Origin: Kutzneria chonburiensis
GTDB taxonomy: Bacteria > Actinomycetota > Actinomycetes > Mycobacteriales > Pseudonocardiaceae
Assembly (NCBI RefSeq): GCF_028622115.1
Contig: NZ_CP097263.1
Location: 7,440,001 to 7,504,000 of the forward strand
Reading direction: 5' to 3'
Length of the DNA: 64,000 nt
A model generated the notes under the pieces. It did no database searches and was not told the DNA's origin. It saw nothing but the letters and a program-made list of their open reading frames with translations. Shown in pieces: positions 1-64,000 of the stretch. The position numbers and the translations under genes are program-made. The number at the start of each line of letters is the position of its first letter. Positions within the stretch are counted from its first letter, which is position 1.

Positions 1-27
1 CCGCGACCTGATCAGAGGTGAGCACTG

Positions 28-1308
28 ATGGCACAGGCCGCCGAGGTCAACGGGCCGGGACCGTTCGACGACGAACCGAGCGCGCTCACCGAACCCGCCG
101 TTCGGGTGCGTGGCGGCTGGACCACGCTGCTGTTCCTGGCCAACCTCGGCCTGTGGCTGGGCATCTACGCGCCGATCCAGGTGCTGCTGCCCGAGCAGGC
201 CCAACTGCTGGCCAGCACCGACAAGGAGACCGTGTTCAGCGTGGTCACCGGCATCGGCGCGGTGGTCGCGCTGATCGCCAACCCGGTGATCGGCGCCTTC
301 TCCGACCGGACCTGCTCGAGGTGGGGCCGTCGACACCCGTGGACGCTGGCCGGCTCCGCGCTCGGCGCGCTGGGCCTGGTCGTGCTGGCGGTCGCGCCGA
401 ACGTCGTGATCATGGTGATCGGCTGGTCGCTGGTCCAGGCCGGGTTGAACGGCATGCTGGCCAGCCTGACCTCGGCGCTGCCCGACCGGGTGCCGGTGGA
501 GCAGCGGGCCGAGGTCGGCGGCTTCATCGGCATCAGCCAGATGCTCGGCACGGTGGCCGGCGCCGCCCTGGTGTCGGTGGTGATCACCAGCCTGGCCGGC
601 GGCTACGTGGCCTGTGCGGTGCTGGTCGTGCTTGGCGCGCTGGCCTTCGTCCGGTTCACGCCGGACGCCGTGCTGCCGCGCCGGTTCCGTCCGGACGGCG
701 GCCTGCGGCAGCTGGTCGGCGCGCTGTGGATCTCCCCGGTCAAGCACCCCGACTTCGGCTGGGGCTGGGGCACCCACTTCATGGTCAACCTGGGCAACGC
801 GCTCGGCACGCTCTACCTGCTGTACTTCCTGGCCGACGCGGTGCACTACCAGGGCGATCCGGTGGACGGGCTGCTGATCCTGATGGTGCTGTACGGCATC
901 GCGCTGACCATCGGCGCGCTGGTCGCGGGCCGGATGTCCGACAAGTCCGGCCGGCGCAAGCCGTACGTCGTGGCCGCGGCCGTGGTGATGGCTGCCTCGG
1001 CGATCATCCTGGCCGTCTCGCCGACCTGGACCGCGTCGCTGATCGCCGCCCCGCTGCTGGGCGTGGGTTTCGGCGTCTACTGGGCGGTCGCTCTGGCCGT
1101 GCTGACCCAGGTGCTGCCGGCCGCCTCGAACCGGGCCAAGGACCTCGGCGTGATCAACGTCGCGAACTCGTTGCCGCAGGTCATCGCGCCCGTGGTGGCC
1201 GGGCTGGCCCTCCAGCTGGCCGGCGGCTACGCCGCGCTCTTCGTGCTCTCCGCGATCGCGACGACGGCCGGCGGATTCATGGTCACGAGGATCAGGGCCG
1301 TTCGCTGA
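28..1308 (+). CDS. MFS transporter (GPH/SLC45-like sugar carrier)
   Basis: A 426-residue membrane carrier with about 12 hydrophobic segments. Two cytoplasmic loop motifs of the major facilitator superfamily are visible: SDRTCSRWGRRHPW between helices 2 and 3, and the matching AGRMSDKSGRRKPY in the second half. The SRWGRR-P form is typical of sugar carriers of the GPH/SLC45 type, so a sugar or glycoside is the likely substrate, but nothing in the sequence fixes it. The ATG at 28 follows GAGGTGAG. A reading frame entering from the left edge ends at TGA 26-28, overlapping this ATG, so the gene is probably the distal member of an operon. Confidence 0.85.
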   Translation: MAQAAEVNGPGPFDDEPSALTEPAVRVRGGWTTLLFLANLGLWLGIYAPIQVLLPEQAQLLASTDKETVFSVVTGIGAVVALIANPVIGAFSDRTCSRWGRRHPWTLAGSALGALGLVVLAVAPNVVIMVIGWSLVQAGLNGMLASLTSALPDRVPVEQRAEVGGFIGISQMLGTVAGAALVSVVITSLAGGYVACAVLVVLGALAFVRFTPDAVLPRRFRPDGGLRQLVGALWISPVKHPDFGWGWGTHFMVNLGNALGTLYLLYFLADAVHYQGDPVDGLLILMVLYGIALTIGALVAGRMSDKSGRRKPYVVAAAVVMAASAIILAVSPTWTASLIAAPLLGVGFGVYWAVALAVLTQVLPAASNRAKDLGVINVANSLPQVIAPVVAGLALQLAGGYAALFVLSAIATTAGGFMVTRIRAVR

Positions 1309-1314
1309 ACGACC

Positions 1315-1444
1315 GCTCGGCCCCGCCCCTGCTTCGCACGGTTGCTGGATTTTCGCCCGCCGCCACCCGACGGGCCACGCACTCAAGCCGATGCGGCGGG
1401 GGAAAATTCAGCAAGGGCGAGGCAGGGGTCACGAGGGGCCGAGC
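1315..1444. repeat. About 130-nt imperfect inverted repeat
   Basis: The outer arms GCTCGGCCCC (1315-1324) and GGGGCCGAGC (1435-1444) are perfect complements. Inward, the left arm (to about 1363) and right arm (from about 1393) stay complementary with few mismatches, for example TTGCTGGATTTTC against GAAAATTCAGCAA, leaving a loop of roughly 30 nt. It starts 7 nt after the MFS stop codon. It could be a very long terminator-like hairpin or a palindromic non-autonomous repeat element. I see no coding capacity in it. Confidence 0.7.
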
Positions 1445-1477
1445 CGCGACGCCGAAGGCGGCGCCATGAAACTGAGA

Positions 1478-1522
1478 CCGGTTGAGGGTGCCTGTCCGGG
1501 GAAAACAGGCACCCCCAACCGG
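1478..1522. terminator. Hairpin, probable terminator
   Basis: The stem has left arm CCGGTTGAGGGTGCCTGT (1478-1495) and right arm ACAGGCACCCCCAACCGG (1505-1522), which pair with one A-C mismatch around a 9-nt loop. No U-tract follows on either strand. It lies between the plus-strand MFS gene and the minus-strand pair ending at 1736, so it may terminate transcription from either side. Confidence 0.5.
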
Positions 1523-1735
1523 GGTTGGTGGCCGCGGACCGTCACCGGTTCGGGGTAGGCGCCCAGTGGACGTCAACTCGGCGCCATCTCAGCGCCGGCC
1601 CGCGGAAATCTGTGGAGTTATCTGGCCAGCGACCCGGTACGTCGCGGTCGGGGGTTCGGACGTCCCCGGGTCGCCGGCCGGTGGCGGAGGATCAGCGTTC
1701 CCGGGTCGGGGTGTCCGGGATGCCGACGCCGCCAG

Positions 1736-2104
1736 CTAGTGGGCCACCGCAACCGTGCTGCGGTGACGGGATCCGCGCGGCGCCGGAGCCGGCTGCTGCG
1801 CGGTGAGCATGTGTCGAGCGGGTCGCGGCGCGAGACCACCGGCGACCAGGTGTTCGTAGGCGGCGCGCCACACCGAGCACGGCGACTTCTGCTGCCGCCA
1901 GCGGGTGGAGCACTCGGGGCAGTTGCCCTTCTCGTCGGGCTCGTGCGCGGCCAGCAGGGCTCGCCAGCCGTCGGTCAGCCGAGGCAGCTCGGAGCGGGCA
2001 ACGGAGAGCAGGGACGGCGCGTCCGCCCGGTCGGCCAGCTCGGACAGCATGTCCAAGCGTTCCCACACGGCATTGCGGAGCACCTGGCCGAGTATCTCGT
2101 CCAC
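1736..2104 (-). CDS. Hypothetical protein with a Cys cluster
   Basis: A 122-residue protein I do not recognise. The N-terminal half is helical and acidic (MDEILGQVL, DMLSELADRAD). The middle has CPECSTRW followed by a further Cys in KSPCSVW, a spacing that could bind zinc. The C-terminal tail is rich in Ala, Pro, Arg and His and looks disordered. It lies 13 nt downstream of the minus-strand gene at 2118-2375, so the two are probably one operon, divergent from the XRE-TPR regulator at 2591. Confidence 0.65.
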   Translation of the reverse strand: MDEILGQVLRNAVWERLDMLSELADRADAPSLLSVARSELPRLTDGWRALLAAHEPDEKGNCPECSTRWRQQKSPCSVWRAAYEHLVAGGLAPRPARHMLTAQQPAPAPRGSRHRSTVAVAH

Positions 2105-2117
2105 CTGAACGTCACCG

Positions 2118-2375
2118 TCACCTTTCCGCCTGGTCGGCGGCCTCGCGCAGTACCGTCCGCAGCTGGCCGAGCTGGCCGGCGGACAACACCGCGGTCTCCC
2201 CAGGAGGGCCCATCAGGACCACCCTGCCGTTGTCCACGACCACGGTGAGGTGCCGTTCCCGGTTGACCACATCGCGGCAGTGGATCTGCCATGCGCGCCG
2301 CTCGTCGGGGCAGCCCGCGGTCTGGTCGGCGACCACGTCCTGGGTGAACCCCTGGACTCGTCCGATCAGTTCCAC
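2118..2375 (-). CDS. Hypothetical 85-residue protein
   Basis: A small protein with no family I can name. It looks beta-rich in the middle (HLTVVVDNGRVVLMGPPGET) and ends in a helix (LSAGQLGQLRTVLREAADQ). The GTG start at 2375 is supported by GGAGGG nine bases upstream. It is the first gene of a two-gene minus-strand unit with 1736-2104. Its promoter must lie in the 215-nt region shared with the XRE-TPR gene, so it may be a target or partner of that regulator (inference from position only). Confidence 0.65.
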   Translation of the reverse strand: MELIGRVQGFTQDVVADQTAGCPDERRAWQIHCRDVVNRERHLTVVVDNGRVVLMGPPGETAVLSAGQLGQLRTVLREAADQAER

Positions 2376-2452
2376 TTGCTGTGTCCCTCCGTGTGCAGCC
2401 GCTTACGGAAAACTAGATTGCGACGACATCAAACGTTGTGGGGCGTCACAGC

Positions 2453-2522
2453 GCTGATCGGTGGGAGTTGCACGATGAGCGGTCGGCCGGGTTCGGTGCG
2501 ACCGATCAGGTTCGCCGATCAG
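2453..2522. promoter_or_regulatory. Three copies of CCGATCAG in a divergent intergenic region
   Basis: The 8-mer CCGATCAG occurs at 2502-2509 and 2515-2522, 13 bp apart, and in inverted orientation (CTGATCGG) at 2454-2461. All three lie between the divergent starts at 2375 and 2591. They are candidate operators for the XRE regulator; no experimental motif is known to me. Confidence 0.35.
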
Positions 2523-2590
2523 CACTTCTCGACCGGGCCGAGCAGCCCTTACTCTTCGGATGACGCCCAACGGACCGTGAGGGGGCGCAA

Positions 2591-3967
2591 TTGAACACCA
2601 TCGGTTCCCAGAGCTCGCCCGTTACGCCGGACAACTGGGAGCGCCAGGAGATGCGCGACGCGCTGGCCGGCCGGGACGTGAGTTCCGTCTACCGGCAGCT
2701 GCGCCGCGTCGGCGTGTCCCAGCGGCAGATCGCGGCGCTGACCGGCCAGTCGCAGTCCGAGGTCTCGGAGATCCTCAAGGGTCGCCAGGTCATGGCCTAC
2801 GACGTGCTGGCGCGTATCGCGGACGGGCTCGGGGTCCCGCGCGGCTACATGGGCCTTGCCTATGACGAGACGACCGCCCTCAAGGTGGCCGGCTCCGTCG
2901 ACGAGGCCGAGCAGCGTGAGGACGAGGAGGTCAAGCGGCGCCGCTTCCTGCAGCACGCGGCCTCCGTGACGATGGGCGCCCAGGTGCTGGGCCCGGACAG
3001 CGGCGCATGGGTGCCGACCGCGGCCCAGACGCCGACCCCGAACCGGATCGGCACCACGGACGTGCGGCAGATCGAGGCCGCGACCAGGGCGTTGCGCTCG
3101 CTGGACTACCAGTACGGCGGCGGGTTCTGCCGGGACGCGGTGGTCGCCCAGCTGTCGTGGACCCGCCAGCTGCTCGAGGTCGAGGCGGCCGAGCCGGTGA
3201 AGCTGCGGCTGTTCAAGGCCGTCGCCGACATGCACAGCCTGGCCGGCTGGACCTCGTTCGACACCGGCCTGCTGGACTCGGCCCGTACCCACTTCGCCAA
3301 GGCCCTCGAGCTGGCCAAGATGGGCAACGACAACGGCCTCGTCGCCAACATCCTGTACCGGATGGGCCGCGTCTACCTGCACAACGACGCCGCCGGCGAG
3401 GCGCTGAAGATGTTCCAGCTGGGCCAGATCGCCGCCCAGGAGTCGGGCTCCGCGCTCACGGTCGCGGTGCTGTGCGCCAACGAGGCCTGGGCCTACGGCA
3501 TGCTCGACCGGCCCGACCAGGTGCAGCGCATGATCAGCCGCACCCGGGACGAGTTCGAGCGGGCGCAGAGCGAGGAAGCCCCGAGCTGGGTCAAGTTCTT
3601 CGACGTCAACGACCTGCACGGGATGATCGGCTCGGCCCTTTCGGCGCTGAGCAAGTTCGACGACAACCGCGTCAAGTACGCGCCGCTCGCGGTGAACGAG
3701 CTGATCAAGTGCACCGAGGGCTACGAGAGCAACATGCAACGAACCCACGTCTTCGGGCTCTCCATGTTGGCGGAGAACCATATGCGCGTCGGAGACGTAG
3801 ACCAGGGCGTGAAGATCGGCAACCACGCCATGCGCCTCGGCGAGTCGATCAAGAGCAAGCGGATCTCGGACCGGTTGATGCCGCTGCAGTTGGAGGCCGG
3901 CCGGCGCAAGAACAACTCGGCGGCGCTCGACCTCGCCGAGCGGATCAAGGTGTATCGGACGGTATGA
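2591..3967 (+). CDS. XRE-family HTH regulator with TPR-like domain
   Basis: A 458-residue cytoplasmic regulator. Residues about 28-90 form an XRE helix-turn-helix (SQRQIAALTGQSQSEVSEIL, then a helix ending in GLGVPRGYMGLAY). A linker contains the basic stretch KRRRF, and the remaining 300 residues are helical repeats of TPR type (FDTGLLDSARTHFAKALELA and neighbours). Such proteins in Streptomyces and relatives are often pleiotropic or developmental regulators that bind a peptide or protein through the TPR part. The TTG start is supported by GAGGGGGCG just upstream. A phosphotransferase gene follows after 4 nt. Confidence 0.85.
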   Translation: MNTIGSQSSPVTPDNWERQEMRDALAGRDVSSVYRQLRRVGVSQRQIAALTGQSQSEVSEILKGRQVMAYDVLARIADGLGVPRGYMGLAYDETTALKVAGSVDEAEQREDEEVKRRRFLQHAASVTMGAQVLGPDSGAWVPTAAQTPTPNRIGTTDVRQIEAATRALRSLDYQYGGGFCRDAVVAQLSWTRQLLEVEAAEPVKLRLFKAVADMHSLAGWTSFDTGLLDSARTHFAKALELAKMGNDNGLVANILYRMGRVYLHNDAAGEALKMFQLGQIAAQESGSALTVAVLCANEAWAYGMLDRPDQVQRMISRTRDEFERAQSEEAPSWVKFFDVNDLHGMIGSALSALSKFDDNRVKYAPLAVNELIKCTEGYESNMQRTHVFGLSMLAENHMRVGDVDQGVKIGNHAMRLGESIKSKRISDRLMPLQLEAGRRKNNSAALDLAERIKVYRTV

Positions 3968-3971
3968 CCAA

Positions 3972-4877
3972 GTGACTGCTTCGTTGTCGGACGGACGCTC
4001 CACCAGGGATCGGCTACGGGCCGTCCTCGGTCAGGCGTGCGCGGAGGTCGGGCTGGACGCGACCGGTGCTGAGCTCATCCGGTTCGTGAACAACGCTGTC
4101 TTCCGGCTGGCCCGCCACCCGGTCGTGGTGCGGATCGTGCTGACCCCGGGGCTGCGGCACCGGGCCGACAACGTGGTGAACGCCGCCCAGCTGCTGGCCG
4201 ACTACGGCGTGCCGGCGGTCGAGCTGCTGCCCGACGTCCAGCAGCCGCTGCACATCGGCGAGCACTCGCTGACGTTCTGGCAGGAAGTGCCGGACACCGG
4301 CGACGAGCCGACCGCGGTCGAGCTGGCCAACCTGCTGCGGCAGATGCACGAGATCCCGGTCGAGGACGCCAGCCTGCCCGAGTGGAACCCGATCGACGAC
4401 CTGCGCCGGCGGATCGGCGACGCCGAGGGCTGGGACTCCGACGACGTGGAGTTCCTGCTGCGCCGGTGCGACGACGTGGAGACCCGGCTGGCCGAGGTCC
4501 GCTACGAGCTGCCGCCCGGTGTCGTGCACGGCGACGCCCACCTGGGCAACCTGATCACCACCCCCGGCGGCACGGTGCTGTGCGACTTCGACACCACCTG
4601 CGTCGGCCCGCGCGAGTGGGACCTGGTGCCGATCGCCGTCGGCCAGCTCCGGTTTCACCACACCGTGAACAAGCACGAGATCCTGGCCGACGCCTACGGC
4701 TTCGACGTCACTCGGTGGGATGGATTCCCGGTGTTGCGCGAGGTCCGTGAGCTCAAACTCACCGCCGCCGTGCTGCCGATCGCCCGCAGCAACCCGAACA
4801 TCCGTTCCGAGCTGCGCCGCCGACTTCGTTCGGTTCGTGTCGGCGACACCTTCACCAGGTGGGTCCCTTACCGGTAG
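3972..4877 (+). CDS. APH-family phosphotransferase
   Basis: A 301-residue kinase-like enzyme of the aminoglycoside phosphotransferase/choline kinase fold. The catalytic loop HGDAHLGN sits at residues 186-193 and the metal-binding CDFD at 204-207, so the active-site residues are intact. The N-terminal lobe is shorter than in proven resistance enzymes and the substrate is unknown. The GTG start lies 4 nt after the XRE-TPR stop, so the two are almost certainly cotranscribed. This regulator-plus-kinase pairing suggests a small-molecule or regulatory phosphorylation role rather than antibiotic resistance (inference). Confidence 0.8.
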   Translation: MTASLSDGRSTRDRLRAVLGQACAEVGLDATGAELIRFVNNAVFRLARHPVVVRIVLTPGLRHRADNVVNAAQLLADYGVPAVELLPDVQQPLHIGEHSLTFWQEVPDTGDEPTAVELANLLRQMHEIPVEDASLPEWNPIDDLRRRIGDAEGWDSDDVEFLLRRCDDVETRLAEVRYELPPGVVHGDAHLGNLITTPGGTVLCDFDTTCVGPREWDLVPIAVGQLRFHHTVNKHEILADAYGFDVTRWDGFPVLREVRELKLTAAVLPIARSNPNIRSELRRRLRSVRVGDTFTRWVPYR

Positions 4878-4960
4878 CGTCACATCCCGGTAACGCGGTG
4901 CCCGACCGGTACGACGTCACAGGCATCGTGTCGTTGACGCTGGTGAGGTGAGCTGCAGCG

Positions 4961-5272
4961 GTGAAGGGCCTGACGGGGACGCGGATGTTCGCGTGGACAG
5001 GGTGGCGCACCCGGCGCGCCCTGCGCACGGCGCAGCTGCTCGACGAGGTCGTCGACAGCCAGCTGCCGCTGCTGACCGCGCTGCCGGAGGACCGTCGACG
5101 GCGTTCCGCCGACTATCTCGCCGAACTCGTGATGCTGTCGCAGGCCTACCGGCACTACGCGTCCGGCTGGATCGACCGCCGCGAGCTCGACCGCCGTGGC
5201 CACGGGGTGCTCGACCGGCTCGGCGAGCTGCGGGCCCAGCCGTCCGCCGCCCAGGTCACCGACCGCGACTGA
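4961..5272 (+). CDS. Hypothetical 103-residue helical protein
   Basis: The protein is Arg-rich and mostly helical with no membrane segment; I do not recognise it. A Trp/Arg-rich N-terminus (FAWTGWRTRR) is followed by acidic and basic helices (EDRRRRSADYLAELVMLSQ, WIDRRELDRRGHGVLDRL). The GTG start follows GAGGTGAG at moderate distance. Its last 17 nt overlap the convergent kinase gene ending at 5256. Confidence 0.6.
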   Translation: MKGLTGTRMFAWTGWRTRRALRTAQLLDEVVDSQLPLLTALPEDRRRRSADYLAELVMLSQAYRHYASGWIDRRELDRRGHGVLDRLGELRAQPSAAQVTDRD

Positions 5273-6101
5273 GCTCCGCGCGGGCGCTGTCGATCAGATC
5301 GGCGCGACCCGTCTCCAGGCCGTAGAGGCCGCTGATCACCGGTTCGAGTGACGCGCGGTGGGCGATGTGCTCCCGCATGCCCGGCCAGACGTGACCGCCG
5401 TGCCGTTCGTAGTCGGCCAGCAGCCGTTCGAAGACTGCCGGCGCGAGATACGTGTAGGGGTCGACGAAGTCCATCGACGGGTCGCTGATCGTGGCGTCGG
5501 CCCAGTCGATCAGGCCCACCAGCCGGCCGCCGTCGACCAGCAGGTGCTGCGGGTGCAGGTCGCCGCGGGCCAGCACCATGGCCCGTGGCCAGCGGTCGGT
5601 GTCGGCCAGCCAGTCCTGCCAGCGGCGCCACCGGTCGTCGGCGATGACGTACTCGGCCCTGGCCTCCGCCAGCCGGTCGGCGATCCACTGCCGCTGCCTG
5701 TCCGGGTCGAAAACCGGCACGCCCAGCGCCGCCGGGACGTACGTGGGCAGGCTGTGCAGCAGCGCGACGCAGCGGCCGAGCGTGTCGTCGGTCGGCGACC
5801 AGTGGCCGTCGGCCTGCACGCCGGGCAGTCGGGGATAGGCGATCAGCGTGTGGGTGCTGATGCGCCAGTCCGGGATCGCGATCGGCAGCAGTGGGCGGAC
5901 GTGGTCGAGCAGCCGGCCTTCGGCCGGCAGGTAGGGGCCGTCGGTGTGGCGGGGCGAGCGGAGGATCCACCGCGTGCCGTCGGTCGCGGTCGCGTGCAGG
6001 ACGAGAAAGTCCCAGCCGGACTGGTCGACTTCGTACCGATCTTGCAGGTCGAGGCCGTTTTCCTTGGCCTCGCGGAGCATTGCGTCGACGGTTGCTGGCA
6101 C
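5256..6101 (-). CDS. Macrolide 2'-phosphotransferase-like kinase
   Basis: A 281-residue antibiotic-kinase-fold protein that resembles the Mph family, which inactivates macrolides by phosphorylating the desosamine 2'-OH with GTP or ATP. Features matching that family are SGWDFLVLHA and WILRSPRH in the N-lobe, the catalytic loop RGDLHPQHLLVD with Asp181, and IDWAD with Asp199. The usual HGD histidine is Arg here (R179). The gene is divergent from an alpha/beta hydrolase with a palindrome-bearing 80-nt gap between them. It could be intrinsic or self-resistance, or a kinase for another substrate. Confidence 0.75.
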   Translation of the reverse strand: MPATVDAMLREAKENGLDLQDRYEVDQSGWDFLVLHATATDGTRWILRSPRHTDGPYLPAEGRLLDHVRPLLPIAIPDWRISTHTLIAYPRLPGVQADGHWSPTDDTLGRCVALLHSLPTYVPAALGVPVFDPDRQRQWIADRLAEARAEYVIADDRWRRWQDWLADTDRWPRAMVLARGDLHPQHLLVDGGRLVGLIDWADATISDPSMDFVDPYTYLAPAVFERLLADYERHGGHVWPGMREHIAHRASLEPVISGLYGLETGRADLIDSARAELSRGR

Positions 6102-6110
6102 TTCGCCACG

Positions 6111-6160
6111 CTATCGGGGTCTGGCAATCCAGTTACCGATAGGTATTCTTACTGTCAGTA
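6111..6160. promoter_or_regulatory. Candidate operators between divergent genes
   Basis: The 80-nt gap between the Mph-like gene and the hydrolase holds CTATCGG (6111-6117) and its complement CCGATAG (6136-6142), plus a perfect 11-nt palindrome TACTGTCAGTA (6150-6160) just upstream of the hydrolase ribosome-binding site. These are candidate binding sites for a repressor controlling both genes. No regulator gene is adjacent. Confidence 0.35.
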
Positions 6161-6181
6161 GGTTATGGGGAGGTGGGTCTT

Positions 6182-6964
6182 GTGAGCCTGGCTTATGACC
6201 GCGTCGGATCGGGCGCGCCGCTGGTCCTGCTGCACGGTGTCACTCATCGCCGGCAGGCGTGGACCCCGGTGGTCGACCTGCTCACCCCGCACCGCGAGGT
6301 GATCCTGATCGACCTGCCCGGGCACGGTGAGTCCGGTCCGCTCGACCATGACGGCCGGACCGCCCTGGCCCAGACCCTCGACGTGCTGATCGAGCTGTTC
6401 GACCAGCTCGGCGTCGAGCGGCCGCATGTCGCCGGCAACTCCCTCGGCGGGCGCCTGGCGCTGGAGTTGGCCGCGCTGAACGCCGTCCGCTCCGTCACCG
6501 CGTTGTCGCCGGCCGGTTTCTGGCGGGCCAACTGGGACTTCGCCTACACGCGGGCCGTGTTCGGCACCATGCGCGGCATCGGCCGTGCCCTCGAACCCGC
6601 CGTGCCTCGGCTCGTTCACCACACCGCCGGTCGCGGCCTGATGTACGCCGCCGTCGTTGCCCGGCCCAGCAAGCTCGACCCCACCGCCGCGCTGGCCGAT
6701 TACGAGGCATTCAAGATCGCTTGGCCTTCGTACAAGCTCATCGTGCGGGAGGGGACGCCGTTCGCCGAGCAGATCCCCGACGACATCCCGATCACCGTCG
6801 CGTGGGGCACCAAGGACGCCATGCTGCCGCCCTACCAGGCCAAACGAGCCAAGCGCGCGTTGCCCAACGCCCGGCACCTCGCCCTGCCCGGCTGTGGACA
6901 TGTGCCGATGAGCGACGATCCCGCCCAGGTCGCCGCCGTGCTGCTGCAGGGCAGCGCCGCCTGA
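6182..6964 (+). CDS. Alpha/beta hydrolase
   Basis: A 260-residue alpha/beta-hydrolase. Visible parts are the oxyanion-hole LLHGVTHRRQAW, DLPGHGESG after strand 4, the nucleophile elbow GNSLGG, an acid region near AWGTKDAM, and the catalytic His in GCGHVPMSDDP. The substrate is unknown. An in-frame GTG exists at 6173, but the GTG at 6182 is preferred because GGGGAGG ends 8 nt upstream of it. The gene is divergent from the Mph-like kinase, so the two may be coordinately regulated. Confidence 0.8.
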   Translation: MSLAYDRVGSGAPLVLLHGVTHRRQAWTPVVDLLTPHREVILIDLPGHGESGPLDHDGRTALAQTLDVLIELFDQLGVERPHVAGNSLGGRLALELAALNAVRSVTALSPAGFWRANWDFAYTRAVFGTMRGIGRALEPAVPRLVHHTAGRGLMYAAVVARPSKLDPTAALADYEAFKIAWPSYKLIVREGTPFAEQIPDDIPITVAWGTKDAMLPPYQAKRAKRALPNARHLALPGCGHVPMSDDPAQVAAVLLQGSAA

Positions 6965-7053
6965 CCACATTCGACGCGTTCGACGCGCCAGCCCCGTTTT
7001 TCCGGGATGCCCGGCGCGTCGGGCGGCTTATCATCCGTCGCGGGGAGGCTCGC

Positions 7054-7365
7054 ATGGATGCCGACACGATCGCCGAGTTGCTGGAGACCGCCGAGAAGCG
7101 CCGTGCCCGCGCGGCCGAGGACCCGGCCCACCTCGCCGACCTGGCTGACGCCCTGCTGAACCTGGCCGTCGCTTACAACGACCATGGCGAGTTCCCCGAC
7201 GCCATCGCCACTGCCGAGGAAGCCGTCGACATCTGGCGCTCCGCCGACGGCGACCACCGCGGCAGCCTCGCCGTGGGCTTGGCGACGGTGAGCGGTTACT
7301 ACCTCGCCATCGGCCTGGACGAGGAAGCGAACGCCGCCGCGGCGGAGGCCGCCAACCTGAGCTAG
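7054..7365 (+). CDS. Small TPR-like protein
   Basis: A 103-residue all-helical protein with one to two tetratricopeptide-like helix pairs (LADLADALLNLAVAYNDHGEFPDAIATAEEAVDIW is the best match, written here only as its two halves LADALLNLAVAYNDHGEF and PDAIATAEEAVDIW). It is too short for a full TPR domain and probably serves as a protein-binding module. The ATG at 7054 follows GGGGAGG. It ends at 7365, overlapping the convergent copD by 4 nt. Confidence 0.6.
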   Translation: MDADTIAELLETAEKRRARAAEDPAHLADLADALLNLAVAYNDHGEFPDAIATAEEAVDIWRSADGDHRGSLAVGLATVSGYYLAIGLDEEANAAAAEAANLS

Positions 7366-8396
7366 GCGACCGGGGCGCGGGTGAGGACTACGGCGAGGCC
7401 GTAGGCCAGTCCCATGACGGCGATTTCGAACGTGAACCAGCCGGCTAGGGCGGGGAGGCGCTGGTGCTGCTCGACCTGGGGCATGAGGCGGAAGCGGATG
7501 TTGGCGCCGAGCAGGCCGAGGGCGGCGAAGCAGAGCAGCTTGCCGATCACGATCCAGCCGTAGTGGGTGACGAAAAGGCCGGTCCACAAGGTGACGCCGG
7601 GGGTCTCGACGAGGGTGATGACGGCGTTGACGAGACCGGTGATGCCGACCGCGATGAGGCAGACGGTGGCGAGCCTCGAGAACTTGGGTAGGGCACGGGC
7701 CAACAAAGAACGGTTGGCCAGGACGAGGACGCCGAGGGCGAGTAGGCCGCCGGTCCAGCCGGCGGCGCCCATGACGTGCAGCTCCATCGAGACCATGGTC
7801 AGGCCATGGCCGCCCCAAGCGAGCCCGAAGTTGGAAGCGTGGCCGGTGACGGGGATGGGGAGCAAGCCGAAGACGGAGAGCACGATCCGCAGCTCGGCGG
7901 GGACCTTTTCGCCGTGGCGGAGGGCCAACACCGCGAAGAAGAGGTAGACCAGCGCGATGGCGGCGCTGATGACGAGGGCCTGGCCGGCGCCGATGTCGGT
8001 GACGTATTCGACGATGGTGCCGAAGGTGGGGAAAGCGCCGGGACGAAGGTCGGCGGCGGCGAAGACGAGGGACAACAGGGCCGTGACGGCCCACGCGGCG
8101 GAGCTGATGACGGCGGCGCGGCGGGCGAGGTTGAGCACGGGCTCGGTCTGCTTGGGACGGTCGAAGCCGAGCAGCATGGGCAGCACGCTCAGCCCGACCG
8201 TCACCAGTGACGAAACGTCCAGCAGCACCCGGACCACGGGCAACCCGAACCGGACCATCGCGCCGGGCTCGACGACACCGGGGGCCGCGGCCTCGCCGGT
8301 GAGCGACGTCCCGATGAGGGCGCCGGCGACGGCCGCGAGCAGCAGGCCGACGCCGAGCCCGTAGTTGTGCCGAGCGATGGTCCGGGACGTGGTCAC
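7362..8396 (-). CDS. copD: CopD-family copper membrane protein
   Basis: A 344-residue integral membrane protein with about 8-9 transmembrane helices. It matches the CopD/PcoD family, which is thought to move copper across the membrane together with CopC. Family-like His sites lie in helices (GHASNFGLAWGGHG, MELHVMGAAGWTGGLLAL, THYGWIVIGKLLCF). A longer in-frame start exists, but the GTG at 8396 gives a GTGA overlap with copC and removes an Arg-rich non-homologous leader. It is the last gene of the minus-strand copper operon. Confidence 0.85.
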   Translation of the reverse strand: MTTSRTIARHNYGLGVGLLLAAVAGALIGTSLTGEAAAPGVVEPGAMVRFGLPVVRVLLDVSSLVTVGLSVLPMLLGFDRPKQTEPVLNLARRAAVISSAAWAVTALLSLVFAAADLRPGAFPTFGTIVEYVTDIGAGQALVISAAIALVYLFFAVLALRHGEKVPAELRIVLSVFGLLPIPVTGHASNFGLAWGGHGLTMVSMELHVMGAAGWTGGLLALGVLVLANRSLLARALPKFSRLATVCLIAVGITGLVNAVITLVETPGVTLWTGLFVTHYGWIVIGKLLCFAALGLLGANIRFRLMPQVEQHQRLPALAGWFTFEIAVMGLAYGLAVVLTRAPVA

Positions 8397-8932
8397 TTCG
8401 AGCTGTCCTCCGGCACTCGACCCATCCGCAGCGCGACGAACACACCGACGCCGAGCAGCACGACACCGCCGACGATCCACGGCCACACCGGCACCGAACC
8501 GCTGCCGGAACCGCCGGACGACTGGGGATCAGCCGCGGCGGTGGCGGTGGCCGGCGTGCCGTTGCCGGCCTTGGTCAGGGTGAACTTCACCGAGCCCGAC
8601 ACCGGATGCCCGTCGGCCGACAGGATCCGGTAGCCGACGGTGTAGACGCCGGCCGCGCCCAGTGGCCGCACCGGTGCGCTGATCACGTTGCTGTCCACCT
8701 TGGCCGGGCCGGCCTCCCAGCGGGTGCTGCCCGGCCCGTTCACGGTGATCACGTCGAAGTCGCCCTGCTGGATCGGCAGGTCGAAGGTCAGGCTCACGGT
8801 CGACGGCCCGACCTCGAGCGACGTGCCGTCCTTGGGGTCGCTGCCGACCAGGACGTTGTGCGCGAACGCCGGACCGGCCAGCCCGAGCATGACGCCCGCG
8901 GCCAGCAGGAGACCGGCAAGAAAACGCTTCAC
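8393..8932 (-). CDS. copC: CopC-domain copper-binding protein, membrane anchored
   Basis: A 179-residue exported protein. A signal peptide (residues 1-24, ending GPAFA) precedes a mature N-terminus starting His-Asn, as needed for the CopC copper(II) brace. The second ligand pair is in LSADGHPVSG (Asp and His). A Ser/Gly linker, a C-terminal transmembrane helix (about 147-167) and a basic tail follow, so the domain stays tethered to the outer face of the membrane. It overlaps its neighbours by 4 nt on each side (YcnI upstream, CopD downstream), a typical translationally coupled arrangement. Confidence 0.9.
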   Translation of the reverse strand: MKRFLAGLLLAAGVMLGLAGPAFAHNVLVGSDPKDGTSLEVGPSTVSLTFDLPIQQGDFDVITVNGPGSTRWEAGPAKVDSNVISAPVRPLGAAGVYTVGYRILSADGHPVSGSVKFTLTKAGNGTPATATAAADPQSSGGSGSGSVPVWPWIVGGVVLLGVGVFVALRMGRVPEDSSK

Positions 8933-9723
8933 TCGGACTTGCCTTCGGTGGGAGTGGTGGATTCGGTGGCGGAAGTGGAGCCGGCCACGGCCGGTCGGCG
9001 ACTGCGGAGCACGGCCACCGCGCCGAAGCCGACGCCCAAAGCGCCGACGAGCAGGCCGGCGCCGCCGAGCCAGCGGGCGGTGTTGTCCGAGCCGACGGTG
9101 GTCGACGCGGCCGTGTCGGTCACGCCGCCGGTCGCGCCCATGGACGACATGTCCATCGCGCCGGGGGCGTTGGCCTTGGTCTGGAGCTTGATCGACGGCG
9201 CGGGGTGCTCGGGCTTGGGCTGCCCGGCGGCCGGCGGCTGGTCGGTCCAGTTCACCACGATGCCGTTGTCGTAGGTCTGCACGGCCGGGAACAGCAGCTC
9301 GTCGGTGTCATCGGGCATCGGCCCGGCCGACACGTCGAACTCCTGGAACTCGCCGGGGTTGACCCGGGTGCCGGGGTCGGCGGTCCAGGTGATCGTCTTG
9401 ACCGCCTTCTTGACGTCGGAGTTGTTCTCCTTGACCGGCGCCGGCAGCGGCTCGATGTCGATCTGGGACTTCCAGCCCGGCACGGGCTTCACCGACGCGC
9501 CGGGGATCGGGTACGACTGGGGGAAGCTGACCTGCACCTTCACCGTGCCGGCGTTGTCCTCCTCGTTGGGCACGCGGAAGGTGATCTTGGCGTAGCTGCC
9601 CTGCACGGCGGTGGTGACGTTGGCGGTGACGTGCGCGGATGCGCCGGGGGCGGCGACGAGGGCGATCACGCCGGCAGCGGCGAGCGCGCCGCCGGCCCGC
9701 AGCGCGAAGCGGGTGGTGGACAT
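8929..9723 (-). CDS. YcnI-like (DUF1775) copper-binding protein
   Basis: A 264-residue exported protein with a signal peptide (1-31, ending GASA), a DUF1775/YcnI beta domain beginning at the mature His (HVTANVTTAVQGSYAKITF) and a C-terminal transmembrane anchor (about 215-240). B. subtilis YcnI binds copper(II) through an N-terminal mono-histidine brace, and this His is in the right place. The region between domain and anchor is Met-rich (AMDMSSMG), another plausible copper site. The ATG at 9723 is preceded by AGGAGAG, which lies inside an 11-bp RNA stem (9733-9779). Confidence 0.85.
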   Translation of the reverse strand: MSTTRFALRAGGALAAAGVIALVAAPGASAHVTANVTTAVQGSYAKITFRVPNEEDNAGTVKVQVSFPQSYPIPGASVKPVPGWKSQIDIEPLPAPVKENNSDVKKAVKTITWTADPGTRVNPGEFQEFDVSAGPMPDDTDELLFPAVQTYDNGIVVNWTDQPPAAGQPKPEHPAPSIKLQTKANAPGAMDMSSMGATGGVTDTAASTTVGSDNTARWLGGAGLLVGALGVGFGAVAVLRSRRPAVAGSTSATESTTPTEGKSE

Positions 9724-9732
9724 GGGTGTGTT

Positions 9733-9779
9733 CTCTCCTGAATGAGAAAGGGCTTGGGGTGTAAGGGAATTCAGGAGAG
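9733..9779 (-). promoter_or_regulatory. RNA hairpin masking the YcnI Shine-Dalgarno
   Basis: On the minus strand, CTCTCCTGAAT (9779-9769) and ATTCAGGAGAG (9743-9733) are perfect complements with a 25-nt loop. The 3' arm contains the YcnI ribosome-binding site AGGAGAG. The 5' arm contains the TGA stop of the preceding gene (9773-9771). A ribosome finishing that gene would melt the stem and expose the site, so translational coupling is the likely purpose (inference). Confidence 0.5.
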
Positions 9780-10289
9780 GACGGGAGGACCGCGGCGGCC
9801 GAGGGAGCGGCGTAACAGCACGTCGAGCAGGTGGCCGGGGGCCGAAACGGCGACCAGGGCGACCACGCGGTCGGGATGCGGGAAGGACGGCACGACCGGC
9901 AGCAGCCGGCGGACCGCGCCGGCCACGGCGACGATCGTGGTGTCGGCCTTGGCCAGCAGCACGGCGGTCAGGACCAGCGCCACGCCGTGCGCGATGGTCA
10001 TCGCGCCGGAGCCGAGCACGCCGTTGCCGTGCATCACGGACAGCAGCACATGTTGGGCCAGCTCGGCGGCGCCGAGCGCGCCGACGATGGTCCAGCTGCT
10101 GCGCCAGCGGTCGGCCAGCGCGGTGCCGGCCAGCGCGATGAGCAGGCTCAACGGCAACACGGGCAGCGCTTCGGGCCAACCGCCGCCGGCCACGCCGTGC
10201 GCGGTGACGGCCAGGGTGGTGGAGCTGACGGCCAGCATGGCGCCGCGCATCAGGCGCACAGGGCCGGTGAGCTGCTGCCGTCGGGACAC
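9771..10289 (-). CDS. Four-helix membrane protein of the copper operon
   Basis: About 172 residues with four to five hydrophobic helices carrying buried His and Met residues: TAHGVAGG in helix 1, AELAQHVLLSVMHG in helix 3 and MTIAHG in helix 4. I cannot name a family. The His/Met pattern and its place as first gene of the YcnI-CopC-CopD operon suggest a role in copper handling. The GTG at 10289 is the best-supported start but has no strong ribosome-binding site, so the N-terminus is uncertain. Its stop codon lies in the hairpin that masks the YcnI start region. Confidence 0.65.
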   Translation of the reverse strand: MSRRQQLTGPVRLMRGAMLAVSSTTLAVTAHGVAGGGWPEALPVLPLSLLIALAGTALADRWRSSWTIVGALGAAELAQHVLLSVMHGNGVLGSGAMTIAHGVALVLTAVLLAKADTTIVAVAGAVRRLLPVVPSFPHPDRVVALVAVSAPGHLLDVLLRRSLGRRGPPVLS

Positions 10290-10367
10290 GTGGATGAGCG
10301 TAAGGGCTCCTCGTAGTCGTTCCGAATGGTGGTTTGTAACTACTCCGTTTCGGGTAACCGTCACGTC

Positions 10368-11015
10368 ATGGCTCTGTGGACGTACGTCACGGCGCGCTGG
10401 CAGTCCCTGCTGATGGACTCCTACCTGCATGCCAGCGCTGTGGTTCAGGCCACCCTGCTCGCGGCGGTCATCGGCGTGGGCCTCGGCGTCGGCGTCTACC
10501 GAAGTCCCGTCGGCTCCGCCGTGGCGACGGCGCTGACCAGTGCGATCTTGACCATCCCGTCGTTCGCGCTGCTCGGCCTGCTGATTCCGGTGCTCGGCCT
10601 TGGCGTGCCGCCGACGATGGTGGCGCTCGTCCTGTACGCGCTGCTGCCGATCGTCCGGAACACCGTTGTCGGCCTGAACGGGATCGATCCGGCGGTGGTG
10701 GACGCGGCCCGTGGCATCGGCATGAGCCGGCTGCGCGTGCTGACCGGCGTCGAGCTGCGGCTGGCCTGGCCGGCGATCCTGGCCGGCATGCGGGTCAGCA
10801 CCCAGCTGCTGATGGGCATCGCGGCCATCGCCGCGTACGTGAAGGGCCCCGGCCTCGGCAACCTGATCTTCAGCGGGCTGTCCCGGGTCGGCAGCGTCAA
10901 CGCCGTCGACCTCGCGCTGGTCGGCACCGTCGGCGTGATCGTGATCGCACTGCTGCTGGACGGCGGGTACGTGCTCGTCGGCCGGCTGACCACACCGAAG
11001 GGCATCCGTGACTGA
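10368..11015 (+). CDS. Compatible-solute ABC transporter permease (OpuCB-like)
   Basis: A 215-residue inner-membrane permease with about 6 helices. The BPD transport signature is visible around VDAARGIGMSRLRVLTGVEL, the EAA-type loop that docks on the ATPase. It forms one of two permeases of a quaternary-amine (glycine betaine, carnitine or choline) importer with 11008-12141, 12134-12871 and 12868-13830. The ATG at 10368 is chosen over an in-frame ATG 14 codons upstream because family proteins begin close to it. No strong ribosome-binding site is seen. It overlaps the ATPase gene by 8 nt. Confidence 0.85.
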   Translation: MALWTYVTARWQSLLMDSYLHASAVVQATLLAAVIGVGLGVGVYRSPVGSAVATALTSAILTIPSFALLGLLIPVLGLGVPPTMVALVLYALLPIVRNTVVGLNGIDPAVVDAARGIGMSRLRVLTGVELRLAWPAILAGMRVSTQLLMGIAAIAAYVKGPGLGNLIFSGLSRVGSVNAVDLALVGTVGVIVIALLLDGGYVLVGRLTTPKGIRD

Positions 11016-12141
11016 CCAAGCGGTCGACATCCAGCTCGAGAACGTCACCAAGCGCTATCCGGGCGGCCGGCAGGCGGCGGTCGAGGACTTCAGCATGAGC
11101 ATCGCGGCCGGCGAGATCGTGGTCTTCGTCGGCCCGTCGGGCTGCGGCAAGACCACCACCATGAAGATGATCAACCGGCTGATCGAGCCGTCATCAGGGC
11201 GGATCACCATCGGCGGCACGGACGCGCTGTCGCTCGACGCCGACGAGCTGCGCCGCGGCATCGGCTACGCGATCCAGCAGGCCGGCCTGTTCCCGCACCT
11301 GACCGTCGGACAGAACATCGGCCTGGTGCCAGGTCTGCTCGGCTGGACCAAGGTGAAGACGGCGAGCCGGGTCGAGGAGATGCTGGAGCTGGTCGGGCTG
11401 GACGCCGGCGAGTTCCGCGACCGGTTCCCGAGGCAGCTGTCCGGTGGCCAGCAGCAGCGGGTCGGCGTGGCTCGGGCGCTGGCCGCGGATCCACCGGTGC
11501 TGCTGATGGACGAGCCGTTCGGCGCGGTCGACCCGATCACCCGCGGCAATCTCCAGGACGAGCTGCTGTCGCTGCAGTCCGAGCTGCACAAGACGATCGT
11601 CTTCGTCACGCACGACTTCGACGAGGCGGTGAAGCTGGGCGACCGGATCGCCGTGCTGGGGCCGAAGTCGAGCATTCTTCAGTTCGACACGCCGGAGGCG
11701 ATCCTGGCCGCGCCGGCCGACGACACGGTGGCCGGCTTCGTCGGCGCCGGTGCGTCGCTCAAGCAGCTGACCCTGTTGCGGGTCAGGGACATCGAGCTGG
11801 ACGAGACCGAGACGGCGACGATCGACGAGCGTCCGGCGGACGTGCGGGCGCGGCTGACGGCGAAGAACCAGAAGTACGCGCTGGTACTGGACAATCGCCG
11901 CCGGCCCAAGCGCTGGGTGCATCTGCGCGATCTCAACGACGGCGTGCTGAGCACGGTCGGGCGGCCGGTGAACGACCAGGTCACCAGGCAGTCCACGGTG
12001 CAGGACGCGCTGGAGGCGATCCTCACCGAGGGCGGCTCGGTCCCGGTGGTCGGCACGCGCGGCGAATACGTTGGCGCGATTGGCATCGACACCGTCATGG
12101 AGACCGTCCGCAAGCTGCGGGAGGAACACGACCATGGCTGA
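11008..12141 (+). CDS. Compatible-solute ABC transporter ATP-binding protein (OpuCA/ProV-like)
   Basis: A 377-residue ATPase. Walker A is GPSGCGKTT (residues 42-50), the signature is LSGGQQQR and Walker B is VLLMDEPFGAVDP. After about residue 250 comes a CBS-type regulatory region (TVQDALEAILTEGGSVPVVGTRGEYVG, in part DALEAILTEGGSVPVV), which in OpuCA/OpuAA senses ionic strength or cyclic-di-AMP. It energises the importer with the two permeases on either side, each overlapping it by 8 nt. Confidence 0.92.
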   Translation: MTDQAVDIQLENVTKRYPGGRQAAVEDFSMSIAAGEIVVFVGPSGCGKTTTMKMINRLIEPSSGRITIGGTDALSLDADELRRGIGYAIQQAGLFPHLTVGQNIGLVPGLLGWTKVKTASRVEEMLELVGLDAGEFRDRFPRQLSGGQQQRVGVARALAADPPVLLMDEPFGAVDPITRGNLQDELLSLQSELHKTIVFVTHDFDEAVKLGDRIAVLGPKSSILQFDTPEAILAAPADDTVAGFVGAGASLKQLTLLRVRDIELDETETATIDERPADVRARLTAKNQKYALVLDNRRRPKRWVHLRDLNDGVLSTVGRPVNDQVTRQSTVQDALEAILTEGGSVPVVGTRGEYVGAIGIDTVMETVRKLREEHDHG

Positions 12142-12871
12142 CCGCTCCGACCGGATCCGGATGTTCGCGCAGCCGGTCGTGGTGCTCGCGGTGGTCGCCG
12201 GCCTGCTGGTTTGGGCGGGTACCCGGCAGCTGGACGACATCGAGCAGCGCAACCTCAACTTCTCGACGCTGCTGGAGCTGACCTGGCAACACCTGCTGCT
12301 GGCCATCGCCGTCACCGCCATCGTGGTGCTGGTCGGTGTGCCGCTGGGCATCGTGCTGACCCGGCGCTGGGCCCGGTTCGCGGCGCCGTTCGTGTTGGCG
12401 CTGGCCAACATCGGCCAGGCCGCGCCGGCGATCGGCGTGCTGGTGCTGTTCTTCCTGGCCACGGCCAGCACCGGGTTCTGGGTCGCGGCGCTGCCGATCG
12501 CGCTGTACTCGCTGCTTCCGGTGCTGCGCAACACGATCGTCGGTATCCGGCAGGTCGACCCGACGCTGGTCGAAGCCGGCCGCGGCATCGGCATGTCGGC
12601 GTCGACGGTGCTGCGCCGGATTGAGCTGCCGCTGGCTGTGCCGCTGATCCTGGCCGGCCTGCGCACCTCGCTCGTGCTGGCCGTCGGCACCGCGACGCTG
12701 GCGTTCTTCGTGGCCGGCGGCGGGCTCGGCGTGCTGATCGACACCGGGGACAAGTTGGCCCGTTACTCGGTGCTGGTGGTCGGCGCGGTGCTGGCGATGG
12801 CCTTGGCGCTGCTCGTGGACTGGCTCGGCGGGCTGGCGGAGGAGTTTCTCGGACCGAAGGGGCTGCGATGA
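12134..12871 (+). CDS. Compatible-solute ABC transporter permease (OpuCD-like)
   Basis: A 245-residue permease with about 6 helices, the second permease of the system. The EAA loop is VEAAGRGIGMS-like (VEAGRGIGMSASTVLRRIEL). It is related to but distinct from 10368-11015, so the transporter is probably a heterodimer of permeases as in B. subtilis OpuC. The ATG at 12134 overlaps the ATPase stop by 8 nt and is the natural start; a 21-codon longer frame upstream reads as a shadow of the ATPase. Confidence 0.88.
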   Translation: MADRSDRIRMFAQPVVVLAVVAGLLVWAGTRQLDDIEQRNLNFSTLLELTWQHLLLAIAVTAIVVLVGVPLGIVLTRRWARFAAPFVLALANIGQAAPAIGVLVLFFLATASTGFWVAALPIALYSLLPVLRNTIVGIRQVDPTLVEAGRGIGMSASTVLRRIELPLAVPLILAGLRTSLVLAVGTATLAFFVAGGGLGVLIDTGDKLARYSVLVVGAVLAMALALLVDWLGGLAEEFLGPKGLR

Positions 12872-13830
12872 AGAAGCTGGTGGCGCTGGCCCTGGTCGGG
12901 ACGCTGCTGACGGGATGCGGGCTGAGCTCCGGCTCGACCGTGCCGGTCGCGGTCGGTCCAGGGTCGATCAAACCGGTGCTGTCCGGGGTGCGGCTGGCCG
13001 TGGGGTCCAAGGACTTCACCGAGAACATCGTGCTGGGCTACCTCGCCGAGCTGGCCCTGTCGGCGGCCGGCGCGCAGGTCAGCGACCTGACCAACATCCA
13101 GGGCTCCAACTCGGCCCGCAACGCGCTGCTGGCTGGGCAGATCGACATGACCTGGGAGTACACCGGCACGGCGTGGATCAGCTACCTCGGGCACAGCGAC
13201 GTGATCGTGGACCCGAAGCAGCAGTTCGACAAGGTGCGCGAGGCCGACAAGGCCAACGGGGTCAGCTGGATCGCGATGTCCCCGGTCAACGACAAGTACG
13301 CCATCGCCGCCAATGCCGACGTGGTGCGGAAGTACGGCGTGCACACGCTGTCGCAGCTGGCCAAGGTCGATCCGGCGGCGGTGACGTTCTGCCTGGAGAC
13401 CGAGTTCGCCAGCCGCAACGACGGCTTTCCCGGCATGGCCAAGAAGTACGGGATCCCGTCGGACAACGTGAAGATCCTCGGCACCGGCGCGGTCTACCAG
13501 GCGACCAAGGACGCGAAGGCCTGCAACTGGGGCGAGGTGTTCACCACCGACGCCCGGATCCTGTCACTCGACCTCAAGGTGCTTGACGACGACCAGCACT
13601 TCTTCCCGCAGTACAACGCGGCGCTGACCGTGCGGTCCAGCGTGCTGGCCGAGCACCCGCAGATCGAGCAGGTGCTCAAGCCGGTGTCCGACAAGCTGGA
13701 CAACGCGACCATGCAGAAGCTGAACGCCGAGGTGGACGTGCAGGGCAAGGACCCGGCGGATGTCGCCCGGGACTGGCTGGTCAAGGAAGGCTTCGTGACC
13801 AGCCGGGATGTGCCGGACAGCAACGCCTAG
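12868..13830 (+). CDS. Glycine betaine/choline-type substrate-binding lipoprotein
   Basis: A 320-residue solute-binding protein. A lipoprotein signal peptide (MKKLVALALVGTLLTGC) gives a lipobox LLTGC with Cys17. The OpuAC-type domain begins near residue 43 (GVRLAVGSKDFTENIVLGY); aromatic residues such as WEYTGTAWISYLG fit the aromatic cage used for quaternary amines. It overlaps the upstream permease by 4 nt and closes the four-gene operon. The convergent TetR gene overlaps its stop by 4 nt, with no clear terminator between them. Confidence 0.9.
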   Translation: MKKLVALALVGTLLTGCGLSSGSTVPVAVGPGSIKPVLSGVRLAVGSKDFTENIVLGYLAELALSAAGAQVSDLTNIQGSNSARNALLAGQIDMTWEYTGTAWISYLGHSDVIVDPKQQFDKVREADKANGVSWIAMSPVNDKYAIAANADVVRKYGVHTLSQLAKVDPAAVTFCLETEFASRNDGFPGMAKKYGIPSDNVKILGTGAVYQATKDAKACNWGEVFTTDARILSLDLKVLDDDQHFFPQYNAALTVRSSVLAEHPQIEQVLKPVSDKLDNATMQKLNAEVDVQGKDPADVARDWLVKEGFVTSRDVPDSNA

Positions 13831-14468
13831 CGGGGTGCGCTGAGCACCTGCTCGATCTGTTCCGGCGTTGGTGTGGCGCCCGGCAGCGGTTCCCGCTGCT
13901 GGGTGTCGGCCCGATAGCCATCCAGCACCAGGGCCAGCGCGCGCCGCCACAGCGTCGGGTCGATGCGCCTGGAGTGCTCCAGCACGGCTCCGACCATCTC
14001 CTGGACCAGCGGAAAGTCTCCGACGCCGACATCGGGGCGCAGCTGCCCGGAGGCATGCGCCCGGCGGACCAGTTCCCGCACGGCCGGGCCGATCCGCGCC
14101 TGGGCCCGGCGGGCCAGGTCGGTGGTGCGGCCGTCGCCGGTCATCAGGTCCTTGAGTCCCTTGTCGCCGGCCTGGAGCTCCAGGTTGCCGGCGACGAACG
14201 AGCACAGCCCCTGCCACGGGTCGTCGATCTCCAGCGCCGCGTCGACCAGCGCGATGATCCGGTCCACCCGCTCGTCGAACAGCTCGTTGATCAGCTCCTG
14301 GCGGTCCGGGAAACGCCGGTAGACGGTGCCGACGCCGACCTCGGCGGCCCGGGCGATGTCGTTGTGCGTCACGTCGAGGCCGACCTCGGCGACCAGCGCG
14401 TTCGCGGCGGCGAGGATGCGCAGCCGGTTGCGCTCGGCGTCCCGGCGCAGTGGTTTCGACCCGTCCAT
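13827..14468 (-). CDS. TetR-family transcriptional regulator
   Basis: A 213-residue regulator. The N-terminal helix-turn-helix is clear (RILAAANALVAEVGLDVT, then IARAAEVGVGTVYRRFPDR); the remainder is a ligand-binding and dimerisation domain of unknown specificity. The frame stays open to an ATG at 14507, which would add 13 acidic residues; the start at 14468 fits family length better, but neither has a good ribosome-binding site. It is divergent from the DUF6069 gene at 14589 and inverted repeats fill the gap, so it probably represses itself and that gene. Confidence 0.82.
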   Translation of the reverse strand: MDGSKPLRRDAERNRLRILAAANALVAEVGLDVTHNDIARAAEVGVGTVYRRFPDRQELINELFDERVDRIIALVDAALEIDDPWQGLCSFVAGNLELQAGDKGLKDLMTGDGRTTDLARRAQARIGPAVRELVRRAHASGQLRPDVGVGDFPLVQEMVGAVLEHSRRIDPTLWRRALALVLDGYRADTQQREPLPGATPTPEQIEQVLSAPR

Positions 14469-14488
14469 GGACCCATCGTAGCTGTCAA

Positions 14489-14573
14489 ATGGATAAGGGT
14501 CGTCCATGTGGATAGCTTCTATCCGTTTCTGCTGCTACGGTCGGTCTGTCAGAAACGGAGCGCAGTTATCCAC
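14489..14573. promoter_or_regulatory. Operator region with nested inverted repeats (TetR control)
   Basis: Three elements lie between the TetR gene and the DUF6069 gene. GGATAG-CTT-CTATCC (14510-14524) is a perfect dyad. TCCGTTTCTG (14522-14531) pairs perfectly with CAGAAACGGA (14550-14559). GTGGATA (14508-14514) is mirrored by TATCCAC (14567-14573), and another TGGATAA lies at 14490-14496. The GGATA core recurring in both orientations fits a TetR dimer operator. Confidence 0.55.
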
Positions 14574-14588
14574 TTCTAGGAGACGATC

Positions 14589-15023
14589 ATGAGCACCCAT
14601 GTCCACCCGCAGGCCGACACCTCGACCGCCCGCGTCGCGCTCGGCGTCGCCGCCGCGGCGGTAGTCTCGATCGCCCTGAACACCGCGGTCGCGCTCGGTG
14701 CCGCCGCCCTCAGTCCCAACGGCACCACCATGGGCCTCAACCTGCCGGCCTACGGATCGTTGACGATCATCGGCGTGCTGGCCGGCACCCTGGGTTGGGC
14801 GCTCGTCCGCAAGCACGCCGCCCGGGCGCGGGCCACCCTGCGCACACTGGTCCCGCTGGTCCTCGTGCTGAGCTTCATCCCGGACGTGTTGCTGCTGGTC
14901 ACCGGCACGGCTGACGGGGTCAACTTTGCCGCCCTGGTGGTGATGCACGTGGTCGTCGCGGCCGTCACCGTGACGACAGCCAGCCGGGTGCTGCCGCTCG
15001 TCGGCTACCGCCGGACCGTCTAG
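14589..15023 (+). CDS. DUF6069-type four-helix membrane protein
   Basis: A 144-residue membrane protein with four predicted helices (about 15-40, 55-75, 88-110 and 115-135), resembling the actinobacterial DUF6069 family of unknown function. The ATG follows AGGAGA at ideal distance. It is the likely target of the divergent TetR regulator because the two share the repeat-rich 14469-14588 region. Such pairs often respond to small hydrophobic molecules, but no transport motif is visible. Confidence 0.75.
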   Translation: MSTHVHPQADTSTARVALGVAAAAVVSIALNTAVALGAAALSPNGTTMGLNLPAYGSLTIIGVLAGTLGWALVRKHAARARATLRTLVPLVLVLSFIPDVLLLVTGTADGVNFAALVVMHVVVAAVTVTTASRVLPLVGYRRTV

Positions 15024-15457
15024 TTGACGCCGAGTCGACGGAGCAGATCCTCTTCCAGCCGGTCCAGCTCCAGGCTGACGGCCTTGTGCGCGGCCTTGCG
15101 GCGGCCGCTGGGCATCCGCTCCGCGGCCCGCACGGCGGCGGCCAGCTGGGTCAGCCGGGCTTCGCTGGAGTCGGCGAACGCGGCATCGGAATTCCGCAGG
15201 TCAGCGGAGGCTGCGGCGGCACCGGCGATGCGGGCGTGCAGTGCGCCGCCGCGGCCGGAGTACGTGGCGAGATCCTTCACCTCGACGCCGAGGCGACGGG
15301 CCCGCATCCGGTCGACGGCGTCGCGCGCCATCGAGGCGGCGCGCAGCGCGTACGGCGCGACGACGGGCACCACGGCCGGGCCGACGACCTTGGCCAGGCC
15401 GATCAGATTCTTCGCGTGCGCGGGAGTGAACCGAGGCTTCGACCGGTTGCGTGCCAC
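15020..15457 (-). CDS. DUF6474 family protein
   Basis: A 145-residue basic, helical protein matching the actinobacterial DUF6474 pattern: a basic N-terminus (RNRSKPRFTPAHAKNLIG), a hydrophobic VVGPAVVPVVAPYALRAA segment, and C-terminal helices ending LDRLEEDLLRRLG. The function is unknown. The GTG start has GAGGA directly next to it with no spacer, which is unusual and may point to a slightly different start. It is divergent from the nuclease gene at 15536 and overlaps the DUF6069 stop by 4 nt. Confidence 0.72.
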   Translation of the reverse strand: MARNRSKPRFTPAHAKNLIGLAKVVGPAVVPVVAPYALRAASMARDAVDRMRARRLGVEVKDLATYSGRGGALHARIAGAAAASADLRNSDAAFADSSEARLTQLAAAVRAAERMPSGRRKAAHKAVSLELDRLEEDLLRRLGVN

Positions 15458-15535
15458 TCCTCGACTCTAGTCCGGCCGGTGGAGATCCACCGGCCGTCGA
15501 CACGGACCTCGAGCGGCGGAACTAGGCTGGTCATC

Positions 15536-17173
15536 GTGACGTCTTCGGTGCTGCTCGACGCCGGTGTGGTGACCCGCTGCCGGCGGCGCGTGCACCTGGA
15601 GAACGACCCGACCATGGCCGACGCCCCCAAGGCCGCCCCGGATCCCACCGGTGAGCAGCGCCGGGCCGACGCGATGGCCCACCGCCGGGCCGTCGCCGAC
15701 CGGATGGCCACCATGGCCGGCTCGGCCTGGACGGAGATCCCGCTCGACGCCAAGGCGTCGGATCGCGAGCGGGCCACCGTGGCCGCGCTCTCAGCCGGCG
15801 CGCCATTCGTGTGGGCCCCGCAGCTGCCGCGTGACCAGTCCGGCGGCCGTCGCGGCGGCATCGACCTGCTGGTCCGCGTGAGCACGGGCTATGTCCCGGT
15901 GCTGGTGGTCCGGCACAAGGTCACCGATCCCGGCACCGGCGCCCGGACGTCGCCGCTGAGCGAGCCGACGCCGATGGGCATCCGCTCCGACCCGCTGCGC
16001 AAGGTCCGCCCGCAGCCCCGTGACCAGCTCCGGCTGGCCCACGCCCAGCGGATGTTGCAGGCCAGCGGGTTCGCCGCCAGCGGCCGGTCCTACGGCGGCG
16101 TGGTCGGCATGGACGCCGATGTCGTGCTCTGGCACGACCTGGACGCGCCGACCTGGCCCGGGGCCCGGACCGCGCTGTCCGAGTACGACATGCGCTTCGC
16201 CGACCGGCTGGCCGTGGCCAATGCGGCGGCCAACGGCGGCGAGGCGCTGGCCCGGCCGTCCCGGATCGTCGAGTGCCGCAGCTGCCCGTGGTGGCCGGTC
16301 TGCGACCAGGCGCTGAACGAGGCCCGCGACGTGAGCCTGGTCGTCCGTGGCGAGGATGCGTTCGCGCTGCGCAAGCTGGGCGTCTCCACGGTCGACGAGC
16401 TGGCGGCGATGGATCCGGCGACCAAGCTGGCCACGCCGCTGGTCGGCATGCCGCTGTTCGACGCCGTGGTGCTGGCCCGGGCCTGGCTGCGGGACCTCAC
16501 CGTGGTCCGCCGGGTGCGCAAGGTCCGGGTGGCGCGGGCCGACGTCGAGGTCGACATCGACATGGAGAGCTTCGGCGACGCCGGGGCGTACATGTGGGGC
16601 TGCCTGCTCAGCGGCAAGGACATTGGCGAACGGCAGGGCTACCGGCCGTTCGTCACCTGGGAGCCGCTGCCCGACGACGACGAGGCCCGGTCCTTCGGCG
16701 AGTTCTGGACGTGGCTGATGCTCGTGCGCACCAAGGCTTTGGCGCACGGCCTGACGTTCAGGGCCTACTGCTACAACGAGTTGGCCGAGAACCGGTGGCT
16801 GCTGTCGTCGGCCGAGCGCTTCGCCGGCAAGCCCGGCGTGCCGACCGTGGCGCAGGTAAACGCATTCATCCGCGACCCCGCCTGGGTCGACGTGTTCGGC
16901 GTGGTCCGCGACCAGTTCCTGTGCGCGCACGGCAAGGGCTTGAAGATCATCGCCCCGGTGGCCGGTTTCCACTGGCGCGACCCCGAGGCCGGCGGCGAGA
17001 ACTCCATGCGCTGGTACCGCGACGCCGTCGGCATGGACGGCGCGCCGGCCGAGGTGTCGCAGCGGCAGCGCCTGCTCGAGTACAACGAGGACGACGTGCA
17101 CGCCACGTTGGCACTGCGGCAGTGGATGAGCTCGCCGGCGATGGCCGAACTGCCCTTCGCCGGCGACCTCTGA
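15536..17173 (+). CDS. TM0106-family RecB-like nuclease with RNase H-like domain
   Basis: A 545-residue protein. The N-terminal half is a PD-(D/E)XK, Cas4/AddB-like fold. Cys15 and the cluster C247-x2-C250-x5-C256 (ECRSCPWWPVC) are placed as four ligands of an iron-sulfur cluster. GGID (Asp110) and VVRHK (Lys128) mark the catalytic strand pair, but the Glu expected two residues before the Lys is Arg126. The C-terminal half is a DEDD exonuclease-like RNase H domain (VDIDMES, then YNEDDVHATLAL). A role in DNA repair or defence is likely. No helicase gene is adjacent. Confidence 0.8.
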   Translation: MTSSVLLDAGVVTRCRRRVHLENDPTMADAPKAAPDPTGEQRRADAMAHRRAVADRMATMAGSAWTEIPLDAKASDRERATVAALSAGAPFVWAPQLPRDQSGGRRGGIDLLVRVSTGYVPVLVVRHKVTDPGTGARTSPLSEPTPMGIRSDPLRKVRPQPRDQLRLAHAQRMLQASGFAASGRSYGGVVGMDADVVLWHDLDAPTWPGARTALSEYDMRFADRLAVANAAANGGEALARPSRIVECRSCPWWPVCDQALNEARDVSLVVRGEDAFALRKLGVSTVDELAAMDPATKLATPLVGMPLFDAVVLARAWLRDLTVVRRVRKVRVARADVEVDIDMESFGDAGAYMWGCLLSGKDIGERQGYRPFVTWEPLPDDDEARSFGEFWTWLMLVRTKALAHGLTFRAYCYNELAENRWLLSSAERFAGKPGVPTVAQVNAFIRDPAWVDVFGVVRDQFLCAHGKGLKIIAPVAGFHWRDPEAGGENSMRWYRDAVGMDGAPAEVSQRQRLLEYNEDDVHATLALRQWMSSPAMAELPFAGDL

Positions 17174-18015
17174 GAACGCTTCGAAGCTGTGAACGGACCA
17201 TTCCTAAACTCCGAGTTGAGGAATGGTCCGTTCCAAAGGCCGGGGCTGGACAGATGGCTAGCGGGGGCCATGCGGAGGGAGCCGTCCATGCGGATGACCT
17301 CGCCGTTCAGGTAGTCGTGCTCGACGATGGCCACGGCCAGCTGGGCGTACTCGTCGGGACGGCCGAGGCGCTTCGGGAACGGCACGCCGGCGGCCAGGCC
17401 CGCGCGGAACTCGTCGGAGACGCCGGCCAGCATCGGGGTGTCGATGATGCCGGGCGCGATCGTCATCACGCGGATGCCGGAAGACGCCAGCTCACGGGCG
17501 GCCGGCAGGGTGAGACCGACGACGCCGCCCTTGGACGAGGAGTACGCGGCCTGCCCGATCTGGCCGTCGAACGCGGCCACGGAGGCGGTGTTGATCACGA
17601 CGCCGCGCTGGTTGTCCTCGAGCGCCGGGGTCTTGGCGATGGCGTCGGCGGCCAGCCGCAGCACGTTGAACGTGCCGATCAGGTTGACCTCGATGACCTT
17701 CCGGTACGTGTCCAGGTCGTGCGGGCCGTTCTTGCCCACGATCCGACCGGCCGTGCCCACGCCGGCGCAGTTGACCGTGATGCGCAGCGGCGCACCGGCG
17801 GCGACCACGGTGTCCACCGCGGCCTGCACCTGCTCCGGGCTGGTGACGTCCGCCTCGACGTAGGTCACGCCGTCGACGGCCTCGGCGTTGGCGACGGCCT
17901 TGGGCAGGTCGAGCGCGAACACCTTGGCGCCACGGGCGGCCAGCGCCCGCGCGGTCGCCCCACCCAGCCCGGAAGCCCCACCGGTCACGATCGCCGCGTT
18001 GTCAGAGATCTGCAT
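16771..18015 (-). CDS. SDR oxidoreductase with lost stop codon (C-terminal read-through)
   Basis: The first 251 residues are a complete classical short-chain dehydrogenase of the HSD10/3-hydroxyacyl-CoA dehydrogenase type: TGGASGLG (11-18) for NAD(P), Ser145, Tyr158 and Lys162 as catalytic residues, and the usual end DGSLRMAP (244-251). Relatives stop there. Here the frame runs on 163 residues, through the hairpin at 17191-17233 and antisense into the nuclease gene. A TAG sits at 17260-17258, exactly one base out of frame, so a single-base deletion (natural or sequencing error) best explains it. The functional gene is probably 17258-18015. Confidence 0.75.
   Translation of the reverse strand: MQISDNAAIVTGGASGLGGATARALAARGAKVFALDLPKAVANAEAVDGVTYVEADVTSPEQVQAAVDTVVAAGAPLRITVNCAGVGTAGRIVGKNGPHDLDTYRKVIEVNLIGTFNVLRLAADAIAKTPALEDNQRGVVINTASVAAFDGQIGQAAYSSSKGGVVGLTLPAARELASSGIRVMTIAPGIIDTPMLAGVSDEFRAGLAAGVPFPKRLGRPDEYAQLAVAIVEHDYLNGEVIRMDGSLRMAPASHLSSPGLWNGPFLNSEFRNGPFTASKRSQRSPAKGSSAIAGELIHCRSANVACTSSSLYSSRRCRCDTSAGAPSMPTASRYQRMEFSPPASGSRQWKPATGAMIFKPLPCAHRNWSRTTPNTSTQAGSRMNAFTCATVGTPGLPAKRSADDSSHRFSANSL
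17191..17233. terminator. Bidirectional hairpin terminator between convergent genes
   Basis: GAACGGACCATTCCT (17191-17205) and AGGAATGGTCCGTTC (17219-17233) are perfect 15-bp complements. Inside, AACT/AGTT extend the stem past one mismatch around a CCG loop. It lies between the nuclease stop (17173) and the expected SDR stop (about 17258), where a shared terminator belongs. Confidence 0.75.
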
Positions 18016-18041
18016 TCGGCGAGGCTAACCTGCTGTATCGA

Positions 18042-18155
18042 TCAGACGTCGTGTCGGTCGGAGGGGCCCTGCATCAGCCGCAGCATCACCAGCAGCGGCA
18101 GGGCCACCACCAGCGCGCCACCCACGAACAGGCCCGCGATCTGCAGAAGTTCCAT
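18042..18155 (-). CDS. Small single-pass membrane protein (37 aa)
   Basis: An uncatalogued short reading frame. Its product starts MELLQIAGLFVGGALVV, continues ALPLLVMLRLMQGP and ends SDRHDV. One transmembrane helix (about residues 5-27) is followed by a short charged cytoplasmic-type tail. No good ribosome-binding site is visible. It lies 27 nt upstream of the SDR gene on the same strand and may share its transcript. The clean hydrophobic-then-charged layout supports a real gene, but homology was not tested. Confidence 0.5.
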   Translation of the reverse strand: MELLQIAGLFVGGALVVALPLLVMLRLMQGPSDRHDV

Positions 18156-18243
18156 GTCAACAAGGGTGCGCGACGGCAGGCTGAGCCCGCGTCGGCCGCA
18201 GGTGCCGTTCCGGCCTCCTACCGGGGGATGACCAGCATCACAC

Positions 18244-19206
18244 TCAGCGACGACCCGGCGGACATATTTCGTCCAGGAGATCCAGGTCGGCGGGGCTGAG
18301 CGCGAACTCGCCGGCGCGGGCGTTGGACCGCACCTGTTCCGGACTGGTCGCGCCGCAGATCACCGAGGCGACAGTGGGCTGCGCGGCCAGCCAGCCGATG
18401 GCCAGCCGCACCATCGGCGCGTCCCGCTCCTCGGCGAAGGCTCGCAGTTTCTCGATCCGCTCCCACGGCGCCTCGGACAGCAGCCGTTCCCGGCCGGCCA
18501 GACGGGAGCCGACCGGAGGTTCGCCATCCTGCCGGTACTTGCCGGTCAGCAGGCCGTTGGCCAGCGGGAAGTACGGCAGCAGCCCGAGGCCGAAGCGGCC
18601 GCAGGCCGGCAGCACCTCGCGCTCCACCTCCCGCTCCAGCAGCGAGTAGTGGTTCTGCGCGGACACCGGCGCGGCCACGTGCTCGGTCTGCGCGGTCCAG
18701 GACGCGTCGGCGATCTGCCAGCCGGCCAGGTTGCAGTGGCCGACATAGCGGATCTTGCCCTCGTGCACGAGGTCGTCCAGCACGGACAGCGTCTCGGCCA
18801 GCGGCGTGCGCGGATCCGGCCGGTGCAGCTGGTACAGGTCGATCCATTCGGTGTTCAGCCGCCGCAGCGAGGACTCGACGGCCCGCCGCACGTACCGTCG
18901 GGAGCCGCGGGCACCGAAGTCGGGACCGTTGACCCCCTGCATGTCCACGCCGAACTTGGTCGCGATGACGGCGTGCTCGCGGCGCCCGGACAGCGCTTGC
19001 CCGAGCAGCTCCTCGCTGCGGCCGCGCGGCGCGCCGTACACGTCGGCCACGTCGAAGAAGGTGATTCCGTTGTCCAGCGCGGCTTCCACCACGGCGCGGG
19101 CCCCGGCCAGCGTCTCCGTCGATGTCCCGGGACGACCGAGGTTGTTGCAGCCGAGCCCGACGGTGCTGACGACAAGACCGGAATGCCCGAGGCGACGTTG
19201 CTCCAC
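18244..19206 (-). CDS. Aldo/keto reductase
   Basis: A 320-residue NADPH-dependent oxidoreductase of the AKR fold. All four catalytic residues are present: Asp52 and Tyr57 in DVADVYG, Lys84 in ATKFG and His128 in LYQLHRPD. The C-terminal cofactor loop is ICGATSPEQVRSNA. The closest style is the AKR11/YajO-type group of general carbonyl reductases, substrate unknown. It stands alone on the minus strand and is divergent from ugd. Confidence 0.88.
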   Translation of the reverse strand: MEQRRLGHSGLVVSTVGLGCNNLGRPGTSTETLAGARAVVEAALDNGITFFDVADVYGAPRGRSEELLGQALSGRREHAVIATKFGVDMQGVNGPDFGARGSRRYVRRAVESSLRRLNTEWIDLYQLHRPDPRTPLAETLSVLDDLVHEGKIRYVGHCNLAGWQIADASWTAQTEHVAAPVSAQNHYSLLEREVEREVLPACGRFGLGLLPYFPLANGLLTGKYRQDGEPPVGSRLAGRERLLSEAPWERIEKLRAFAEERDAPMVRLAIGWLAAQPTVASVICGATSPEQVRSNARAGEFALSPADLDLLDEICPPGRR

Positions 19207-19339
19207 GGGCGGTCACCCTAATCCGTGGGTAGCGCCACCGGGTGTTCACCACCTGTACGGCCTAAGCCAGCGGGCCCGTCAACTCCGCCTGCGAACGTCG
19301 GGAACGGAGACTCCTGCGACCAGGTCGGGGTGGTGCGAG

Positions 19340-20653
19340 GTGTTCGCTCGTCGAATCGCGGTGATCGGGACCGGGTACGTCGGTCTCACCACGGGGGCCT
19401 GTCTGGCCTCGCTGGGGCACCACGTGGTGTGCGCGGACGTGGACGTGGCCAAGGTCGAGCGGCTGCGGGCCGGCAAGGTGACGATCCTGGAGCCGGGGCT
19501 GGCCGAGCTGGTGGCCGAGGGCCAGGCCGGTGGCCGGCTGGAGTTCGTGGTGGGCGCGGCGGCCGCGGTCGGCGACGCCGAGGTGGTGTTCCTGTGCGTG
19601 CCGACGCCGATGGGCCAGGGCGGCGCGGCCGATCTCGCCGCGGTGGAGTCGGTGATCGCCGAGGTGCGCACGATGCTGCCGGTCGGCAGCATCGTGGTGA
19701 ACAAGTCGACCGTGCCGGTCGGCACCGCGGCCCGGGTGTCCGGCCTGCTCAAGCGCAAGGACGTGCCGGTGGTGTCCAACCCGGAGTTCCTGCGTGAGGG
19801 CACGGCGGTGCACGACTTCCTCAACCCCGACCGCATCGTCGTCGGCTGCGACAGCCAGGACGCGGCCGAGCGGGTCGCCGCCCTGTACGCCCGCCTCGGC
19901 GCGCCGACCGTGCTGACCGACGCGGCCAGTGCCGAGATGGTCAAGTACGCGGCCAACTGCTTCCTGGCCATGAAGCTGTCCTACGTCAACGCGATCGCCG
20001 AGCTGTGCGAGCGGCTGGGGGCCGACGTCGCCGACGTGACCGAGGGCATGGGCTACGACCGCCGCATCGGCCAGTCCTTCCTGCAGCCCGGCCCCGGCTG
20101 GGGCGGCTCCTGCCTGCCCAAGGACACACAGGCGCTGCTCCAGGTCGCGGCGGCCGTCGGCTACGACTTCTCCTTGCTGCAAGCCACCATCGACACCAAC
20201 GCCCACCAGCGCCAGCTGATCGTGGCCAAGATCCGCGAGGCCGCCGGCGGACGGCTGCGGGGCAGCCGGATCGGCCTGCTCGGGCTGGCTTTCAAGGCCG
20301 GCACCAACGATCTCCGCGACTCGCCGGCATTGGCCGTGGCCGCGCTGCTGCGGGCCGAAGGCGCCGAGCTCACCGGCTACGACCCGGGCATCGCACACGA
20401 GGTCGACGGTGTGCGGGTGGTGTCGGACGCCTACGAGGTGGCCAAGGACGCCGACACCGTTGTGGTGCTGACCGAATGGCCGGAGTTCCGTGGCCTTGAC
20501 TGGTCCCGTATCGGCGAGCTGGCCGCCGGCTCGGTCGTGGTCGACACGCGGAACCACCTGGACCCGGACGCGTTGCGGCGCTGCGGCCTGACCTGGTGGG
20601 GCGTCGGCCGCGGTCATCTGGACGTGGGAAATTTGCTCGCTGCCGTGATCTGA
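19340..20653 (+). CDS. ugd: UDP-glucose 6-dehydrogenase
   Basis: A 437-residue enzyme that oxidises UDP-glucose to UDP-glucuronate in two NAD-dependent steps, supplying uronic acid for surface polysaccharide. Visible are the NAD site GTGYVGLTTG near the N-terminus, the central dimer helix, and the catalytic Cys258 in GGSCLPKD. The GTG at 19340 places the Rossmann motif at the family-typical position; a longer open frame upstream is antisense to the aldo/keto reductase. The glycan locus at 27-39 kb could use its product, though they are 6 kb apart. Confidence 0.9.
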   Translation: MFARRIAVIGTGYVGLTTGACLASLGHHVVCADVDVAKVERLRAGKVTILEPGLAELVAEGQAGGRLEFVVGAAAAVGDAEVVFLCVPTPMGQGGAADLAAVESVIAEVRTMLPVGSIVVNKSTVPVGTAARVSGLLKRKDVPVVSNPEFLREGTAVHDFLNPDRIVVGCDSQDAAERVAALYARLGAPTVLTDAASAEMVKYAANCFLAMKLSYVNAIAELCERLGADVADVTEGMGYDRRIGQSFLQPGPGWGGSCLPKDTQALLQVAAAVGYDFSLLQATIDTNAHQRQLIVAKIREAAGGRLRGSRIGLLGLAFKAGTNDLRDSPALAVAALLRAEGAELTGYDPGIAHEVDGVRVVSDAYEVAKDADTVVVLTEWPEFRGLDWSRIGELAAGSVVVDTRNHLDPDALRRCGLTWWGVGRGHLDVGNLLAAVI

Positions 20654-20660
20654 TGGGGGC

Positions 20661-22457
20661 ATGTTCACCACTCGCCCGGAGCTGACCGGCACGGTCGGCA
20701 TGGTTGCCTCGACCCACTGGCTCGCCTCCACCGCCGGCATGGCGGTGCTGGAGTCGGGCGGCAACGCGTTCGACGCCGCGGTGGCGGCCGGTTTCGTGTT
20801 GCAGGTGGTGGAGCCGCACCTGGTCGGCCCGGGCGGCGATATGCCGGCGATCTTCGCGACGGCCGCCGACCCGACGCCGCGAGTGCTGTGCGCGCAGGGC
20901 GTCGCGCCGGCCGGTGCGACCATCGAGCACTACCGGGGCGAGGGGCTGGACCTGGTGCCGGGCAGCGGTTTGCTGGCCGCCGTCGTGCCGGGCTCGTGGG
21001 ACGGCTGGCTGACGCTGCTGCGGGATCACGGCACCAAGTCGCTGCGGGACGTGCTGGGCTACGCCATCGGCTACGCCCGTAGCGGATTCCCTTTGGTGGA
21101 GCGGATTCCGGCCACGATCGAGGGCGTGCGGCAGCTGTTCGCCGAGCACTGGCCGACGTCGGCCGAGCTGTGGCTGCCCGGCGGCGAGGTGCCCAAGGCC
21201 GGCACTCTGTTCCGCAACCCGGCGCTGGCCGACACCTGGGAACGGCTGCTGCGTGAGGCGGAATCCGTTGGCGGCGCACGGGAATCGCAGATCGATGCGG
21301 CGCGAAACGCGTGGTACCAAGGGTTTGTCGCCGAGGAGATCGAGGCGTTCAGCCGCAAGCCGCACCGGGACGACTCCGGCCGTGATCACGCCGGAGTGCT
21401 GACGGGCCAGGACATGGCGTCCTGGTCGGCAACGTATGAGGACCCGGTGACCGTGCAGGTCGGGGATCGCACGCTGGCCAAGTGCGGGCCCTGGAGCCAG
21501 GGGCCGACGCTGGCGCAGCAGGTGTTGATGCTGCACGAGCTGCGGGACCGGCTTGCATACGTGGACGGCGTGCCGACCGCGGAGACCGTGCACCTGGCGA
21601 TCGAGGTGGCCAAACTGGCCTTCGCCGACCGCGAGGCGTGGTACGGCGACAGCGCCGAGGTGCCGATCGACGACCTGCTTTCCTCCCCGTACACGGCTTC
21701 GCGGCTGGCGTTGATCGAGGACACGGCTTCGCTGGAACTGCGGCCGGGTTCGCCGGGTGGTCGCACGCCGAAGCTGCCGTCGTACATCGCCGAAGGGCGG
21801 GGCGTCGGCGGCGGCGATTCGCCGATGAACGCGGCGGTCGGCGAGCCGACGGTCACCCGTGAGGGGCAGATGCGCGGCGACACCGTGCACATCGACGTGG
21901 TCGACCGCTGGGGCAACGTCATCTCGGTGACGCCGTCCGGCGGCTGGCTCCAGTCGTCGCCGACGATCCCGTCGCTGGGCTTCGCGCTCGGCAGCCGGGC
22001 CCAGATGTTCTGGCTGGAGGAGGGGCTGCCGGCGTCGCTCGTGCCGGGCAAGCGGCCACGGACCACGCTGAGCCCGTCGCTCGCCTTCCGGGATGGTGCG
22101 CCGCTGGCCTTCGGCACGCCCGGCGGCGACCAGCAGGACCAGTGGCAGCTGTGCTTCTGGCTGGCCCACACCGTCGGCGGGCTGAACCTCCAGGCCTCGA
22201 TCGACGCGCCGATGTGGCACTCCGCCGCGTTCCCGCTGTCGTTCTATCCGCGCAGCTGGCAGCCGGGCGAGCTGGTGGCCGAGTCGCGGCTCGGGGCTCA
22301 GGCTTTTGCGGATTTGCGGGCTCGTGGTCACCGGGTCGTGGACGCCGGCGAGTGGGCGCTGGGCCGGCTGTCCGCGGTGTCCCGCGACCCGGCGACCGGA
22401 CTGCTGTACGGGGCGGCCAACGCCCGCGGCACGCAGGGCTACGCGGTCGGCCGTTGA
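20661..22457 (+). CDS. Gamma-glutamyltransferase family protein
   Basis: A 598-residue member of the Ntn-hydrolase GGT family. These are made as a precursor and cleave themselves before a conserved Thr, which then becomes the nucleophile. The best candidate is Thr408 in GDTVHIDVVDRWGN, which matches the family pattern. The N-terminal part has GGNAFDAAVA and GPGGD as expected. No signal peptide is seen, unlike secreted GGTs, so it is probably cytoplasmic and may act as an acylase or amidohydrolase. It starts 7 nt after ugd. Confidence 0.85.
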   Translation: MFTTRPELTGTVGMVASTHWLASTAGMAVLESGGNAFDAAVAAGFVLQVVEPHLVGPGGDMPAIFATAADPTPRVLCAQGVAPAGATIEHYRGEGLDLVPGSGLLAAVVPGSWDGWLTLLRDHGTKSLRDVLGYAIGYARSGFPLVERIPATIEGVRQLFAEHWPTSAELWLPGGEVPKAGTLFRNPALADTWERLLREAESVGGARESQIDAARNAWYQGFVAEEIEAFSRKPHRDDSGRDHAGVLTGQDMASWSATYEDPVTVQVGDRTLAKCGPWSQGPTLAQQVLMLHELRDRLAYVDGVPTAETVHLAIEVAKLAFADREAWYGDSAEVPIDDLLSSPYTASRLALIEDTASLELRPGSPGGRTPKLPSYIAEGRGVGGGDSPMNAAVGEPTVTREGQMRGDTVHIDVVDRWGNVISVTPSGGWLQSSPTIPSLGFALGSRAQMFWLEEGLPASLVPGKRPRTTLSPSLAFRDGAPLAFGTPGGDQQDQWQLCFWLAHTVGGLNLQASIDAPMWHSAAFPLSFYPRSWQPGELVAESRLGAQAFADLRARGHRVVDAGEWALGRLSAVSRDPATGLLYGAANARGTQGYAVGR

Positions 22458-22540
22458 CCGCTCGTTCCACGTGGAACGTAGTTCGCTTTGCCGCCTCGTG
22501 ACGTACGCGGGGCGGCGGCCGATGTCGTAGCGTCGCCGGT

Positions 22541-23617
22541 GTGCGCCGGTCGCGGAAGACACTCCTGCTTCCCATTCCGTTCGCGATCGCTTGCCTGCTG
22601 ATCGCGGTCACCAGCGCGCACTGGCACCAGCCGCCGCTGCAGCTCAGTGAGCTCGACGTGGTCTGGATGCTGTCCGGCGCGGTGCCGCTGTTCTGGCGCA
22701 AGCGCTGGCCGTACGTGGTGTTCGCGGTGTCGACCGTGCTGGCGTTCAGCTACCTCTACTCCGGCCGGCCGTTCGGGCCGACTCCGGTGTTCTCGGCGCT
22801 GGCGCTGTACACGCTGGCCAAGCGCGTCGGGCCACTGCGGTCGACGATCGCCGCGGTGGTGTTGATCGCCGGTTTCGAAGTCGCGCAGTTCGCGACTGGC
22901 GGCGATATCAGCGACGTGCGCTACGTGGTGTTCGTGCCGGTCGCGGTGTCCATCGGCGTCGCGGCGCGGTACGTGAGCGTCAATCGCCGGTCGCAGTACG
23001 AGGTCTTCGAGGAGCGGGCCCGGCGGATCGCCGAGGAGGAGCGCCTGCGCATCGCCCGCGAGGTGCACGACGTCGTCGCGCATAGCCTGGCGATGATCAA
23101 CGTGCAGGCCGGCGTGGGGGCGCACGTCGCCGACCGGCGGCCCGAGGAGGCCAAGCAGGCGCTGCTGGCGATCAAGGAGGCATCCAAGGCAGCGCTGGTC
23201 GACCTGCGCGCGACGCTCGGCGTGCTGCGGTCGGGGGAGGAACGGGCCCCGGCCCCGAGCCTGTCCCGGTTGGGTGAGCTTGTGGAGTCCGCACGAAGCG
23301 CCGGGTTGTCGGTCGACGTCAGCGGCGGTCCGGGTGAGCTGCCGGCGCCGGTCGACTCGACGGCGTACCGGATCGTGCAGGAGGCGCTGACCAACACCGT
23401 TCGGCACGCGGTGGACGCGCGTACCGTCACCCTGCGGTTCTCACGGGACGACGAGCGCTTCGTGATCGAGGTGCATGACGACGGCCGGCCGGTGGAAGCC
23501 TTGGTGGGCAACGGAATTCGTGGCATGCGGGAACGGGCGCTGGCGCTGGGCGGCACGCTGGAGGCGCGGTCGCGGGACGAAGGGGGATTCGTGGTGCGGG
23601 CGGAGCTGCCGCTATGA
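22541..23617 (+). CDS. NarL-type sensor histidine kinase
   Basis: A 358-residue membrane kinase. The N-terminal 145 residues hold four to five helices with almost no extracytoplasmic domain, then a short coiled linker. The HisKA_3 domain has phospho-acceptor His176 in REVHDVVAHS. The ATPase part shows the N-box EALTNTVRHA and the glycine box GNGIRGMRERALALGG. It overlaps its response regulator by 4 nt. The small sensor region suggests it reads a membrane or envelope signal. The target genes are unknown. Confidence 0.9.
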   Translation: MRRSRKTLLLPIPFAIACLLIAVTSAHWHQPPLQLSELDVVWMLSGAVPLFWRKRWPYVVFAVSTVLAFSYLYSGRPFGPTPVFSALALYTLAKRVGPLRSTIAAVVLIAGFEVAQFATGGDISDVRYVVFVPVAVSIGVAARYVSVNRRSQYEVFEERARRIAEEERLRIAREVHDVVAHSLAMINVQAGVGAHVADRRPEEAKQALLAIKEASKAALVDLRATLGVLRSGEERAPAPSLSRLGELVESARSAGLSVDVSGGPGELPAPVDSTAYRIVQEALTNTVRHAVDARTVTLRFSRDDERFVIEVHDDGRPVEALVGNGIRGMRERALALGGTLEARSRDEGGFVVRAELPL

Positions 23618-24279
23618 CGATCAAGGTGGTGCTGGCCGACGACCAGGGCCTGGTCCGGGCCGGCTTCCGACTGCTGCTGGAGACCGAGGACGGCTTCGAG
23701 GTGTGCGGGGAGGCCGGCGACGGCGCGCGGGCCGTCGAGCTGGCCCGGGAGCATCGGCCGGACGTGGTCGTGATGGACATCCGGATGCCCGGTGTCGACG
23801 GGCTCGTGGCGACCCGGCAGATCACCTCGGACCCGTCGCTGGCCGGCGTGAAGGTGTTGGTGCTGACCACTTTCGACGTCGACGAATACGTGTTCGAGGC
23901 GTTGCGCTCGGGCGCTTCGGGCTTCCTGCTGAAGGACACCGAACCGGTCGACCTGCTGCACGCCATCCGGGTCATCGCCGCCGGCGAGGCGCTGCTCGCG
24001 CCGACCGTGACCCGGCGGCTGATCTCCGAATTCGCCAACCGGCCCGAACACCGTCGCCCCGACCCGGCCGCGCTGCGTGAGCTGACCGAGCGGGAACGCG
24101 AGGTGTTGGCGCTGGTCGCCGGCGGACTGTCCAACGAGGAGATCGCCGAGCACCTGGTGATCAGTCCGGCGACCTCGCGGACCCATGTCAGCCGCATCAT
24201 GACCAAGCTGGGCGCGCGGGACCGCGCCCAGCTCGTCGTGCTGGCCTACGAGTCGAAACTGGTCACGCCACGGGAGTGA
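23614..24279 (+). CDS. LuxR/NarL-family response regulator
   Basis: A 221-residue regulator. The receiver domain has acidic pocket residues ADDQ and phospho-acceptor Asp55 in VVVMDIRMPG. The C-terminal LuxR-type helix-turn-helix contains LTEREREVLALVAGGLSNEEI. It is cognate to the kinase it overlaps by 4 nt. It converges with the thioredoxin gene, overlapping 17 nt at the 3' ends. Confidence 0.92.
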   Translation: MTIKVVLADDQGLVRAGFRLLLETEDGFEVCGEAGDGARAVELAREHRPDVVVMDIRMPGVDGLVATRQITSDPSLAGVKVLVLTTFDVDEYVFEALRSGASGFLLKDTEPVDLLHAIRVIAAGEALLAPTVTRRLISEFANRPEHRRPDPAALRELTEREREVLALVAGGLSNEEIAEHLVISPATSRTHVSRIMTKLGARDRAQLVVLAYESKLVTPRE

Positions 24280-24580
24280 ACAGCTCCCGCTCCAGCGCGG
24301 CCTTCGGCTTGGCGCCGACGATCATCTTGACCACTTCGCCGTGGTGGAACAGCAACATCGTCGGCGCGGCCATGACCTGGTACCTGGTCGCGGTGACCTG
24401 GTTGGCGTCCAGGTCCATCTTCACGATGCCGATCTCCGGGTGCTCGTCGGCCAGCCGCTCCAACACCGGCCCGACCATGCGGCACGGGCCGCACCAGGTG
24501 GCCCAGAACTCCACCAGCACCGGCTTGTCGCTGGTCAGCACCCGCTCCGCGAAGTCCGCGTCGGTGACCGCTTGCAGCAT
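24263..24580 (-). CDS. Thioredoxin
   Basis: A 105-residue cytoplasmic thioredoxin with active site WCGPC (Cys30 and Cys33), cis-proline motif AAPT and the classic EFWATWCGPC strand. It reduces protein disulfides. The ATG at 24580 follows GGGGAGGAAT. Its 5' end overlaps the 3' end of the MerR-type gene by 46 nt in another frame, so the two are translationally linked. MerR-thioredoxin pairs occur in other actinobacteria and suggest redox-responsive control. Confidence 0.92.
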   Translation of the reverse strand: MLQAVTDADFAERVLTSDKPVLVEFWATWCGPCRMVGPVLERLADEHPEIGIVKMDLDANQVTATRYQVMAAPTMLLFHHGEVVKMIVGAKPKAALERELFTPVA

Positions 24581-24936
24581 GATTCCTCCCCTGTGTTGCG
24601 TTCGACCGCGGCGGCGACCTGCGCCCGTACCGCCTGCAGCCGTGCGATGCAGTCGTCCAGTTCGTCGAGCTTGCGCCGGTACACCGCCACCGACGCCGGG
24701 CACACGTCGCCGGTCGGGTTGCCCGCGCGCAGGCACTCCACGAACGGCCGCGTGTCCTCCAGCGCGAAGCCGATCGCCAGCAGCGAGCGGATCTCGTTCA
24801 CCGCGCGCAGATCGTCCTCGTCGTAGTCGCGGTAGCCGTTGGCGGTGCGGCGGGCCGGCAGCAGGCCCTGCTCCTCGTAGTAGCGGAGCGAGCGGGTCGT
24901 GGTCCCGGCCCGGTCCGCGAGCTCCCCGATGCGCAT
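24535..24936 (-). CDS. MerR-family regulator
   Basis: A 133-residue regulator. The N-terminal winged helix is clear (MRIGELADRAGTTTRSLRYY, then EEQGLLPARRTANGYRDY). A dimerisation coiled coil and a short C-terminus follow. Cysteines in FVECLRAG and GDVCPASV, and a CC pair near the end, could serve as a redox or metal sensor. The gene overlaps the thioredoxin gene by 46 nt, so its last residues are encoded in sequence that also encodes the thioredoxin N-terminus. It probably controls this operon. Confidence 0.88.
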   Translation of the reverse strand: MRIGELADRAGTTTRSLRYYEEQGLLPARRTANGYRDYDEDDLRAVNEIRSLLAIGFALEDTRPFVECLRAGNPTGDVCPASVAVYRRKLDELDDCIARLQAVRAQVAAAVERNTGEESCCKRSPTRTSRSGC

Positions 24937-24953
24937 AGCAGCGACGGTAAACC

Positions 24954-24985
24954 TTGACGCCGATGTGAAGGCCAGCGTTCATACT
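24954..24985 (+). promoter_or_regulatory. Promoter-like TTGACG-20-CATACT
   Basis: TTGACG (24954-24959) and CATACT (24980-24985) are separated by 20 bp in the gap between the MerR gene and the divergent GNAT gene. An over-long 19-20 bp spacer is the hallmark of MerR-controlled promoters, so this may be a MerR target driving the GNAT gene. No perfect dyad is seen in the spacer, which lowers confidence. Confidence 0.3.
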
Positions 24986-25009
24986 CTGCAGTGTTCTATT
25001 TTTTGGTGA

Positions 25010-25741
25010 ATGAGCACCCAGATCGCCGGCTTCCTGCGCGCCGGCCGCCGCAATCCCGTCCGGGTCGGGCCGTTCGTGGCCGGCTTCTCCGAGACCACCG
25101 CGAATCCGTACAGCAACTACGCCGTGCCCGACGACGACGCCCGGCCTACGGCTGACGACGTTTCGGCGTTGATCTCGGTCTTCGTCGAACGTGACCGCAA
25201 GCCGCGGTTGGAGTACCTGCCCGGCGTCAGTCCGTTCGTGCAGGCCGCGTTGGAGGAGGCCGGTTTCGTCGAAGAAGGCCTGCTACCCGTGATGACCGTT
25301 GGGACGCTGGTCGAACCGCCGCCGGTGGAGGGCATCGAGTTGGTGGCCGCCGACTCCGACGACGCCATCCTCGGCATGGCAACCGCGTTGAACCTGGCCT
25401 ACGGCGAGCCGCCGCCCACCGAGGCGGATCTGGCCAGCCACAAGGGATCCCGTGACCGCGGCGGCTTCGCGCTGCTGGTCCGGTCGTCGGACGGCGAGCC
25501 CGTCGGCGGTGGGTTGGTCACCGTGCCCATCGGCGGTGTCGCCGAGCTAGCCGGCATCGGCGTTGTCCCGTCGTGGCGGCGTCGGGGAATCGCCGCCGTC
25601 ATCACCCATCGGCTCGTTCGGGCCGCCCACGACCTCGGCGCGCGGCACCCGTTCCTGATGGCCGCCGACGACAACGCCACCCGGGTCTACGCCCGTATCG
25701 GCTTCGAGATCACCGGGAGGGTCCTGCACATCTCCCGCTGA
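25010..25741 (+). CDS. GNAT-family N-acetyltransferase
   Basis: A 243-residue protein. The C-terminal half is a GNAT acetyl-CoA-binding domain with motif A VVPSWRRRGIAAVITHRLV and a C-terminal DNATRVYARIGFE. The N-terminal 100 residues form a further GNAT-like half with no clear active site. The acceptor substrate is unknown. The ATG at 25010 lies in an AT-rich patch. The last 195 nt overlap an open frame on the other strand. Confidence 0.82.
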   Translation: MSTQIAGFLRAGRRNPVRVGPFVAGFSETTANPYSNYAVPDDDARPTADDVSALISVFVERDRKPRLEYLPGVSPFVQAALEEAGFVEEGLLPVMTVGTLVEPPPVEGIELVAADSDDAILGMATALNLAYGEPPPTEADLASHKGSRDRGGFALLVRSSDGEPVGGGLVTVPIGGVAELAGIGVVPSWRRRGIAAVITHRLVRAAHDLGARHPFLMAADDNATRVYARIGFEITGRVLHISR

Positions 25742-26278
25742 CTCCGCGTCCAGTCCCAGGTCTTCGCGCATGGCCCGGCGCATGGTCTTGTACTCGCGCT
25801 GGGCCTCCCGCCACAGCGTGCGCTCCTCGTCGCCGTGCCGGCCCGCCAGCAGTTTCGTCGCCAGCGTCGACCTGCGTACCAGCGACTCCCGCAGCATCGC
25901 CCGGATCCGCTCCGGCGCATGAACGTTCACCGCGCCCAGCGAGGTCCGGGCCTGGGCCGCTGCCTTACGCAGGTCCGCCGCCGAGGCCTCGTCCACCGTG
26001 CCGCCATCCCGCAGCGCTCGGCGGGCGTCGTAGAGCACCCAGTCGAACGACTCGATCGCCCCGATCACCTCGGCGTACGCCTTGGCCCGCCCCTCGTAGC
26101 TGCGGCTTTCCCGCTCCCTCTCCCGTTCACGGCCCCAGCGCAGCTCTTCCCGCTCCGTCTCGCGCCGCCACCGCTTGTCTTCGCGCCAGCCCGCGATCGC
26201 CTGCGCCCCCAGCACACCGCCGAGGCCGAGCACCGCCACCACCATCGGCACCCACAGCGGCACGTCTCCAGACGACAT
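25547..26278 (-). CDS. Membrane-anchored coiled-coil protein, unknown function
   Basis: A 243-residue protein with an N-terminal transmembrane helix (about 10-30), then a highly charged, Arg/Glu-rich coiled coil (WREDKRWRRETEREELRWGR and onward) and an acidic Pro/Gly-rich tail. I do not recognise the family. The last 65 residues are antisense to the GNAT gene and look like low-complexity read-through, so the stop may once have lain further upstream. It is followed on the same strand, after 16 nt, by nothing in frame; the gene at 26295-26672 lies upstream and may share its transcript. Confidence 0.6.
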   Translation of the reverse strand: MSSGDVPLWVPMVVAVLGLGGVLGAQAIAGWREDKRWRRETEREELRWGRERERERESRSYEGRAKAYAEVIGAIESFDWVLYDARRALRDGGTVDEASAADLRKAAAQARTSLGAVNVHAPERIRAMLRESLVRRSTLATKLLAGRHGDEERTLWREAQREYKTMRRAMREDLGLDAESAGDVQDPPGDLEADTGVDPGGVVVGGHQERVPRAEVVGGPNEPMGDDGGDSPTPPRRDNADAG

Positions 26279-26294
26279 AGGGCAGAACCTAGCG

Positions 26295-26672
26295 TCAGGC
26301 GATGCCCTCCTGGGGCGTCCAGATGCGGAACGGGTTCAGGTTGGTCGGGACCAGATCCGGCGCCGACTGCGCCGTGCTCAGCGTGGGAGCCGTCGCCGTG
26401 CCCGGCGGGGGCAGTTCCAGCAGGCGGTCGATCGCCTCGGCCAGGCTGCCTTCGAACAGCCACACCGCTTTGCCCGGTTGGCTCGAGTCATGCACCGCCG
26501 GCATGCGACCGGCCTTGGCATCGTGCTCCGAGCGGAACAGGATGGTGTCGACGAAGCCGCGAAGCTGGCGGTAGCCCATGATGCGGTCGAGGTGGCCGTG
26601 CTCGTCGGGAATGTTCATGAACTGGAAGCCACGGTCGCGCAGCTCGGCGAGCTTGCCCAGGACGCCGTCCAT
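26295..26672 (-). CDS. Hypothetical 125-residue protein
   Basis: A soluble protein with a mixed alpha/beta look (LGKLAELRDRGFQFMNIPDE, DTILFRSEHDAKAGRM, AVWLFEGSLAEAIDRLLEL) and a Pro/Thr-rich tail. I cannot assign a family. The ATG lies 6 nt after the stop of the 33-residue membrane protein at 26679-26780, so the two are probably translationally coupled; the next gene on this strand starts 16 nt downstream at 26278. Confidence 0.62.
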   Translation of the reverse strand: MDGVLGKLAELRDRGFQFMNIPDEHGHLDRIMGYRQLRGFVDTILFRSEHDAKAGRMPAVHDSSQPGKAVWLFEGSLAEAIDRLLELPPPGTATAPTLSTAQSAPDLVPTNLNPFRIWTPQEGIA

Positions 26673-26678
26673 GGTCGG

Positions 26679-26780
26679 CTACCGGTCGGACGGCTTCGAC
26701 GGGCGGTCGTAGCTCGCGACCACCACCCGGACCACCAGCACCAGACCGACCGCAACCAACGCTGCCACCTGCAACGCCAC
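26679..26780 (-). CDS. Small single-pass membrane protein (33 aa)
   Basis: A short reading frame whose product begins with VALQVAALVAVGLVLVVRVV and ends SYDRPSKPSDR: one transmembrane helix plus a basic tail. The GTG start has an excellent ribosome-binding site, GGAGG with 5-nt spacing. The TAG stop is 6 nt before the ATG of the next gene (26672). The strong ribosome-binding site and tight spacing make it likely real; it could anchor or assist the downstream protein. Confidence 0.6.
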   Translation of the reverse strand: MALQVAALVAVGLVLVVRVVVASYDRPSKPSDR

Positions 26781-26792
26781 CGCTGCCTCCAA

Positions 26793-27108
26793 GGTGTTCG
26801 CCCCCACCTTCGCCGGCCCCTTGGCCCCGGCGAACCTTCGACATCAAGGTGACAGGGATTCACCCGTTTGGGGAATACAGTGGTCGTTAACAGATTCACA
26901 GTTAAACACTGTGCGTAGCACCCTGCGACCGTCTTGAACCTTTCCTGTCACGCTGGGCAGCTGAACCCATTCTGAAGTGATCGGGATCACATAACCGTGA
27001 GAAATATGTGACCGGCCACAGCGCGCTCCACCCCCGTCATCTGCACGGGAGAACGCGTCGTGCGACCGGTCACCGTACTGCCCACGGCAGCCGCCGCCAC
27101 TGGGTATC
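26793..27108. other. 316-nt gene-free divergent promoter region
   Basis: This stretch separates the minus-strand small-protein genes from the glycan operon starting at 27109. It is noticeably richer in A and T than its surroundings (for example around 26870-26915 and 26990-27010), as expected for promoters firing both ways. A CRP-like palindrome lies at 26976-26991. I see no RNA gene or longer repeat. Confidence 0.55.
26976..26991. promoter_or_regulatory. CRP/GlxR-like palindrome
   Basis: AGTGA-TCGGGA-TCACA matches the CRP consensus TGTGA-N6-TCACA in all but the first base and contains the perfect dyad GTGATC-GG-GATCAC. It lies about 118 nt upstream of the AlgJ-like gene. CRP-family regulators are common in actinobacteria, so cAMP-linked control of the glycan operon or the divergent gene is plausible. 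Confidence 0.45.
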
Positions 27109-28437
27109 GTGCTGGCCGTGGGGGAGCCGGGCGAGGACACGCAGCCGATCAAACGACATGAGTCCCGGCTGCCGGACGACCACCCGCTCTATCGACCGCG
27201 CCACGGCAAGCAGCGGTTCGCGCTGGTCTGCGCAGTGGTCTTCCTGATGACGCCGTTGTTCGGCCTGACCCTTTTCGGCACGCCGCCGTCGATCGAGAAC
27301 CGGGCGCTGCACCCGTTCCCCAGCGTCGGCGAGGGCTGGTCCTTCTTCACCGACCTCGGCCCATGGGCGACCGACCATCTGTCCTTCCGCGAGCAGGCGA
27401 TCAACCTGACCGACGGCATCAGCCGGTCCCTGTTCGGCGAGCCGCCCAACCAGGAGAGCAGCGACCCGTCCCAGCCGACCAGCGGCCCCATCCCGGTCGG
27501 CCCGCCGCCCACGGTCAATCCGCCCATCCCGGGCTCGCCGGCCCTGGACAACGAGCCGCCGCCGGTTGCCGGCTACCCGCGGGTCATCGAGGGCAAGAAC
27601 AACTGGCTGTACTTCGGCTACGACATGCAGGGCAAGTGCCAACCCCAGCAGCGCCTCGAGGACGTCATCGCCAACCTGGTGAAGCTGCGGAACGCAGTGC
27701 AGCAGTCGGGCCGCAAGTTCGTGCTGGTGGTGCCGCCGGACAAGTCGACGAGCGTGCCGCAGTACCTGCCCGACCAGTACGCGGGCAAGTCCTGCGCCAT
27801 CGCCCACAGCGAGCGGTTCTGGTCGCTGGTCACGGCCGAGGCCGGCGCCACCGACCTGCGGTCGAACCTGAACCGCATCGGTCCGTCGGCCTACTTCCCG
27901 CAGGACACGCACTGGACCTACGCCGGCGGACTGATCATGACCAGGGCCATCGCCGGAGCCATCCACCCCGGCATCGACCTGCCCTGGCGGGTCACCGACG
28001 GCGCCAAGAGCGAAGGCGTCGCCGACCTGCCGCCGATGATCGCCAAGACCGGCACGGACGTGAGCAAGACCTACCGGCTCGCCCCGGACGGCCACGTCGA
28101 CCGCACCCAGCAGGGGCCGTTCGACCTGCGGGACACCGTCAGCTTCAGCACATCGAAGCCGGTGAACGGCATGGTCGCCGGCAAGACGGCGATGGTGACG
28201 GACTCGTTCACCAACTACGCGGCGCCGTTCCTCGCGGCCACCTTCACCGACATCACCCTCACGCCAAGCGCGGTCGTGCAGCAGAACCCGGGCGCGGAGG
28301 CGCAGCGCATGGTGGACAGCGACACGGTCGTGGTGGAGGTCGTGGAGCGCAATCTGTCATCGGGCATCAGCCCGATGACCCAACCCGCGGTGCTGGACCC
28401 GATCATCCAGCAGCTGGCCGCGCATCCCAAACGCTGA
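27109..28437 (+). CDS. AlgJ/AlgX-like SGNH-hydrolase protein (putative polysaccharide O-acetyltransferase)
   Basis: A 442-residue protein with one transmembrane helix (about 36-56) and a large outer domain. Within it, Asp266 and His268 in QDTHWTYAGG match the DxHW motif of AlgX/AlgJ, and Ser366 in VTDSF is a candidate nucleophile. Those proteins move acetyl groups onto alginate outside the cell. A Pro-rich linker (about 110-155) precedes the catalytic region. GTG starts at 27109 or 27118 are both possible. It heads an operon with two further glycan genes. Confidence 0.72.
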   Translation: MLAVGEPGEDTQPIKRHESRLPDDHPLYRPRHGKQRFALVCAVVFLMTPLFGLTLFGTPPSIENRALHPFPSVGEGWSFFTDLGPWATDHLSFREQAINLTDGISRSLFGEPPNQESSDPSQPTSGPIPVGPPPTVNPPIPGSPALDNEPPPVAGYPRVIEGKNNWLYFGYDMQGKCQPQQRLEDVIANLVKLRNAVQQSGRKFVLVVPPDKSTSVPQYLPDQYAGKSCAIAHSERFWSLVTAEAGATDLRSNLNRIGPSAYFPQDTHWTYAGGLIMTRAIAGAIHPGIDLPWRVTDGAKSEGVADLPPMIAKTGTDVSKTYRLAPDGHVDRTQQGPFDLRDTVSFSTSKPVNGMVAGKTAMVTDSFTNYAAPFLAATFTDITLTPSAVVQQNPGAEAQRMVDSDTVVVEVVERNLSSGISPMTQPAVLDPIIQQLAAHPKR

Positions 28438-28453
28438 AAGGCCACTCGGTACA

Positions 28454-29467
28454 GTGCCCGACGTGCGTGCAGAGTCCCGACCGACTTCCGTCGGCGCCAT
28501 CGCCCTATGGGGCAGCAGTGACCTGCCGGGGCTCGGCGACCAGGTCGTGCCCCGGGTGCTGGAACGGGAGCTGCTGACCCGGCTGCCGGGCTGGCGCGTC
28601 ACGCACTACGCCCCGTTGGGCTGGAGCCGTCCCTCGGTGTCCGACGGTGGTCTGATCGCGGAGCCGCTGGGCGAATACACGCCCGAGCGCCTGCGAGAGA
28701 TCGCCGACTCGGTGCACCTGAGCATCCTGTGCGCGACCTTTTCCCGTGGCACGAGCCTTGAAGCGTTGTACGGGACTGCGGCCGCCGAGCCGTTCTTCGC
28801 CATGGACCTGCCGGCTGTCACGGTCAATCTGGCGGTGTTGGCCGATGGGTTGGTGCCGGCGGAAATCCTTGCCGCCCGGACACTTCAGCTCCGGCAGCTC
28901 GGTGAGCTGCCGGAGGACGACTACGTCATCGGCAAGGGCGGTATCGAGCTGCCGGCCGATGTGGTCGTCGAAGACAAGCTGGCGGCGATCGCTTCGGCGA
29001 AGAAGGTCGTGACCGACGACCCGTACGTCGCGGCTGCCGCTACGGCGTTGGGCACGAAGGTCCAGGGGCCGGCCGTCGACGTGAAGACCCTGGCGGACAA
29101 GGCCTGCAAGGAGATCGACGGGTTCGCCGCAGCAGCCGAGCAGGCGCTGGCCGAGCGGGACGGCGACCTGACCCGGCGGATCGCCGACCTCGCCGCCGAG
29201 AACGCCGCGCTCCGACATGCCCATGCACGGCTGCGCCAGCGCATGCTGCACGAGCGGCAGATCCTGGTGGACCGGCTGATGGCCGCGGACGACTCCGAGG
29301 CCGTCGAGCGGCTGCGGGCCGAGCTGGCCCACGAGCGCCACCTGCACCGCGAGGCGCTGGCCCGTGCGGCCGAGGACCACCATGAGCTCAACGCGTTGCG
29401 CCAGACCAAGTTGCTGCGCTGGTCGCAGCCGCTCCGCGACACCTACGGGAAGATCAGGCGGGCATGA
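28454..29467 (+). CDS. Unknown glycan-locus protein with coiled-coil C-terminus
   Basis: A 337-residue protein. The N-terminal 200 residues look like an alpha/beta domain (VGAIALWGSSDLPGLGDQVV, HLSILCATFSRG) with faint similarity to polysaccharide pyruvyl-transferase-type proteins; this is a guess. Residues about 210-320 form a charged coiled coil (ADLAAENAALRHAHARLRQR), and the tail LLRWSQPLRDTYGKIRR resembles ends of actinobacterial glycosyltransferases. It lies 16 nt after the AlgJ-like gene and overlaps the next gene by 4 nt. Confidence 0.65.
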   Translation: MPDVRAESRPTSVGAIALWGSSDLPGLGDQVVPRVLERELLTRLPGWRVTHYAPLGWSRPSVSDGGLIAEPLGEYTPERLREIADSVHLSILCATFSRGTSLEALYGTAAAEPFFAMDLPAVTVNLAVLADGLVPAEILAARTLQLRQLGELPEDDYVIGKGGIELPADVVVEDKLAAIASAKKVVTDDPYVAAAATALGTKVQGPAVDVKTLADKACKEIDGFAAAAEQALAERDGDLTRRIADLAAENAALRHAHARLRQRMLHERQILVDRLMAADDSEAVERLRAELAHERHLHREALARAAEDHHELNALRQTKLLRWSQPLRDTYGKIRRA

Positions 29468-31383
29468 GGATCACGTTCGTCCTGGTCTCCTACGGAGGCC
29501 GCGAGCTCGTCGTGGAGTGCCTGGAGAAGCTGGCCGAGCACACGCCGCAGCCGTACGAGGTGATCGTCGCCGACAGCGCGTCCCCGGACGGCACGGGCGA
29601 GTGGCTGGCGGCCAACCTCACCGGCGCGACCGTGCTGCGTATGGACCGCAACCTGGGCTTCGGCGCCGGCTGCAACCTGGCCGTGCGGCACGCGAAGACC
29701 GAGCTGGTGTGCTTCCTCAACGCCGATGTCGAGGTGACCGAGGGCTGGCTGGAGCCGCTGCTGGAGGTGCTCGACACACGCCCCGAGGTGGCGGCGGTCG
29801 CGCCGGTCATGCTCAACACCGACGGCACCGTGCAGGAAGCCGGCAGCATCATCGGCGGCGACGGCTGGTGCCGGGCCTGGGACGGTCCGCAGCACGAGAT
29901 GTTCGCCCGCCAGGTGGACTACGCGTCGGCGGCCTGCCTGCTCATGCGGCGCAGCGTGTTCCACCAGGCCGGCGGCTTCAGCGCGGACTACGAGATCGCC
30001 TATTTCGAGGACGTCGACCTCCAGGTCCAGCTCAAGTCGCTGGGCTGGACGGTGTGGGTGGATCCACGCTCGACGGTCGTGCACGCCCGACACGGCAGCA
30101 GCACCACCGACCGGGCGATGGAGCTGATGCAGCTCAACCACGGCGTTTTTCTCCGCCGCTGGCCGCAGGAGCTGGTCGACCGGCCGAACGTCGTGGGCTT
30201 GGACGAGCACGAGCACCACAAGTACTGGCTGCGCGACCGCAACGCCGGCTACCGGGTGCTGCTGATCGACGACCGGGTGCCGCAGGCCGACCGCGGCCGT
30301 GGCGACCCCCGCACGATGGCCGTTGTCGACGCCTGGCGGGAGGCCGACCCGAACGCCCGTGTCACCTTCTACGCGTACTCGCCCGAGCGGGCCGAGGAAT
30401 ACGCGCCGGCCTTGCAGGCCAAGGGAATCGAGGTCGTCTGGGGCGTCACCGACGCGCGGCGCTGGTCGGCCGATCGGGCCGGCCTGTACGACGTGGTCGT
30501 GGTGTTCCGGCCGCACAACTTCGCGCAGGTCGGCCTCACGATCTCCCAGTCGCAGCCGCAGGCGGTCAAGGTCTACGACTCCGAGGCGCTGTTCTACCGA
30601 CGTCCCGGCCAGTACTTCGAGACGGCGCTGACCTCGGCCGAGCGCCGCCGGCTGGCGATCGAGGCGCGGCACCTACGTGACCAGGAGGAACACGCCTTCA
30701 ACTGGGCCGATGTGGCGGTCTGCGTGAGCGAGGAGGAGGCCCGCTGGGCCCGTGGCATCGCGCCGGGCACCTCCGTGCACGTCGCCTGCTACCCGGCCAA
30801 CCTGCCCGGCGAGGTCCCTGGCCTCGAGGGCCGGGAAGGGCTGGCGTTCTTCGGCGGTTTCGACAACACGCCGCGCACACCGAACGAGTTCGCCGTGCTG
30901 GAGTTGGTCGACGACGTGCTGCCGGAGCTGTCCCGGCGGCATCCCGGACTGCTGCTGCGGGTCATCGGCGCCGACCCGTCGCCGGCGGTACGGGCGTTGG
31001 CCCGTAAGGACATCGAGGTGCTGGGCAAGGTGCCGGACCCGGGTGTCTGGCTGTCCAAAGCCCGGCTGCACGTGGTGCCGATGCGCTACGGCGCCGGTGT
31101 GAAGATCAAGTTCGTCGACTCGATGGCTGCCGGGCTGCCGTTCGTCACCACACCGGTGGGCGGCGAAGGGCTACACCTCGGCTGGATGGCCCGGCACCTG
31201 GTCGGCGAGTCGCCGGCCGAGATCGTCGAGCTGTGCCACCGCATGCTCACCGACGACGTGCTCTGGACCGAGATCCAGCAGGCGCTGGTCGAGGTGTGTC
31301 GGACCAAGTTCTCCGCCGCCGCCTTCCGCACCGAGATGGAGGGCGTGATCGCCGACTGCGGAGCGCTTCCTGTGTTCAGTTAG
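29464..31383 (+). CDS. Two-domain glycosyltransferase (GT2-GT4 fusion)
   Basis: A 639-residue cytoplasmic enzyme. Residues 1-230 are a GT2 rhamnosyl-type domain: TFVLVSYGGRELV, FLNADVEV as the metal-binding acidic motif, and ACLLMRRSVFHQAGGF then YFEDVDLQVQL. Residues about 300-630 are a GT4/GT1-type GT-B domain with GFDNTPRTPNEFAVL, VLGKVPDPGVWLSKARLHVVP and YGAGVKIKFVDSMAAGLPFV. Two transferases in one chain suggest sequential addition of two sugars. Its TAG stop overlaps the convergent TAA by two bases, with no terminator space between. Confidence 0.85.
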   Translation: MRITFVLVSYGGRELVVECLEKLAEHTPQPYEVIVADSASPDGTGEWLAANLTGATVLRMDRNLGFGAGCNLAVRHAKTELVCFLNADVEVTEGWLEPLLEVLDTRPEVAAVAPVMLNTDGTVQEAGSIIGGDGWCRAWDGPQHEMFARQVDYASAACLLMRRSVFHQAGGFSADYEIAYFEDVDLQVQLKSLGWTVWVDPRSTVVHARHGSSTTDRAMELMQLNHGVFLRRWPQELVDRPNVVGLDEHEHHKYWLRDRNAGYRVLLIDDRVPQADRGRGDPRTMAVVDAWREADPNARVTFYAYSPERAEEYAPALQAKGIEVVWGVTDARRWSADRAGLYDVVVVFRPHNFAQVGLTISQSQPQAVKVYDSEALFYRRPGQYFETALTSAERRRLAIEARHLRDQEEHAFNWADVAVCVSEEEARWARGIAPGTSVHVACYPANLPGEVPGLEGREGLAFFGGFDNTPRTPNEFAVLELVDDVLPELSRRHPGLLLRVIGADPSPAVRALARKDIEVLGKVPDPGVWLSKARLHVVPMRYGAGVKIKFVDSMAAGLPFVTTPVGGEGLHLGWMARHLVGESPAEIVELCHRMLTDDVLWTEIQQALVEVCRTKFSAAAFRTEMEGVIADCGALPVFS

Positions 31384-34300
31384 TCGATGCTCGGCTGTGC
31401 CAGCGGCGGGATCTTGCCTCGGGCCTTGCGCAGCGCGTGCCAGCGCAGGGCCGCGCTGAGCAGGAACCGTTCCGCGCCGGCAGTTTCCTCCCGGGCGCGG
31501 CCGGCCAGCTTCAGCAGCGGCGTGCGGCGGTTCTCGACCTCGCTCAGCTCGGTCAGCCGCTCGCGGTCCTCGGCCTTCATGCCTTCCACGCGCAGCAGCA
31601 GCGTCGTCGCGAACTGGGCGACCCGACGCAGCTCGTACTCGGCGACAGCCTCCAGCTGAGCCTCCTGCTCGGCGGTCAGCACTTCGTTGCGCCCCAGGGC
31701 CAACAACGCCAGGCCGATCTTGCCGGGCAGCCCTTTGTCCAGGCGCTCCTGGCGATGTCCGGTCACCGCCTGCCCGTGCTGTCGGTACGAATACAGGGCG
31801 CGGTCAACGAAGGCCAGCTTGCTGTCGGCCAGCGCCGTCGCCGCAATCCACTGGTCATGGAAGGCTGACGGGGTGCCCGGAGGGAACGGGAGCACCAGCT
31901 CACGCAGCGTCTTGCCGTCCACCATGCTCGCCGCGCCGGTCACGGTGTTGAGCAGCAGCAACGCTTCCAGGTCGGTCCACTGGTTGCGGCGGTCCTGCCA
32001 GAACGAGTCGGCGAAGACGGTGTCCTGCTCGTCGATCAGCCGCATGTCCGAGTACGCGAGACCGTGCTCGCGCAGCGCGAGCAGCAGCGTCACCAGCTTG
32101 TCCGGGTCCCACACGTCATCTTGGTCGGCCAGGGCGACGGCGTGCGCGTCGGCCGGGGCGGCGGCCAGCGCGCGTTCGAAGTTGCCGTAGAAGCCGACGT
32201 TGTCCTCGTGCGCCACCAGCACGAAGCGGTCGTCACCGGTGATCAGCCGGCGGATCACCGCGAGCGACTCCGGGCCCGAGTTGTCGTCGCTGAGCACGCA
32301 CACCCAGTTGTCATGGGTCTGGGCTCGAATCGAATCCAGCTGTGCGGCAAGGAAAGCCGGATCGGGCCGGTAGGTCGCCATGCAGATGGCGACCTTCGGG
32401 CCCTTGCCGGGCCACGACACCGTCACCGGGTCCAAATTGGACGGGACCAGGCGCAGCGGCGGAAGTTCGCGTCGCAGCAGGGTTCCATCGGCCAGCAGAA
32501 CGCCGAGCGCCAGCGGCTTGTCCATCGGCGCGGCGATCCGCGTCAGCGGCAGTCGGACCCGGAAACCACAGCCCTCGGGCGTACGAATCACCGACGGCCC
32601 CAGCGCGGCAACGACATCAGGCCGGGCGTGGCCCGTGCTCGCCACGTGCCACTCGCCCTCGAACAGCACCCGGACGTCCTTGACCGCGATGCCGGCGTTG
32701 ACCACCCAGCCGTCCAGATCGACGACCTGGCCCCGGCCGACCGCGATCGGCCGTTCCGGCACGTTCACCGAGTAGTGCAGCTCGGCCTCGCGCTTGGGTC
32801 GCGCCGACTTGCGCATCCGCGCCCCGAACACGCCGGCCAGCGGGCCTGAGCGCCGCAGCACGGCGTCACCCTCGTCCCCGGCCCGGCCCAGCGCGATGTC
32901 CCGTACGCCACGGGCGATCCGCGCCGACGGCCACAGGTAGCGGTGGGCCGCGCGCACGATCTTGGCGTTCTCCAACGCGTCCAGGCGAGCCCGGGTCTTG
33001 GCCAGGCGGTCGGCGACGTGCGCCGCCTGCTGCTCCAGCTGTGCGCTGCGCGCCTGCGCCGACTCCGCTTCCAGCGCGGCGTCGGCCAGTTCCGCGAACA
33101 CCATGCCCAGCCGCCGGTCCAGCCGCGCCGCCTCAGCGCGCGCGACGGACAGCTCCTGCTCGACGATGCTCAGCTGACCGGAGACCTCGTTGCCGCGACG
33201 GCGCTCGACCTCGGTGCGGTCGTTGGCGTCGACCAGCGCCGTTCGGTGCCGGTCGAGGTCCGCGTCGGCATCGCGGAGACTCTGCTCCAGGCCCTTGAGA
33301 TGGGTGGCGTCGGCGACGATCTGGTCCAGGCCGCCCTGGATCGTCCACAACGGATCAATACCCGGCTGGTCGACCCGGTCGTGCAGGGCCTTGCTGATCG
33401 TCGCCGCCGACGTGCCGGTGACCAGGGACTGGAGCTCACCCTCGGCGTCAAGCAGTTCGGACCACCGCTCGTCGGCCGCCGTGCTCAGTCCGACCAGCTC
33501 GGCCAGCGCGCGCAGCAGATCACGCTCGGTCGCTGCGCTGCCCCAGATGTGTGGCGCACCGCCGTCGTGGATGTCGTGCGCGAACTCCAGGAGCGACCGC
33601 AGCTGCACGAGCTCGGCGTCGACGCCGGTGCCGGCCAGCCACTCACGGTCCACGCGCTCGACGCCGGTCGCGGTCAGGATCAGGTTGCCCGGGTGCACGT
33701 CCAGGTGATCCGGCGGCAGCACCGCCACGCCATCGCGCCCCGGCAGATACGGGTGCCGCTCGTCGTCCGCGGTGAGCGGCCGCGCCTGTGCCAGCACGGT
33801 GTGCTGCCACAACGTGACAAGGCGGCGCAGCTCGGCCGAATCCCCGCCGCGCAAGGCATCCAGGAGCGCCGCGTCCAGCGGCCGACCGGCGAACCAGGGC
33901 TCCGTCGGCACCGTCTGCTGCCGCAGCCAAGCACGCCCGGTCGTGCCCTCGGATTTCGACGTCAGGACAAGATCGCGACCCAGCCCACGGGTGCGCCGCC
34001 ATTCCGGTCGGCGACCACCGCTGACCAACCAGGCCAACGACGGGTCGAGCAGCTCGTCCAGCGGCTCCTCGGACGCGGAAGCCAGTATCAGGAACGACGG
34101 CGCGACCTCGACGCCGAAGCCCTCGGCCACCGCCGCCCGATACAGCTCTCGCCCCGGGGCCACGGCCCGGCCGCCGCCGAACGCGCCGCGCAGCGGGTCG
34201 CGGACCAGCTTCTCCACCAGCTCGGGAGCGTCCGGGCGGTCGAACAACGCCGTATTCAGCACGACGCGCGGCAGCTTGTAGTCCGGGTACGGCAGCAGCC

Positions 34301-34964
34301 AGCGCTGCGCCGTCAGACCCGCGTCGGCCAACAGCGACGCCAGCTTCTGCCGCGTCCACGTGCGGGGCTGTGGCTCGCCGCCCGGGTAGTCGGCGATGCC
34401 CACCCACGACTTGCCGTGATGATCCTCCGGGCGGCCCAGCAGATAGCCGACGCCGAGCTGGTTCTCGATCGCCAGCGCCACCACGCCGCGTTCGGACAGC
34501 GCTTGCCGGACGCCGTCCAGCAGCCGCTCCGGGCCGGCGCCGAAGAGCGTGCTGTACTCCAGCACCCCGCACAACACCGCGAGGTCGATCCCGTTGGCAG
34601 CAGCCAGCTCCTGCTCGATCTCGCCCCGCACGATCCGTACGTTGGGCAGGTCCCGGCAGCGCTCGGACGCCGCGGCCGCGCGATCCTCCGTGCCCTCGAT
34701 GCCGAGCACGTCCAGACCGGCTTCGCCCAGCGCGCGGGTCAGAACTCCGGTGCCACAACCCAGATCCACCGCGCGCAGCTCCGGCCGCAGCCGCAGCGGC
34801 GCCAACAGAGCCAGCCGCTGCGGCGAGAAGTGATAGGCCGTCTCCCAGGAATCGACCTTCGCCGCCAGCTCCGTCGACCCCGCGCTGATGTCCTCGGCGG
34901 CCTTCAGCGCCAGCAGGACCTCGGACTCCGCGCCGTCGGCGTAGCCGACCTCACTCGACGTCAC
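31380..34964 (-). CDS. Methyltransferase / kinase-like / coiled-coil / GT2 fusion protein
   Basis: A 1194-residue multi-domain protein. Residues 40-240: SAM-dependent methyltransferase (VDLGCGTGV, 66-74). Residues about 300-480: APH-type kinase fold with catalytic loop HLDVHPGN (420-427) and metal site VDREW (438-442). Residues about 550-670: long coiled coil. Residues about 725-845: beta-sandwich-like domain. Residues 857-1080: GT2 glycosyltransferase (KVAICMATYRPD, then ADQDDVW, 946-952). The order methyltransferase-kinase-coiled coil equals WbdD, which caps O-antigen chains and measures their length. The C-terminal 110 residues are helical. Its ATG overlaps the upstream gene by 4 nt. Confidence 0.82.
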   Translation of the reverse strand: MTSSEVGYADGAESEVLLALKAAEDISAGSTELAAKVDSWETAYHFSPQRLALLAPLRLRPELRAVDLGCGTGVLTRALGEAGLDVLGIEGTEDRAAAASERCRDLPNVRIVRGEIEQELAAANGIDLAVLCGVLEYSTLFGAGPERLLDGVRQALSERGVVALAIENQLGVGYLLGRPEDHHGKSWVGIADYPGGEPQPRTWTRQKLASLLADAGLTAQRWLLPYPDYKLPRVVLNTALFDRPDAPELVEKLVRDPLRGAFGGGRAVAPGRELYRAAVAEGFGVEVAPSFLILASASEEPLDELLDPSLAWLVSGGRRPEWRRTRGLGRDLVLTSKSEGTTGRAWLRQQTVPTEPWFAGRPLDAALLDALRGGDSAELRRLVTLWQHTVLAQARPLTADDERHPYLPGRDGVAVLPPDHLDVHPGNLILTATGVERVDREWLAGTGVDAELVQLRSLLEFAHDIHDGGAPHIWGSAATERDLLRALAELVGLSTAADERWSELLDAEGELQSLVTGTSAATISKALHDRVDQPGIDPLWTIQGGLDQIVADATHLKGLEQSLRDADADLDRHRTALVDANDRTEVERRRGNEVSGQLSIVEQELSVARAEAARLDRRLGMVFAELADAALEAESAQARSAQLEQQAAHVADRLAKTRARLDALENAKIVRAAHRYLWPSARIARGVRDIALGRAGDEGDAVLRRSGPLAGVFGARMRKSARPKREAELHYSVNVPERPIAVGRGQVVDLDGWVVNAGIAVKDVRVLFEGEWHVASTGHARPDVVAALGPSVIRTPEGCGFRVRLPLTRIAAPMDKPLALGVLLADGTLLRRELPPLRLVPSNLDPVTVSWPGKGPKVAICMATYRPDPAFLAAQLDSIRAQTHDNWVCVLSDDNSGPESLAVIRRLITGDDRFVLVAHEDNVGFYGNFERALAAAPADAHAVALADQDDVWDPDKLVTLLLALREHGLAYSDMRLIDEQDTVFADSFWQDRRNQWTDLEALLLLNTVTGAASMVDGKTLRELVLPFPPGTPSAFHDQWIAATALADSKLAFVDRALYSYRQHGQAVTGHRQERLDKGLPGKIGLALLALGRNEVLTAEQEAQLEAVAEYELRRVAQFATTLLLRVEGMKAEDRERLTELSEVENRRTPLLKLAGRAREETAGAERFLLSAALRWHALRKARGKIPPLAQPSID

Positions 34965-36184
34965 GACGCCGGCGCGAACTTCTGCGTCTCGGCCTTGAGC
35001 AGGTCACGGAACGCCTTCTCCGCGGCCGCCGAATCCGGGCTGTAGGCCTCGACCCGGATCACGTAGCCGTTGGAGATGTAGTGCGCGCGGAACGCGGTCT
35101 GGCCGTCCGGACCGCTGGCGCTGAGCGAGCGGGCGGTGACGCCGGCCGGGATGTTCGTGGTCAGCTGCTGGTAGTTGGCCTCGGCGTAGAGCTTGTCGAT
35201 CGCGTTGAACGCGGCCTTCGGGTCCCCGCCGGTCTTGAACGCCCAGATGCCCTCGTGCATGTTCGGGGCCTCGGTGACCACCGCGGCCACCCGGCTCACG
35301 CCGTTGTTCTTGAGCAGCTGGACTTCCTGGTCGGTCGGCGCGTGGTTGGTCACCGCGTCGGCGATCGGGTAGTCGACGTTGTAGATCTGCTTGCCCGGCA
35401 CCTGCACGAACGGGCCGGCCGGCAGCGGCGGCAGCGGCGGGGTGGTGGTCGTCGGGGCCGCCTTGGACGACGAGGTGCCGGTCGTCGTGGTGGTGGCGTT
35501 GTTCTCCTTGCCGGAGCCGGCGGTGAAGAAGTAGATGCCGCCGGCCAGGCCCAGCACCAGCACCACGGCCACCGAGATCGCGATGATCTTGCCGGTCTTG
35601 TTGCCGCGCTTGCCGCTGTCGAACACCTCGGGGCCCTGCAGCGGCCAGCTCGCCTTGCCGAAGTCCGGCGGCAGCTCGTTGCTCCACGGCGCCGAGCCGT
35701 ACTCCTGCGGCTGCTGGCCGAAGTCCGACTGCTGCGGCATCGGCTGCCACGGCGCCGACGCCTGCGGCCCCATGTTCTGCTGGCCGGGCATGAAGCCGCC
35801 GGTGTTCGGCACCACCTGGGTGCGCTCCGCGCTGTCACCACCGGTGTTGCGGACCACCTGCGTGCGCTCGGCGCTGTCGCCGGCCGGCGGGTCGGTGATC
35901 GGGCGCAGCACCTGCGTGCTCTCCGACGACGTCTCCGGCGGCGGCTGGTTCTGGTTCTGCTGGCTGGCCGGCGGCTGCCAGCGGAACGGCGCGCCGAACG
36001 GGCTTGCCGGCTGCTGCTGCTCGGCCGGTGGCTGCTGCGGCTGGCCACCGGGCGGCGTCTGGGGCTGCTGCTGCCCCTGGGCCACGCCCAGCAGCTGGTC
36101 GCGACGTAGGCGGTAGTCCTCTGGCGTCACCCGGCCCTGGGCCAGCTCGCTGTCGAGCTGCTGCAGCTCCTCTTGCCAGGACAT
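34961..36184 (-). CDS. Membrane-anchored protein with WQEEL/SHOCT-like N-terminus (paralogue A)
   Basis: A 407-residue protein. Residues 1-32 (MSWQEELQQLDSELAQGRVT, then PEDYRLRRDQLL) form a short SHOCT-like helical motif. A long Pro/Gln-rich cytoplasmic stretch carries three TQV motifs, two of them in a tandem repeat (GDSAERTQVV twice). One transmembrane helix (about 203-224) and a Thr-rich linker lead to an outer alpha/beta domain. The ATG at 36184 follows GGAGG; a 13-codon longer start lacks such a site. It overlaps the 1194-residue fusion gene by 4 nt and is a paralogue of 38022-39137. Confidence 0.78.
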   Translation of the reverse strand: MSWQEELQQLDSELAQGRVTPEDYRLRRDQLLGVAQGQQQPQTPPGGQPQQPPAEQQQPASPFGAPFRWQPPASQQNQNQPPPETSSESTQVLRPITDPPAGDSAERTQVVRNTGGDSAERTQVVPNTGGFMPGQQNMGPQASAPWQPMPQQSDFGQQPQEYGSAPWSNELPPDFGKASWPLQGPEVFDSGKRGNKTGKIIAISVAVVLVLGLAGGIYFFTAGSGKENNATTTTTGTSSSKAAPTTTTPPLPPLPAGPFVQVPGKQIYNVDYPIADAVTNHAPTDQEVQLLKNNGVSRVAAVVTEAPNMHEGIWAFKTGGDPKAAFNAIDKLYAEANYQQLTTNIPAGVTARSLSASGPDGQTAFRAHYISNGYVIRVEAYSPDSAAAEKAFRDLLKAETQKFAPAS

Positions 36185-36269
36185 CTGACGAACCTCCGCA
36201 TCACGTCCGCGTACCGGGGCCATTGTGCCGAAGCACCCACGGCCCCCGTACCCGACTGGGTCGTTGAGA

Positions 36270-36289
36270 GATCGGGTTGTGACCCGATC
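36270..36289 (-). terminator. Small hairpin after the GT-C-like gene
   Basis: GATCGGGT (36270-36277) and ACCCGATC (36282-36289) form a perfect 8-bp stem with a TGTG loop, 7 nt beyond the stop of the minus-strand gene ending at 36296. No U-tract follows, so it may only attenuate transcription into 34961-36184. Confidence 0.4.
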
Positions 36290-36295
36290 CCGCGA

Positions 36296-37993
36296 TCACT
36301 GCTTCGGCGCCACCGGGAGCCGGTACGGCTTGCCGGCCGCGATGACCACTACCTGCGGGTTCGTGGCCTGCGGCGCGGCGACGGCGTGCCAGCCGGTCTC
36401 GAAGGTGCTGCTGTGCATGGCCGCGGCCACGTCACCACGGCGAATACCCACCGCGCCACCGCCGACAACGTTGTGCTGGTCGTCGACGACCAGCACACAG
36501 TCCGGGCCCTTGTTGTCGATCATTGCCCAGCCGCCGAGCACCGCGTCGCCGACCACCGGGCCGGACTCGACGTAGCCGCCGCTGCGGCCGTGGCCGGGAC
36601 CACCCGGCAGCACCGGCGCCTGCGACACGTCCAGCTTGGACCCCAGCTCGATGCCGCCGCAGTCGAGGCTGAAGTCCTTGGTGAACGGGTACGCGCCCAG
36701 GCCCTTGACCACCGGCAGGATGCTGGTGTTCATCCGCAGCCCGGTCATCGACTTGGTCGCGTCGAGCTGGGCCGCGATGGCCAGCACCGTCTGGTCCGGG
36801 TACTGGTTGCGCACGTTGGTCGCCTGCTCGCTGCCCATGGTGAAGGTCACAAGCCCGGCCGTGACCGCGATCACCACGGCCGGCAGCACCGCGAGCTTGC
36901 GCCACAGCAGCACGACCATCGCCACCACCGAGCAGGCCGCGATGCCGCTGATCACGGCGTACCGGCCGGACTCGCCGACGGTGTCGCCGAGGCCGGCTCG
37001 CGAGATGCCGATCATGATCGCGGCCAGCAGGATGTGCACGGACAGGCCGGTCCAGCCGGCGTTGTCCACCGGCTCGTCGGCCGGACCGCGGAGCTCGGGC
37101 CGCAACGTCCGGGACCGCACCACCAGCGCGATGCCCACGACCAGCACGATCAGGCTGAGGGCGCCGGCCAGCATGGCCTGGTCGGGGATCTGGGTGGACC
37201 AGAGCATGCCGAGCGTGCCGGAGACCACCGCGAGCAGCCGGTCGAGGGCGAAGGTCGGCAGCGGGATCGAGCCCGAGCTGGGCAGCGTCCAGTACGCCAC
37301 CGCGCCGCCGAGCACGGCGACCACGATCGGCGTGACCACCTTCCACGGCCGGTCGCCGCGCAGCCAGGCGATCAGCGCCAGCGCCGCCCACACGGGGAAG
37401 GCCGCGCCGTGGCCGAGGCAGGCGATCACCGCGACGACCAGCGCCAACACCGTCCGGCCGCGGTGCGCCAGCGCGATCGCCACGATCGCCGGCGCCAGGC
37501 CCGACAGCCAGTGCGTGCCGCTCATGCCCTCGCCGAAGTTCTCCATGTTGCCCGGGGAGAACATCAGGAAGGCGAAACCGGCGACCAGGCCCGCGCGCTT
37601 CACCGCGCTGAGCCGCCGGGGCAGCATCGAGGCCATGGCGGCGACCACGACCAGGCTCAGCACCACGACCAGCAGGCCGAGCGCCGGGTTGGAGCCGCCG
37701 AAGAACTTCGCGTCCAACCAGAACAGCGTGCCGGCGATGACCACCGGATGCCCGTTGTACAGCACGAACAGCCCGCCGAGGTGGTACTGGCCGGACGGGG
37801 TCGAGGCCAGCCCGAGGACCGACCAGTAGTCGAGGAAGTTCAGCCGCGGCGAGCGCAGCACCTCGACGATCATCGAGACCACGGGCACCGCGGCCAGCAG
37901 CACCAGCAGCGCGACCGGCCAGTTCCACCGCGAACGGGCGGTCTGCGCCGCCGGCTCCTCGGCCGTCACCTGTGGCATCTCCGTGGTGGTCAT
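36296..37993 (-). CDS. Multi-pass GT-C-like membrane protein
   Basis: A 565-residue protein with about 11 transmembrane helices in the first 400 residues and a soluble outer C-terminal domain (about 420-565). LRSPRLNFLDYWSVL in the first outer loop puts an Asp where lipid-linked-sugar GT-C glycosyltransferases carry their catalytic acid. The family was not recognised with certainty, so the enzyme role is inferred. It is sandwiched between the two paralogous anchored proteins on one strand (28 nt from the upstream gene), so a shared export or assembly machine is likely. Confidence 0.65.
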   Translation of the reverse strand: MTTTEMPQVTAEEPAAQTARSRWNWPVALLVLLAAVPVVSMIVEVLRSPRLNFLDYWSVLGLASTPSGQYHLGGLFVLYNGHPVVIAGTLFWLDAKFFGGSNPALGLLVVVLSLVVVAAMASMLPRRLSAVKRAGLVAGFAFLMFSPGNMENFGEGMSGTHWLSGLAPAIVAIALAHRGRTVLALVVAVIACLGHGAAFPVWAALALIAWLRGDRPWKVVTPIVVAVLGGAVAYWTLPSSGSIPLPTFALDRLLAVVSGTLGMLWSTQIPDQAMLAGALSLIVLVVGIALVVRSRTLRPELRGPADEPVDNAGWTGLSVHILLAAIMIGISRAGLGDTVGESGRYAVISGIAACSVVAMVVLLWRKLAVLPAVVIAVTAGLVTFTMGSEQATNVRNQYPDQTVLAIAAQLDATKSMTGLRMNTSILPVVKGLGAYPFTKDFSLDCGGIELGSKLDVSQAPVLPGGPGHGRSGGYVESGPVVGDAVLGGWAMIDNKGPDCVLVVDDQHNVVGGGAVGIRRGDVAAAMHSSTFETGWHAVAAPQATNPQVVVIAAGKPYRLPVAPKQ

Positions 37994-38021
37994 GCGAGCT
38001 CCGGTTCCCCCTTGGGCCGGC

Positions 38022-39137
38022 TCAGCTCGCCGGCGCCTTCGTCAACAGTGAGGTGGCGACGTTCTTCATCGCGGCCATGACCGCCGACTCGTCCACCGGC
38101 TGAGTCTGGGCGACCGCCACCATCACCGCGTTCAGCCCGGAAGCGTAAATGGCGCGGTACTGCACCTCTTTGTCGGTGACCAGCTTGCGCACCTGGACCT
38201 GGCTCGGCAGGCCGTCCACCTTGCCCGGCTGCAACCCGGCCAGGTCCTGGTACTCCACCAGGTCGGAGCTCACTTTCGCACCCGCGGCCTGATCACCGGT
38301 GACAAAGGCGAAGACCGCGTAGTTCAGGTGGCCGTCCACCGATCCGGTGAACGTGATCTGGGTCACCTTGTCGGCCTCGAGGAAGTCGCCCTCCCTGGCG
38401 TCGAACAGGTTACGGTTCTGCGCCTCGAAGACCGACAGCTCGGCCCGGTCCAGCCGGGCCGTGCCCGGCAGCTGCGGCAGGTCGTCCAGGTGCAGTGCCT
38501 TCGTCGGGGGTGTGGTGGACGACGTCGCCGTCGGCTGCTGCGGACGCACGCCGAACCACCAGCCGCCGGCCAACAGCAGCAGGAGCACCACCACGACGAC
38601 GACCAGCAACGCCGCCCGGGACTTCTTCTTGGTGGCGCGGGTGCTGAAGACGTCGTCGGAGATCGGCGGCGTGGGTGCGTACTGCGGCGCCGGGGCCTGC
38701 TGCTCGCCGCCCGGTTGATACATCGGCAGCTCGGTGACCGGCGACCATGACGGCTGCTGGGTCGGCATCACCGGTTGGTACTGCGGCGCCGGTGGGATCG
38801 GGTTCGGCCCGGACGGCATCTGCTGCATCGCCGAGGCGGCGAACGGCTGAGGCGGCGTGCTTGTTGGGGCTTGCTGCTGGATCGGCTGGCTCGGGGGCTG
38901 CTGGGCGGTCGGGATCGGCGGCAGGGGCTGTTGGATGGGCGACGGCGGCGGCTGGACGTGCGGGATCTGCGGCTGGGCCGGCGGCTCGGGACGCTGGGGA
39001 GCTACCTGGCCGGCCGGCGGGAAGCCGCCGGAGGCGGCGGCCAGCAGGTTGTCACGGCGGCGGCGGTATTCGGCCGGGGTGATGCCCTTGTCGGCGAGCT
39101 CGGCGTCCAGTGCGCGCAGTTCCTCCTGCCAGGTCAC
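38022..39137 (-). CDS. Membrane-anchored protein with WQEEL/SHOCT-like N-terminus (paralogue B)
   Basis: A 371-residue protein of the same design as 34961-36184: N-terminal MTWQEELRALDAELADKGIT with PAEYRRRRDNLL, a Pro/Gln-rich cytoplasmic linker, one transmembrane helix (about 180-203, flanked by KKKSR), a Thr-rich spacer and an outer domain. The GTG at 39137 is preferred because GGAGG lies 6 nt upstream and its product aligns residue for residue with paralogue A; the ATG two codons earlier abuts GGAGG. It begins the minus-strand glycan group. Confidence 0.76.
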   Translation of the reverse strand: MTWQEELRALDAELADKGITPAEYRRRRDNLLAAASGGFPPAGQVAPQRPEPPAQPQIPHVQPPPSPIQQPLPPIPTAQQPPSQPIQQQAPTSTPPQPFAASAMQQMPSGPNPIPPAPQYQPVMPTQQPSWSPVTELPMYQPGGEQQAPAPQYAPTPPISDDVFSTRATKKKSRAALLVVVVVVLLLLLAGGWWFGVRPQQPTATSSTTPPTKALHLDDLPQLPGTARLDRAELSVFEAQNRNLFDAREGDFLEADKVTQITFTGSVDGHLNYAVFAFVTGDQAAGAKVSSDLVEYQDLAGLQPGKVDGLPSQVQVRKLVTDKEVQYRAIYASGLNAVMVAVAQTQPVDESAVMAAMKNVATSLLTKAPAS

Positions 39138-39298
39138 GATCATCCTCCAGGGGTCGCGGCACGTGTCCGGCCTTGCTACCAGGCGTGTCCGCCCGTCACA
39201 ACATAGTGAACCGGACCGATGCGGACCCGCCGTTCGGGCGTCATGCCCGGGCGACAAATGGATGGGGCGGTTGGCGGACCGTGGCTAAGGTCGGCCGG

Positions 39299-39505
39299 GT
39301 GATCACGCTGACGGTGCACCTGGCCGAGGAACTGGACGTCGAACTGCGCGCTGCGGCGGAGGCCGCAGGGGCGACGGAGGCGGAGTTCGCGGCGGGGGTG
39401 CTGGCGCGGGCGCTGGACGAGAGGCGGCATGCGGAGGTGATGGCGATCGCGGAGCGGGTGCTGACGCTGGACGCGGGGATCGTGCATCGGCTGGGCACGG
39501 CATGA
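39299..39505 (+). CDS. Ribbon-helix-helix antitoxin
   Basis: A 68-residue protein: one beta strand (VITLTVHLAEEL) followed by two helices (LRAAAEAAGATEAEFAAGVL, ARALDERRHAEVM), the ribbon-helix-helix layout of antitoxins that bind DNA as dimers. The stop overlaps the Doc-type toxin start by 4 nt, the classic antitoxin-first order, so it should neutralise the toxin and repress the operon. Start GTG 39299 is chosen; GTG 39281 would add six residues. Codons favour GCG and CGG more than its neighbours do. Confidence 0.75.
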   Translation: MITLTVHLAEELDVELRAAAEAAGATEAEFAAGVLARALDERRHAEVMAIAERVLTLDAGIVHRLGTA

Positions 39506-39885
39506 CCAGGTACCTGACGACGGCGGATCTGACGGCGATCGCGCACGCGACGATGGGCGGCAAGGCGCTGATCCGGGACGCGGGGCTGATCGACTCGGCG
39601 GCGGCGCGGCCGAGGATGACGATGTTCGGGGAGCAGGCGTATCCGGATCTGCACGAGAAGGCGGCGGCGCTGCTGCACTCGGTGCTGCGCAACCACCCGC
39701 TGATCGACGGCAACAAACGGCTGGCCTGGGTCGCCGCCCGGGTGTTCCTGGCGTTGAACGGACATGATTTCCAACCGGACGAGGATCGCTCGGTGGAATT
39801 CGTCCTCGCGGCGGCTGCCGGCGAATCGGACGATTTGGATACGGTGGCGGCGACGCTGCGGGAATGGTCGCGAAGCGCGGCGTGA
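39502..39885 (+). CDS. Doc-family (Fic fold) toxin
   Basis: A 127-residue Doc-type toxin. The Fic motif is HPLIDGNKRLAW, with His, Asp, Gly-Asn and Lys-Arg in the right order; in phage P1 Doc this site phosphorylates elongation factor EF-Tu. The N-terminus YLTTADLTAIAHATMGG and LIDSAAARP are also family-like. It follows its antitoxin with a 4-nt overlap. Both genes share a codon style distinct from their surroundings, so the module was probably acquired (inference). Confidence 0.85.
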   Translation: MTRYLTTADLTAIAHATMGGKALIRDAGLIDSAAARPRMTMFGEQAYPDLHEKAAALLHSVLRNHPLIDGNKRLAWVAARVFLALNGHDFQPDEDRSVEFVLAAAAGESDDLDTVAATLREWSRSAA

Positions 39886-39995
39886 CCGGGGGATCACCGG
39901 CTGCACCTAAGGGCGAGAACCCTTGCCCCGATCGCTGTCCTCCTTGCCCGAAACGGCAGGGGCGGAACGGGCCGGTGGGCGGATAAGGTCCCACC

Positions 39996-40637
39996 GTGCC
40001 TGGGATGGTTCCGTTCACCGACAACTTCCGCGATCTCTCGAATACCGAGGGATACCAGTTCGAGTTCTACTGCGAACGCTGTGGCAACGGCTACCGTTCC
40101 GCGTTCCAGCGGGACAAGGTGGAAATGGGCCGCGGCCTGCTGCGCGCGGTCGGCTCGCTGTTCGGCGGCGCGGCCGAGGACCTCAGCCGCGCGACCGAGT
40201 CGTGGCGCTACGACCGAGCCACCAACTCGCCGGCCAAGGACAAGGCGCTGACGGCGGCAGTGCAGGAGATCAGCCCGAGCTTCTCGCAGTGCCGCGGCTG
40301 CAGCGACTGGATGTGCAAGACCCAGTGCTGGAACGAGGAGATCGGCCAGTGCCTGCGCTGCTCGCCGAGCGTGGCCGAAGAGGTGGCCCGCGCCCAGTCG
40401 GCGGCGCAGCGCGACCAGATCTGGGAGAAGGCGCGGCAGAAGGACTGGACCGCCGACGTCGACGTCGACACCAGGGCCAAGCTGAACTGCCCGAGCTGCG
40501 GCACCAAGGTCGACGGCGGCAAGTTCTGCTCGGCCTGCGGCGGCTCGCTGGCTGTCCCGGTGACGTGCGGCGGCTGCGGCTCCACGGCCAACAAGCCCGG
40601 CGCGGTCTTCTGCTCGGACTGCGGCGGAAAGCTGTAG
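39996..40637 (+). CDS. Zinc-ribbon protein
   Basis: A 213-residue soluble protein with several Cys pairs: FYCERCGNGY near the N-terminus, CRGCSDWMCKTQCW in the middle, CLRCSP, and at the C-terminus two double zinc ribbons (CPSCGTKV/CSACGG and CGGCGS/CSDCGG). These should bind structural zinc. The function is unknown; such proteins often act as adaptors. The GTG at 39996 follows AAGG by 7 nt. An intrinsic terminator lies 25 nt after the stop. Confidence 0.75.
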   Translation: MPGMVPFTDNFRDLSNTEGYQFEFYCERCGNGYRSAFQRDKVEMGRGLLRAVGSLFGGAAEDLSRATESWRYDRATNSPAKDKALTAAVQEISPSFSQCRGCSDWMCKTQCWNEEIGQCLRCSPSVAEEVARAQSAAQRDQIWEKARQKDWTADVDVDTRAKLNCPSCGTKVDGGKFCSACGGSLAVPVTCGGCGSTANKPGAVFCSDCGGKL

Positions 40638-40662
40638 CGACTGAGTAGCTGTACTCAAGACG

Positions 40663-40689
40663 AAAGGGTCCCGGGCCGGGACCCTTTTT
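40663..40689 (+). terminator. Intrinsic terminator
   Basis: AAAGGGTCCC (40663-40672), loop GGGCC, GGGACCCTTT (40678-40687) with the run continuing to TTTTT: a 10-bp stem plus U-tract, one of the clearest intrinsic terminators in the window. It ends the zinc-ribbon transcript and lies immediately before the YiaAB start at 40691. Confidence 0.85.
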
Positions 40690-40690
40690 C

Positions 40691-40978
40691 ATGACGACCA
40701 CACCTCCCTCGTCCGGCCCGACCCCCGCCTTCTTCGCCCAGGCGGCGATCTCGTTCGGCCTGTCGCTGCTGGCAGTGGCGATAGGGGTCGCCCTGCTGCC
40801 GGTCGACCCGTGGATCAGAGCGTTCCTGGCGGTCGGCATGCTCTACGCCGTCACGTCCACGTTCACGCTGGCCAAGGTGGTGCGCGACCGCCAGGAGGAC
40901 AGTGCCCTGGCGCACCGGGTTGACCGGGCCCGGGTGGACAAGTTGATCGCCGAGCACGATCCCTTCCGGGTCGACTGA
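40691..40978 (+). CDS. YiaA/YiaB-type two-helix membrane protein
   Basis: A 95-residue membrane protein with two transmembrane helices and the YiaAB pattern: FFAQAAISFGLSLLAVAIG, LLPVDPWIRAFLAVGML, then SFTLAK-like STFTLAKVVRDRQED. The function of the family is unknown. The ATG lies only two bases after the terminator U-tract, so there is no room for a ribosome-binding site outside the hairpin. Either the mRNA starts leaderless at the ATG or the true start is further in. Confidence 0.75.
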   Translation: MTTTPPSSGPTPAFFAQAAISFGLSLLAVAIGVALLPVDPWIRAFLAVGMLYAVTSTFTLAKVVRDRQEDSALAHRVDRARVDKLIAEHDPFRVD

Positions 40979-40993
40979 TGGCAGACTGGTTCG

Positions 40994-41362
40994 GTGGCCC
41001 TGTCGTCCGAGGTCAGGCAGCTGTGCCGGGCCCTGCTGCCGCCGAGTGAGCGGATCGAGTACGTGTTCCCGGCGCTGTCGGTCGGTCAACCCGGGATGAT
41101 CAGCTTGCTCGTCGTGGTTGGCACTTCTGGGGTCACGTTGTTGGCCTGCAAGTTCTTCCAGCGGCACGTGCCCGAGTCGGTGTGGGCGACCTTTCCGCGT
41201 TCGGTCCGGCTGGCGCCGGAGCCGACATCGGACGGTCAGATCATCGAGTTGGGCACGATGCGGCTGGAGATCGACGAGGAGTACGTGCCGGTGGCGCGGG
41301 CCGCGGACGCGGCGCACGCGGACCGGGCCGGGCTCCCGCCGGACCCGCTGCCGGATCTGTGA
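40994..41362 (+). CDS. Hypothetical 122-residue protein
   Basis: A soluble alpha/beta protein with beta strands such as MISLLVVVGTSGVTLLACKF and ELGTMRLEIDEEYVPV. It resembles small PH-like actinobacterial proteins of unknown function, but I cannot name the family. The GTG at 40994 follows the YiaAB gene by 15 nt and the hydrolase follows after 16 nt, so the three may be one transcript. Confidence 0.6.
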   Translation: MALSSEVRQLCRALLPPSERIEYVFPALSVGQPGMISLLVVVGTSGVTLLACKFFQRHVPESVWATFPRSVRLAPEPTSDGQIIELGTMRLEIDEEYVPVARAADAAHADRAGLPPDPLPDL

Positions 41363-41378
41363 AGGGACACCACTCTCG

Positions 41379-42248
41379 ATGCCGCAACTGACCGCGAACG
41401 GGATCTCGCTGGAGTACGACACCTTCGGCGACCCCGGGAATCCCGCCCTGCTGCTGGTGATGGGCCTCGGCGCGCAGATGACCATGTGGGACCCGGCCTT
41501 CTGCCAGCTGTTGGCGGACAAGGGATTCCACGTGATCCGGTTCGACAACCGCGACGCCGGACTTTCGCAGTCGATCGAATCCCCGTCCCTCGACGTCGCC
41601 GCGGTGATGGCCGGCGACCCGTCGACGGCCCCGTACCGGCTGTCGGACATGGCCGACGACGCCGCCGCCCTGCTGGCCGAGTTGGGCATCGACAAGGCCC
41701 ACGTGGTCGGCGCGTCGATGGGCGGCATGATCGTCCAGCAGCTGCTGATCGACCACGCCGACCAGTTGCTGTCGGCCTGCTCGATCATGTCCACGACCGG
41801 TGACCAGTCGGTCGGCGCGTCCACGCCGGAGGCCATGGCCGCGCTCCAGGCCCCGCCGCCGCAGACTGCCGACGAGGCGGCCGAAGCGGCCGTCCGGGCC
41901 AGTCGGGCGGTCGGCTCGCCCGGCTTCCCGTTCGACGAGGAGCGGATCCGGGCCAACGGCCGGGCCGCTTTCGAGCGGGCCCGCAACCCGCTGGGCTTCG
42001 TGCGCCAGTTCGCCGCGATCATGGCGTCCGGTGACCGCACCGAGGGCCTGCGCACGGTGAAGGTGCCGACCCTGGTCATCCACGGCGAGGCCGACCCGCT
42101 GCTCAACGTCACCGGCGGCAAGGCCACCGCGGCCGCGATCCCGGACTCGCGGCTGCTGATCATCCCCGGTATGGGTCACGACCTGCCGATTCCGGCCTGG
42201 CCGCAGATTGTGGACGCGATCGCCGACAACGCCGCCCGCGCGGTCTGA
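41379..42248 (+). CDS. Alpha/beta hydrolase
   Basis: A 289-residue hydrolase of the epoxide hydrolase/esterase type. Visible are VMGLGAQMTMW (oxyanion region), FDNRDAGLSQS, the nucleophile elbow VVGASMGGM, the acid Asp in HGEADPLLN and the catalytic His in MGHDLP. The FDNRDAGLS motif is typical of rdmC/aclacinomycin-methylesterase-like hydrolases. The substrate is unknown. The ATG at 41379 follows GAAGGGAC; upstream open frame is a shadow. An intrinsic terminator follows. Confidence 0.85.
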   Translation: MPQLTANGISLEYDTFGDPGNPALLLVMGLGAQMTMWDPAFCQLLADKGFHVIRFDNRDAGLSQSIESPSLDVAAVMAGDPSTAPYRLSDMADDAAALLAELGIDKAHVVGASMGGMIVQQLLIDHADQLLSACSIMSTTGDQSVGASTPEAMAALQAPPPQTADEAAEAAVRASRAVGSPGFPFDEERIRANGRAAFERARNPLGFVRQFAAIMASGDRTEGLRTVKVPTLVIHGEADPLLNVTGGKATAAAIPDSRLLIIPGMGHDLPIPAWPQIVDAIADNAARAV

Positions 42249-42263
42249 TCCCCGCTCCACCCG

Positions 42264-42292
42264 AACGCCCGGCGCACGTCGCGCCGGGCGTT
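42264..42292 (+). terminator. Intrinsic terminator
   Basis: AACGCCCGGCGC (42264-42275) and GCGCCGGGCGTT (42281-42292) form a perfect 12-bp stem around ACGTC, with a short T run after. It lies 16 nt after the hydrolase stop and separates it from the chitinase control region. Confidence 0.75.
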
Positions 42293-42316
42293 TCGTCTGC
42301 CCAGGGCTACCGGTTT

Positions 42317-42354
42317 TGGTCTAGACCTTGACAGCGAAAATGTGGTCTAGTCCA
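42317..42354 (+). promoter_or_regulatory. Two DasR-type operators at the chitinase promoter
   Basis: TGGTCTAGACCT (42317-42328) and TGGTCTAGTCCA (42343-42354) match the Streptomyces DasR site, core TGGTCTAGACCA, and the paired 12-bp direct repeats known upstream of Streptomyces chitinase genes. A TTGACA (-35) lies between them at 42328-42333. DasR is released by GlcN-6-P, so chitin breakdown products should induce the gene. The repeats start 39 nt before the start-codon side of the leader. Confidence 0.75.
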
Positions 42355-42392
42355 CTTTCGGGCACCGCGGATCGCACCCTGTGGAGGCACGC

Positions 42393-43985
42393 ATGACCCG
42401 CAGATCCCTGCTTCACGTGTTAGCCGGTCTCACCGCGACCGCCTTGGTCTCGCTGGCCATCGTGGCCCAGCCCGCGACCGGGGCCACCGCCAATCTGACG
42501 GCCGATCCGGGCTTCGAGTCCGGCCTGTCCGGCTGGACCTGTTCGGCCGCCGCAGCGGTCAGCTCGCCGACGCACTCCGGCTCCGGAGCCGCCGCCGGCA
42601 CGCCGGCCGGCCAGAACTTCGCCCAGTGCAGCCAGCAGATCAGCGTACAGCCCAACTCGCAGTACACGCTGTCGGCCTGGGTCCAGGGCAGCTACGTCTA
42701 CCTCGGCGCCACCGGCACCGGCACCACCGATCCGCAGACCTGGACGTCCAGCTCGACCTGGCAGCAGCTGTCCACGTCGTTCACCACCGGCGCGTCCACC
42801 ACGACCGTGACGATCTACGTCCACGGCTGGTACGGGCAGCCCACGTACTACCTGGACGACGTGACGCTGAGCGGACCCGCCGGCAACCAGCCGCCGCCCA
42901 CCACGACGACCACGACCACCACCACCACCACCACCACGACCACCGGCCCGACCACGCCGCCGCCCGGCGGCGGTCTGCCGGCGCACGCCCTGGTCGGCTA
43001 CCTGCACTCCAGCTTCGCCAATGGCTCCGGCTACGAGCCGATCGCCAGCGTGCCGGCCGCGTGGAACGTGATCGACCTGGCCTTTGCCGACTCCGCCGGC
43101 AACGGCAACATCGTGTTCAACCGCTGCTCGGCCAGCGAGTGCGCCGGCGTGGAGAGCGACGCCGACTTCCTGGCCGGCATCAAGGCGCAGCAGGCCAAGG
43201 GCAAGAAGGTGGTCATCTCCATCGGCGGCGCCGCCGGCGAGGTGCAGCTGACCTCGGCCGCGATGGCCACGAACTTCGTCAACTCGGTCAGCGCCATCAT
43301 CGACCGCTGGGGCCTTGACGGCGTGGACATCGACTTCGAGAACCAGTCGCTGTCCCTGCAGGCCGGCGACTCCGACTTCCGCAGCCCGACCACGCCGGTC
43401 GTGGTCAACCTGATCTCGGCCCTCAAGCAGCTCAAGACCCGCTACGGCACCAAGTTCGTGCTGACCATGGCCCCCGAGACGTTCTTCGTGCAGCTGGGCT
43501 ACCAGTTCTACGGCCCGGGCCCGAACAACGCCCAGGACCCGCGGGCCGGCGCGTTCCTGCCGGTGATCTACGCGCTGCGCGACTCGCTGACCCTGCTCAC
43601 CGTCCAGGACTACAACTCGGGGCCGATCATGGGCCTGGACAACCAGTACCACCAGATGGGCGGGGCCGATTTCCACATCGCCATGACCGACATGCTGCTG
43701 ACCGGTTTTCCCGTCGCCGGCAACACATCACGGATGTTCCCGGCGCTCAGCCCTGGGCAGGTGGCCATCGGCGTGCCGGCCAACCAGAACGCCGGCAACG
43801 GCTGGATTCCCACCGGCCCGCTCGACCAGGCGCTGGACTGCCTGACCAAGGGGACCAACTGCGGCGGCTATGCCGTGCACGGCCGTCATCCCGATCTTCG
43901 CGGTCTGATGACCTGGTCCATCAACTGGGATAAGTTCAACAACTGGGAGTTCGCCACCAACTTCACCTCGTACTTCGGCAGCTGA
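42393..43985 (+). CDS. Secreted GH18 chitinase with carbohydrate-binding module
   Basis: A 530-residue exported enzyme. A signal peptide (about 1-31) is followed by a CBM-like beta-sandwich (about 35-162), a Thr-rich linker of about 15 Thr, and a GH18 barrel. The barrel has SIGG (chitin-site strand) and DGVDIDFE at residues 309-316, where the final Glu is the acid that cleaves beta-1,4-GlcNAc links. It hydrolyses chitin outside the cell. The ATG at 42393 follows GGAGG; a GTG four codons earlier is in the ribosome-binding site. Two DasR sites lie upstream. Confidence 0.93.
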   Translation: MTRRSLLHVLAGLTATALVSLAIVAQPATGATANLTADPGFESGLSGWTCSAAAAVSSPTHSGSGAAAGTPAGQNFAQCSQQISVQPNSQYTLSAWVQGSYVYLGATGTGTTDPQTWTSSSTWQQLSTSFTTGASTTTVTIYVHGWYGQPTYYLDDVTLSGPAGNQPPPTTTTTTTTTTTTTTTGPTTPPPGGGLPAHALVGYLHSSFANGSGYEPIASVPAAWNVIDLAFADSAGNGNIVFNRCSASECAGVESDADFLAGIKAQQAKGKKVVISIGGAAGEVQLTSAAMATNFVNSVSAIIDRWGLDGVDIDFENQSLSLQAGDSDFRSPTTPVVVNLISALKQLKTRYGTKFVLTMAPETFFVQLGYQFYGPGPNNAQDPRAGAFLPVIYALRDSLTLLTVQDYNSGPIMGLDNQYHQMGGADFHIAMTDMLLTGFPVAGNTSRMFPALSPGQVAIGVPANQNAGNGWIPTGPLDQALDCLTKGTNCGGYAVHGRHPDLRGLMTWSINWDKFNNWEFATNFTSYFGS

Positions 43986-43995
43986 CGGCACCCTC

Positions 43996-44020
43996 GGGGT
44001 GGGCCGCGGCGGCCCACCCC
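43996..44020 (+). terminator. GC-rich hairpin after the chitinase gene
   Basis: GGGGTGGGCC (43996-44005) and GGCCCACCCC (44011-44020) form a perfect 10-bp stem with loop GCGGC, 10 nt after the chitinase stop. There is no U-tract. It also lies just before the ribosome-binding site of the next gene, so it may attenuate rather than fully stop transcription. Confidence 0.55.
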
Positions 44021-44031
44021 GGGAGGCCGTC

Positions 44032-44367
44032 ATGAGCAGAATCAAGGGCGAGCTGCTCGCCGAGGGCTGGATCCTGGCCCAGAACGCCAAAGCGTTCGTC
44101 GAGGTGGCCAGCACCTTCGCCGGGCAGCAGCTGGAGGACGGCGACTGGCGCAACGTCGACCTCGGCCTGATGACGTCGGACTCCACGGCCAAGGACGGCT
44201 GGTTCGAATTCCCTCTCGAGGGCGATTCCGATGTCACCATCGCCTTCGCCACCAGCCCCGGCACCGAGGTGCTGTCGGTACGGGTCTGGGGCAACGGCTT
44301 CAGCGATCTAGCCATCCGCTTCGAAACGGCCTTCATGATCTTCGGCATGTACCGGATCGAGGTCTGA
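44032..44367 (+). CDS. Hypothetical 111-residue protein
   Basis: A small soluble protein, probably beta-rich (DSTAKDGWFEFPLEGDSDVT, VLSVRVWGNGF), with no family I recognise. The ATG follows GGGAGG at good spacing. It sits alone between the chitinase and tRNA-Gly and ends just before the strongest hairpin in this region. Confidence 0.62.
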   Translation: MSRIKGELLAEGWILAQNAKAFVEVASTFAGQQLEDGDWRNVDLGLMTSDSTAKDGWFEFPLEGDSDVTIAFATSPGTEVLSVRVWGNGFSDLAIRFETAFMIFGMYRIEV

Positions 44368-44372
44368 GAACG

Positions 44373-44410
44373 CCACAAAGCCCCTGTTCCGGAGAACAGG
44401 GGCTTTGTGG
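44373..44410. terminator. Strong bidirectional terminator
   Basis: CCACAAAGCCCCTGTTC (44373-44389) and GAACAGGGGCTTTGTGG (44394-44410) form a perfect 17-bp stem with loop CGGA. The AAAG/CTTT base gives a short U-run on either strand. It ends the gene at 44367 from the left and the tRNA from the right, starting 5 nt beyond the tRNA 3' end. Confidence 0.85.
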
Positions 44411-44414
44411 ACCG

Positions 44415-44487
44415 AGCGGACGACGAGACTCGAACTCGCGACCCTCACCTTGGCAAGGTGATGCGCTACCAACTGCGCTACGTCCGC
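44415..44487 (-). tRNA. tRNA-Gly (GCC)
   Basis: The minus strand folds into a full cloverleaf: acceptor GCGGACG/CGTCCGC, D-arm GCGC/GCGC, anticodon stem TCACC/GGTGA with loop TTGCCAA (anticodon GCC), and T-arm GCGAG-TTCGAGT-CTCGT. The discriminator base is T. CCA is not encoded. It reads GGC/GGT glycine codons, very common in this genome. The bidirectional terminator follows at once. Confidence 0.95.
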
Positions 44488-44504
44488 AACGCCGTGCTGT
44501 GCAC

Positions 44505-44535
44505 AGCTTAACCCATGGCCGGGAGTGCTTTTCAA
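44505..44535 (-). promoter_or_regulatory. Probable tRNA-Gly promoter
   Basis: On the minus strand TTGAAA (44535-44530) and TAAGCT (44510-44505) are 19 nt apart, ending 18 nt before the tRNA 5' end. The -35 overlaps the stop region of the gene ending at 44532. Spacing is slightly long, so the call is tentative. Confidence 0.4.
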
Positions 44536-44918
44536 GCGGGGTGGTCCGCCACTCCAAGCAGCCGGTCCACCTCGGCTAACTTGTCGGCCGGCAGCCGCCA
44601 CTCCCACAGCGGCCGCACCTGGGCCATCACCTCGGTCGGCAGTCGGCGGGCGACGTCGTGGCGGAGGTCCCAGTCGTCGAAGACGTGCTCGTAGAAGCTC
44701 ACGACGGCGGCGTTGGACAGGAACCGGCCGGGCTGCTCGAAGCACCAGCGGGCGAAGCCGTAGGACCGGGCCAGCAGCTCCTGGTCGCCGCTGCGGTGGG
44801 CTTCGAGGGCGAGTTGCAGCACCTCGAACAGGAAGACGTGGCAGGACCAGGAGTCGCGTTCGAGGTAGGGACGCAGTTCGGGGAACCGCGCCGACGCTTC
44901 TCCACGCCACTCCACCAC
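44532..44918 (-). CDS. Hypothetical helical protein
   Basis: A 128-residue protein, all helical, with many aromatic residues (DSWSCHVFLFEVLQLALEAH, FARWCFEQPGRF, FYEHVFDDWD). It resembles small helical actinobacterial proteins of the DUF7674 kind, but I am not certain. The GTG at 44918 starts with two adjacent GTG codons and no strong ribosome-binding site. tRNA-Gly lies 44 nt downstream on the same strand and has its own likely promoter. Confidence 0.6.
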   Translation of the reverse strand: MVEWRGEASARFPELRPYLERDSWSCHVFLFEVLQLALEAHRSGDQELLARSYGFARWCFEQPGRFLSNAAVVSFYEHVFDDWDLRHDVARRLPTEVMAQVRPLWEWRLPADKLAEVDRLLGVADHPA

Positions 44919-45160
44919 GCATGCAGGTTACTGGGTCGGAGCCGGTCGGCGGAGCGGGCCGTGACCAGCTGACGCCGACCCGTGACCGGGTCGACACCAG
45001 GCGTTATTACGGCTGGCTGAGGCCAATCGGCGGTATCAGCGGCGGTCGGCGACCTTGTAAGAACGACTCAGGTTGTCCTGATCCTGTTACGTTTGGTTAC
45101 ACCTGTTCGTGGGATTATCGTCACCCACTCGGTGGCGTCGGCTGGGGAGAGGGGCGGGGG

Positions 45161-46654
45161 ATGGCAGAGTTCAGCCGCCCGGCGTCGGCGGGCGCCGATG
45201 ACGACCAAGCCCTGCTCGACAGACTTCGTGACGGTGACGACAGCGCCTTCGGCCTGCTGTTCTCCCGGCACGCGGACGCGGTGCGCCGGTTCGCCATGCA
45301 GCAGGTTCGGGACGCCGCGGAGGCGGACGACCTGACCGCGGAGGCGTTCTTCCGGGTGCTGCAGGCGGTGCGCCGCGGCAACGGCCCGACCGACCACGTG
45401 CGGACCTACCTGCTCACGGTGGCCCGCCGCGTGTCGTGGGAGTGGAGCGCCCGCCGCCGTGACGTGCCGGTCGAGGACGCGGAGCTGGATCGCCGGGCCG
45501 AGCCGTACGCCGACAACTCGTCGCGGCTGGCCGAGAGCACGCTGATCAGCCAGGCGTTCAGCACCCTGCCGGAGCGTTGGCGGACGGTGCTGTGGCAGGT
45601 CGAGGTGGAGGGCGAGCGGCCGGCGGTGGTCGCGCCGCACTTCGGCCTGAGCGCCAATGCCACCGCGGCGCTGGCCCGCCGCGCCCGTGACGGCCTGCGC
45701 GCGGCGTACCTCCAGGCCCACCTGACCCAGGATCTCGGCGCGACGGCGTGCCAGTCGGTGCGGGAGAAGCTCGGCGGCTACACCGCGGGCACCGTGAAGG
45801 GCCTCGAGGGCCGCCGCATCAAGGCGCACCTGCACGGCTGCGTCCAGTGCAAGACGTTGCAGGGCGAACTGCGCGAGGTGTGCTCCACGCTGCGGGCGCA
45901 CGCCGGTCTGCTGGTGCCCATGGTCGGCCTGGGCGCGACCGCGGCGATCGCCACCCAGGCGGCCGGCGGAGGCGGCCTGACCGCCGCCCTGGCCGGCAAG
46001 GGCGCGCTGCTGGCGACCCGGGTGAAGCTGGCGCTGACCGCCAGCTCGGTCGCGGCTGTCGGCGTCTTCGGCATCGCACTAGGGCCGTGGCTGTCGCACT
46101 CGCACGAGGCGCTGCCCAACCCCAGCGACCACCAGATCGTGTCGACCTGGTGCGCCCCGTCGCCGGGCCAGTCGACGGCCGGCAGCGCCACCTCGGGGGC
46201 GTCCCCGACAAGCACGTTTGCCAGCGGGCAGCAGGTCTCCGGGCCGTTCAAGGCGGCCGAGGGGGCCAAGACGGCGTTCTTCGGCAACAAGAAGCCGGTC
46301 CAGCCCGGCTCCGACCAGCCGGCGCCGCCGACGCAGACAACCACCCCCACCGACTCCGGTTCGACGTCGACCAGCACCAGCGGTGACCCGGTCGACTCCA
46401 CCGGACGGGTGCTGGACGACCCGGTGAACCCGAGCAGCTCGAACGATGCCCCGACCAAGGCGCTGCAGAGCTCGACCAGCAGCACCGTGACGGACACCAC
46501 AGAGCCGACCAAGAGCACGCCGACCAAGACCTCGGCCCCGAAGAAGCCGCCGCAGAACACCGTCGCGACGACCACGGCCGAGCCCACGACGACCACCACC
46601 AGCACTCCGGCCGAGACGGCGACCGGCCCGACCGCGCCGCGAACGCCCCGCTGA
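45161..46654 (+). CDS. ECF sigma factor fused to zinc-finger and membrane-anchored tail
   Basis: A 497-residue protein. Residues 18-90 are sigma region 2 (DLTAEAFFRVLQAVRRG) and 125-190 are region 4 (LPERWRTVLWQVEVEGERP). The chain then continues as an anti-sigma-like part: a ZAS motif HLHGCVQC (H223, C227, C230), a transmembrane helix (about 287-312) and a long Ser/Thr/Pro-rich outer tail. Such self-tethered ECF factors are known in actinobacteria (ECF52/53-type groups). The ATG at 45161 follows GGGGAGAGG. Release would need proteolysis or a shape change (inference). Confidence 0.85.
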   Translation: MAEFSRPASAGADDDQALLDRLRDGDDSAFGLLFSRHADAVRRFAMQQVRDAAEADDLTAEAFFRVLQAVRRGNGPTDHVRTYLLTVARRVSWEWSARRRDVPVEDAELDRRAEPYADNSSRLAESTLISQAFSTLPERWRTVLWQVEVEGERPAVVAPHFGLSANATAALARRARDGLRAAYLQAHLTQDLGATACQSVREKLGGYTAGTVKGLEGRRIKAHLHGCVQCKTLQGELREVCSTLRAHAGLLVPMVGLGATAAIATQAAGGGGLTAALAGKGALLATRVKLALTASSVAAVGVFGIALGPWLSHSHEALPNPSDHQIVSTWCAPSPGQSTAGSATSGASPTSTFASGQQVSGPFKAAEGAKTAFFGNKKPVQPGSDQPAPPTQTTTPTDSGSTSTSTSGDPVDSTGRVLDDPVNPSSSNDAPTKALQSSTSSTVTDTTEPTKSTPTKTSAPKKPPQNTVATTTAEPTTTTTSTPAETATGPTAPRTPR

Positions 46655-46776
46655 GCGGGGACGGTGGCGAACCGTCACAATTGCCGGGTGCAAAGGTTCA
46701 CCCGCCGGGTCCAGTCCCGTCGCGATACCGTGAACAGACGCTTCGGTGACCGGTTCGCGATCGCGAGGAGGCGGTG

Positions 46777-47214
46777 ATGACGCGGTTGGTGCGTGGCGCC
46801 GACGGCCGGATGTGGACCGTGCGCGGTCGCATGTCGTGGGCGAACATGGACGGCGCCGACGATTTCGAGCACGACGTGGCCGGCGGCCACGGGCCGGGCA
46901 TCGGCATGATCGCCATCCTGGTCATCCTCACCGTCGTGCTGCTGGTCTGGCGGCCCAACGGCGTGGTCGTGCCGGGCTGGCTCATCCTCGCCCTTGTGCT
47001 GCTGTTCCTGTTCTTCCCGGCCCGGTGGGCCCTGCGGCGGCCGTGGACGATCGTCGCCGAGACGCCCGGTGACCTGGACGAACACCCGCCGGAGCGCTGG
47101 GTCGGCACGGTGCGTGGCGTGTTCAACGTCCGCCAGGAGACCAGCAAGGTCGCGCGTAACATCGAGGTGTACTCCCTGCCCAATGTGGACGGGCCGCTGC
47201 AACCCGTGGACTAG
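46777..47214 (+). CDS. Two-helix membrane protein, unknown function
   Basis: A 145-residue protein with a cytoplasmic N-terminus, two transmembrane helices close together (about 43-60 and 66-83) and a C-terminal soluble domain (LDEHPPERWVGTVRGVFNV). I do not recognise the family. ATG 46777 is preferred to GTG 46774 because GGAGG then has a 5-nt spacer. It ends 3 nt before the Fpg-like gene, so the two are cotranscribed. Confidence 0.65.
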   Translation: MTRLVRGADGRMWTVRGRMSWANMDGADDFEHDVAGGHGPGIGMIAILVILTVVLLVWRPNGVVVPGWLILALVLLFLFFPARWALRRPWTIVAETPGDLDEHPPERWVGTVRGVFNVRQETSKVARNIEVYSLPNVDGPLQPVD

Positions 47215-47217
47215 CCC

Positions 47218-48081
47218 TTGCCTGAACTGCCGGAGGTCGAAGCGCTCGCGCACCATCTGCGCGAGCACGCTGTCGGCCGCACGGTGGCGCGGGTCGACGT
47301 GGCGTCGCTGTCGGTGCTCAAGACCGCCAGCCCGCCGTGGACCGACCTGCACGGGCGCGAGGTCACCGGGGCCGGCCGCCACGGCAAGCACCTGGACCTG
47401 GACTGCGACGGGCTGCACCTGATCGTGCACCTGGCTCGCGCCGGCTGGCTGCGCTGGGCCAACACGCTGTCCGCCGCCCCGCCCAAGCCGGGCAAGGGGC
47501 CGCTGGCGCTGCGCGTGCACCTGGGGCCGCCGGGTGAGGGGCCGGGCTTCGACCTCACCGAGGCCGGCACCAAGAAGGGCCTGGCCGTGTGGATCGTCAA
47601 GGACCCGGCCGAGGTGCCCAGCATCGCCCGGCTCGGTCCGGACGCGCTGTCGCTGGACCGGGACGCGCTGGCCGCCCTGTTCAAGGGCCGCACCGAACGG
47701 CTCAAGACCGCGCTGACCGACCAGACGCTGATGGCCGGCGTGGGCAACGCCTACTCCGACGAGATCATGCACACCGCGCAGCTGTCCCCGTACGCCACCG
47801 CCGGCAAGCTCGACGACAACGCCCTGGACCGCCTGCACGCCGCGCTGCACAGCGTGCTCACCGATGCCGTCACGCGGTCCGTCGGCCAGGGCTCGGCGAC
47901 GTTGAAGGGCGAGAAGCGCTCCGGCCTGCGGGTGCACGCCCGTACCGGCCTGCCGTGCCCGGTCTGCGGCGACACCGTCCGCGAGGTCTCGTTCGCCGAC
48001 AAGTCGTTCCAGTACTGCCCGACCTGCCAGACCGGCGGCAAGCCGCTGGCCGACCGCCGGCTGTCGAGGCTGCTCAAGTAG
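47218..48081 (+). CDS. Fpg/Nei-family DNA glycosylase
   Basis: A 287-residue base-excision repair enzyme. The N-terminus MPELPEVE gives the catalytic Pro2 and Glu3 after Met removal; this fixes the unusual TTG start at 47218, since any other start would lose the active site. Asn and Asp of the DNA-binding helix are in MAGVGNAYSDEI, and the C-terminal zinc finger is CPVC-x19-CPTC. The DLTEAGTKK stretch is characteristic of a mycobacterial-type Nei2/Fpg2 group. It removes oxidised bases and nicks DNA. It follows the membrane-protein gene by 3 nt. Confidence 0.92.
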   Translation: MPELPEVEALAHHLREHAVGRTVARVDVASLSVLKTASPPWTDLHGREVTGAGRHGKHLDLDCDGLHLIVHLARAGWLRWANTLSAAPPKPGKGPLALRVHLGPPGEGPGFDLTEAGTKKGLAVWIVKDPAEVPSIARLGPDALSLDRDALAALFKGRTERLKTALTDQTLMAGVGNAYSDEIMHTAQLSPYATAGKLDDNALDRLHAALHSVLTDAVTRSVGQGSATLKGEKRSGLRVHARTGLPCPVCGDTVREVSFADKSFQYCPTCQTGGKPLADRRLSRLLK

Positions 48082-48688
48082 CGATGATCACGTGCAGGGT
48101 CCGCGGCCCGTGCACGCCTTCCACCCGGTCCAGCTCGATGTCGCTGGTCGCGGACGGCCCGCTGATGAAGGTCAGCGGCCGCGTCGGCTCCAACCGGGCC
48201 AACGCCTCCGGCACGATGCCGACGATCTGGTCGGCCCGCGCCACGCACAGGTGGTAGTCCGGCACGAGCGTCAACGCCCGCCGGCCCTGCGCCTCGCCAC
48301 CGTCCAACACAATCGTCCCGGTCTCGGCGATCGCCACCGCGCAGCCGGTCAGCACGCCGTCGGCGGCGTCCAGCTGATCGATGGTCAGTGACGGTGAGTC
48401 GATCAACCATTCCGCGCCGTCAACCTGCCAGCTCGACGGCAGGTCGACAGGTCCGACCATTCGCCGAGCTCCCCGCGCGGCCAGCAATGAGGCGATCTTC
48501 GCCGGGACGTCGGCCGAGGCCACCTGGTGCACCTCGGCCCGGTAGTCGGCGATCCGCTCGGCGGCCAGCTCGACCAGGTCGCCGAGCGGCCGTGTCACGT
48601 CGTACGAACGGGGGATCGCGGCCGCCGCCGGCCGGTCCGCCAAGGCGCGGCGGATGCGGCCGAGCACAACCGAACGAGCGTCAGCCAC
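48074..48688 (-). CDS. lutC: Lactate utilisation protein C (LUD domain)
   Basis: A 204-residue LUD-domain protein, the third subunit of the LutABC L-lactate oxidation complex. Visible are ARGARRMVGPVDLP, AIAETGTIVLDGGEAQGRRA (the TGS/GT-rich LUD signature) and LTLVPDYHLCVARADQIVG. GTG 48688 follows GGTGGAGG and overlaps lutB by 8 nt. It converges with the Fpg-like gene, overlapping 8 nt, and has no separate terminator. Confidence 0.9.
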   Translation of the reverse strand: MADARSVVLGRIRRALADRPAAAAIPRSYDVTRPLGDLVELAAERIADYRAEVHQVASADVPAKIASLLAARGARRMVGPVDLPSSWQVDGAEWLIDSPSLTIDQLDAADGVLTGCAVAIAETGTIVLDGGEAQGRRALTLVPDYHLCVARADQIVGIVPEALARLEPTRPLTFISGPSATSDIELDRVEGVHGPRTLHVIIAT

Positions 48689-50102
48689 GGTTGCGCCTCC
48701 ACCACGTGCGGAACGACTCGGCCGGCGGCGTCGGCACGTCCCGGGTCGACGTCCACTTCGAGCCGGGCCACGGCAGGCTGCTGATCCGCCCGGACGGCGC
48801 CAGGTGCCGGGCCAGCGACCCCACCTTCTGCGCGTTCTCATAGCGCCGGGCGTCGGCGAACAGCCAACCCAGCGCGGCCATGCCGACGGACTCCGGCGTG
48901 CGCCCCTTGGCCTCGACGGCCTCGGCCCGCAGGTGCACCAGGACCTCCGGGATGTTGATCCGCACCGGGCAGACCTCGTAGCAGGCGCCGCACAGCGAAG
49001 ACGCGTACGGCAGCGACGCCGCCTGCTTGTCGTGCATGTCGTTGACCAGCTGCGGCGACAGGATCGCGCCGATCGGCCCGGGATACACCGACCCGTAGGC
49101 CTGCCCGCCGGTCCGCTCGTACACCGGGCACACGTTGAGGCAGGCCGAGCAGCGGATGCAGCGCAGCGCCTGCCGCCCGACCCGGTCGGCCAGCGCGTCG
49201 GTGCGGCCGTTGTCCAGCAGCACCAGGTGGAACTGCTGCGGGCCGTCGCCGGGCGTCACGCCGGTCCAGACCGAGGTGTACGGGTTCATCCGCTCGGCGG
49301 TGGACGACCGCGGCAGCAGCTGGAGGAACACCTCGAGGTCCTGCCAGGTCGGCACCAGCTTCTCGATGCCCATCACGGTGATCAGCACTTCCGGCAGGGT
49401 CAGGCACATCCGCCCGTTGCCCTCGGACTCGACCACCACGATCGACCCGGTGTCGGCCACGCCGAAGTTGGCCCCGGACACGGCGACCTTGGCCGACAGG
49501 AACTTGCGCCGCAGGTGCCGTCGGGCGGCCTCAGCCAGCTCGCGGGGCTCGTCCGAGACCGGCTTCTCGGCCATCTCCCGCTGGAAGATCTCCTTGATCT
49601 CCGAACGGTTCCGGTGGATGGCCGGCACCAGGATGTGCGACGGCCGGTCGTGGCCGAGCTGCACGATCAGTTCGGCCAGGTCCGTCTCAATGGCCCGGAT
49701 GCCGCCGGCTTCCAAGGCCTCGTTCAGCCCGATCTCGGCGGTGGCCATGGACTTGACCTTGACGACCTCGTCGGTGCCGGCCTCGCGAGCCAGCCGCAGC
49801 ACGATCTCGTTGGCCTCACGGGCATCCCGGGCCCAGTGCACGACGCCGCCGCGGGCGGTGACCGCGGCCTCGATCCGCTCCAGGTAAGTGTCCAAATTGG
49901 ACAGTACGTCGTCCTTGATCGCCTCGCCGGCCCGCCGGAGCTCTTCCCAGTCCGGCAGTTCCGACACGACGCGAGTGCGCTTGTCCCGAATGGTGTGGGT
50001 GGCCTTGCGCAGGTTGCGCCGCAGCTGGGTGTCGGCCAGCGCGGCCTTGGCCGCCTTGGGGAAAACCGGGCTGCCCAGCCAGGTCACGGGGTTGCTGCCC
50101 AC
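48681..50102 (-). CDS. lutB: Lactate utilisation iron-sulfur protein LutB
   Basis: A 473-residue protein with an N-terminal LUD domain (AVSGANFGVADTGSIVVVES) and a C-terminal ferredoxin-like domain with two 4Fe-4S motifs, CIRCSACLNVCP and LCGACYEVCP. It passes electrons during L-lactate oxidation to pyruvate. GTG 50102 follows GAGGAGGAG; a longer frame upstream is a lutA shadow. It overlaps lutA by 19 nt and lutC by 8 nt. Confidence 0.92.
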   Translation of the reverse strand: MGSNPVTWLGSPVFPKAAKAALADTQLRRNLRKATHTIRDKRTRVVSELPDWEELRRAGEAIKDDVLSNLDTYLERIEAAVTARGGVVHWARDAREANEIVLRLAREAGTDEVVKVKSMATAEIGLNEALEAGGIRAIETDLAELIVQLGHDRPSHILVPAIHRNRSEIKEIFQREMAEKPVSDEPRELAEAARRHLRRKFLSAKVAVSGANFGVADTGSIVVVESEGNGRMCLTLPEVLITVMGIEKLVPTWQDLEVFLQLLPRSSTAERMNPYTSVWTGVTPGDGPQQFHLVLLDNGRTDALADRVGRQALRCIRCSACLNVCPVYERTGGQAYGSVYPGPIGAILSPQLVNDMHDKQAASLPYASSLCGACYEVCPVRINIPEVLVHLRAEAVEAKGRTPESVGMAALGWLFADARRYENAQKVGSLARHLAPSGRISSLPWPGSKWTSTRDVPTPPAESFRTWWRRNRG

Positions 50103-50815
50103 GGCTCCTCCTCGGTGCTGGCCAGGATCTCCGCCAGGTGGACGGTCCGCACGCCGGTGCGCAGCCGGGACAGCCCGCCGCCGATGTGCATCAGGCACGA
50201 GTTGTCGCCGGCGCACAGCACCTCGGCGCCGGTGTTGAGCACGTTGCGCATCTTGTCGCCGAGCATGGCGGTCGACGTGTCCGCGTTCTTCACGGCGAAC
50301 GTGCCGCCGAAGCCGCAGCAGGTGTCGGCCGCCGGCAGTTCGGCCAGGTCAAGACCGCGGACCGCGCGCAGCAGGGCCAGCGGCTTGTCGCCGACGCCGA
50401 GCATCCGCAGCGAGTGACAGGTGGGGTGATAGGTCACCCGATGTGGGAAGTAGGCGCCGACATCCGTCACGCCCAGCACGTCCACGATGAATTCCGACAA
50501 CTCGTACGTGCGGGCGAAGGCATCCGATGTCCCGTGCAGCTCGGGGTGGATCTCCCGCACCATGCCGCCGCACGACCCGGACGGCGCCACGATCGCGTCG
50601 TAGCCGTCGAAAACCTTCGCGTACTTGGCCGCCAGCGACCGGGCCTCTTCCCGGTATCCCGTGTTGTAGTGCATCTGGCCGCAGCAGGTCTGGTCCATCG
50701 GGAAGTCGACGTCGCAGCCGAGCCGCTCCAGCAGCCGGACCACCGCGCGGGCCGTCGACGGATAGAAAGTGTCGGTAAGGCAGGTGGCGAACAGGCCTAC
50801 ACGTGGAGCTGGCAC
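50084..50815 (-). CDS. lutA: Lactate utilisation protein LutA (CCG domain)
   Basis: A 243-residue protein with two cysteine-rich CCG domains, the first around QTCCGQMHYNTG and the second around DTCCGFGGTF, as in LutA and heterodisulfide reductase subunits. These bind iron-sulfur clusters. It starts the lutABC operon and is divergent from the LytS-type kinase at 50946. The 130-nt gap has no obvious operator I can name. Confidence 0.92.
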   Translation of the reverse strand: MPAPRVGLFATCLTDTFYPSTARAVVRLLERLGCDVDFPMDQTCCGQMHYNTGYREEARSLAAKYAKVFDGYDAIVAPSGSCGGMVREIHPELHGTSDAFARTYELSEFIVDVLGVTDVGAYFPHRVTYHPTCHSLRMLGVGDKPLALLRAVRGLDLAELPAADTCCGFGGTFAVKNADTSTAMLGDKMRNVLNTGAEVLCAGDNSCLMHIGGGLSRLRTGVRTVHLAEILASTEEEPWAATP

Positions 50816-50945
50816 CCGCCCACCCTGCCTGGTGATTCATCGGATGTCTACTCGTCGCTGCCGGTAGTGGACCGTTCACCGATACACCCGTCCGTCAGCC
50901 TGACGAGAGCTTGCCCATCGGCCCTGTTCGGCGGAGCATTGCGGG

Positions 50946-52217
50946 GTGGTCGAGCTCCTGACCGAGCAAACAGTGCTCGGCATCATCGCGACGCTCGCCG
51001 TGCTCGGGCTGTTCGTACTGCTGTGCCGGGCGCGTCGGGTCAGCACGTCCGTCGACGAAGCCGTCGCCGACGCGCTGCACCGCATGTCCAAGGCCGCGCC
51101 GGACCTGCGGGACGGATTGACCCCCGACGCCGCCGACAAGGCGTGCAAGAACCTGGTCGAGCTGCTCAAGTGCGTCGCGGTCGGCATGACCGACGAGCGC
51201 GGAGCGCTGCTGTCCTGGGACGGCGACGCCAACGAGCACTACGTCGACCTTCAGGACGCGATCGTCAAGGCGATCAGCGGGGAGCGCAAGGAGTTCGTCG
51301 AGCACGACACGCTCGACTGCCCCGACAAGGGCAACTGCAAGATGCACCAGGCGATCATCGTGCCGCTGATCGTGGAGTCAAGGACCCGCGGCTCGCTGAT
51401 CATCGTCGGCGGGGTCGGGCACAAGCGCCTGCTGCGGATGTCCCAGGAAGTGGCCCGCTTCGTCTGCACCGAGCTGGAGCTGGGCGAGCTCCAGGAGTCC
51501 CGGCAGCGGCTGGCCCAGGCCGAGGTCAAGGCGCTGCGCGCGCAGATCTCCCCGCACTTCGTCTACAACGCCCTCAACGCCATCGGCTCGCTGGTGCGCA
51601 CCGACCCGGAGCACGCCCGCGAGCTGCTCCAGGAGTTCGCCGAGTTCACCCGCTACTCCTTCCGGGCGAACGGCCTGTTCACCACGCTGGCCGAGGAGCT
51701 GCGCAACATCGACCGGTACCTGACCATCCAGCGGGCCCGCTACAACGAGCGGCTGTCCGTGCGGCTGCGCATCTCGCCCGAGGTGCTCAACGTGGTCGTG
51801 CCGTTCCTGGTGCTCCAGCCGCTGGTGGAGAACGCCGTGCAGCACGGGCTGGCCAACAAGCCCGGCGGTGGCACCGTCACGATCATCGCCCAGGACAACG
51901 GCAGCGAGGCGCTGATCAGCGTCGAGGACGACGGCGTCGGCATGGACGCCGACCTGCTGCTGGACGACCTCAAGGACGCCCACAAGAGCGGCGCCCACGT
52001 CGGCATCGGCAATATCAACCACCGGATGCGCACGGTGTTCGGCGAGGACTACGCGCTGATGGTGGAGACCGCGCCGGACGCCGGCATGAAGGTCACCATG
52101 CGGGTGCCCAAGTTCAGCCCGGGCGTGCGGCCGGTGCTGGCCGTGGTCCCGGACGACGGCGCCGACGACGGTCCCGGCCCGGACGACCGGCGGGCCAGGC
52201 TCAGCCCGGTCCGCTGA
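50946..52217 (+). CDS. LytS-type sensor histidine kinase
   Basis: A 423-residue kinase. One N-terminal helix (about 8-28), a GAF-like sensor domain (about 55-165), then His_kinase/HATPase: His204 in QISPHFVYNALNAI and ENAVQHGL plus DDGVGM. The GAF part contains Cys125 and Cys131 (CPDKGNC) with nearby His, possibly a redox or metal switch. Kinases of this family (BtsS, YpdA, LytS) sense pyruvate or related carboxylates. Its partner regulator is at 53235, two genes away. Confidence 0.88.
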   Translation: MVELLTEQTVLGIIATLAVLGLFVLLCRARRVSTSVDEAVADALHRMSKAAPDLRDGLTPDAADKACKNLVELLKCVAVGMTDERGALLSWDGDANEHYVDLQDAIVKAISGERKEFVEHDTLDCPDKGNCKMHQAIIVPLIVESRTRGSLIIVGGVGHKRLLRMSQEVARFVCTELELGELQESRQRLAQAEVKALRAQISPHFVYNALNAIGSLVRTDPEHARELLQEFAEFTRYSFRANGLFTTLAEELRNIDRYLTIQRARYNERLSVRLRISPEVLNVVVPFLVLQPLVENAVQHGLANKPGGGTVTIIAQDNGSEALISVEDDGVGMDADLLLDDLKDAHKSGAHVGIGNINHRMRTVFGEDYALMVETAPDAGMKVTMRVPKFSPGVRPVLAVVPDDGADDGPGPDDRRARLSPVR

Positions 52218-52258
52218 AGGCGAACGCGCTGAACAGCGTTCACGCGTAGATTCGAGCC

Positions 52259-53140
52259 ATGAGCGTCCCGGAGAAGCTGGCCGACAAATTGGCCGCGAAG
52301 CTGCCCCTGCTCGGTGACCGGGTGGACCGGTCTCCCGTGGTCGCCGTGGTGCGGCTGCACGGCGTGATCACGCCGACGCCGCAGCCGCTGGGCCGGGGCG
52401 CGATCAACCTGAACGCCGTCGAGCCGGCGCTGACCAAGGCGTTCGCCCACGACCGGCTGCAGGCCGTCGCGCTGGCGATCAACTCCCCGGGCGGCTCGCC
52501 CACCCAGTCGGCCCTGGTCGGCGAGCGGATCCGGGAGCTGGCGGCCAAGAAGAACGTGCCGGTGCTGGCCTTCTGCGAGGACGTCGCGGCGTCCGGCGGC
52601 TACTGGCTGGCCTGCGCGGCCGACGAGATCTACGCGCACCGCACGTCCATGGTCGGCTCGATCGGCGTGATCACCGCCGGCTTCGGCCTCACCGGCCTGC
52701 TCGAGCGCTTCGGCGTGGAGCGCCGGGTCTACACCGCCGGCGAGCACAAGCACCGCCTCGACCCGTTCAGCCCGGTCAAGGACGAGGACATCGTCTGGCT
52801 CAAGGGGCTCCAGGGCGAGTTGCACACCCAGTTCACCGATTGGGTGAAACAGCGTCGCGGCGACAAGCTGGCCGCCGACCCGGAGCTGTTCACCGGCGAG
52901 GTGTGGACCGGGGCCAAGGCGTTGGAGCTGGGCCTGGTCGACGGGCTCGGCTCGCTGCGCGAGATCGTGGCCAAGAAGTACCCGGAGGCCGACATCGCGG
53001 TGGCCGAGCCGCGCAAGCCGCTGCTGGCCAGGCTGGGTATCGCCGGCGGCAGCTCCGTGTTCGCCGGCGCCGGCGAGAAGCTGCTGGCCGCGATCGACGC
53101 CGTCGAGCAGCGGGCGCACTGGTCCCGATTCGGGCTCTGA
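52259..53140 (+). CDS. S49 (SppA/SohB-like) serine peptidase
   Basis: A 293-residue protease of the signal-peptide-peptidase family, without a clear transmembrane helix. The catalytic dyad is Ser112 in AASGGYW and Lys164 in GEHKHRLDPF, with the usual spacing. INSPGGSPT forms the substrate pocket. It probably degrades leftover signal peptides or acts in membrane proteostasis. It lies between the LytS kinase and its regulator but has its own start 41 nt after the kinase, so it may be an inserted passenger. Confidence 0.88.
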   Translation: MSVPEKLADKLAAKLPLLGDRVDRSPVVAVVRLHGVITPTPQPLGRGAINLNAVEPALTKAFAHDRLQAVALAINSPGGSPTQSALVGERIRELAAKKNVPVLAFCEDVAASGGYWLACAADEIYAHRTSMVGSIGVITAGFGLTGLLERFGVERRVYTAGEHKHRLDPFSPVKDEDIVWLKGLQGELHTQFTDWVKQRRGDKLAADPELFTGEVWTGAKALELGLVDGLGSLREIVAKKYPEADIAVAEPRKPLLARLGIAGGSSVFAGAGEKLLAAIDAVEQRAHWSRFGL

Positions 53141-53234
53141 ACCGTCCCGGCGGCCGGCCACGTAGATCACCCTGCGTGGCCAGGGCCGCCCTCGAGACGG
53201 GGCCGGCTTCACCCCGATCGAACGGTGGTCGAAG

Positions 53235-54119
53235 ATGGACACAACCACCGGTCGATCGGCAAGATTGCGCGGCACAGTGAGCATTCAGGACACCACCACC
53301 GGTCTCCTCGTGTTGGCCGTCGATGACGAGGCGCACGGGCTCGACGAGCTGGCCTACCTGCTCGGCCAGAACCCGCAGGTCAGCAAGGTCATCACGGCCT
53401 TCGACGCGGCCGAGGCGCTACGGGTCATCCGCGGCAGCGTGCCCGAGACCAAGGCTCGGCTGGACCGCGGGCTGTGCCCGGTGGACGCGGTCTTCGCCGA
53501 CATCTCGATGCCCGGGCTGTCCGGCCTCGAGCTGGCCCAGGTCATCAACGCCTTCCATGACAAGCCGCAACTGGTCTTCGTGACCGGGCTGTCCGAGGAG
53601 GCGGTCACCGCCTTCGAGCTCGGCGCGCTGGACTACATCGTCAAGCCGCCGCAGCAGGCCCGGGTGGACATGGCCATCGACCGGGTGGCCAAGTTCCGGA
53701 TGCTCACCGCCGCCCCGGCCGCGCCGGTCGGCGGCGTGGTCGAGCAGGCCGGCGACGACGAGGTGATCCCGGTCGAGCTGGCCGGCACCACCAAGCTGGT
53801 GCCCCGGTCGACCGTGCGGTACGTGGAGGCCCAGGGCGACTACGCCCGGCTGCACACCGCGGAAGGCAGCCACCTGGTCCGGATCCCGCTGGCCCAGCTG
53901 GAGGAGCGCTGGGCCGACGCCGGCTTCATCCGCATCCACCGGTCCTTCCTGGTGTCGTTGCCGCTGGTCACCGAGCTGCGGATGGGCTCGTCCGGCTACA
54001 CCGTGGTGGTCGGCGCCGGGGCCGACGAGAAGGAGCTGCCGGTCAGCCGCCGGCACACCCGTGAGCTCAAGGACCGGCTGGTCCGCCAGCCCAAGCACGG
54101 CTGGGGCGCCGGCACATGA
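53235..54119 (+). CDS. LytTR-family response regulator
   Basis: A 294-residue regulator. The receiver domain has phospho-acceptor Asp89 in VDAVFADISMPG and the expected Lys in DYIVKPPQQ. The C-terminal LytTR DNA-binding domain contains RYVEAQGDYARLHTAEG and FIRIHRSFLVSL. It is the natural partner of the LytS-type kinase. Start ATG 53235 or GTG 53277 are both possible. It overlaps the small membrane protein by 4 nt, so it is cotranscribed with the transporter genes. Confidence 0.9.
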   Translation: MDTTTGRSARLRGTVSIQDTTTGLLVLAVDDEAHGLDELAYLLGQNPQVSKVITAFDAAEALRVIRGSVPETKARLDRGLCPVDAVFADISMPGLSGLELAQVINAFHDKPQLVFVTGLSEEAVTAFELGALDYIVKPPQQARVDMAIDRVAKFRMLTAAPAAPVGGVVEQAGDDEVIPVELAGTTKLVPRSTVRYVEAQGDYARLHTAEGSHLVRIPLAQLEERWADAGFIRIHRSFLVSLPLVTELRMGSSGYTVVVGAGADEKELPVSRRHTRELKDRLVRQPKHGWGAGT

Positions 54120-54547
54120 CCGGCGACCGGGAGCCCGCGAAGCCCTCGACCGAGCTGGTGCCGGTCGAGCAGCCGCAGCCGCCCCGCAAGCCGCCGCGCC
54201 GCAAGAAGGTGGTGCTGGCCGAGGCCAAGGGCTCGCGCACGGTCGCCCGCACCATCGTCGAGCTCGAGGAGCAGACCAGCGTCGGCGAGCACCTGGTGCG
54301 CAGCCTGGTCTGGGCCCAGTTCCGCACCTCGTTCTGGATGGCCGTGCTGCTCATCGTGACCATCGCCAGCCTGCCGCTGCTGTTCTTCGTGTTCCCGTCC
54401 TTCGGCGACCTGACGATCTTCGGCATCCGGCTGCCGTGGGTGCTGCTCGGCGCGCTGCCGTATCCGCTGCTCTACGGCCTCGGCGTGTGGTACGTGCGGC
54501 GCGCGGAACGGCACGAGCGCGACTTCGTGAGCATGGTCGACCACTGA
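54116..54547 (+). CDS. Small membrane protein next to the symporter (DUF485-like role)
   Basis: A 143-residue protein: a Pro/Lys-rich N-terminus, then two transmembrane helices (about 75-98 and 105-125) and a basic/acidic tail YVRRAERHERDFVSMVDH. Sodium/solute symporters of the acetate/pyruvate type are often paired with small two-helix partners (DUF485 or DUF4212); this is probably such a subunit, judging by position and topology. It ends 1 nt before the symporter start. Confidence 0.68.
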   Translation: MTGDREPAKPSTELVPVEQPQPPRKPPRRKKVVLAEAKGSRTVARTIVELEEQTSVGEHLVRSLVWAQFRTSFWMAVLLIVTIASLPLLFFVFPSFGDLTIFGIRLPWVLLGALPYPLLYGLGVWYVRRAERHERDFVSMVDH

Positions 54548-54548
54548 T

Positions 54549-56369
54549 ATGGGGATCAACGCGCTGGCCTGCGCGAGCATCGCCGTCATCGTGCTCGCCA
54601 CGTTCATCCTGGGCTACTACGGCTCCCGCACGGCCAACACCACCCGGGACTTCCTGGTCGCGCGGCGCCGGGTGTCGGCCCACCAGAACGCGGCCGCCAT
54701 CGCCGGCGAGTTCCTGTCTGCGGCCTCGTTCATCGGCATCGTCGGCCTCGTCCTCAAGAATGGGCCGGACGAGCTCTGGTACGCCATCGGCTTCACCGCC
54801 GGCTATCTGGCGCTGCTGCTGTTCGTGGCCGCGCCGCTGCGCCGCTCCGGGGCATACACGCTGCCCGACTTCGTCGAGGCCCGGCTGGGTTCCCGCGGCC
54901 TGCGGGGCATCGCCGCGGTGATCACCGTGGCCATCGGCTACATCTACCTGATCCCGCAGCTGCAAGGCGCCGGCCTGACCCTGAACAGCGTGCTGCCGTG
55001 GGCCCCGAACTGGCTCGGCGTGGTGGTCGTGACCATCGTGGTCGTGATCAACGTGCTCAGCGGCGGCATGCGGGCGATCACCCTCGTCCAGGCGTTCCAG
55101 TACTGGATGAAGCTGTTCGCGATCAGCGTGCCGGCCTTCGTGCTGTGCGTGGTGTTCGCCGGCAGCGGGCCGCCCGGCGGGCAGCAGAGCCTGGCCGCCG
55201 ACGGGCCGCCGATGTTCACCGCCGACACCACGGTGACCCTGGAGCAGCCGGTGAGGCTGCATGTCGAGCACACCGTGCTGCTCACCGCCCACGGGTGGAT
55301 CAACGGCCGCCGGGTGGACGGCGACACCGCGTGGTTCCCCAGCGAACAGACGATCGGGGCCAAGACCACGCTGTCGTTCAAGGCCGGCAGTCCGGTGCCG
55401 ATGGTCGACGGGGCCGTGCAGGACAACGCCGACTGGCTGCGGCCGCAGTCCGGCGGGCTGCCCGCGCTGTTCGACACCTACTCGCTGATCTTCGCCACGT
55501 TCCTGGGCATTCTCGGCCTGCCGCACGTGCTGGCCCGCTTCTACACCAATCCCGACGGGCGCTCGGCCCGTCGCACCACGCTGCACGTGCTGCTGCTGCT
55601 GGGCGCGTTCTACCTGTTCCCGGCTTTACTCGGTGCGCTGTCCCGCATCTTCGAGCCGCAGCTGCTGGTCACCGGCAAGACCGACGCGGCGGTGCTGCTG
55701 CTGCCGCAGGCGATGCTGCCCGGCGTCGCCGGGCAGGTGCTCGGCGCGGTCGTCGCCGCCGGCGCCTTCGCCGCGTTCATGTCCACCTCCTCGGGTCTGC
55801 TGGTCAGCCTGGCCGGCGTGGTCTCGACCGACGTCTCCCGCGGCCGGGTCCGGGACTTCCGCTGGTCGACGGTGCTGGTCGTGCTGGCGCCGTTGGTCGC
55901 GGCGCTGGTGTTGCGTAGCAACGACGTGTCCTTGGGCGTGGGTATGGCGCTGGCCATGGCCGCGTCCACCTTCTGCCCGGTGCTGATGCTGGGCATCTGG
56001 TGGCGGGGCCTGACCTGGGTCGGCGCGGGTGTCGGCATGGTGTTGGGCGGCAGCCTGGTCGCGCTGGCCCTGATCGGCGACATCGTCAGCGGCTACACCG
56101 GCAACTGGGCGCCGGCCGTGCTCCAGCAGCCGGCCCTGGTCACCGTGCCGGTCGCATTCCTCACGATGATCATCGTCAGCAAGGCGACCCATCGCCGGCG
56201 GCCCGAGGACGTCAACCGGATCATGCTGCGGCTGCACGCCCCCGACCCGCTCGGCTTCACCCGCGACCGGGACGTGCTGCGCTTCGGCGAGGGCCAGACC
56301 GACGGCCGGCACCGCCGACTGGCGATCCGGCCGCGGCTGCGGTCACGGCGGTCGTCCTCCCCGGCTTGA
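54549..56369 (+). CDS. Sodium/solute symporter, monocarboxylate type
   Basis: A 606-residue SSS-family carrier with about 13 transmembrane helices. It is related to acetate permease ActP and actinobacterial MctC, which take up acetate, pyruvate or propionate. Features include FLVARRRVSAHQNAAAIAGE, GEFLSAASFIGIVG near the sodium site, and the GFTAGYLALL helix. It has an inserted outer loop of about 90 residues between helices 6 and 7 (about 205-300). It is cotranscribed with the LytTR regulator and lies across from lutABC. Confidence 0.88.
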   Translation: MGINALACASIAVIVLATFILGYYGSRTANTTRDFLVARRRVSAHQNAAAIAGEFLSAASFIGIVGLVLKNGPDELWYAIGFTAGYLALLLFVAAPLRRSGAYTLPDFVEARLGSRGLRGIAAVITVAIGYIYLIPQLQGAGLTLNSVLPWAPNWLGVVVVTIVVVINVLSGGMRAITLVQAFQYWMKLFAISVPAFVLCVVFAGSGPPGGQQSLAADGPPMFTADTTVTLEQPVRLHVEHTVLLTAHGWINGRRVDGDTAWFPSEQTIGAKTTLSFKAGSPVPMVDGAVQDNADWLRPQSGGLPALFDTYSLIFATFLGILGLPHVLARFYTNPDGRSARRTTLHVLLLLGAFYLFPALLGALSRIFEPQLLVTGKTDAAVLLLPQAMLPGVAGQVLGAVVAAGAFAAFMSTSSGLLVSLAGVVSTDVSRGRVRDFRWSTVLVVLAPLVAALVLRSNDVSLGVGMALAMAASTFCPVLMLGIWWRGLTWVGAGVGMVLGGSLVALALIGDIVSGYTGNWAPAVLQQPALVTVPVAFLTMIIVSKATHRRRPEDVNRIMLRLHAPDPLGFTRDRDVLRFGEGQTDGRHRRLAIRPRLRSRRSSSPA

Positions 56370-56412
56370 GCTGGGCGGGCAACCCGTTCGGGGGACGGAA
56401 CGTCCACCCAGC

Positions 56413-56919
56413 GTGGCAACCCGCGACGACGGCTTCGCCGAGTTCTTCACCAGCCGGTTCGACGGGGCGCGGCGGATGGCGCACGCCCTGTGCGGCAACT
56501 GGCTGGAGGCCGAGGAGATCGCCCAGACCGCGTTCGTCAGCATGTACGCGCGCTGGAACAAGGTCCGGTTCGACAGCGCCGACGCGTACCTGCACACCGT
56601 GCTGACCAGGGCCTTCCTCGACACCAAGCGGCGGGGACGGCGGCGTGAGCAGGTGATGGCCGATCCGCCGGACGTCGTCGTGGAGCAGAACACCTCCAGC
56701 GTCGAGGACCGGCCGTCGCTGCTGAAGGCCCTCCAGGCGGTGCCGGCGCGGCAGCGGGCCGTGCTGGTGCTGCGCTTCATCGAAGACCAGTCCGTCGAGG
56801 AGGTGGCCGACGCGCTCGGCTGCACCACCGGCACCGTGAAGAGCCAGACCGCCCGTGGTCTGGCCACCCTGCGCAAGGCGTACGGTGCCGTGACCGGCTT
56901 GTTGCAGGTGGCGAGGTGA
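56413..56919 (+). CDS. SigE-family ECF sigma factor
   Basis: A 168-residue ECF-type sigma factor. Region 2 (FFTSRFDGARRMAHALCGNW, then AEEIAQTAFVSMYARW) and region 4 (LQAVPARQRAVLVLRFIEDQ, then EEVADALGCTTGTVKSQTARGL) are complete. The SigE70/SigE family in Streptomyces and relatives usually lacks a classical anti-sigma factor but is paired with a membrane protein, as here. The GTG start lies 44 nt after the symporter. It overlaps its partner by 4 nt. Confidence 0.88.
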   Translation: MATRDDGFAEFFTSRFDGARRMAHALCGNWLEAEEIAQTAFVSMYARWNKVRFDSADAYLHTVLTRAFLDTKRRGRRREQVMADPPDVVVEQNTSSVEDRPSLLKALQAVPARQRAVLVLRFIEDQSVEEVADALGCTTGTVKSQTARGLATLRKAYGAVTGLLQVAR

Positions 56920-57803
56920 GCAGCTTGGACACCGAGGACGAGAAGCTGCTCGCCTTGCTGCGGGCCGAGCTCTCCGACCAGACGCCGCCGCCCGTGCACA
57001 CCGCCTTGGACGACGTCGTGCGGCGTGGCCGGCGTCGGCTGCGGGCCCGGCGCATGGGGGCCGCGTTAGGCGTGGTCGCCGTGGTGGCCGGCGTCGGCGT
57101 GGCCACGTCCGTACTGCGGGCCAATGTGCCCGGCGGCATGACCGCCGACCAGTTGAGTACCGCTGCCACCTCCAGCGCCGTGACCACGACGACCGGCTGG
57201 ACCTCGTCGGCCAAGGCCGACACCAAGGACTGCGCGAACGGGATCGCCGTGCCCGGCGAACCCAAGGTCGGCCCGGTCGACGTGGACAAGCTCAACGACG
57301 CGCTGCTCGGGACCATCCAGAAGGTCGCGCCCAAGGCCTCGACCAAGATCACCCGGTCCACCGTGCTGCACAACCCGACCAGCAGCGACTCCGTGCTGGC
57401 CAGCACCTGGGCCGATGTGGTCGACGCCGGTGGCGGCGGCAGCGTGTACGTCGAGATCCACGGCTTCAGCGGCACGCCCGTGCAGGCCGCCGACAGCGAG
57501 CGGTTCGTCGACGGCGAATGCACCCCGCCGCGGCGGCAGCTGCTGCCCGACGGCACCGTCATGCAGCTGTACGCCCCGTTGAGCTACGACCCCGGGCACC
57601 CGTCGCAGGCGCTGCGCGTCTATACGCCTTCGCACCGGCTGTTCATCGTCACCTCGGAGGGCTTCGCCAGCCCCGACTGGACCCAGGTGGCCAACGCCGA
57701 GCCCGGCACTTTGATCGTGCCCAAGGGCGCCGGCCGGCACTCGCTGCCGTTGACCGAGGACCAGCTGACGATCATCGCGCGGAACGTCGCCGCCGCGGGT
57801 TAA
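56916..57803 (+). CDS. Putative membrane anti-sigma-like protein
   Basis: A 295-residue protein: a cytoplasmic N-terminus with an Arg-rich patch (RRGRRRLRARR), one transmembrane helix (about 49-68), and an outer domain of about 220 residues that is rich in Thr and Ser. It has no zinc-finger ZAS motif. It overlaps the SigE-type gene by 4 nt, the expected place of an anti-sigma factor. The same layout recurs at 62682-64000. Confidence 0.7.
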   Translation: MSSLDTEDEKLLALLRAELSDQTPPPVHTALDDVVRRGRRRLRARRMGAALGVVAVVAGVGVATSVLRANVPGGMTADQLSTAATSSAVTTTTGWTSSAKADTKDCANGIAVPGEPKVGPVDVDKLNDALLGTIQKVAPKASTKITRSTVLHNPTSSDSVLASTWADVVDAGGGGSVYVEIHGFSGTPVQAADSERFVDGECTPPRRQLLPDGTVMQLYAPLSYDPGHPSQALRVYTPSHRLFIVTSEGFASPDWTQVANAEPGTLIVPKGAGRHSLPLTEDQLTIIARNVAAAG

Positions 57804-57840
57804 CGCTTGTCCCACGGCCTGACATGGCAGCATTCGGGGC

Positions 57841-58176
57841 ATGATGCCGCAGGAGGTGCCGACCACGTCGGTCGACCAGGTGCCCACCGATGCCGTGTTG
57901 CTCGACGTGCGTGAGCACGACGAATGGGCCGCCGGGCATGCGCCGCAGGCCATCCACATCCCGCTCGGCGAGCTGGCCGAGCGGGTCGGCGAGGTGCCGC
58001 AGGACAGCGGCGAGGTGTTCGTCGTGTGCCGGATGGGCGGTCGTTCCGCCCGGGCCACCATGTACCTCAACCAGAGCGGTTGGGACGCCGTCAACGTCGC
58101 CGGTGGCATGCAGGTGTGGCACCAGCAGGGCTTTCCGCTGGTCGCCGCCGATGATGCCGTTCCCGAGGTGATCTGA
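57841..58176 (+). CDS. Rhodanese-domain protein
   Basis: A 111-residue single rhodanese domain. VLLDVREHDEWAAGHAPQAI is the conserved start of the fold, and the active-site loop CRMGGRS holds the catalytic Cys. It can move sulfur or act in redox signalling. Start ATG 57841 or 57844. The gene is close to the DUF4328 gene, 2 nt apart. Confidence 0.9.
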   Translation: MMPQEVPTTSVDQVPTDAVLLDVREHDEWAAGHAPQAIHIPLGELAERVGEVPQDSGEVFVVCRMGGRSARATMYLNQSGWDAVNVAGGMQVWHQQGFPLVAADDAVPEVI

Positions 58177-58178
58177 GC

Positions 58179-59072
58179 ATGGCCGGGCGGTGGCAGTGGG
58201 TGGCGACCCCGCCACCGCAGTCCGGCGCGTCCCGGGCCGTGCCCCGGCGACCGTTGCCGTACACCGGGCCGCCGTCTTATCCCGTGCCGCCCCGGTGGGG
58301 TTTTCCCCAGCTCAGCTGGCGTTGGCCGGTCGCTTTCGGGCGCAAGGCCAAGCCCCAGCCGTTGGACCAGCTGCGCATGCTCTCCCGCAACCTCGTCGCC
58401 ACCTTGTGGGTCACCACCGCCGCCCTCGGCGTCGCCGTCCTCGGCGAGGGTTGGCGCTACGTTTTGCTCATCCTCAGCCGCAGCGGCGCCTTGTCCCGGA
58501 CCGTCGTCTCTTTCTCCGACGCCCTCGTCGTGACCGCCGGCGTCGTCTCCGGGCTCGCCGCTCTTGCTTCCCTCACCCTCGGCGTGTTGTGGATCCTCCG
58601 CGCCCGTGACGTCGCCTCCGTCGTCTCCGGCCAGCGCCCCGCCCGATCCTTCCGCGACGCGCTCATCGGCCTGCTCGTCCCCGGCCTCAACCTCGCCGTC
58701 GCCGGCTCCATCCTCGCCGAGCTCGAGCACGCCGCCGCCCGCAAGCCCGTCTCCGAGCGCCCTCGCCCTTCGCGCCTTCTGCTCTCGTGGTGGGCCGCTT
58801 GGGTCGTCGGCGAACTCCTGTTCGCCGTCGTCTGGCTCGTCAACCTCTTCGGCACCAGCGTCCAGTCCTTGGCTAACGGCGTCGAACTCCACCTGCTCGC
58901 CGACCTCGTAGCCGCCTTCGTCGCCGCCACCGGCGCCTTGCTCGTCAGCCGCATCACCCAGCTGCTCGAGCCCATCGACCCGGCGACCGTCCACCGCCTC
59001 CGCGTCTTGAAGGTGATTGACGCCCCCTCGCCCCCGCTCCGCGCCACCCGCCTGGCAGGCTCCCCGCGCTAA
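58179..59072 (+). CDS. DUF4328-type membrane protein
   Basis: A 297-residue protein with about 6 transmembrane helices after a Pro/Trp-rich cytoplasmic N-terminus. The pattern (LDQLRMLSRNLVATLWVTTA, VLWILRARDVAS, then LVPGLNLAVAGSILAELEHA) is that of the DUF4328 family, with the conserved PGLNL element. The function is unknown. It follows the rhodanese gene by 2 nt and converges with the P450 gene, overlapping 4 nt. Confidence 0.78.
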   Translation: MAGRWQWVATPPPQSGASRAVPRRPLPYTGPPSYPVPPRWGFPQLSWRWPVAFGRKAKPQPLDQLRMLSRNLVATLWVTTAALGVAVLGEGWRYVLLILSRSGALSRTVVSFSDALVVTAGVVSGLAALASLTLGVLWILRARDVASVVSGQRPARSFRDALIGLLVPGLNLAVAGSILAELEHAAARKPVSERPRPSRLLLSWWAAWVVGELLFAVVWLVNLFGTSVQSLANGVELHLLADLVAAFVAATGALLVSRITQLLEPIDPATVHRLRVLKVIDAPSPPLRATRLAGSPR

Positions 59073-60259
59073 GCGGTCAGGCGCAACGAGCTCAGGCCGC
59101 GAATGACGAATTCCGCCCGCCGCACCGGTTCGGCGGCGAGCTGAAGCTTGGGCAGGCGGCGGGTGAGGGCATCGAGCGTGGCCGACACCTCGATACGGGC
59201 CAACGGCGCGCCGACGCAGTAGTGGATGCCGGCGCCGAAACCCAGGTGGGGGTTGGGCGAGCGGCCGATGTCCAGCACCTCGGGCTGAGCGAACACGAGC
59301 GGGTCGTGGGCGGCGGCGCCGAGCAGGGCGGCGATCTTGTCGCCGGGCCGCAGGGTCACGCCGGCGATCTCGACGTCGGTGGTGGCGGTCCGCTCGAAAA
59401 GCTGCAACGGCGAGTCGAACCGGATCAACTCCTCGACGGCGGTGGGCAGCAGACCGGGGTCGTCGACCAGGCGCTGCCACTGGTCGCGGTGGCGCATCAG
59501 GGCCAGCACGCCGTTGCCGATGACGTTGACGGTGGCCTCGTGCCCGGCCATCAGCAGCAGCACGGCGGTGGCGACGAGCTCGTCCTCGGTGAGCTTGGCC
59601 CCATCGGCGTCGGTCTCGGCGACGAGGTCGCTGACCAGATCACTGCCGGGGTTCTTGCGCCGCAACGCGATCAGCTCGCGCAGGTAGGCCACGAACTCGC
59701 CGGCGGCCTTCTCGGCCTGCGCCCGTTGCTCGTCGGGCAGCCCGAACTCGTACATCTTGACGATGGTGTTGGACCACGGCTGAAGCAGCCCTCGATCGGC
59801 GGCCGGCACGCCGAGCAGCTCGGCGATCACCTCGACGGGCAGCGGGGCGGCGACGAGTTCGAGCAGGTCGGCGTGCCCTTCGGCGTCGATGCCGGCGGCG
59901 ACGTCGTCGACCAGACGGGTGGCGAGCTCGCCGACCCACGGCCGCAGCCGCTCGACGTGCCCACGCCCGAAGGCGCCGGCGACCAGCCGCCGCAGCCGGG
60001 TGTGTGTCGGCGGCTCGTTCTCGAGCAACGAGTTGCGATGCAGCAGGTTGAACGCGGCGAAGGCGTCGACCGGCTTGACGTCCGACCACACCCGGCCGAG
60101 GCCGCGATGGCGGAGCACGGCGGCCGACGCGGCGTGCGACAGGGTGACGGGCAGCCCGAAGTCGGCATGCTGGTGCACCTCGCCCTCGGCGCGCATCTGC
60201 GCGAACACGGGGTACGGATCCGCGATGAACGCCGGGTCCTTCGGGTCGAACGTCGTCAT
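59069..60259 (-). CDS. Cytochrome P450
   Basis: A 396-residue soluble P450. The I-helix oxygen motif AGHEAT is at 238-243, ExxR at 277-280 and the heme-binding FGAGIHYCVG at 341-350 with Cys348 as heme ligand. It should mono-oxygenate a small molecule with electrons from a ferredoxin, but no ferredoxin or biosynthetic cluster is adjacent. ATG 60259 gives the family-typical length; a longer frame adds a non-homologous leader. Confidence 0.92.
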   Translation of the reverse strand: MTTFDPKDPAFIADPYPVFAQMRAEGEVHQHADFGLPVTLSHAASAAVLRHRGLGRVWSDVKPVDAFAAFNLLHRNSLLENEPPTHTRLRRLVAGAFGRGHVERLRPWVGELATRLVDDVAAGIDAEGHADLLELVAAPLPVEVIAELLGVPAADRGLLQPWSNTIVKMYEFGLPDEQRAQAEKAAGEFVAYLRELIALRRKNPGSDLVSDLVAETDADGAKLTEDELVATAVLLLMAGHEATVNVIGNGVLALMRHRDQWQRLVDDPGLLPTAVEELIRFDSPLQLFERTATTDVEIAGVTLRPGDKIAALLGAAAHDPLVFAQPEVLDIGRSPNPHLGFGAGIHYCVGAPLARIEVSATLDALTRRLPKLQLAAEPVRRAEFVIRGLSSLRLTA

Positions 60260-60335
60260 GGTGACCGACGGTAATTCGCTCACCCATCCGTGGTCCAGCG
60301 TTGGCCCGGTCACCCGTCGTTCACCCGATTGACGC

Positions 60336-61199
60336 ATGATGCGGCATGTGAGACCCGAGATCGTCGCGCACCGCGGCGCCTCCCAGCACCGCGCCGAGCA
60401 CACCAGGGCGGCCTACGAGCTCGCCCTCCAGCAGGGCGCGGACGGCCTCGAGTGCGATATCCGCCTGACCAGGGACGGCCATCTGGTGTGCGTGCACGAC
60501 CGCAAGGTCGACCGCACCTCCACCGGCCGCGGCGTGGTCAGCACGCTCACCCTGGACCGGCTCAGCCAGCTCGATTTCGGTCGCTGGCACGATGAGCTGC
60601 CCGAGTCGGCCGACGACCTGATGCAGGAGCCGATCGGCCAGCCGTCCGCCGAGGAGCACGAGCGCGGCCTGCTCACCCTGGAGGACCTGCTCGGGCTGCT
60701 CAAAGACAGCCCTCGGCCGGTGAAGCTGTTCATCGAGACCAAGCATCCGGTGCGCTACACCGGGCTGGTCGAGGCCAAGATGCTCGCGCAGTTGCGTCGG
60801 CACGGCCTGAACGCGCCCGCCAGCAAGGAGGAGTCGCGCGTAGTTGTGATGTCCTTCTCCCGCATGGCCGTGCGCCGGGTTCGCCAACACGCGCCGCTGC
60901 TGCCCACCGTGCTGCTGCTGGACCGGCTCCCGACCAGTCTGCGCGGCGGGGAGCTGCCGGACTGGGCCGACATCACCGGTCCCGGCATCCACCTGCTGCG
61001 CGAGGATCCCGACTACGTCGCGCGCTGCGCCGAGCAGGGGCACGGCACGTACTGCTGGACGGTTGACGAGCCCGCCGACATCGACCTGTGCCAGCGCACC
61101 GGCGTGCGCTACCTGGCCACCAACGCCCCCGCACGCACCCGTCGCCACCTGGAGTCCGGACCGTCGGCTACGGTCGGCCAGACCCTGCCCGGGGAGTAA
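60336..61199 (+). CDS. Glycerophosphodiester phosphodiesterase
   Basis: A 287-residue GDPD of TIM-barrel fold. AHRGASQHRAEHT carries the first catalytic His, LECDIRLTRDGHLVCVHD the Glu/Asp metal ligands and the second His. It cleaves glycerophosphodiesters to glycerol-3-phosphate and an alcohol. No signal peptide is seen, so it is cytoplasmic. ATG 60336 or 60339 lie with no clear ribosome-binding site, so the mRNA may be leaderless. Confidence 0.88.
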   Translation: MMRHVRPEIVAHRGASQHRAEHTRAAYELALQQGADGLECDIRLTRDGHLVCVHDRKVDRTSTGRGVVSTLTLDRLSQLDFGRWHDELPESADDLMQEPIGQPSAEEHERGLLTLEDLLGLLKDSPRPVKLFIETKHPVRYTGLVEAKMLAQLRRHGLNAPASKEESRVVVMSFSRMAVRRVRQHAPLLPTVLLLDRLPTSLRGGELPDWADITGPGIHLLREDPDYVARCAEQGHGTYCWTVDEPADIDLCQRTGVRYLATNAPARTRRHLESGPSATVGQTLPGE

Positions 61200-61224
61200 C
61201 CCGGGCCCATCGCGAGGAGGAACC

Positions 61225-62181
61225 GTGTCCAGGCGGACGGCTGTCAAGCGCGCGGCGAAGACAACGGACACGGCCGACGGGATCAACCCGCGGCAGGCGT
61301 GCCCGTGCGGCTCGGGCAAGCGGTACAAGGCTTGCCACGGTCTGGCCGGTGGCCCGGCCGACGTCATGGTGGCCCGGCCGTTCGAGGGCCTCGCCGCGGA
61401 GCCGGAGCTGATCGCGCTGCGCGAGTTCGTGCCGTCCGCGACCGCGCCGCTCACGCTGGCCGAGCCGCACGAGCGCAGCGTCACGCTGGCGACCGTGCTG
61501 CCGATGGCCGCCGCCGCGCTGGTCCGCTCCGACGGCACCGCGTTCGTCGGCCTCCAGGTGCAGACCCGCTCCGGCGATCTGTCCCGTGACCTCGCCCGCG
61601 CCATCGGCTGGGTGCTGACCGCCGAGCCGGGCGACGCGCTGCCGGTCGTGGGCGTGGACGACGGTGCCGAGCCGGGACGGCTCCAGGACGTGCTCAAGGC
61701 CGACGTGGTGCTGGAGCCGACGCTGCACACCGACTTTGCCTGGTGGCTGCCGGAGGACACGCAGCCGACCGGCGACGTCGCGCTGTCCCTCGAGCGGGCC
61801 AACGCCGCGATCATGCCCAGCGCCCGGCTGACCGGTGACGGCCTCAACGCCGCGTACTGGGTGGACGCCGGCGACAAGGCGCACCTGCGCTGGGTGCGGC
61901 CGGAGCCGGAGGAGCAGCTGCTCAAGGCGATGGCCCGGCTGGCCGCCCGCGACGAGCTGCACCTGGGCGAGGGCTCCCGCTACGCCGGCTCGTTCCGGGC
62001 GCACGGCCTGCTGGTGCCGGTCTGGGACCTCGACCCCGAGCTGCACGTGCGCGAGTGGGAGCCGGGCGCGGAGGTCCTCGGCCGCCGCCTCACCGCCGCG
62101 TTGGCTGTGGACAGCGAGCTCACCTCGGCCGAGCACCGCGCGCTCGACGGCCTGCGCGGACGCCAGGTCACACTGCGCTGA
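61225..62181 (+). CDS. SEC-C / DUF5926 family protein
   Basis: A 318-residue protein. An N-terminal basic stretch (MSRRTAVKRAAKT) is followed by a SEC-C zinc motif CPCGSGKRYKACHG (about 28-41), as in the SecA C-terminus, and then an actinobacterial DUF5926 domain of about 270 residues. The function is unknown; the SEC-C part may bind SecB-like partners or ribosomes. GTG 61225 follows GAGGAGG. It lies 25 nt after GDPD. Confidence 0.82.
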   Translation: MSRRTAVKRAAKTTDTADGINPRQACPCGSGKRYKACHGLAGGPADVMVARPFEGLAAEPELIALREFVPSATAPLTLAEPHERSVTLATVLPMAAAALVRSDGTAFVGLQVQTRSGDLSRDLARAIGWVLTAEPGDALPVVGVDDGAEPGRLQDVLKADVVLEPTLHTDFAWWLPEDTQPTGDVALSLERANAAIMPSARLTGDGLNAAYWVDAGDKAHLRWVRPEPEEQLLKAMARLAARDELHLGEGSRYAGSFRAHGLLVPVWDLDPELHVREWEPGAEVLGRRLTAALAVDSELTSAEHRALDGLRGRQVTLR

Positions 62182-62187
62182 AAGCCT

Positions 62188-62251
62188 TTGCCCACAGCGA
62201 CGGCCGGTTGTCCACAGCGACAATCGGCTGTCCACAGGAGGATGTGGATAA
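62188..62251. promoter_or_regulatory. Cluster of four DnaA-box-like 9-mers
   Basis: TTGCCCACA (62188-62196), TTGTCCACA (62208-62216), CTGTCCACA (62228-62236) and TGTGGATAA (62243-62251, the reverse complement of TTATCCACA). The first three begin exactly 20 bp apart. TTGTCCACA is the favoured DnaA box of high-GC actinobacteria. The fourth lies just before the GTG of the DUF952 gene, so DnaA binding could repress it. Confidence 0.55.
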
Positions 62252-62254
62252 CTC

Positions 62255-62608
62255 GTGATCTTGCACATCTGCTCGCGGGACGAGTGGGACGCGGCCGAGC
62301 AGGAGGGCGCCCTGGTGCCCGCCTCGCTGGACGAGGTCGGCTTCGTGCACTGCTCCGACTTCGGCACCGTGGCCCTGCCGGCCAACGCGCTGTTCGCCGG
62401 CCGGGACGACATGCTGCTGCTGGTCATCGACCCGGCGGCGCTGGACGCCCCGGTGCGCTGGGAGGACGGCGTGCCGCCGCACCCGGCCGGCATCTGGTTC
62501 CCGCACGTCTACGGGCCGATCAATGTCGGCGCCGTGGTGGCCGCGGTGGAGTTCCTGCCGACGGCGGAAGGTGGTTTCCGCCTGCCCAAGGAGTTGGCTG
62601 AATTGTAA
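62255..62608 (+). CDS. DUF952 family protein
   Basis: A 117-residue protein matching DUF952: ILHICSRDEWDAAEQEGALV at the start, GFVHCSDFGTVALPAN with the conserved HCS, and GIWFPHVYGPINVGAVV. The function is unknown. The GTG start lies 13 nt after GGAGG, further than usual. A cluster of DnaA-box-like repeats covers its ribosome-binding region, so it may be linked to cell-cycle control. Confidence 0.82.
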   Translation: MILHICSRDEWDAAEQEGALVPASLDEVGFVHCSDFGTVALPANALFAGRDDMLLLVIDPAALDAPVRWEDGVPPHPAGIWFPHVYGPINVGAVVAAVEFLPTAEGGFRLPKELAEL

Positions 62609-62681
62609 CCTTTCAACGCCGCAACCTCGGGCCCTCTCGCGCGACCTTCTAACAGTTGGTCACAGGGGAGGGGATCAGGAA

Positions 62682-63245
62682 GTGGGCGCACCACTGAGGC
62701 TTTTGGGGGCGGAGAGCAGCGGCACCTGGACGGTCGTCCCGGCGCAGCGAGAGGTCCGGTCGACCGCGAAGGCGGTCGACACCGATTTCGCCGAGTTCGT
62801 GAAGACGGCCCTGCCGGGCCTGCTCAGATACGGCCACGCGCTGACCGGGAACCCGCACGACGCGGCCGATCTCGTGCAGACCGTGCTGGAGAAGGTCGGC
62901 TCGCGGTGGCTGGGCCGCCGGGCCTTCTGCGACGAGCCGCTGGCCTACGTGCGCAAGGCGATGGCCAACGCGCACGTCAGCCACTGGCGGCGGATTCGCC
63001 GCGAGAGCCTGGTCGCCGAGCTGCCCGACAACGCCGTCGAGCAGTTCGACCGGCTCGACAACGAGCCGCTGTGGCAGGGTGTGCGGGGATTGCCGCCGAG
63101 GCAACGCGCCGTCATCGTGCTGCGTTACTACGAGGGGCTGTCCGAGGCGGAGATCGCCGACACGCTCGGCATCAGCAAGGGGACGGTGAAGAGCCAGGCC
63201 AGCAAGGCGTTGAACACGCTGCGATCGAGCCTGGAGGGGAGGTGA
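62682..63245 (+). CDS. SigE-family ECF sigma factor
   Basis: A 187-residue ECF sigma factor paralogous in type to 56413-56919. Region 2 has FAEFVKTALPGLLRYGHALT and AADLVQTVLEKVGSRW; region 4 has LPPRQRAVIVLRYYEGLSEA and TLGISKGTVKSQASKAL. The GTG at 62682 is the likely start, with AGGA close upstream. The partner gene starts 3 nt after the stop. Confidence 0.86.
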   Translation: MGAPLRLLGAESSGTWTVVPAQREVRSTAKAVDTDFAEFVKTALPGLLRYGHALTGNPHDAADLVQTVLEKVGSRWLGRRAFCDEPLAYVRKAMANAHVSHWRRIRRESLVAELPDNAVEQFDRLDNEPLWQGVRGLPPRQRAVIVLRYYEGLSEAEIADTLGISKGTVKSQASKALNTLRSSLEGR

Positions 63246-63248
63246 CCG

Positions 63249-64000
63249 GTGGACATCGACGACGAGCTGCGCAAGCTCTTCGCCGACGATCGCCTCAGCG
63301 TGCCCGTCCGGCCGGCAGCCGACCGTGTCATCGTCAGTGGTGCGCGCCGGATCCGGCGGCGTCGAGCCGGCGCGGTCTTCGGCGGCGGGATGCTCTCGGT
63401 GGCCACCGTCCTGGTTGCTGGCACCGCCTTCGGCGTGGCTGGTGACGCGCCGCCGCGTACGCCGCTGGCCGCGGCCGAGAGTTCCGGGCTGACCACGACC
63501 ACCGAGTCGCCCAGCCTGAGCCCGTCGACCATCGAGCTGACCACCAGCGTCGCGCCGCCGCCGACCACCACGCAGCGGCGGACCACCACCACGACGCCGC
63601 CGAGCACCACGACCACCAGCGCGACGCCGACCAAGGCCAAGCCGCCGACGACGCCGCTGGCCTTCGGTCCCACGGCCGTCGGCTCACTGCGACTGGGCAT
63701 GACCGTCGACGAGGCGGTAGCGGCCGGCGTGATCCAGCCCGTCACCCCGCCGCCGGCTCCCGTGGCCGGCTGCCAGGGCTACGACTGGCTCGGCCACACC
63801 GCCGCGCCGTCGACGTCCCCGTTGCTGTTCTCACCCACGCTCGGACTGGTCCGCATCGGCGGGCGGGCCGACGCCGAGACGCCCGAGGGCATCTACGCCG
63901 GCTCCTCCGAGGAGGACGTGCGGGCCGTGTACCCGAACCAGGCCAAGCCGCACAGCGGCACCAACGAGTGGGTCGCTCCGGTGCCCGGCAATCCGAGCGC
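63249..64000 (+). CDS. Putative membrane anti-sigma-like protein (3' end beyond window)
   Basis: An open frame from GTG 63249 to the right edge, 250 codons so far and not closed. A cytoplasmic N-terminus with an Arg patch (ARRIRRRRAG), one transmembrane helix (about 44-63), a Thr/Pro-rich linker and the start of an outer domain (LGMTVDEAVAAGVIQP) are visible. GGGGAGG precedes the start. It pairs with the SigE-type factor 3 nt upstream, in the same design as 56413-57803. Confidence 0.68.
   Translation, partial: MDIDDELRKLFADDRLSVPVRPAADRVIVSGARRIRRRRAGAVFGGGMLSVATVLVAGTAFGVAGDAPPRTPLAAAESSGLTTTTESPSLSPSTIELTTSVAPPPTTTQRRTTTTTPPSTTTTSATPTKAKPPTTPLAFGPTAVGSLRLGMTVDEAVAAGVIQPVTPPPAPVAGCQGYDWLGHTAAPSTSPLLFSPTLGLVRIGGRADAETPEGIYAGSSEEDVRAVYPNQAKPHSGTNEWVAPVPGNPS

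What the first reader, a model, noticed from the sequence alone, without database searches (positions are those of the whole stretch)
31380..34964. WbdD-like methyltransferase-kinase-coiled-coil ruler fused to a glycosyltransferase
Seen: one chain holds a SAM methyltransferase (VDLGCGTGV, 66-74), a kinase fold with an intact HxDxxxxN loop (420-427) and metal Asp, a long coiled coil (about 550-670), a beta domain and a GT2 domain (ADQDDVW, 946-952). Known: WbdD caps O-polysaccharide with phosphate and methyl, and its coiled coil sets chain length. Inferred: an actinobacterial, Gram-positive version could build, cap and measure a surface glycan within one polypeptide. I know of no description of this five-part architecture.
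Basis: partly seen in the sequence, partly recalled or inferred. Interest (0 to 1): 0.8.

Follow-up and report, generated by a model that had tools for sequence, protein, structure and literature searches.

The report
Actinobacterial glycan-capping methyltransferase-kinase fused to glycosyltransferase
An actinobacterium related to Kutzneria makes one large protein that probably extends a surface sugar chain and stops it with a methyl-phosphate cap; the same kind of protein is already known from Klebsiella, but here no export protein that reads such caps was found.

Summary
The 1194-aa ORF is real and lies on the minus strand.

The closest known protein is not WbdD but ORF6 of Klebsiella pneumoniae O7 (PMC11231755), a characterised chain terminator: methyltransferase, APH-like kinase, CBM, coiled coil, two GT2. 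A Pseudomonas plasmid protein of that architecture carries ORF6's six published SAM residues at identical numbers; the window protein aligns to it with those residues and the catalytic Asp. D422 and N427 are invariant in 29 of 29 sequences; the His of the "intact HxDxxxxN" is not (6 of 29).

Most likely a phosphate-plus-methyl capping enzyme fused to one chain-building GT2. Chemistry is inferred from the family, the ruler role from analogy.

What is new: a Pseudonocardiaceae clade with another module order, one GT2, a conserved overlapping upstream gene, and no Wzt_C cap-reading domain detected in 31 of 31 genomes, although both plasmid relatives sit beside Wzt_C transporters. One genus lost the SAM-binding segment in frame.

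New variant of a known kind.

The parts
31380..34964 (-). whole gene, 1194 aa, GTG start
34275..34937 (-). class I SAM methyltransferase domain, about residues 10-230
   Evidence: Pfam Methyltransf_12 E 1.7e-11; model pLDDT mostly 79-95, weak at 171-200; residues Y8, Y44, G69, G71, E90, Y137 align with L110 Y28, Y66, G91, G93, E112, Y158, the published ORF6^O7 SAM-site numbers
34743..34769 (-). SAM-binding motif VDLGCGTGV (residues 66-74)
33375..34112 (-). APH-like kinase domain, about residues 285-530
33684..33707 (-). kinase catalytic loop HLDVHPGN (420-427): D422 and N427 invariant, H420 not
   Evidence: 29 rows, window included
33639..33650 (-). metal-binding motif DREW (439-442)
   Evidence: D439 28 of 29, E441 27 of 29, W442 28 of 29
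32970..33329 (-). coiled-coil region, residues 546-665 (helices 546-581 and 590-665)
   Evidence: pLDDT low
32439..32783 (-). beta-sandwich-like domain, residues 728-842
   Evidence: strands in model, block pLDDT 81-94; no Pfam family
31779..32402 (-). GT2 domain, residues 855-1062, with DXDD at 947-950
   Evidence: Pfam Glycos_transf_2 E 5e-16; Foldseek to CgT, SpsA, WrtF, RmlT and TarP structures, E 6e-11 to about 1e-9
31419..31721 (-). C-terminal helical region, residues 1082-1182
34961..36223 (-). upstream gene overlapping the target start by 4 bp; SHOCT-like N-terminal motif (label recalled, no Pfam hit) and one membrane-spanning stretch by eye
   Evidence: a homologue upstream of the target in 20 of 22 loci
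29464..31383 (+). convergent GT2-GT4 gene, tail overlaps by 4 bp
   Evidence: homologue within the flanks of 20 of 22 loci, in several matched over the GT2 part only
28454..29467 (+). gene with C-terminal coil (by eye), neighbour of the GT2-GT4 gene
   Evidence: homologue in 20 of 22 loci
27109..28437 (+). AlgX/SGNH-hydrolase-like gene
   Evidence: Pfam ALGX E 4e-16; homologue in 7 of 22 loci

Best explanation
The protein is an actinobacterial member of the methyltransferase-kinase family of K. pneumoniae O7 ORF6, fused through a coiled coil and a beta domain to one GT2 glycosyltransferase. Proposed working: the GT2 domain, probably with the convergent GT2-GT4 enzyme, extends a membrane-linked glycan on the cytoplasmic face; the APH-like kinase phosphorylates the non-reducing terminal sugar from ATP (D422 catalytic, N427 and D439 holding metal); the methyltransferase domain methylates that phosphate with SAM and extension stops. 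The coil holds the capping head away from the GT2 base and, as in WbdD and WbbB, may set a minimum length. Shown: domain make-up, conservation of active-site residues, family membership by sequence, conserved gene neighbours. Inferred: that the substrate is a glycan end, the order phosphate then methyl, the ruler function, the sugar, and the exporter, which would work without a Wzt_C cap reader because none was detected.
Confidence: 0.7

Rival explanations
1. The MT-kinase decorates internal or side-chain sugars (a methylphosphate ornament) or a secreted glycolipid or small molecule; the coil only makes an oligomer and there is no chain termination or ruler.
For: Standalone MT-kinase relatives without GT2 exist in the same taxonomic family (six, L086-L091), one of them checked and found beside a GT4 gene (L086); no Wzt_C detected in 31 of 31 genomes; coil length varies 100-150 aa in 22 rows; another MTase-kinase family (Lani_1194/NoeA) is thought to decorate secreted factors (PMC9758233 section 8).
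Against: The characterised member of this MT-kinase family, ORF6^O7, is a terminator; the coil region is kept in 22 of 22 fused rows.
Confidence: 0.2
2. The kinase domain is inactive and serves as a scaffold between methyltransferase and coil.
For: HxD His not conserved (6 of 29), no recognisable alphaC helix in the model, no evident beta3 Lys.
Against: D422 and N427 29 of 29, D439 28 of 29; the ORF6^O7 kinase of the same family is active and needs the aligned Asp; the described Lcin_0519 family also lacks alphaC.
Confidence: 0.06
3. A true WbdD-family enzyme.
For: Same order of methyltransferase, kinase and coil, and likely the same chemistry.
Against: Sequence and fold of the kinase point to the APH-like ORF6^O7 type, which its authors call quite different from WbdD; the kinase profile lists no WbdD chain.
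Confidence: 0.04

Closest known systems
K. pneumoniae O7 ORF6 (PMC11231755; abstract, section 10, section 11 part 1 and Discussion part 1 read, plus passages)
   Same: N-terminal methyltransferase with the same SAM-site residues, APH-like kinase that had no family annotation, with the same catalytic Asp, an Ig/beta domain, coiled coil, C-terminal GT2 with DXDD
   Different: Here one GT2 not two; beta domain after the coil; no adjacent Wzm/Wzt and no Wzt_C detected in the genome; actinobacterial; a homologue of this GT2 half is a separate gene beside an ORF6-like gene in L059
Lcin_0519 MTase-kinase-coil family (PMC9758233; sections 8-9 and passages read)
   Same: MTase-kinase, often with coil; kinase without alphaC; glycan genes and Wzm/Wzt among the neighbours
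   Different: The orders named there are proteobacterial; its sequence was not compared here (predicted effector, not fetched)
Lani_1194/NoeA MTase-kinase family (PMC9758233 section 8 read)
   Same: MTase-kinase proteins, reported in Actinobacteria (Micromonosporales)
   Different: Lys-72 equivalent at residue 38, so the kinase seems to come first there, while here it comes second (inference); sequence not compared
E. coli O9a WbdD (PMC3482155; abstract and Results part 1 read)
   Same: Methyltransferase, kinase, coiled coil; caps with methylphosphate
   Different: Kinase of eukaryotic protein-kinase type; no GT in the chain
K. pneumoniae O12 WbbB (seen only as described in PMC11231755)
   Same: Polymerising and terminating modules plus coil in one chain
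   Different: Terminator is a Kdo transferase, not MT-kinase

Membership tests
ORF6^O7-type MT-kinase terminator | SAM-site residues Y28, Y66, G91, G93, E112, Y158 (published numbers) | tested here: met
   Through L110, which has them at identical numbers; window Y8, Y44, G69, G71, E90, Y137. ORF6^O7 itself was not compared
ORF6^O7-type MT-kinase terminator | APH-like kinase, AmiN-like, catalytic Asp (D441) | tested here: met
ORF6^O7-type MT-kinase terminator | Coiled coil after the MT-kinase, before any GT part | tested here: met
   Helices 546-581 and 590-665, period 3.50, shuffle fraction 0.007; continuity uncertain
ORF6^O7-type MT-kinase terminator | Two C-terminal GT2 modules | tested here: not met
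   One GT2 stretch only; the paper says some orthologues end after the coil, so this is not required of the family
ORF6^O7-type MT-kinase terminator | Ig/CBM-like domain after the kinase and before the coil | tested here: not met
   Beta domain is at 728-842, after the coil; the paper notes no CBM in other terminators and doubts that it is essential
ORF6^O7-type MT-kinase terminator | Glycan locus with an ABC transporter (in the two plasmid relatives, Wzt with a Wzt_C domain) | tested here: not met
   No PF01061 hit in the window; Wzt_C in 0 of 31 genomes against 2 of 2 plasmid relatives
ORF6^O7-type MT-kinase terminator | Phosphate then methyl transfer to the terminal sugar | not testable with these tools
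   needs enzyme assay
[quoted passage not shown]
   Predicted effector, not fetched; only the described traits were compared
WbdD | Eukaryotic-type kinase related to WbdD by sequence or fold | tested here: inconclusive
   No WbdD chain by kinase profile at E<=5; a family not listed is not excluded
WbdD | HxD catalytic His | tested here: not met
   H in 6 of 29 rows; that WbdD has and needs this His is recalled, not tested
GT2 glycosyltransferase | GT-A fold with DXD motif | tested here: met
   Pfam PF00535 above cut-off, Foldseek to GT2 structures E 6e-11 and weaker, DXDD 947-950

The most novel reading that the evidence does not exclude
In one genus (Crossiella) the methyl step was lost and a bare phosphate end may remain.
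Probability: 0.3. Interest if true: 0.7.

Novelty: new variant of a known kind. Interest (0 to 1): 0.5.

Why it matters
Chain termination by a capped end is known from Gram-negative ABC-exported polysaccharides, where the cap can also be the export signal read by the Wzt C-terminal domain (the latter recalled). A clade of actinobacteria that keeps the capping enzyme, fuses it to a glycosyltransferase and has no detectable Wzt_C would separate the two roles of the cap, length control and export licence, and make that question testable. It also points to an undescribed methylphosphate-ended wall or surface glycan in Pseudonocardiaceae.

Tried and rejected
WbdD kinship: the kinase profile against PDB sequences gave 4 matches at E<=5, none named a kinase; with the whole MT-kinase profile 254 sequences passed E<=1 but only the best 60 were shown, all in the methyltransferase part; WbdD is not among the 50 VIA-align rows. 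None of this excludes a remote tie. Foldseek on the kinase model: 96 matches at E<=10, 0 at E<=0.001. Ruler quantised in heptads: coil lengths in 22 rows are 100-150 aa, and differences from the window's 125 are multiples of 7 in 10 of 22 (window included), so no such claim. ABC exporter beside the gene: the nearest PF01061 hit lies 3.7 kb past the window end and by eye looks drug-type. Of 21 PF01061 places in the genome I looked at the surroundings of three; one is a galactan GlfT1/Wzt/Wzm locus above NCBIfam cut-offs, about 93-95 kb from the gene; its link to this gene is a guess. Stretches L107 and L108 were fetched and not analysed. Internal TGA in three genus-g21 homologues: only the match running past the true stop. 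ORF6^O7 itself was not reached; L110 served as proxy. Print: searches listed no actinobacterial fusion of this kind, but lists were capped (25 of 47; 15 of 2,778; 10 of 58) and most subscription papers are not held; an MTase-kinase family in Actinobacteria (Lani_1194) is in print.

Full report
What is there. The finding lies on the minus strand: ORF 34964 to 31380, GTG start, 1194 aa. The genome is one 10.4-Mb contig and holds one full-length copy; the closest named relatives found are Kutzneria species at 84-86%. The gene's start overlaps the stop of the upstream gene (34961-36223, minus) by 4 bp, and its stop overlaps the stop of a convergent GT2-GT4 gene (29464-31383, plus) by 4 bp.

Conservation. 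Searching 297 genomes of the family (drawn evenly, own included) gave 37 with E<=1e-20, in 12 of 46 genera. In 30 of the 37 one ORF (L001, L005-L033) carries the coil-beta-GT2 part behind a kinase; 25 of these align from query residue 13 or earlier, and 5, all of genus g17, lack about residues 50-116, the SAM motif included, in frame. Two named Crossiella records start the same way (L045, L053). Six of the other seven are standalone MT-kinases (about 510-535 aa with the starts used), and the last, G056, matches only residues 727-1173 in a 606-aa frame, like L055. In 22 named loci (L034-L055; 21 fused, and L055 without MT-kinase) a homologue of the upstream gene precedes the target in 20 (missing in both Crossiella loci), and homologues of the GT2-GT4 gene and of its coil-bearing neighbour lie within the flanks in 20 each; L042 is a 4-kb contig and L047 lacks them. 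In several of these the best GT2-GT4 match covers the GT2 half only.

What family. A profile of the MT-kinase region found 6 of 396 Actinomycetota genomes (own included) and 4 of 398 genomes of the phylum of L059 (its own included) at E<=1e-15. Relatives show many module orders (coil and beta parts by eye): MT-kinase alone; MT-kinase-coil (L080, L081, L084, Citrobacter L109); MT-kinase-beta-coil (L083); MT-kinase-beta-coil-GT2-GT2 (L059, L110); MT-kinase joined to WbsX and GT2 (L085). Across 29 aligned sequences, window included, D422 and N427 are invariant, D439 is 28 of 29 (Glu in Citrobacter), R318 28 of 29 (Lys once), and the HxD His only 6 of 29.

A fusion history. In L059 an ORF6-like 1369-aa protein is followed by a 534-aa protein that matches window residues 827-1079 at 40% identity (E 1e-55): counterparts of both halves of the window protein are neighbours there. 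In L086 a homologue of the upstream gene, a standalone MT-kinase and a GT4 protein stand in a row. The 14 fused rows used form one group at 100/100 support, the six standalone ones another at 100/99 (unrooted, midpoint drawn).

Export. No Wzt_C (PF14524) was found in the own genome nor in 30 others that carry the fusion (29) or its GT part (G056). The same family is found in 2 of 14 control genomes there, and scores E 2e-26 or better in both plasmid relatives, so the model can find it. The genome does hold a galactan Wzm/Wzt pair above NCBIfam cut-offs with GlfT1 and UDP-galactopyranose mutase, about 93-95 kb away; its ATPase shows no Wzt_C at E<=0.01. Whether it carries this product is unknown.

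Verdict. Observation confirmed; WbdD label replaced by ORF6^O7; the architecture is not unprecedented; the new part is the clade, its module order and the absence of a detectable cap reader. The chemistry is inferred from family membership, the ruler function only from analogy.

Noticed in passing
L026-L030 (genus g17), L045 and L053 (Crossiella sp.): In-frame loss of the SAM-binding part of the methyltransferase while kinase, coil and GT2 stay; in the two named loci no homologue of the upstream SHOCT-like gene was found either.
   Followed up: partly
L055, ORF from 9962 (606 aa): A Pseudonocardiaceae MAG has the gene without methyltransferase and kinase: coil-beta-GT2 only, still after a SHOCT-like gene.
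   Followed up: partly
window 34961-36223 and 38022-39257, minus strand: Two genes with the same N-terminal SHOCT-like motif (recalled label; no Pfam hit); homologues lie upstream of the target and near upstream of most of the six standalone MT-kinases.
   Followed up: partly
window 28454-29467, plus strand: Conserved gene with a C-terminal coil; its start resembles polysaccharide pyruvyltransferases by eye only (no Pfam match to that family).
   Followed up: no
L085:7133-12490: 1786-aa protein joining MT-kinase to WbsX and GT2 modules.
   Followed up: no
own genome 7558412-7570186 (L111): Galactan locus with UDP-galactopyranose mutase, GlfT1, Wzt and Wzm above NCBIfam cut-offs; Wzt without a Wzt_C match.
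   Followed up: yes
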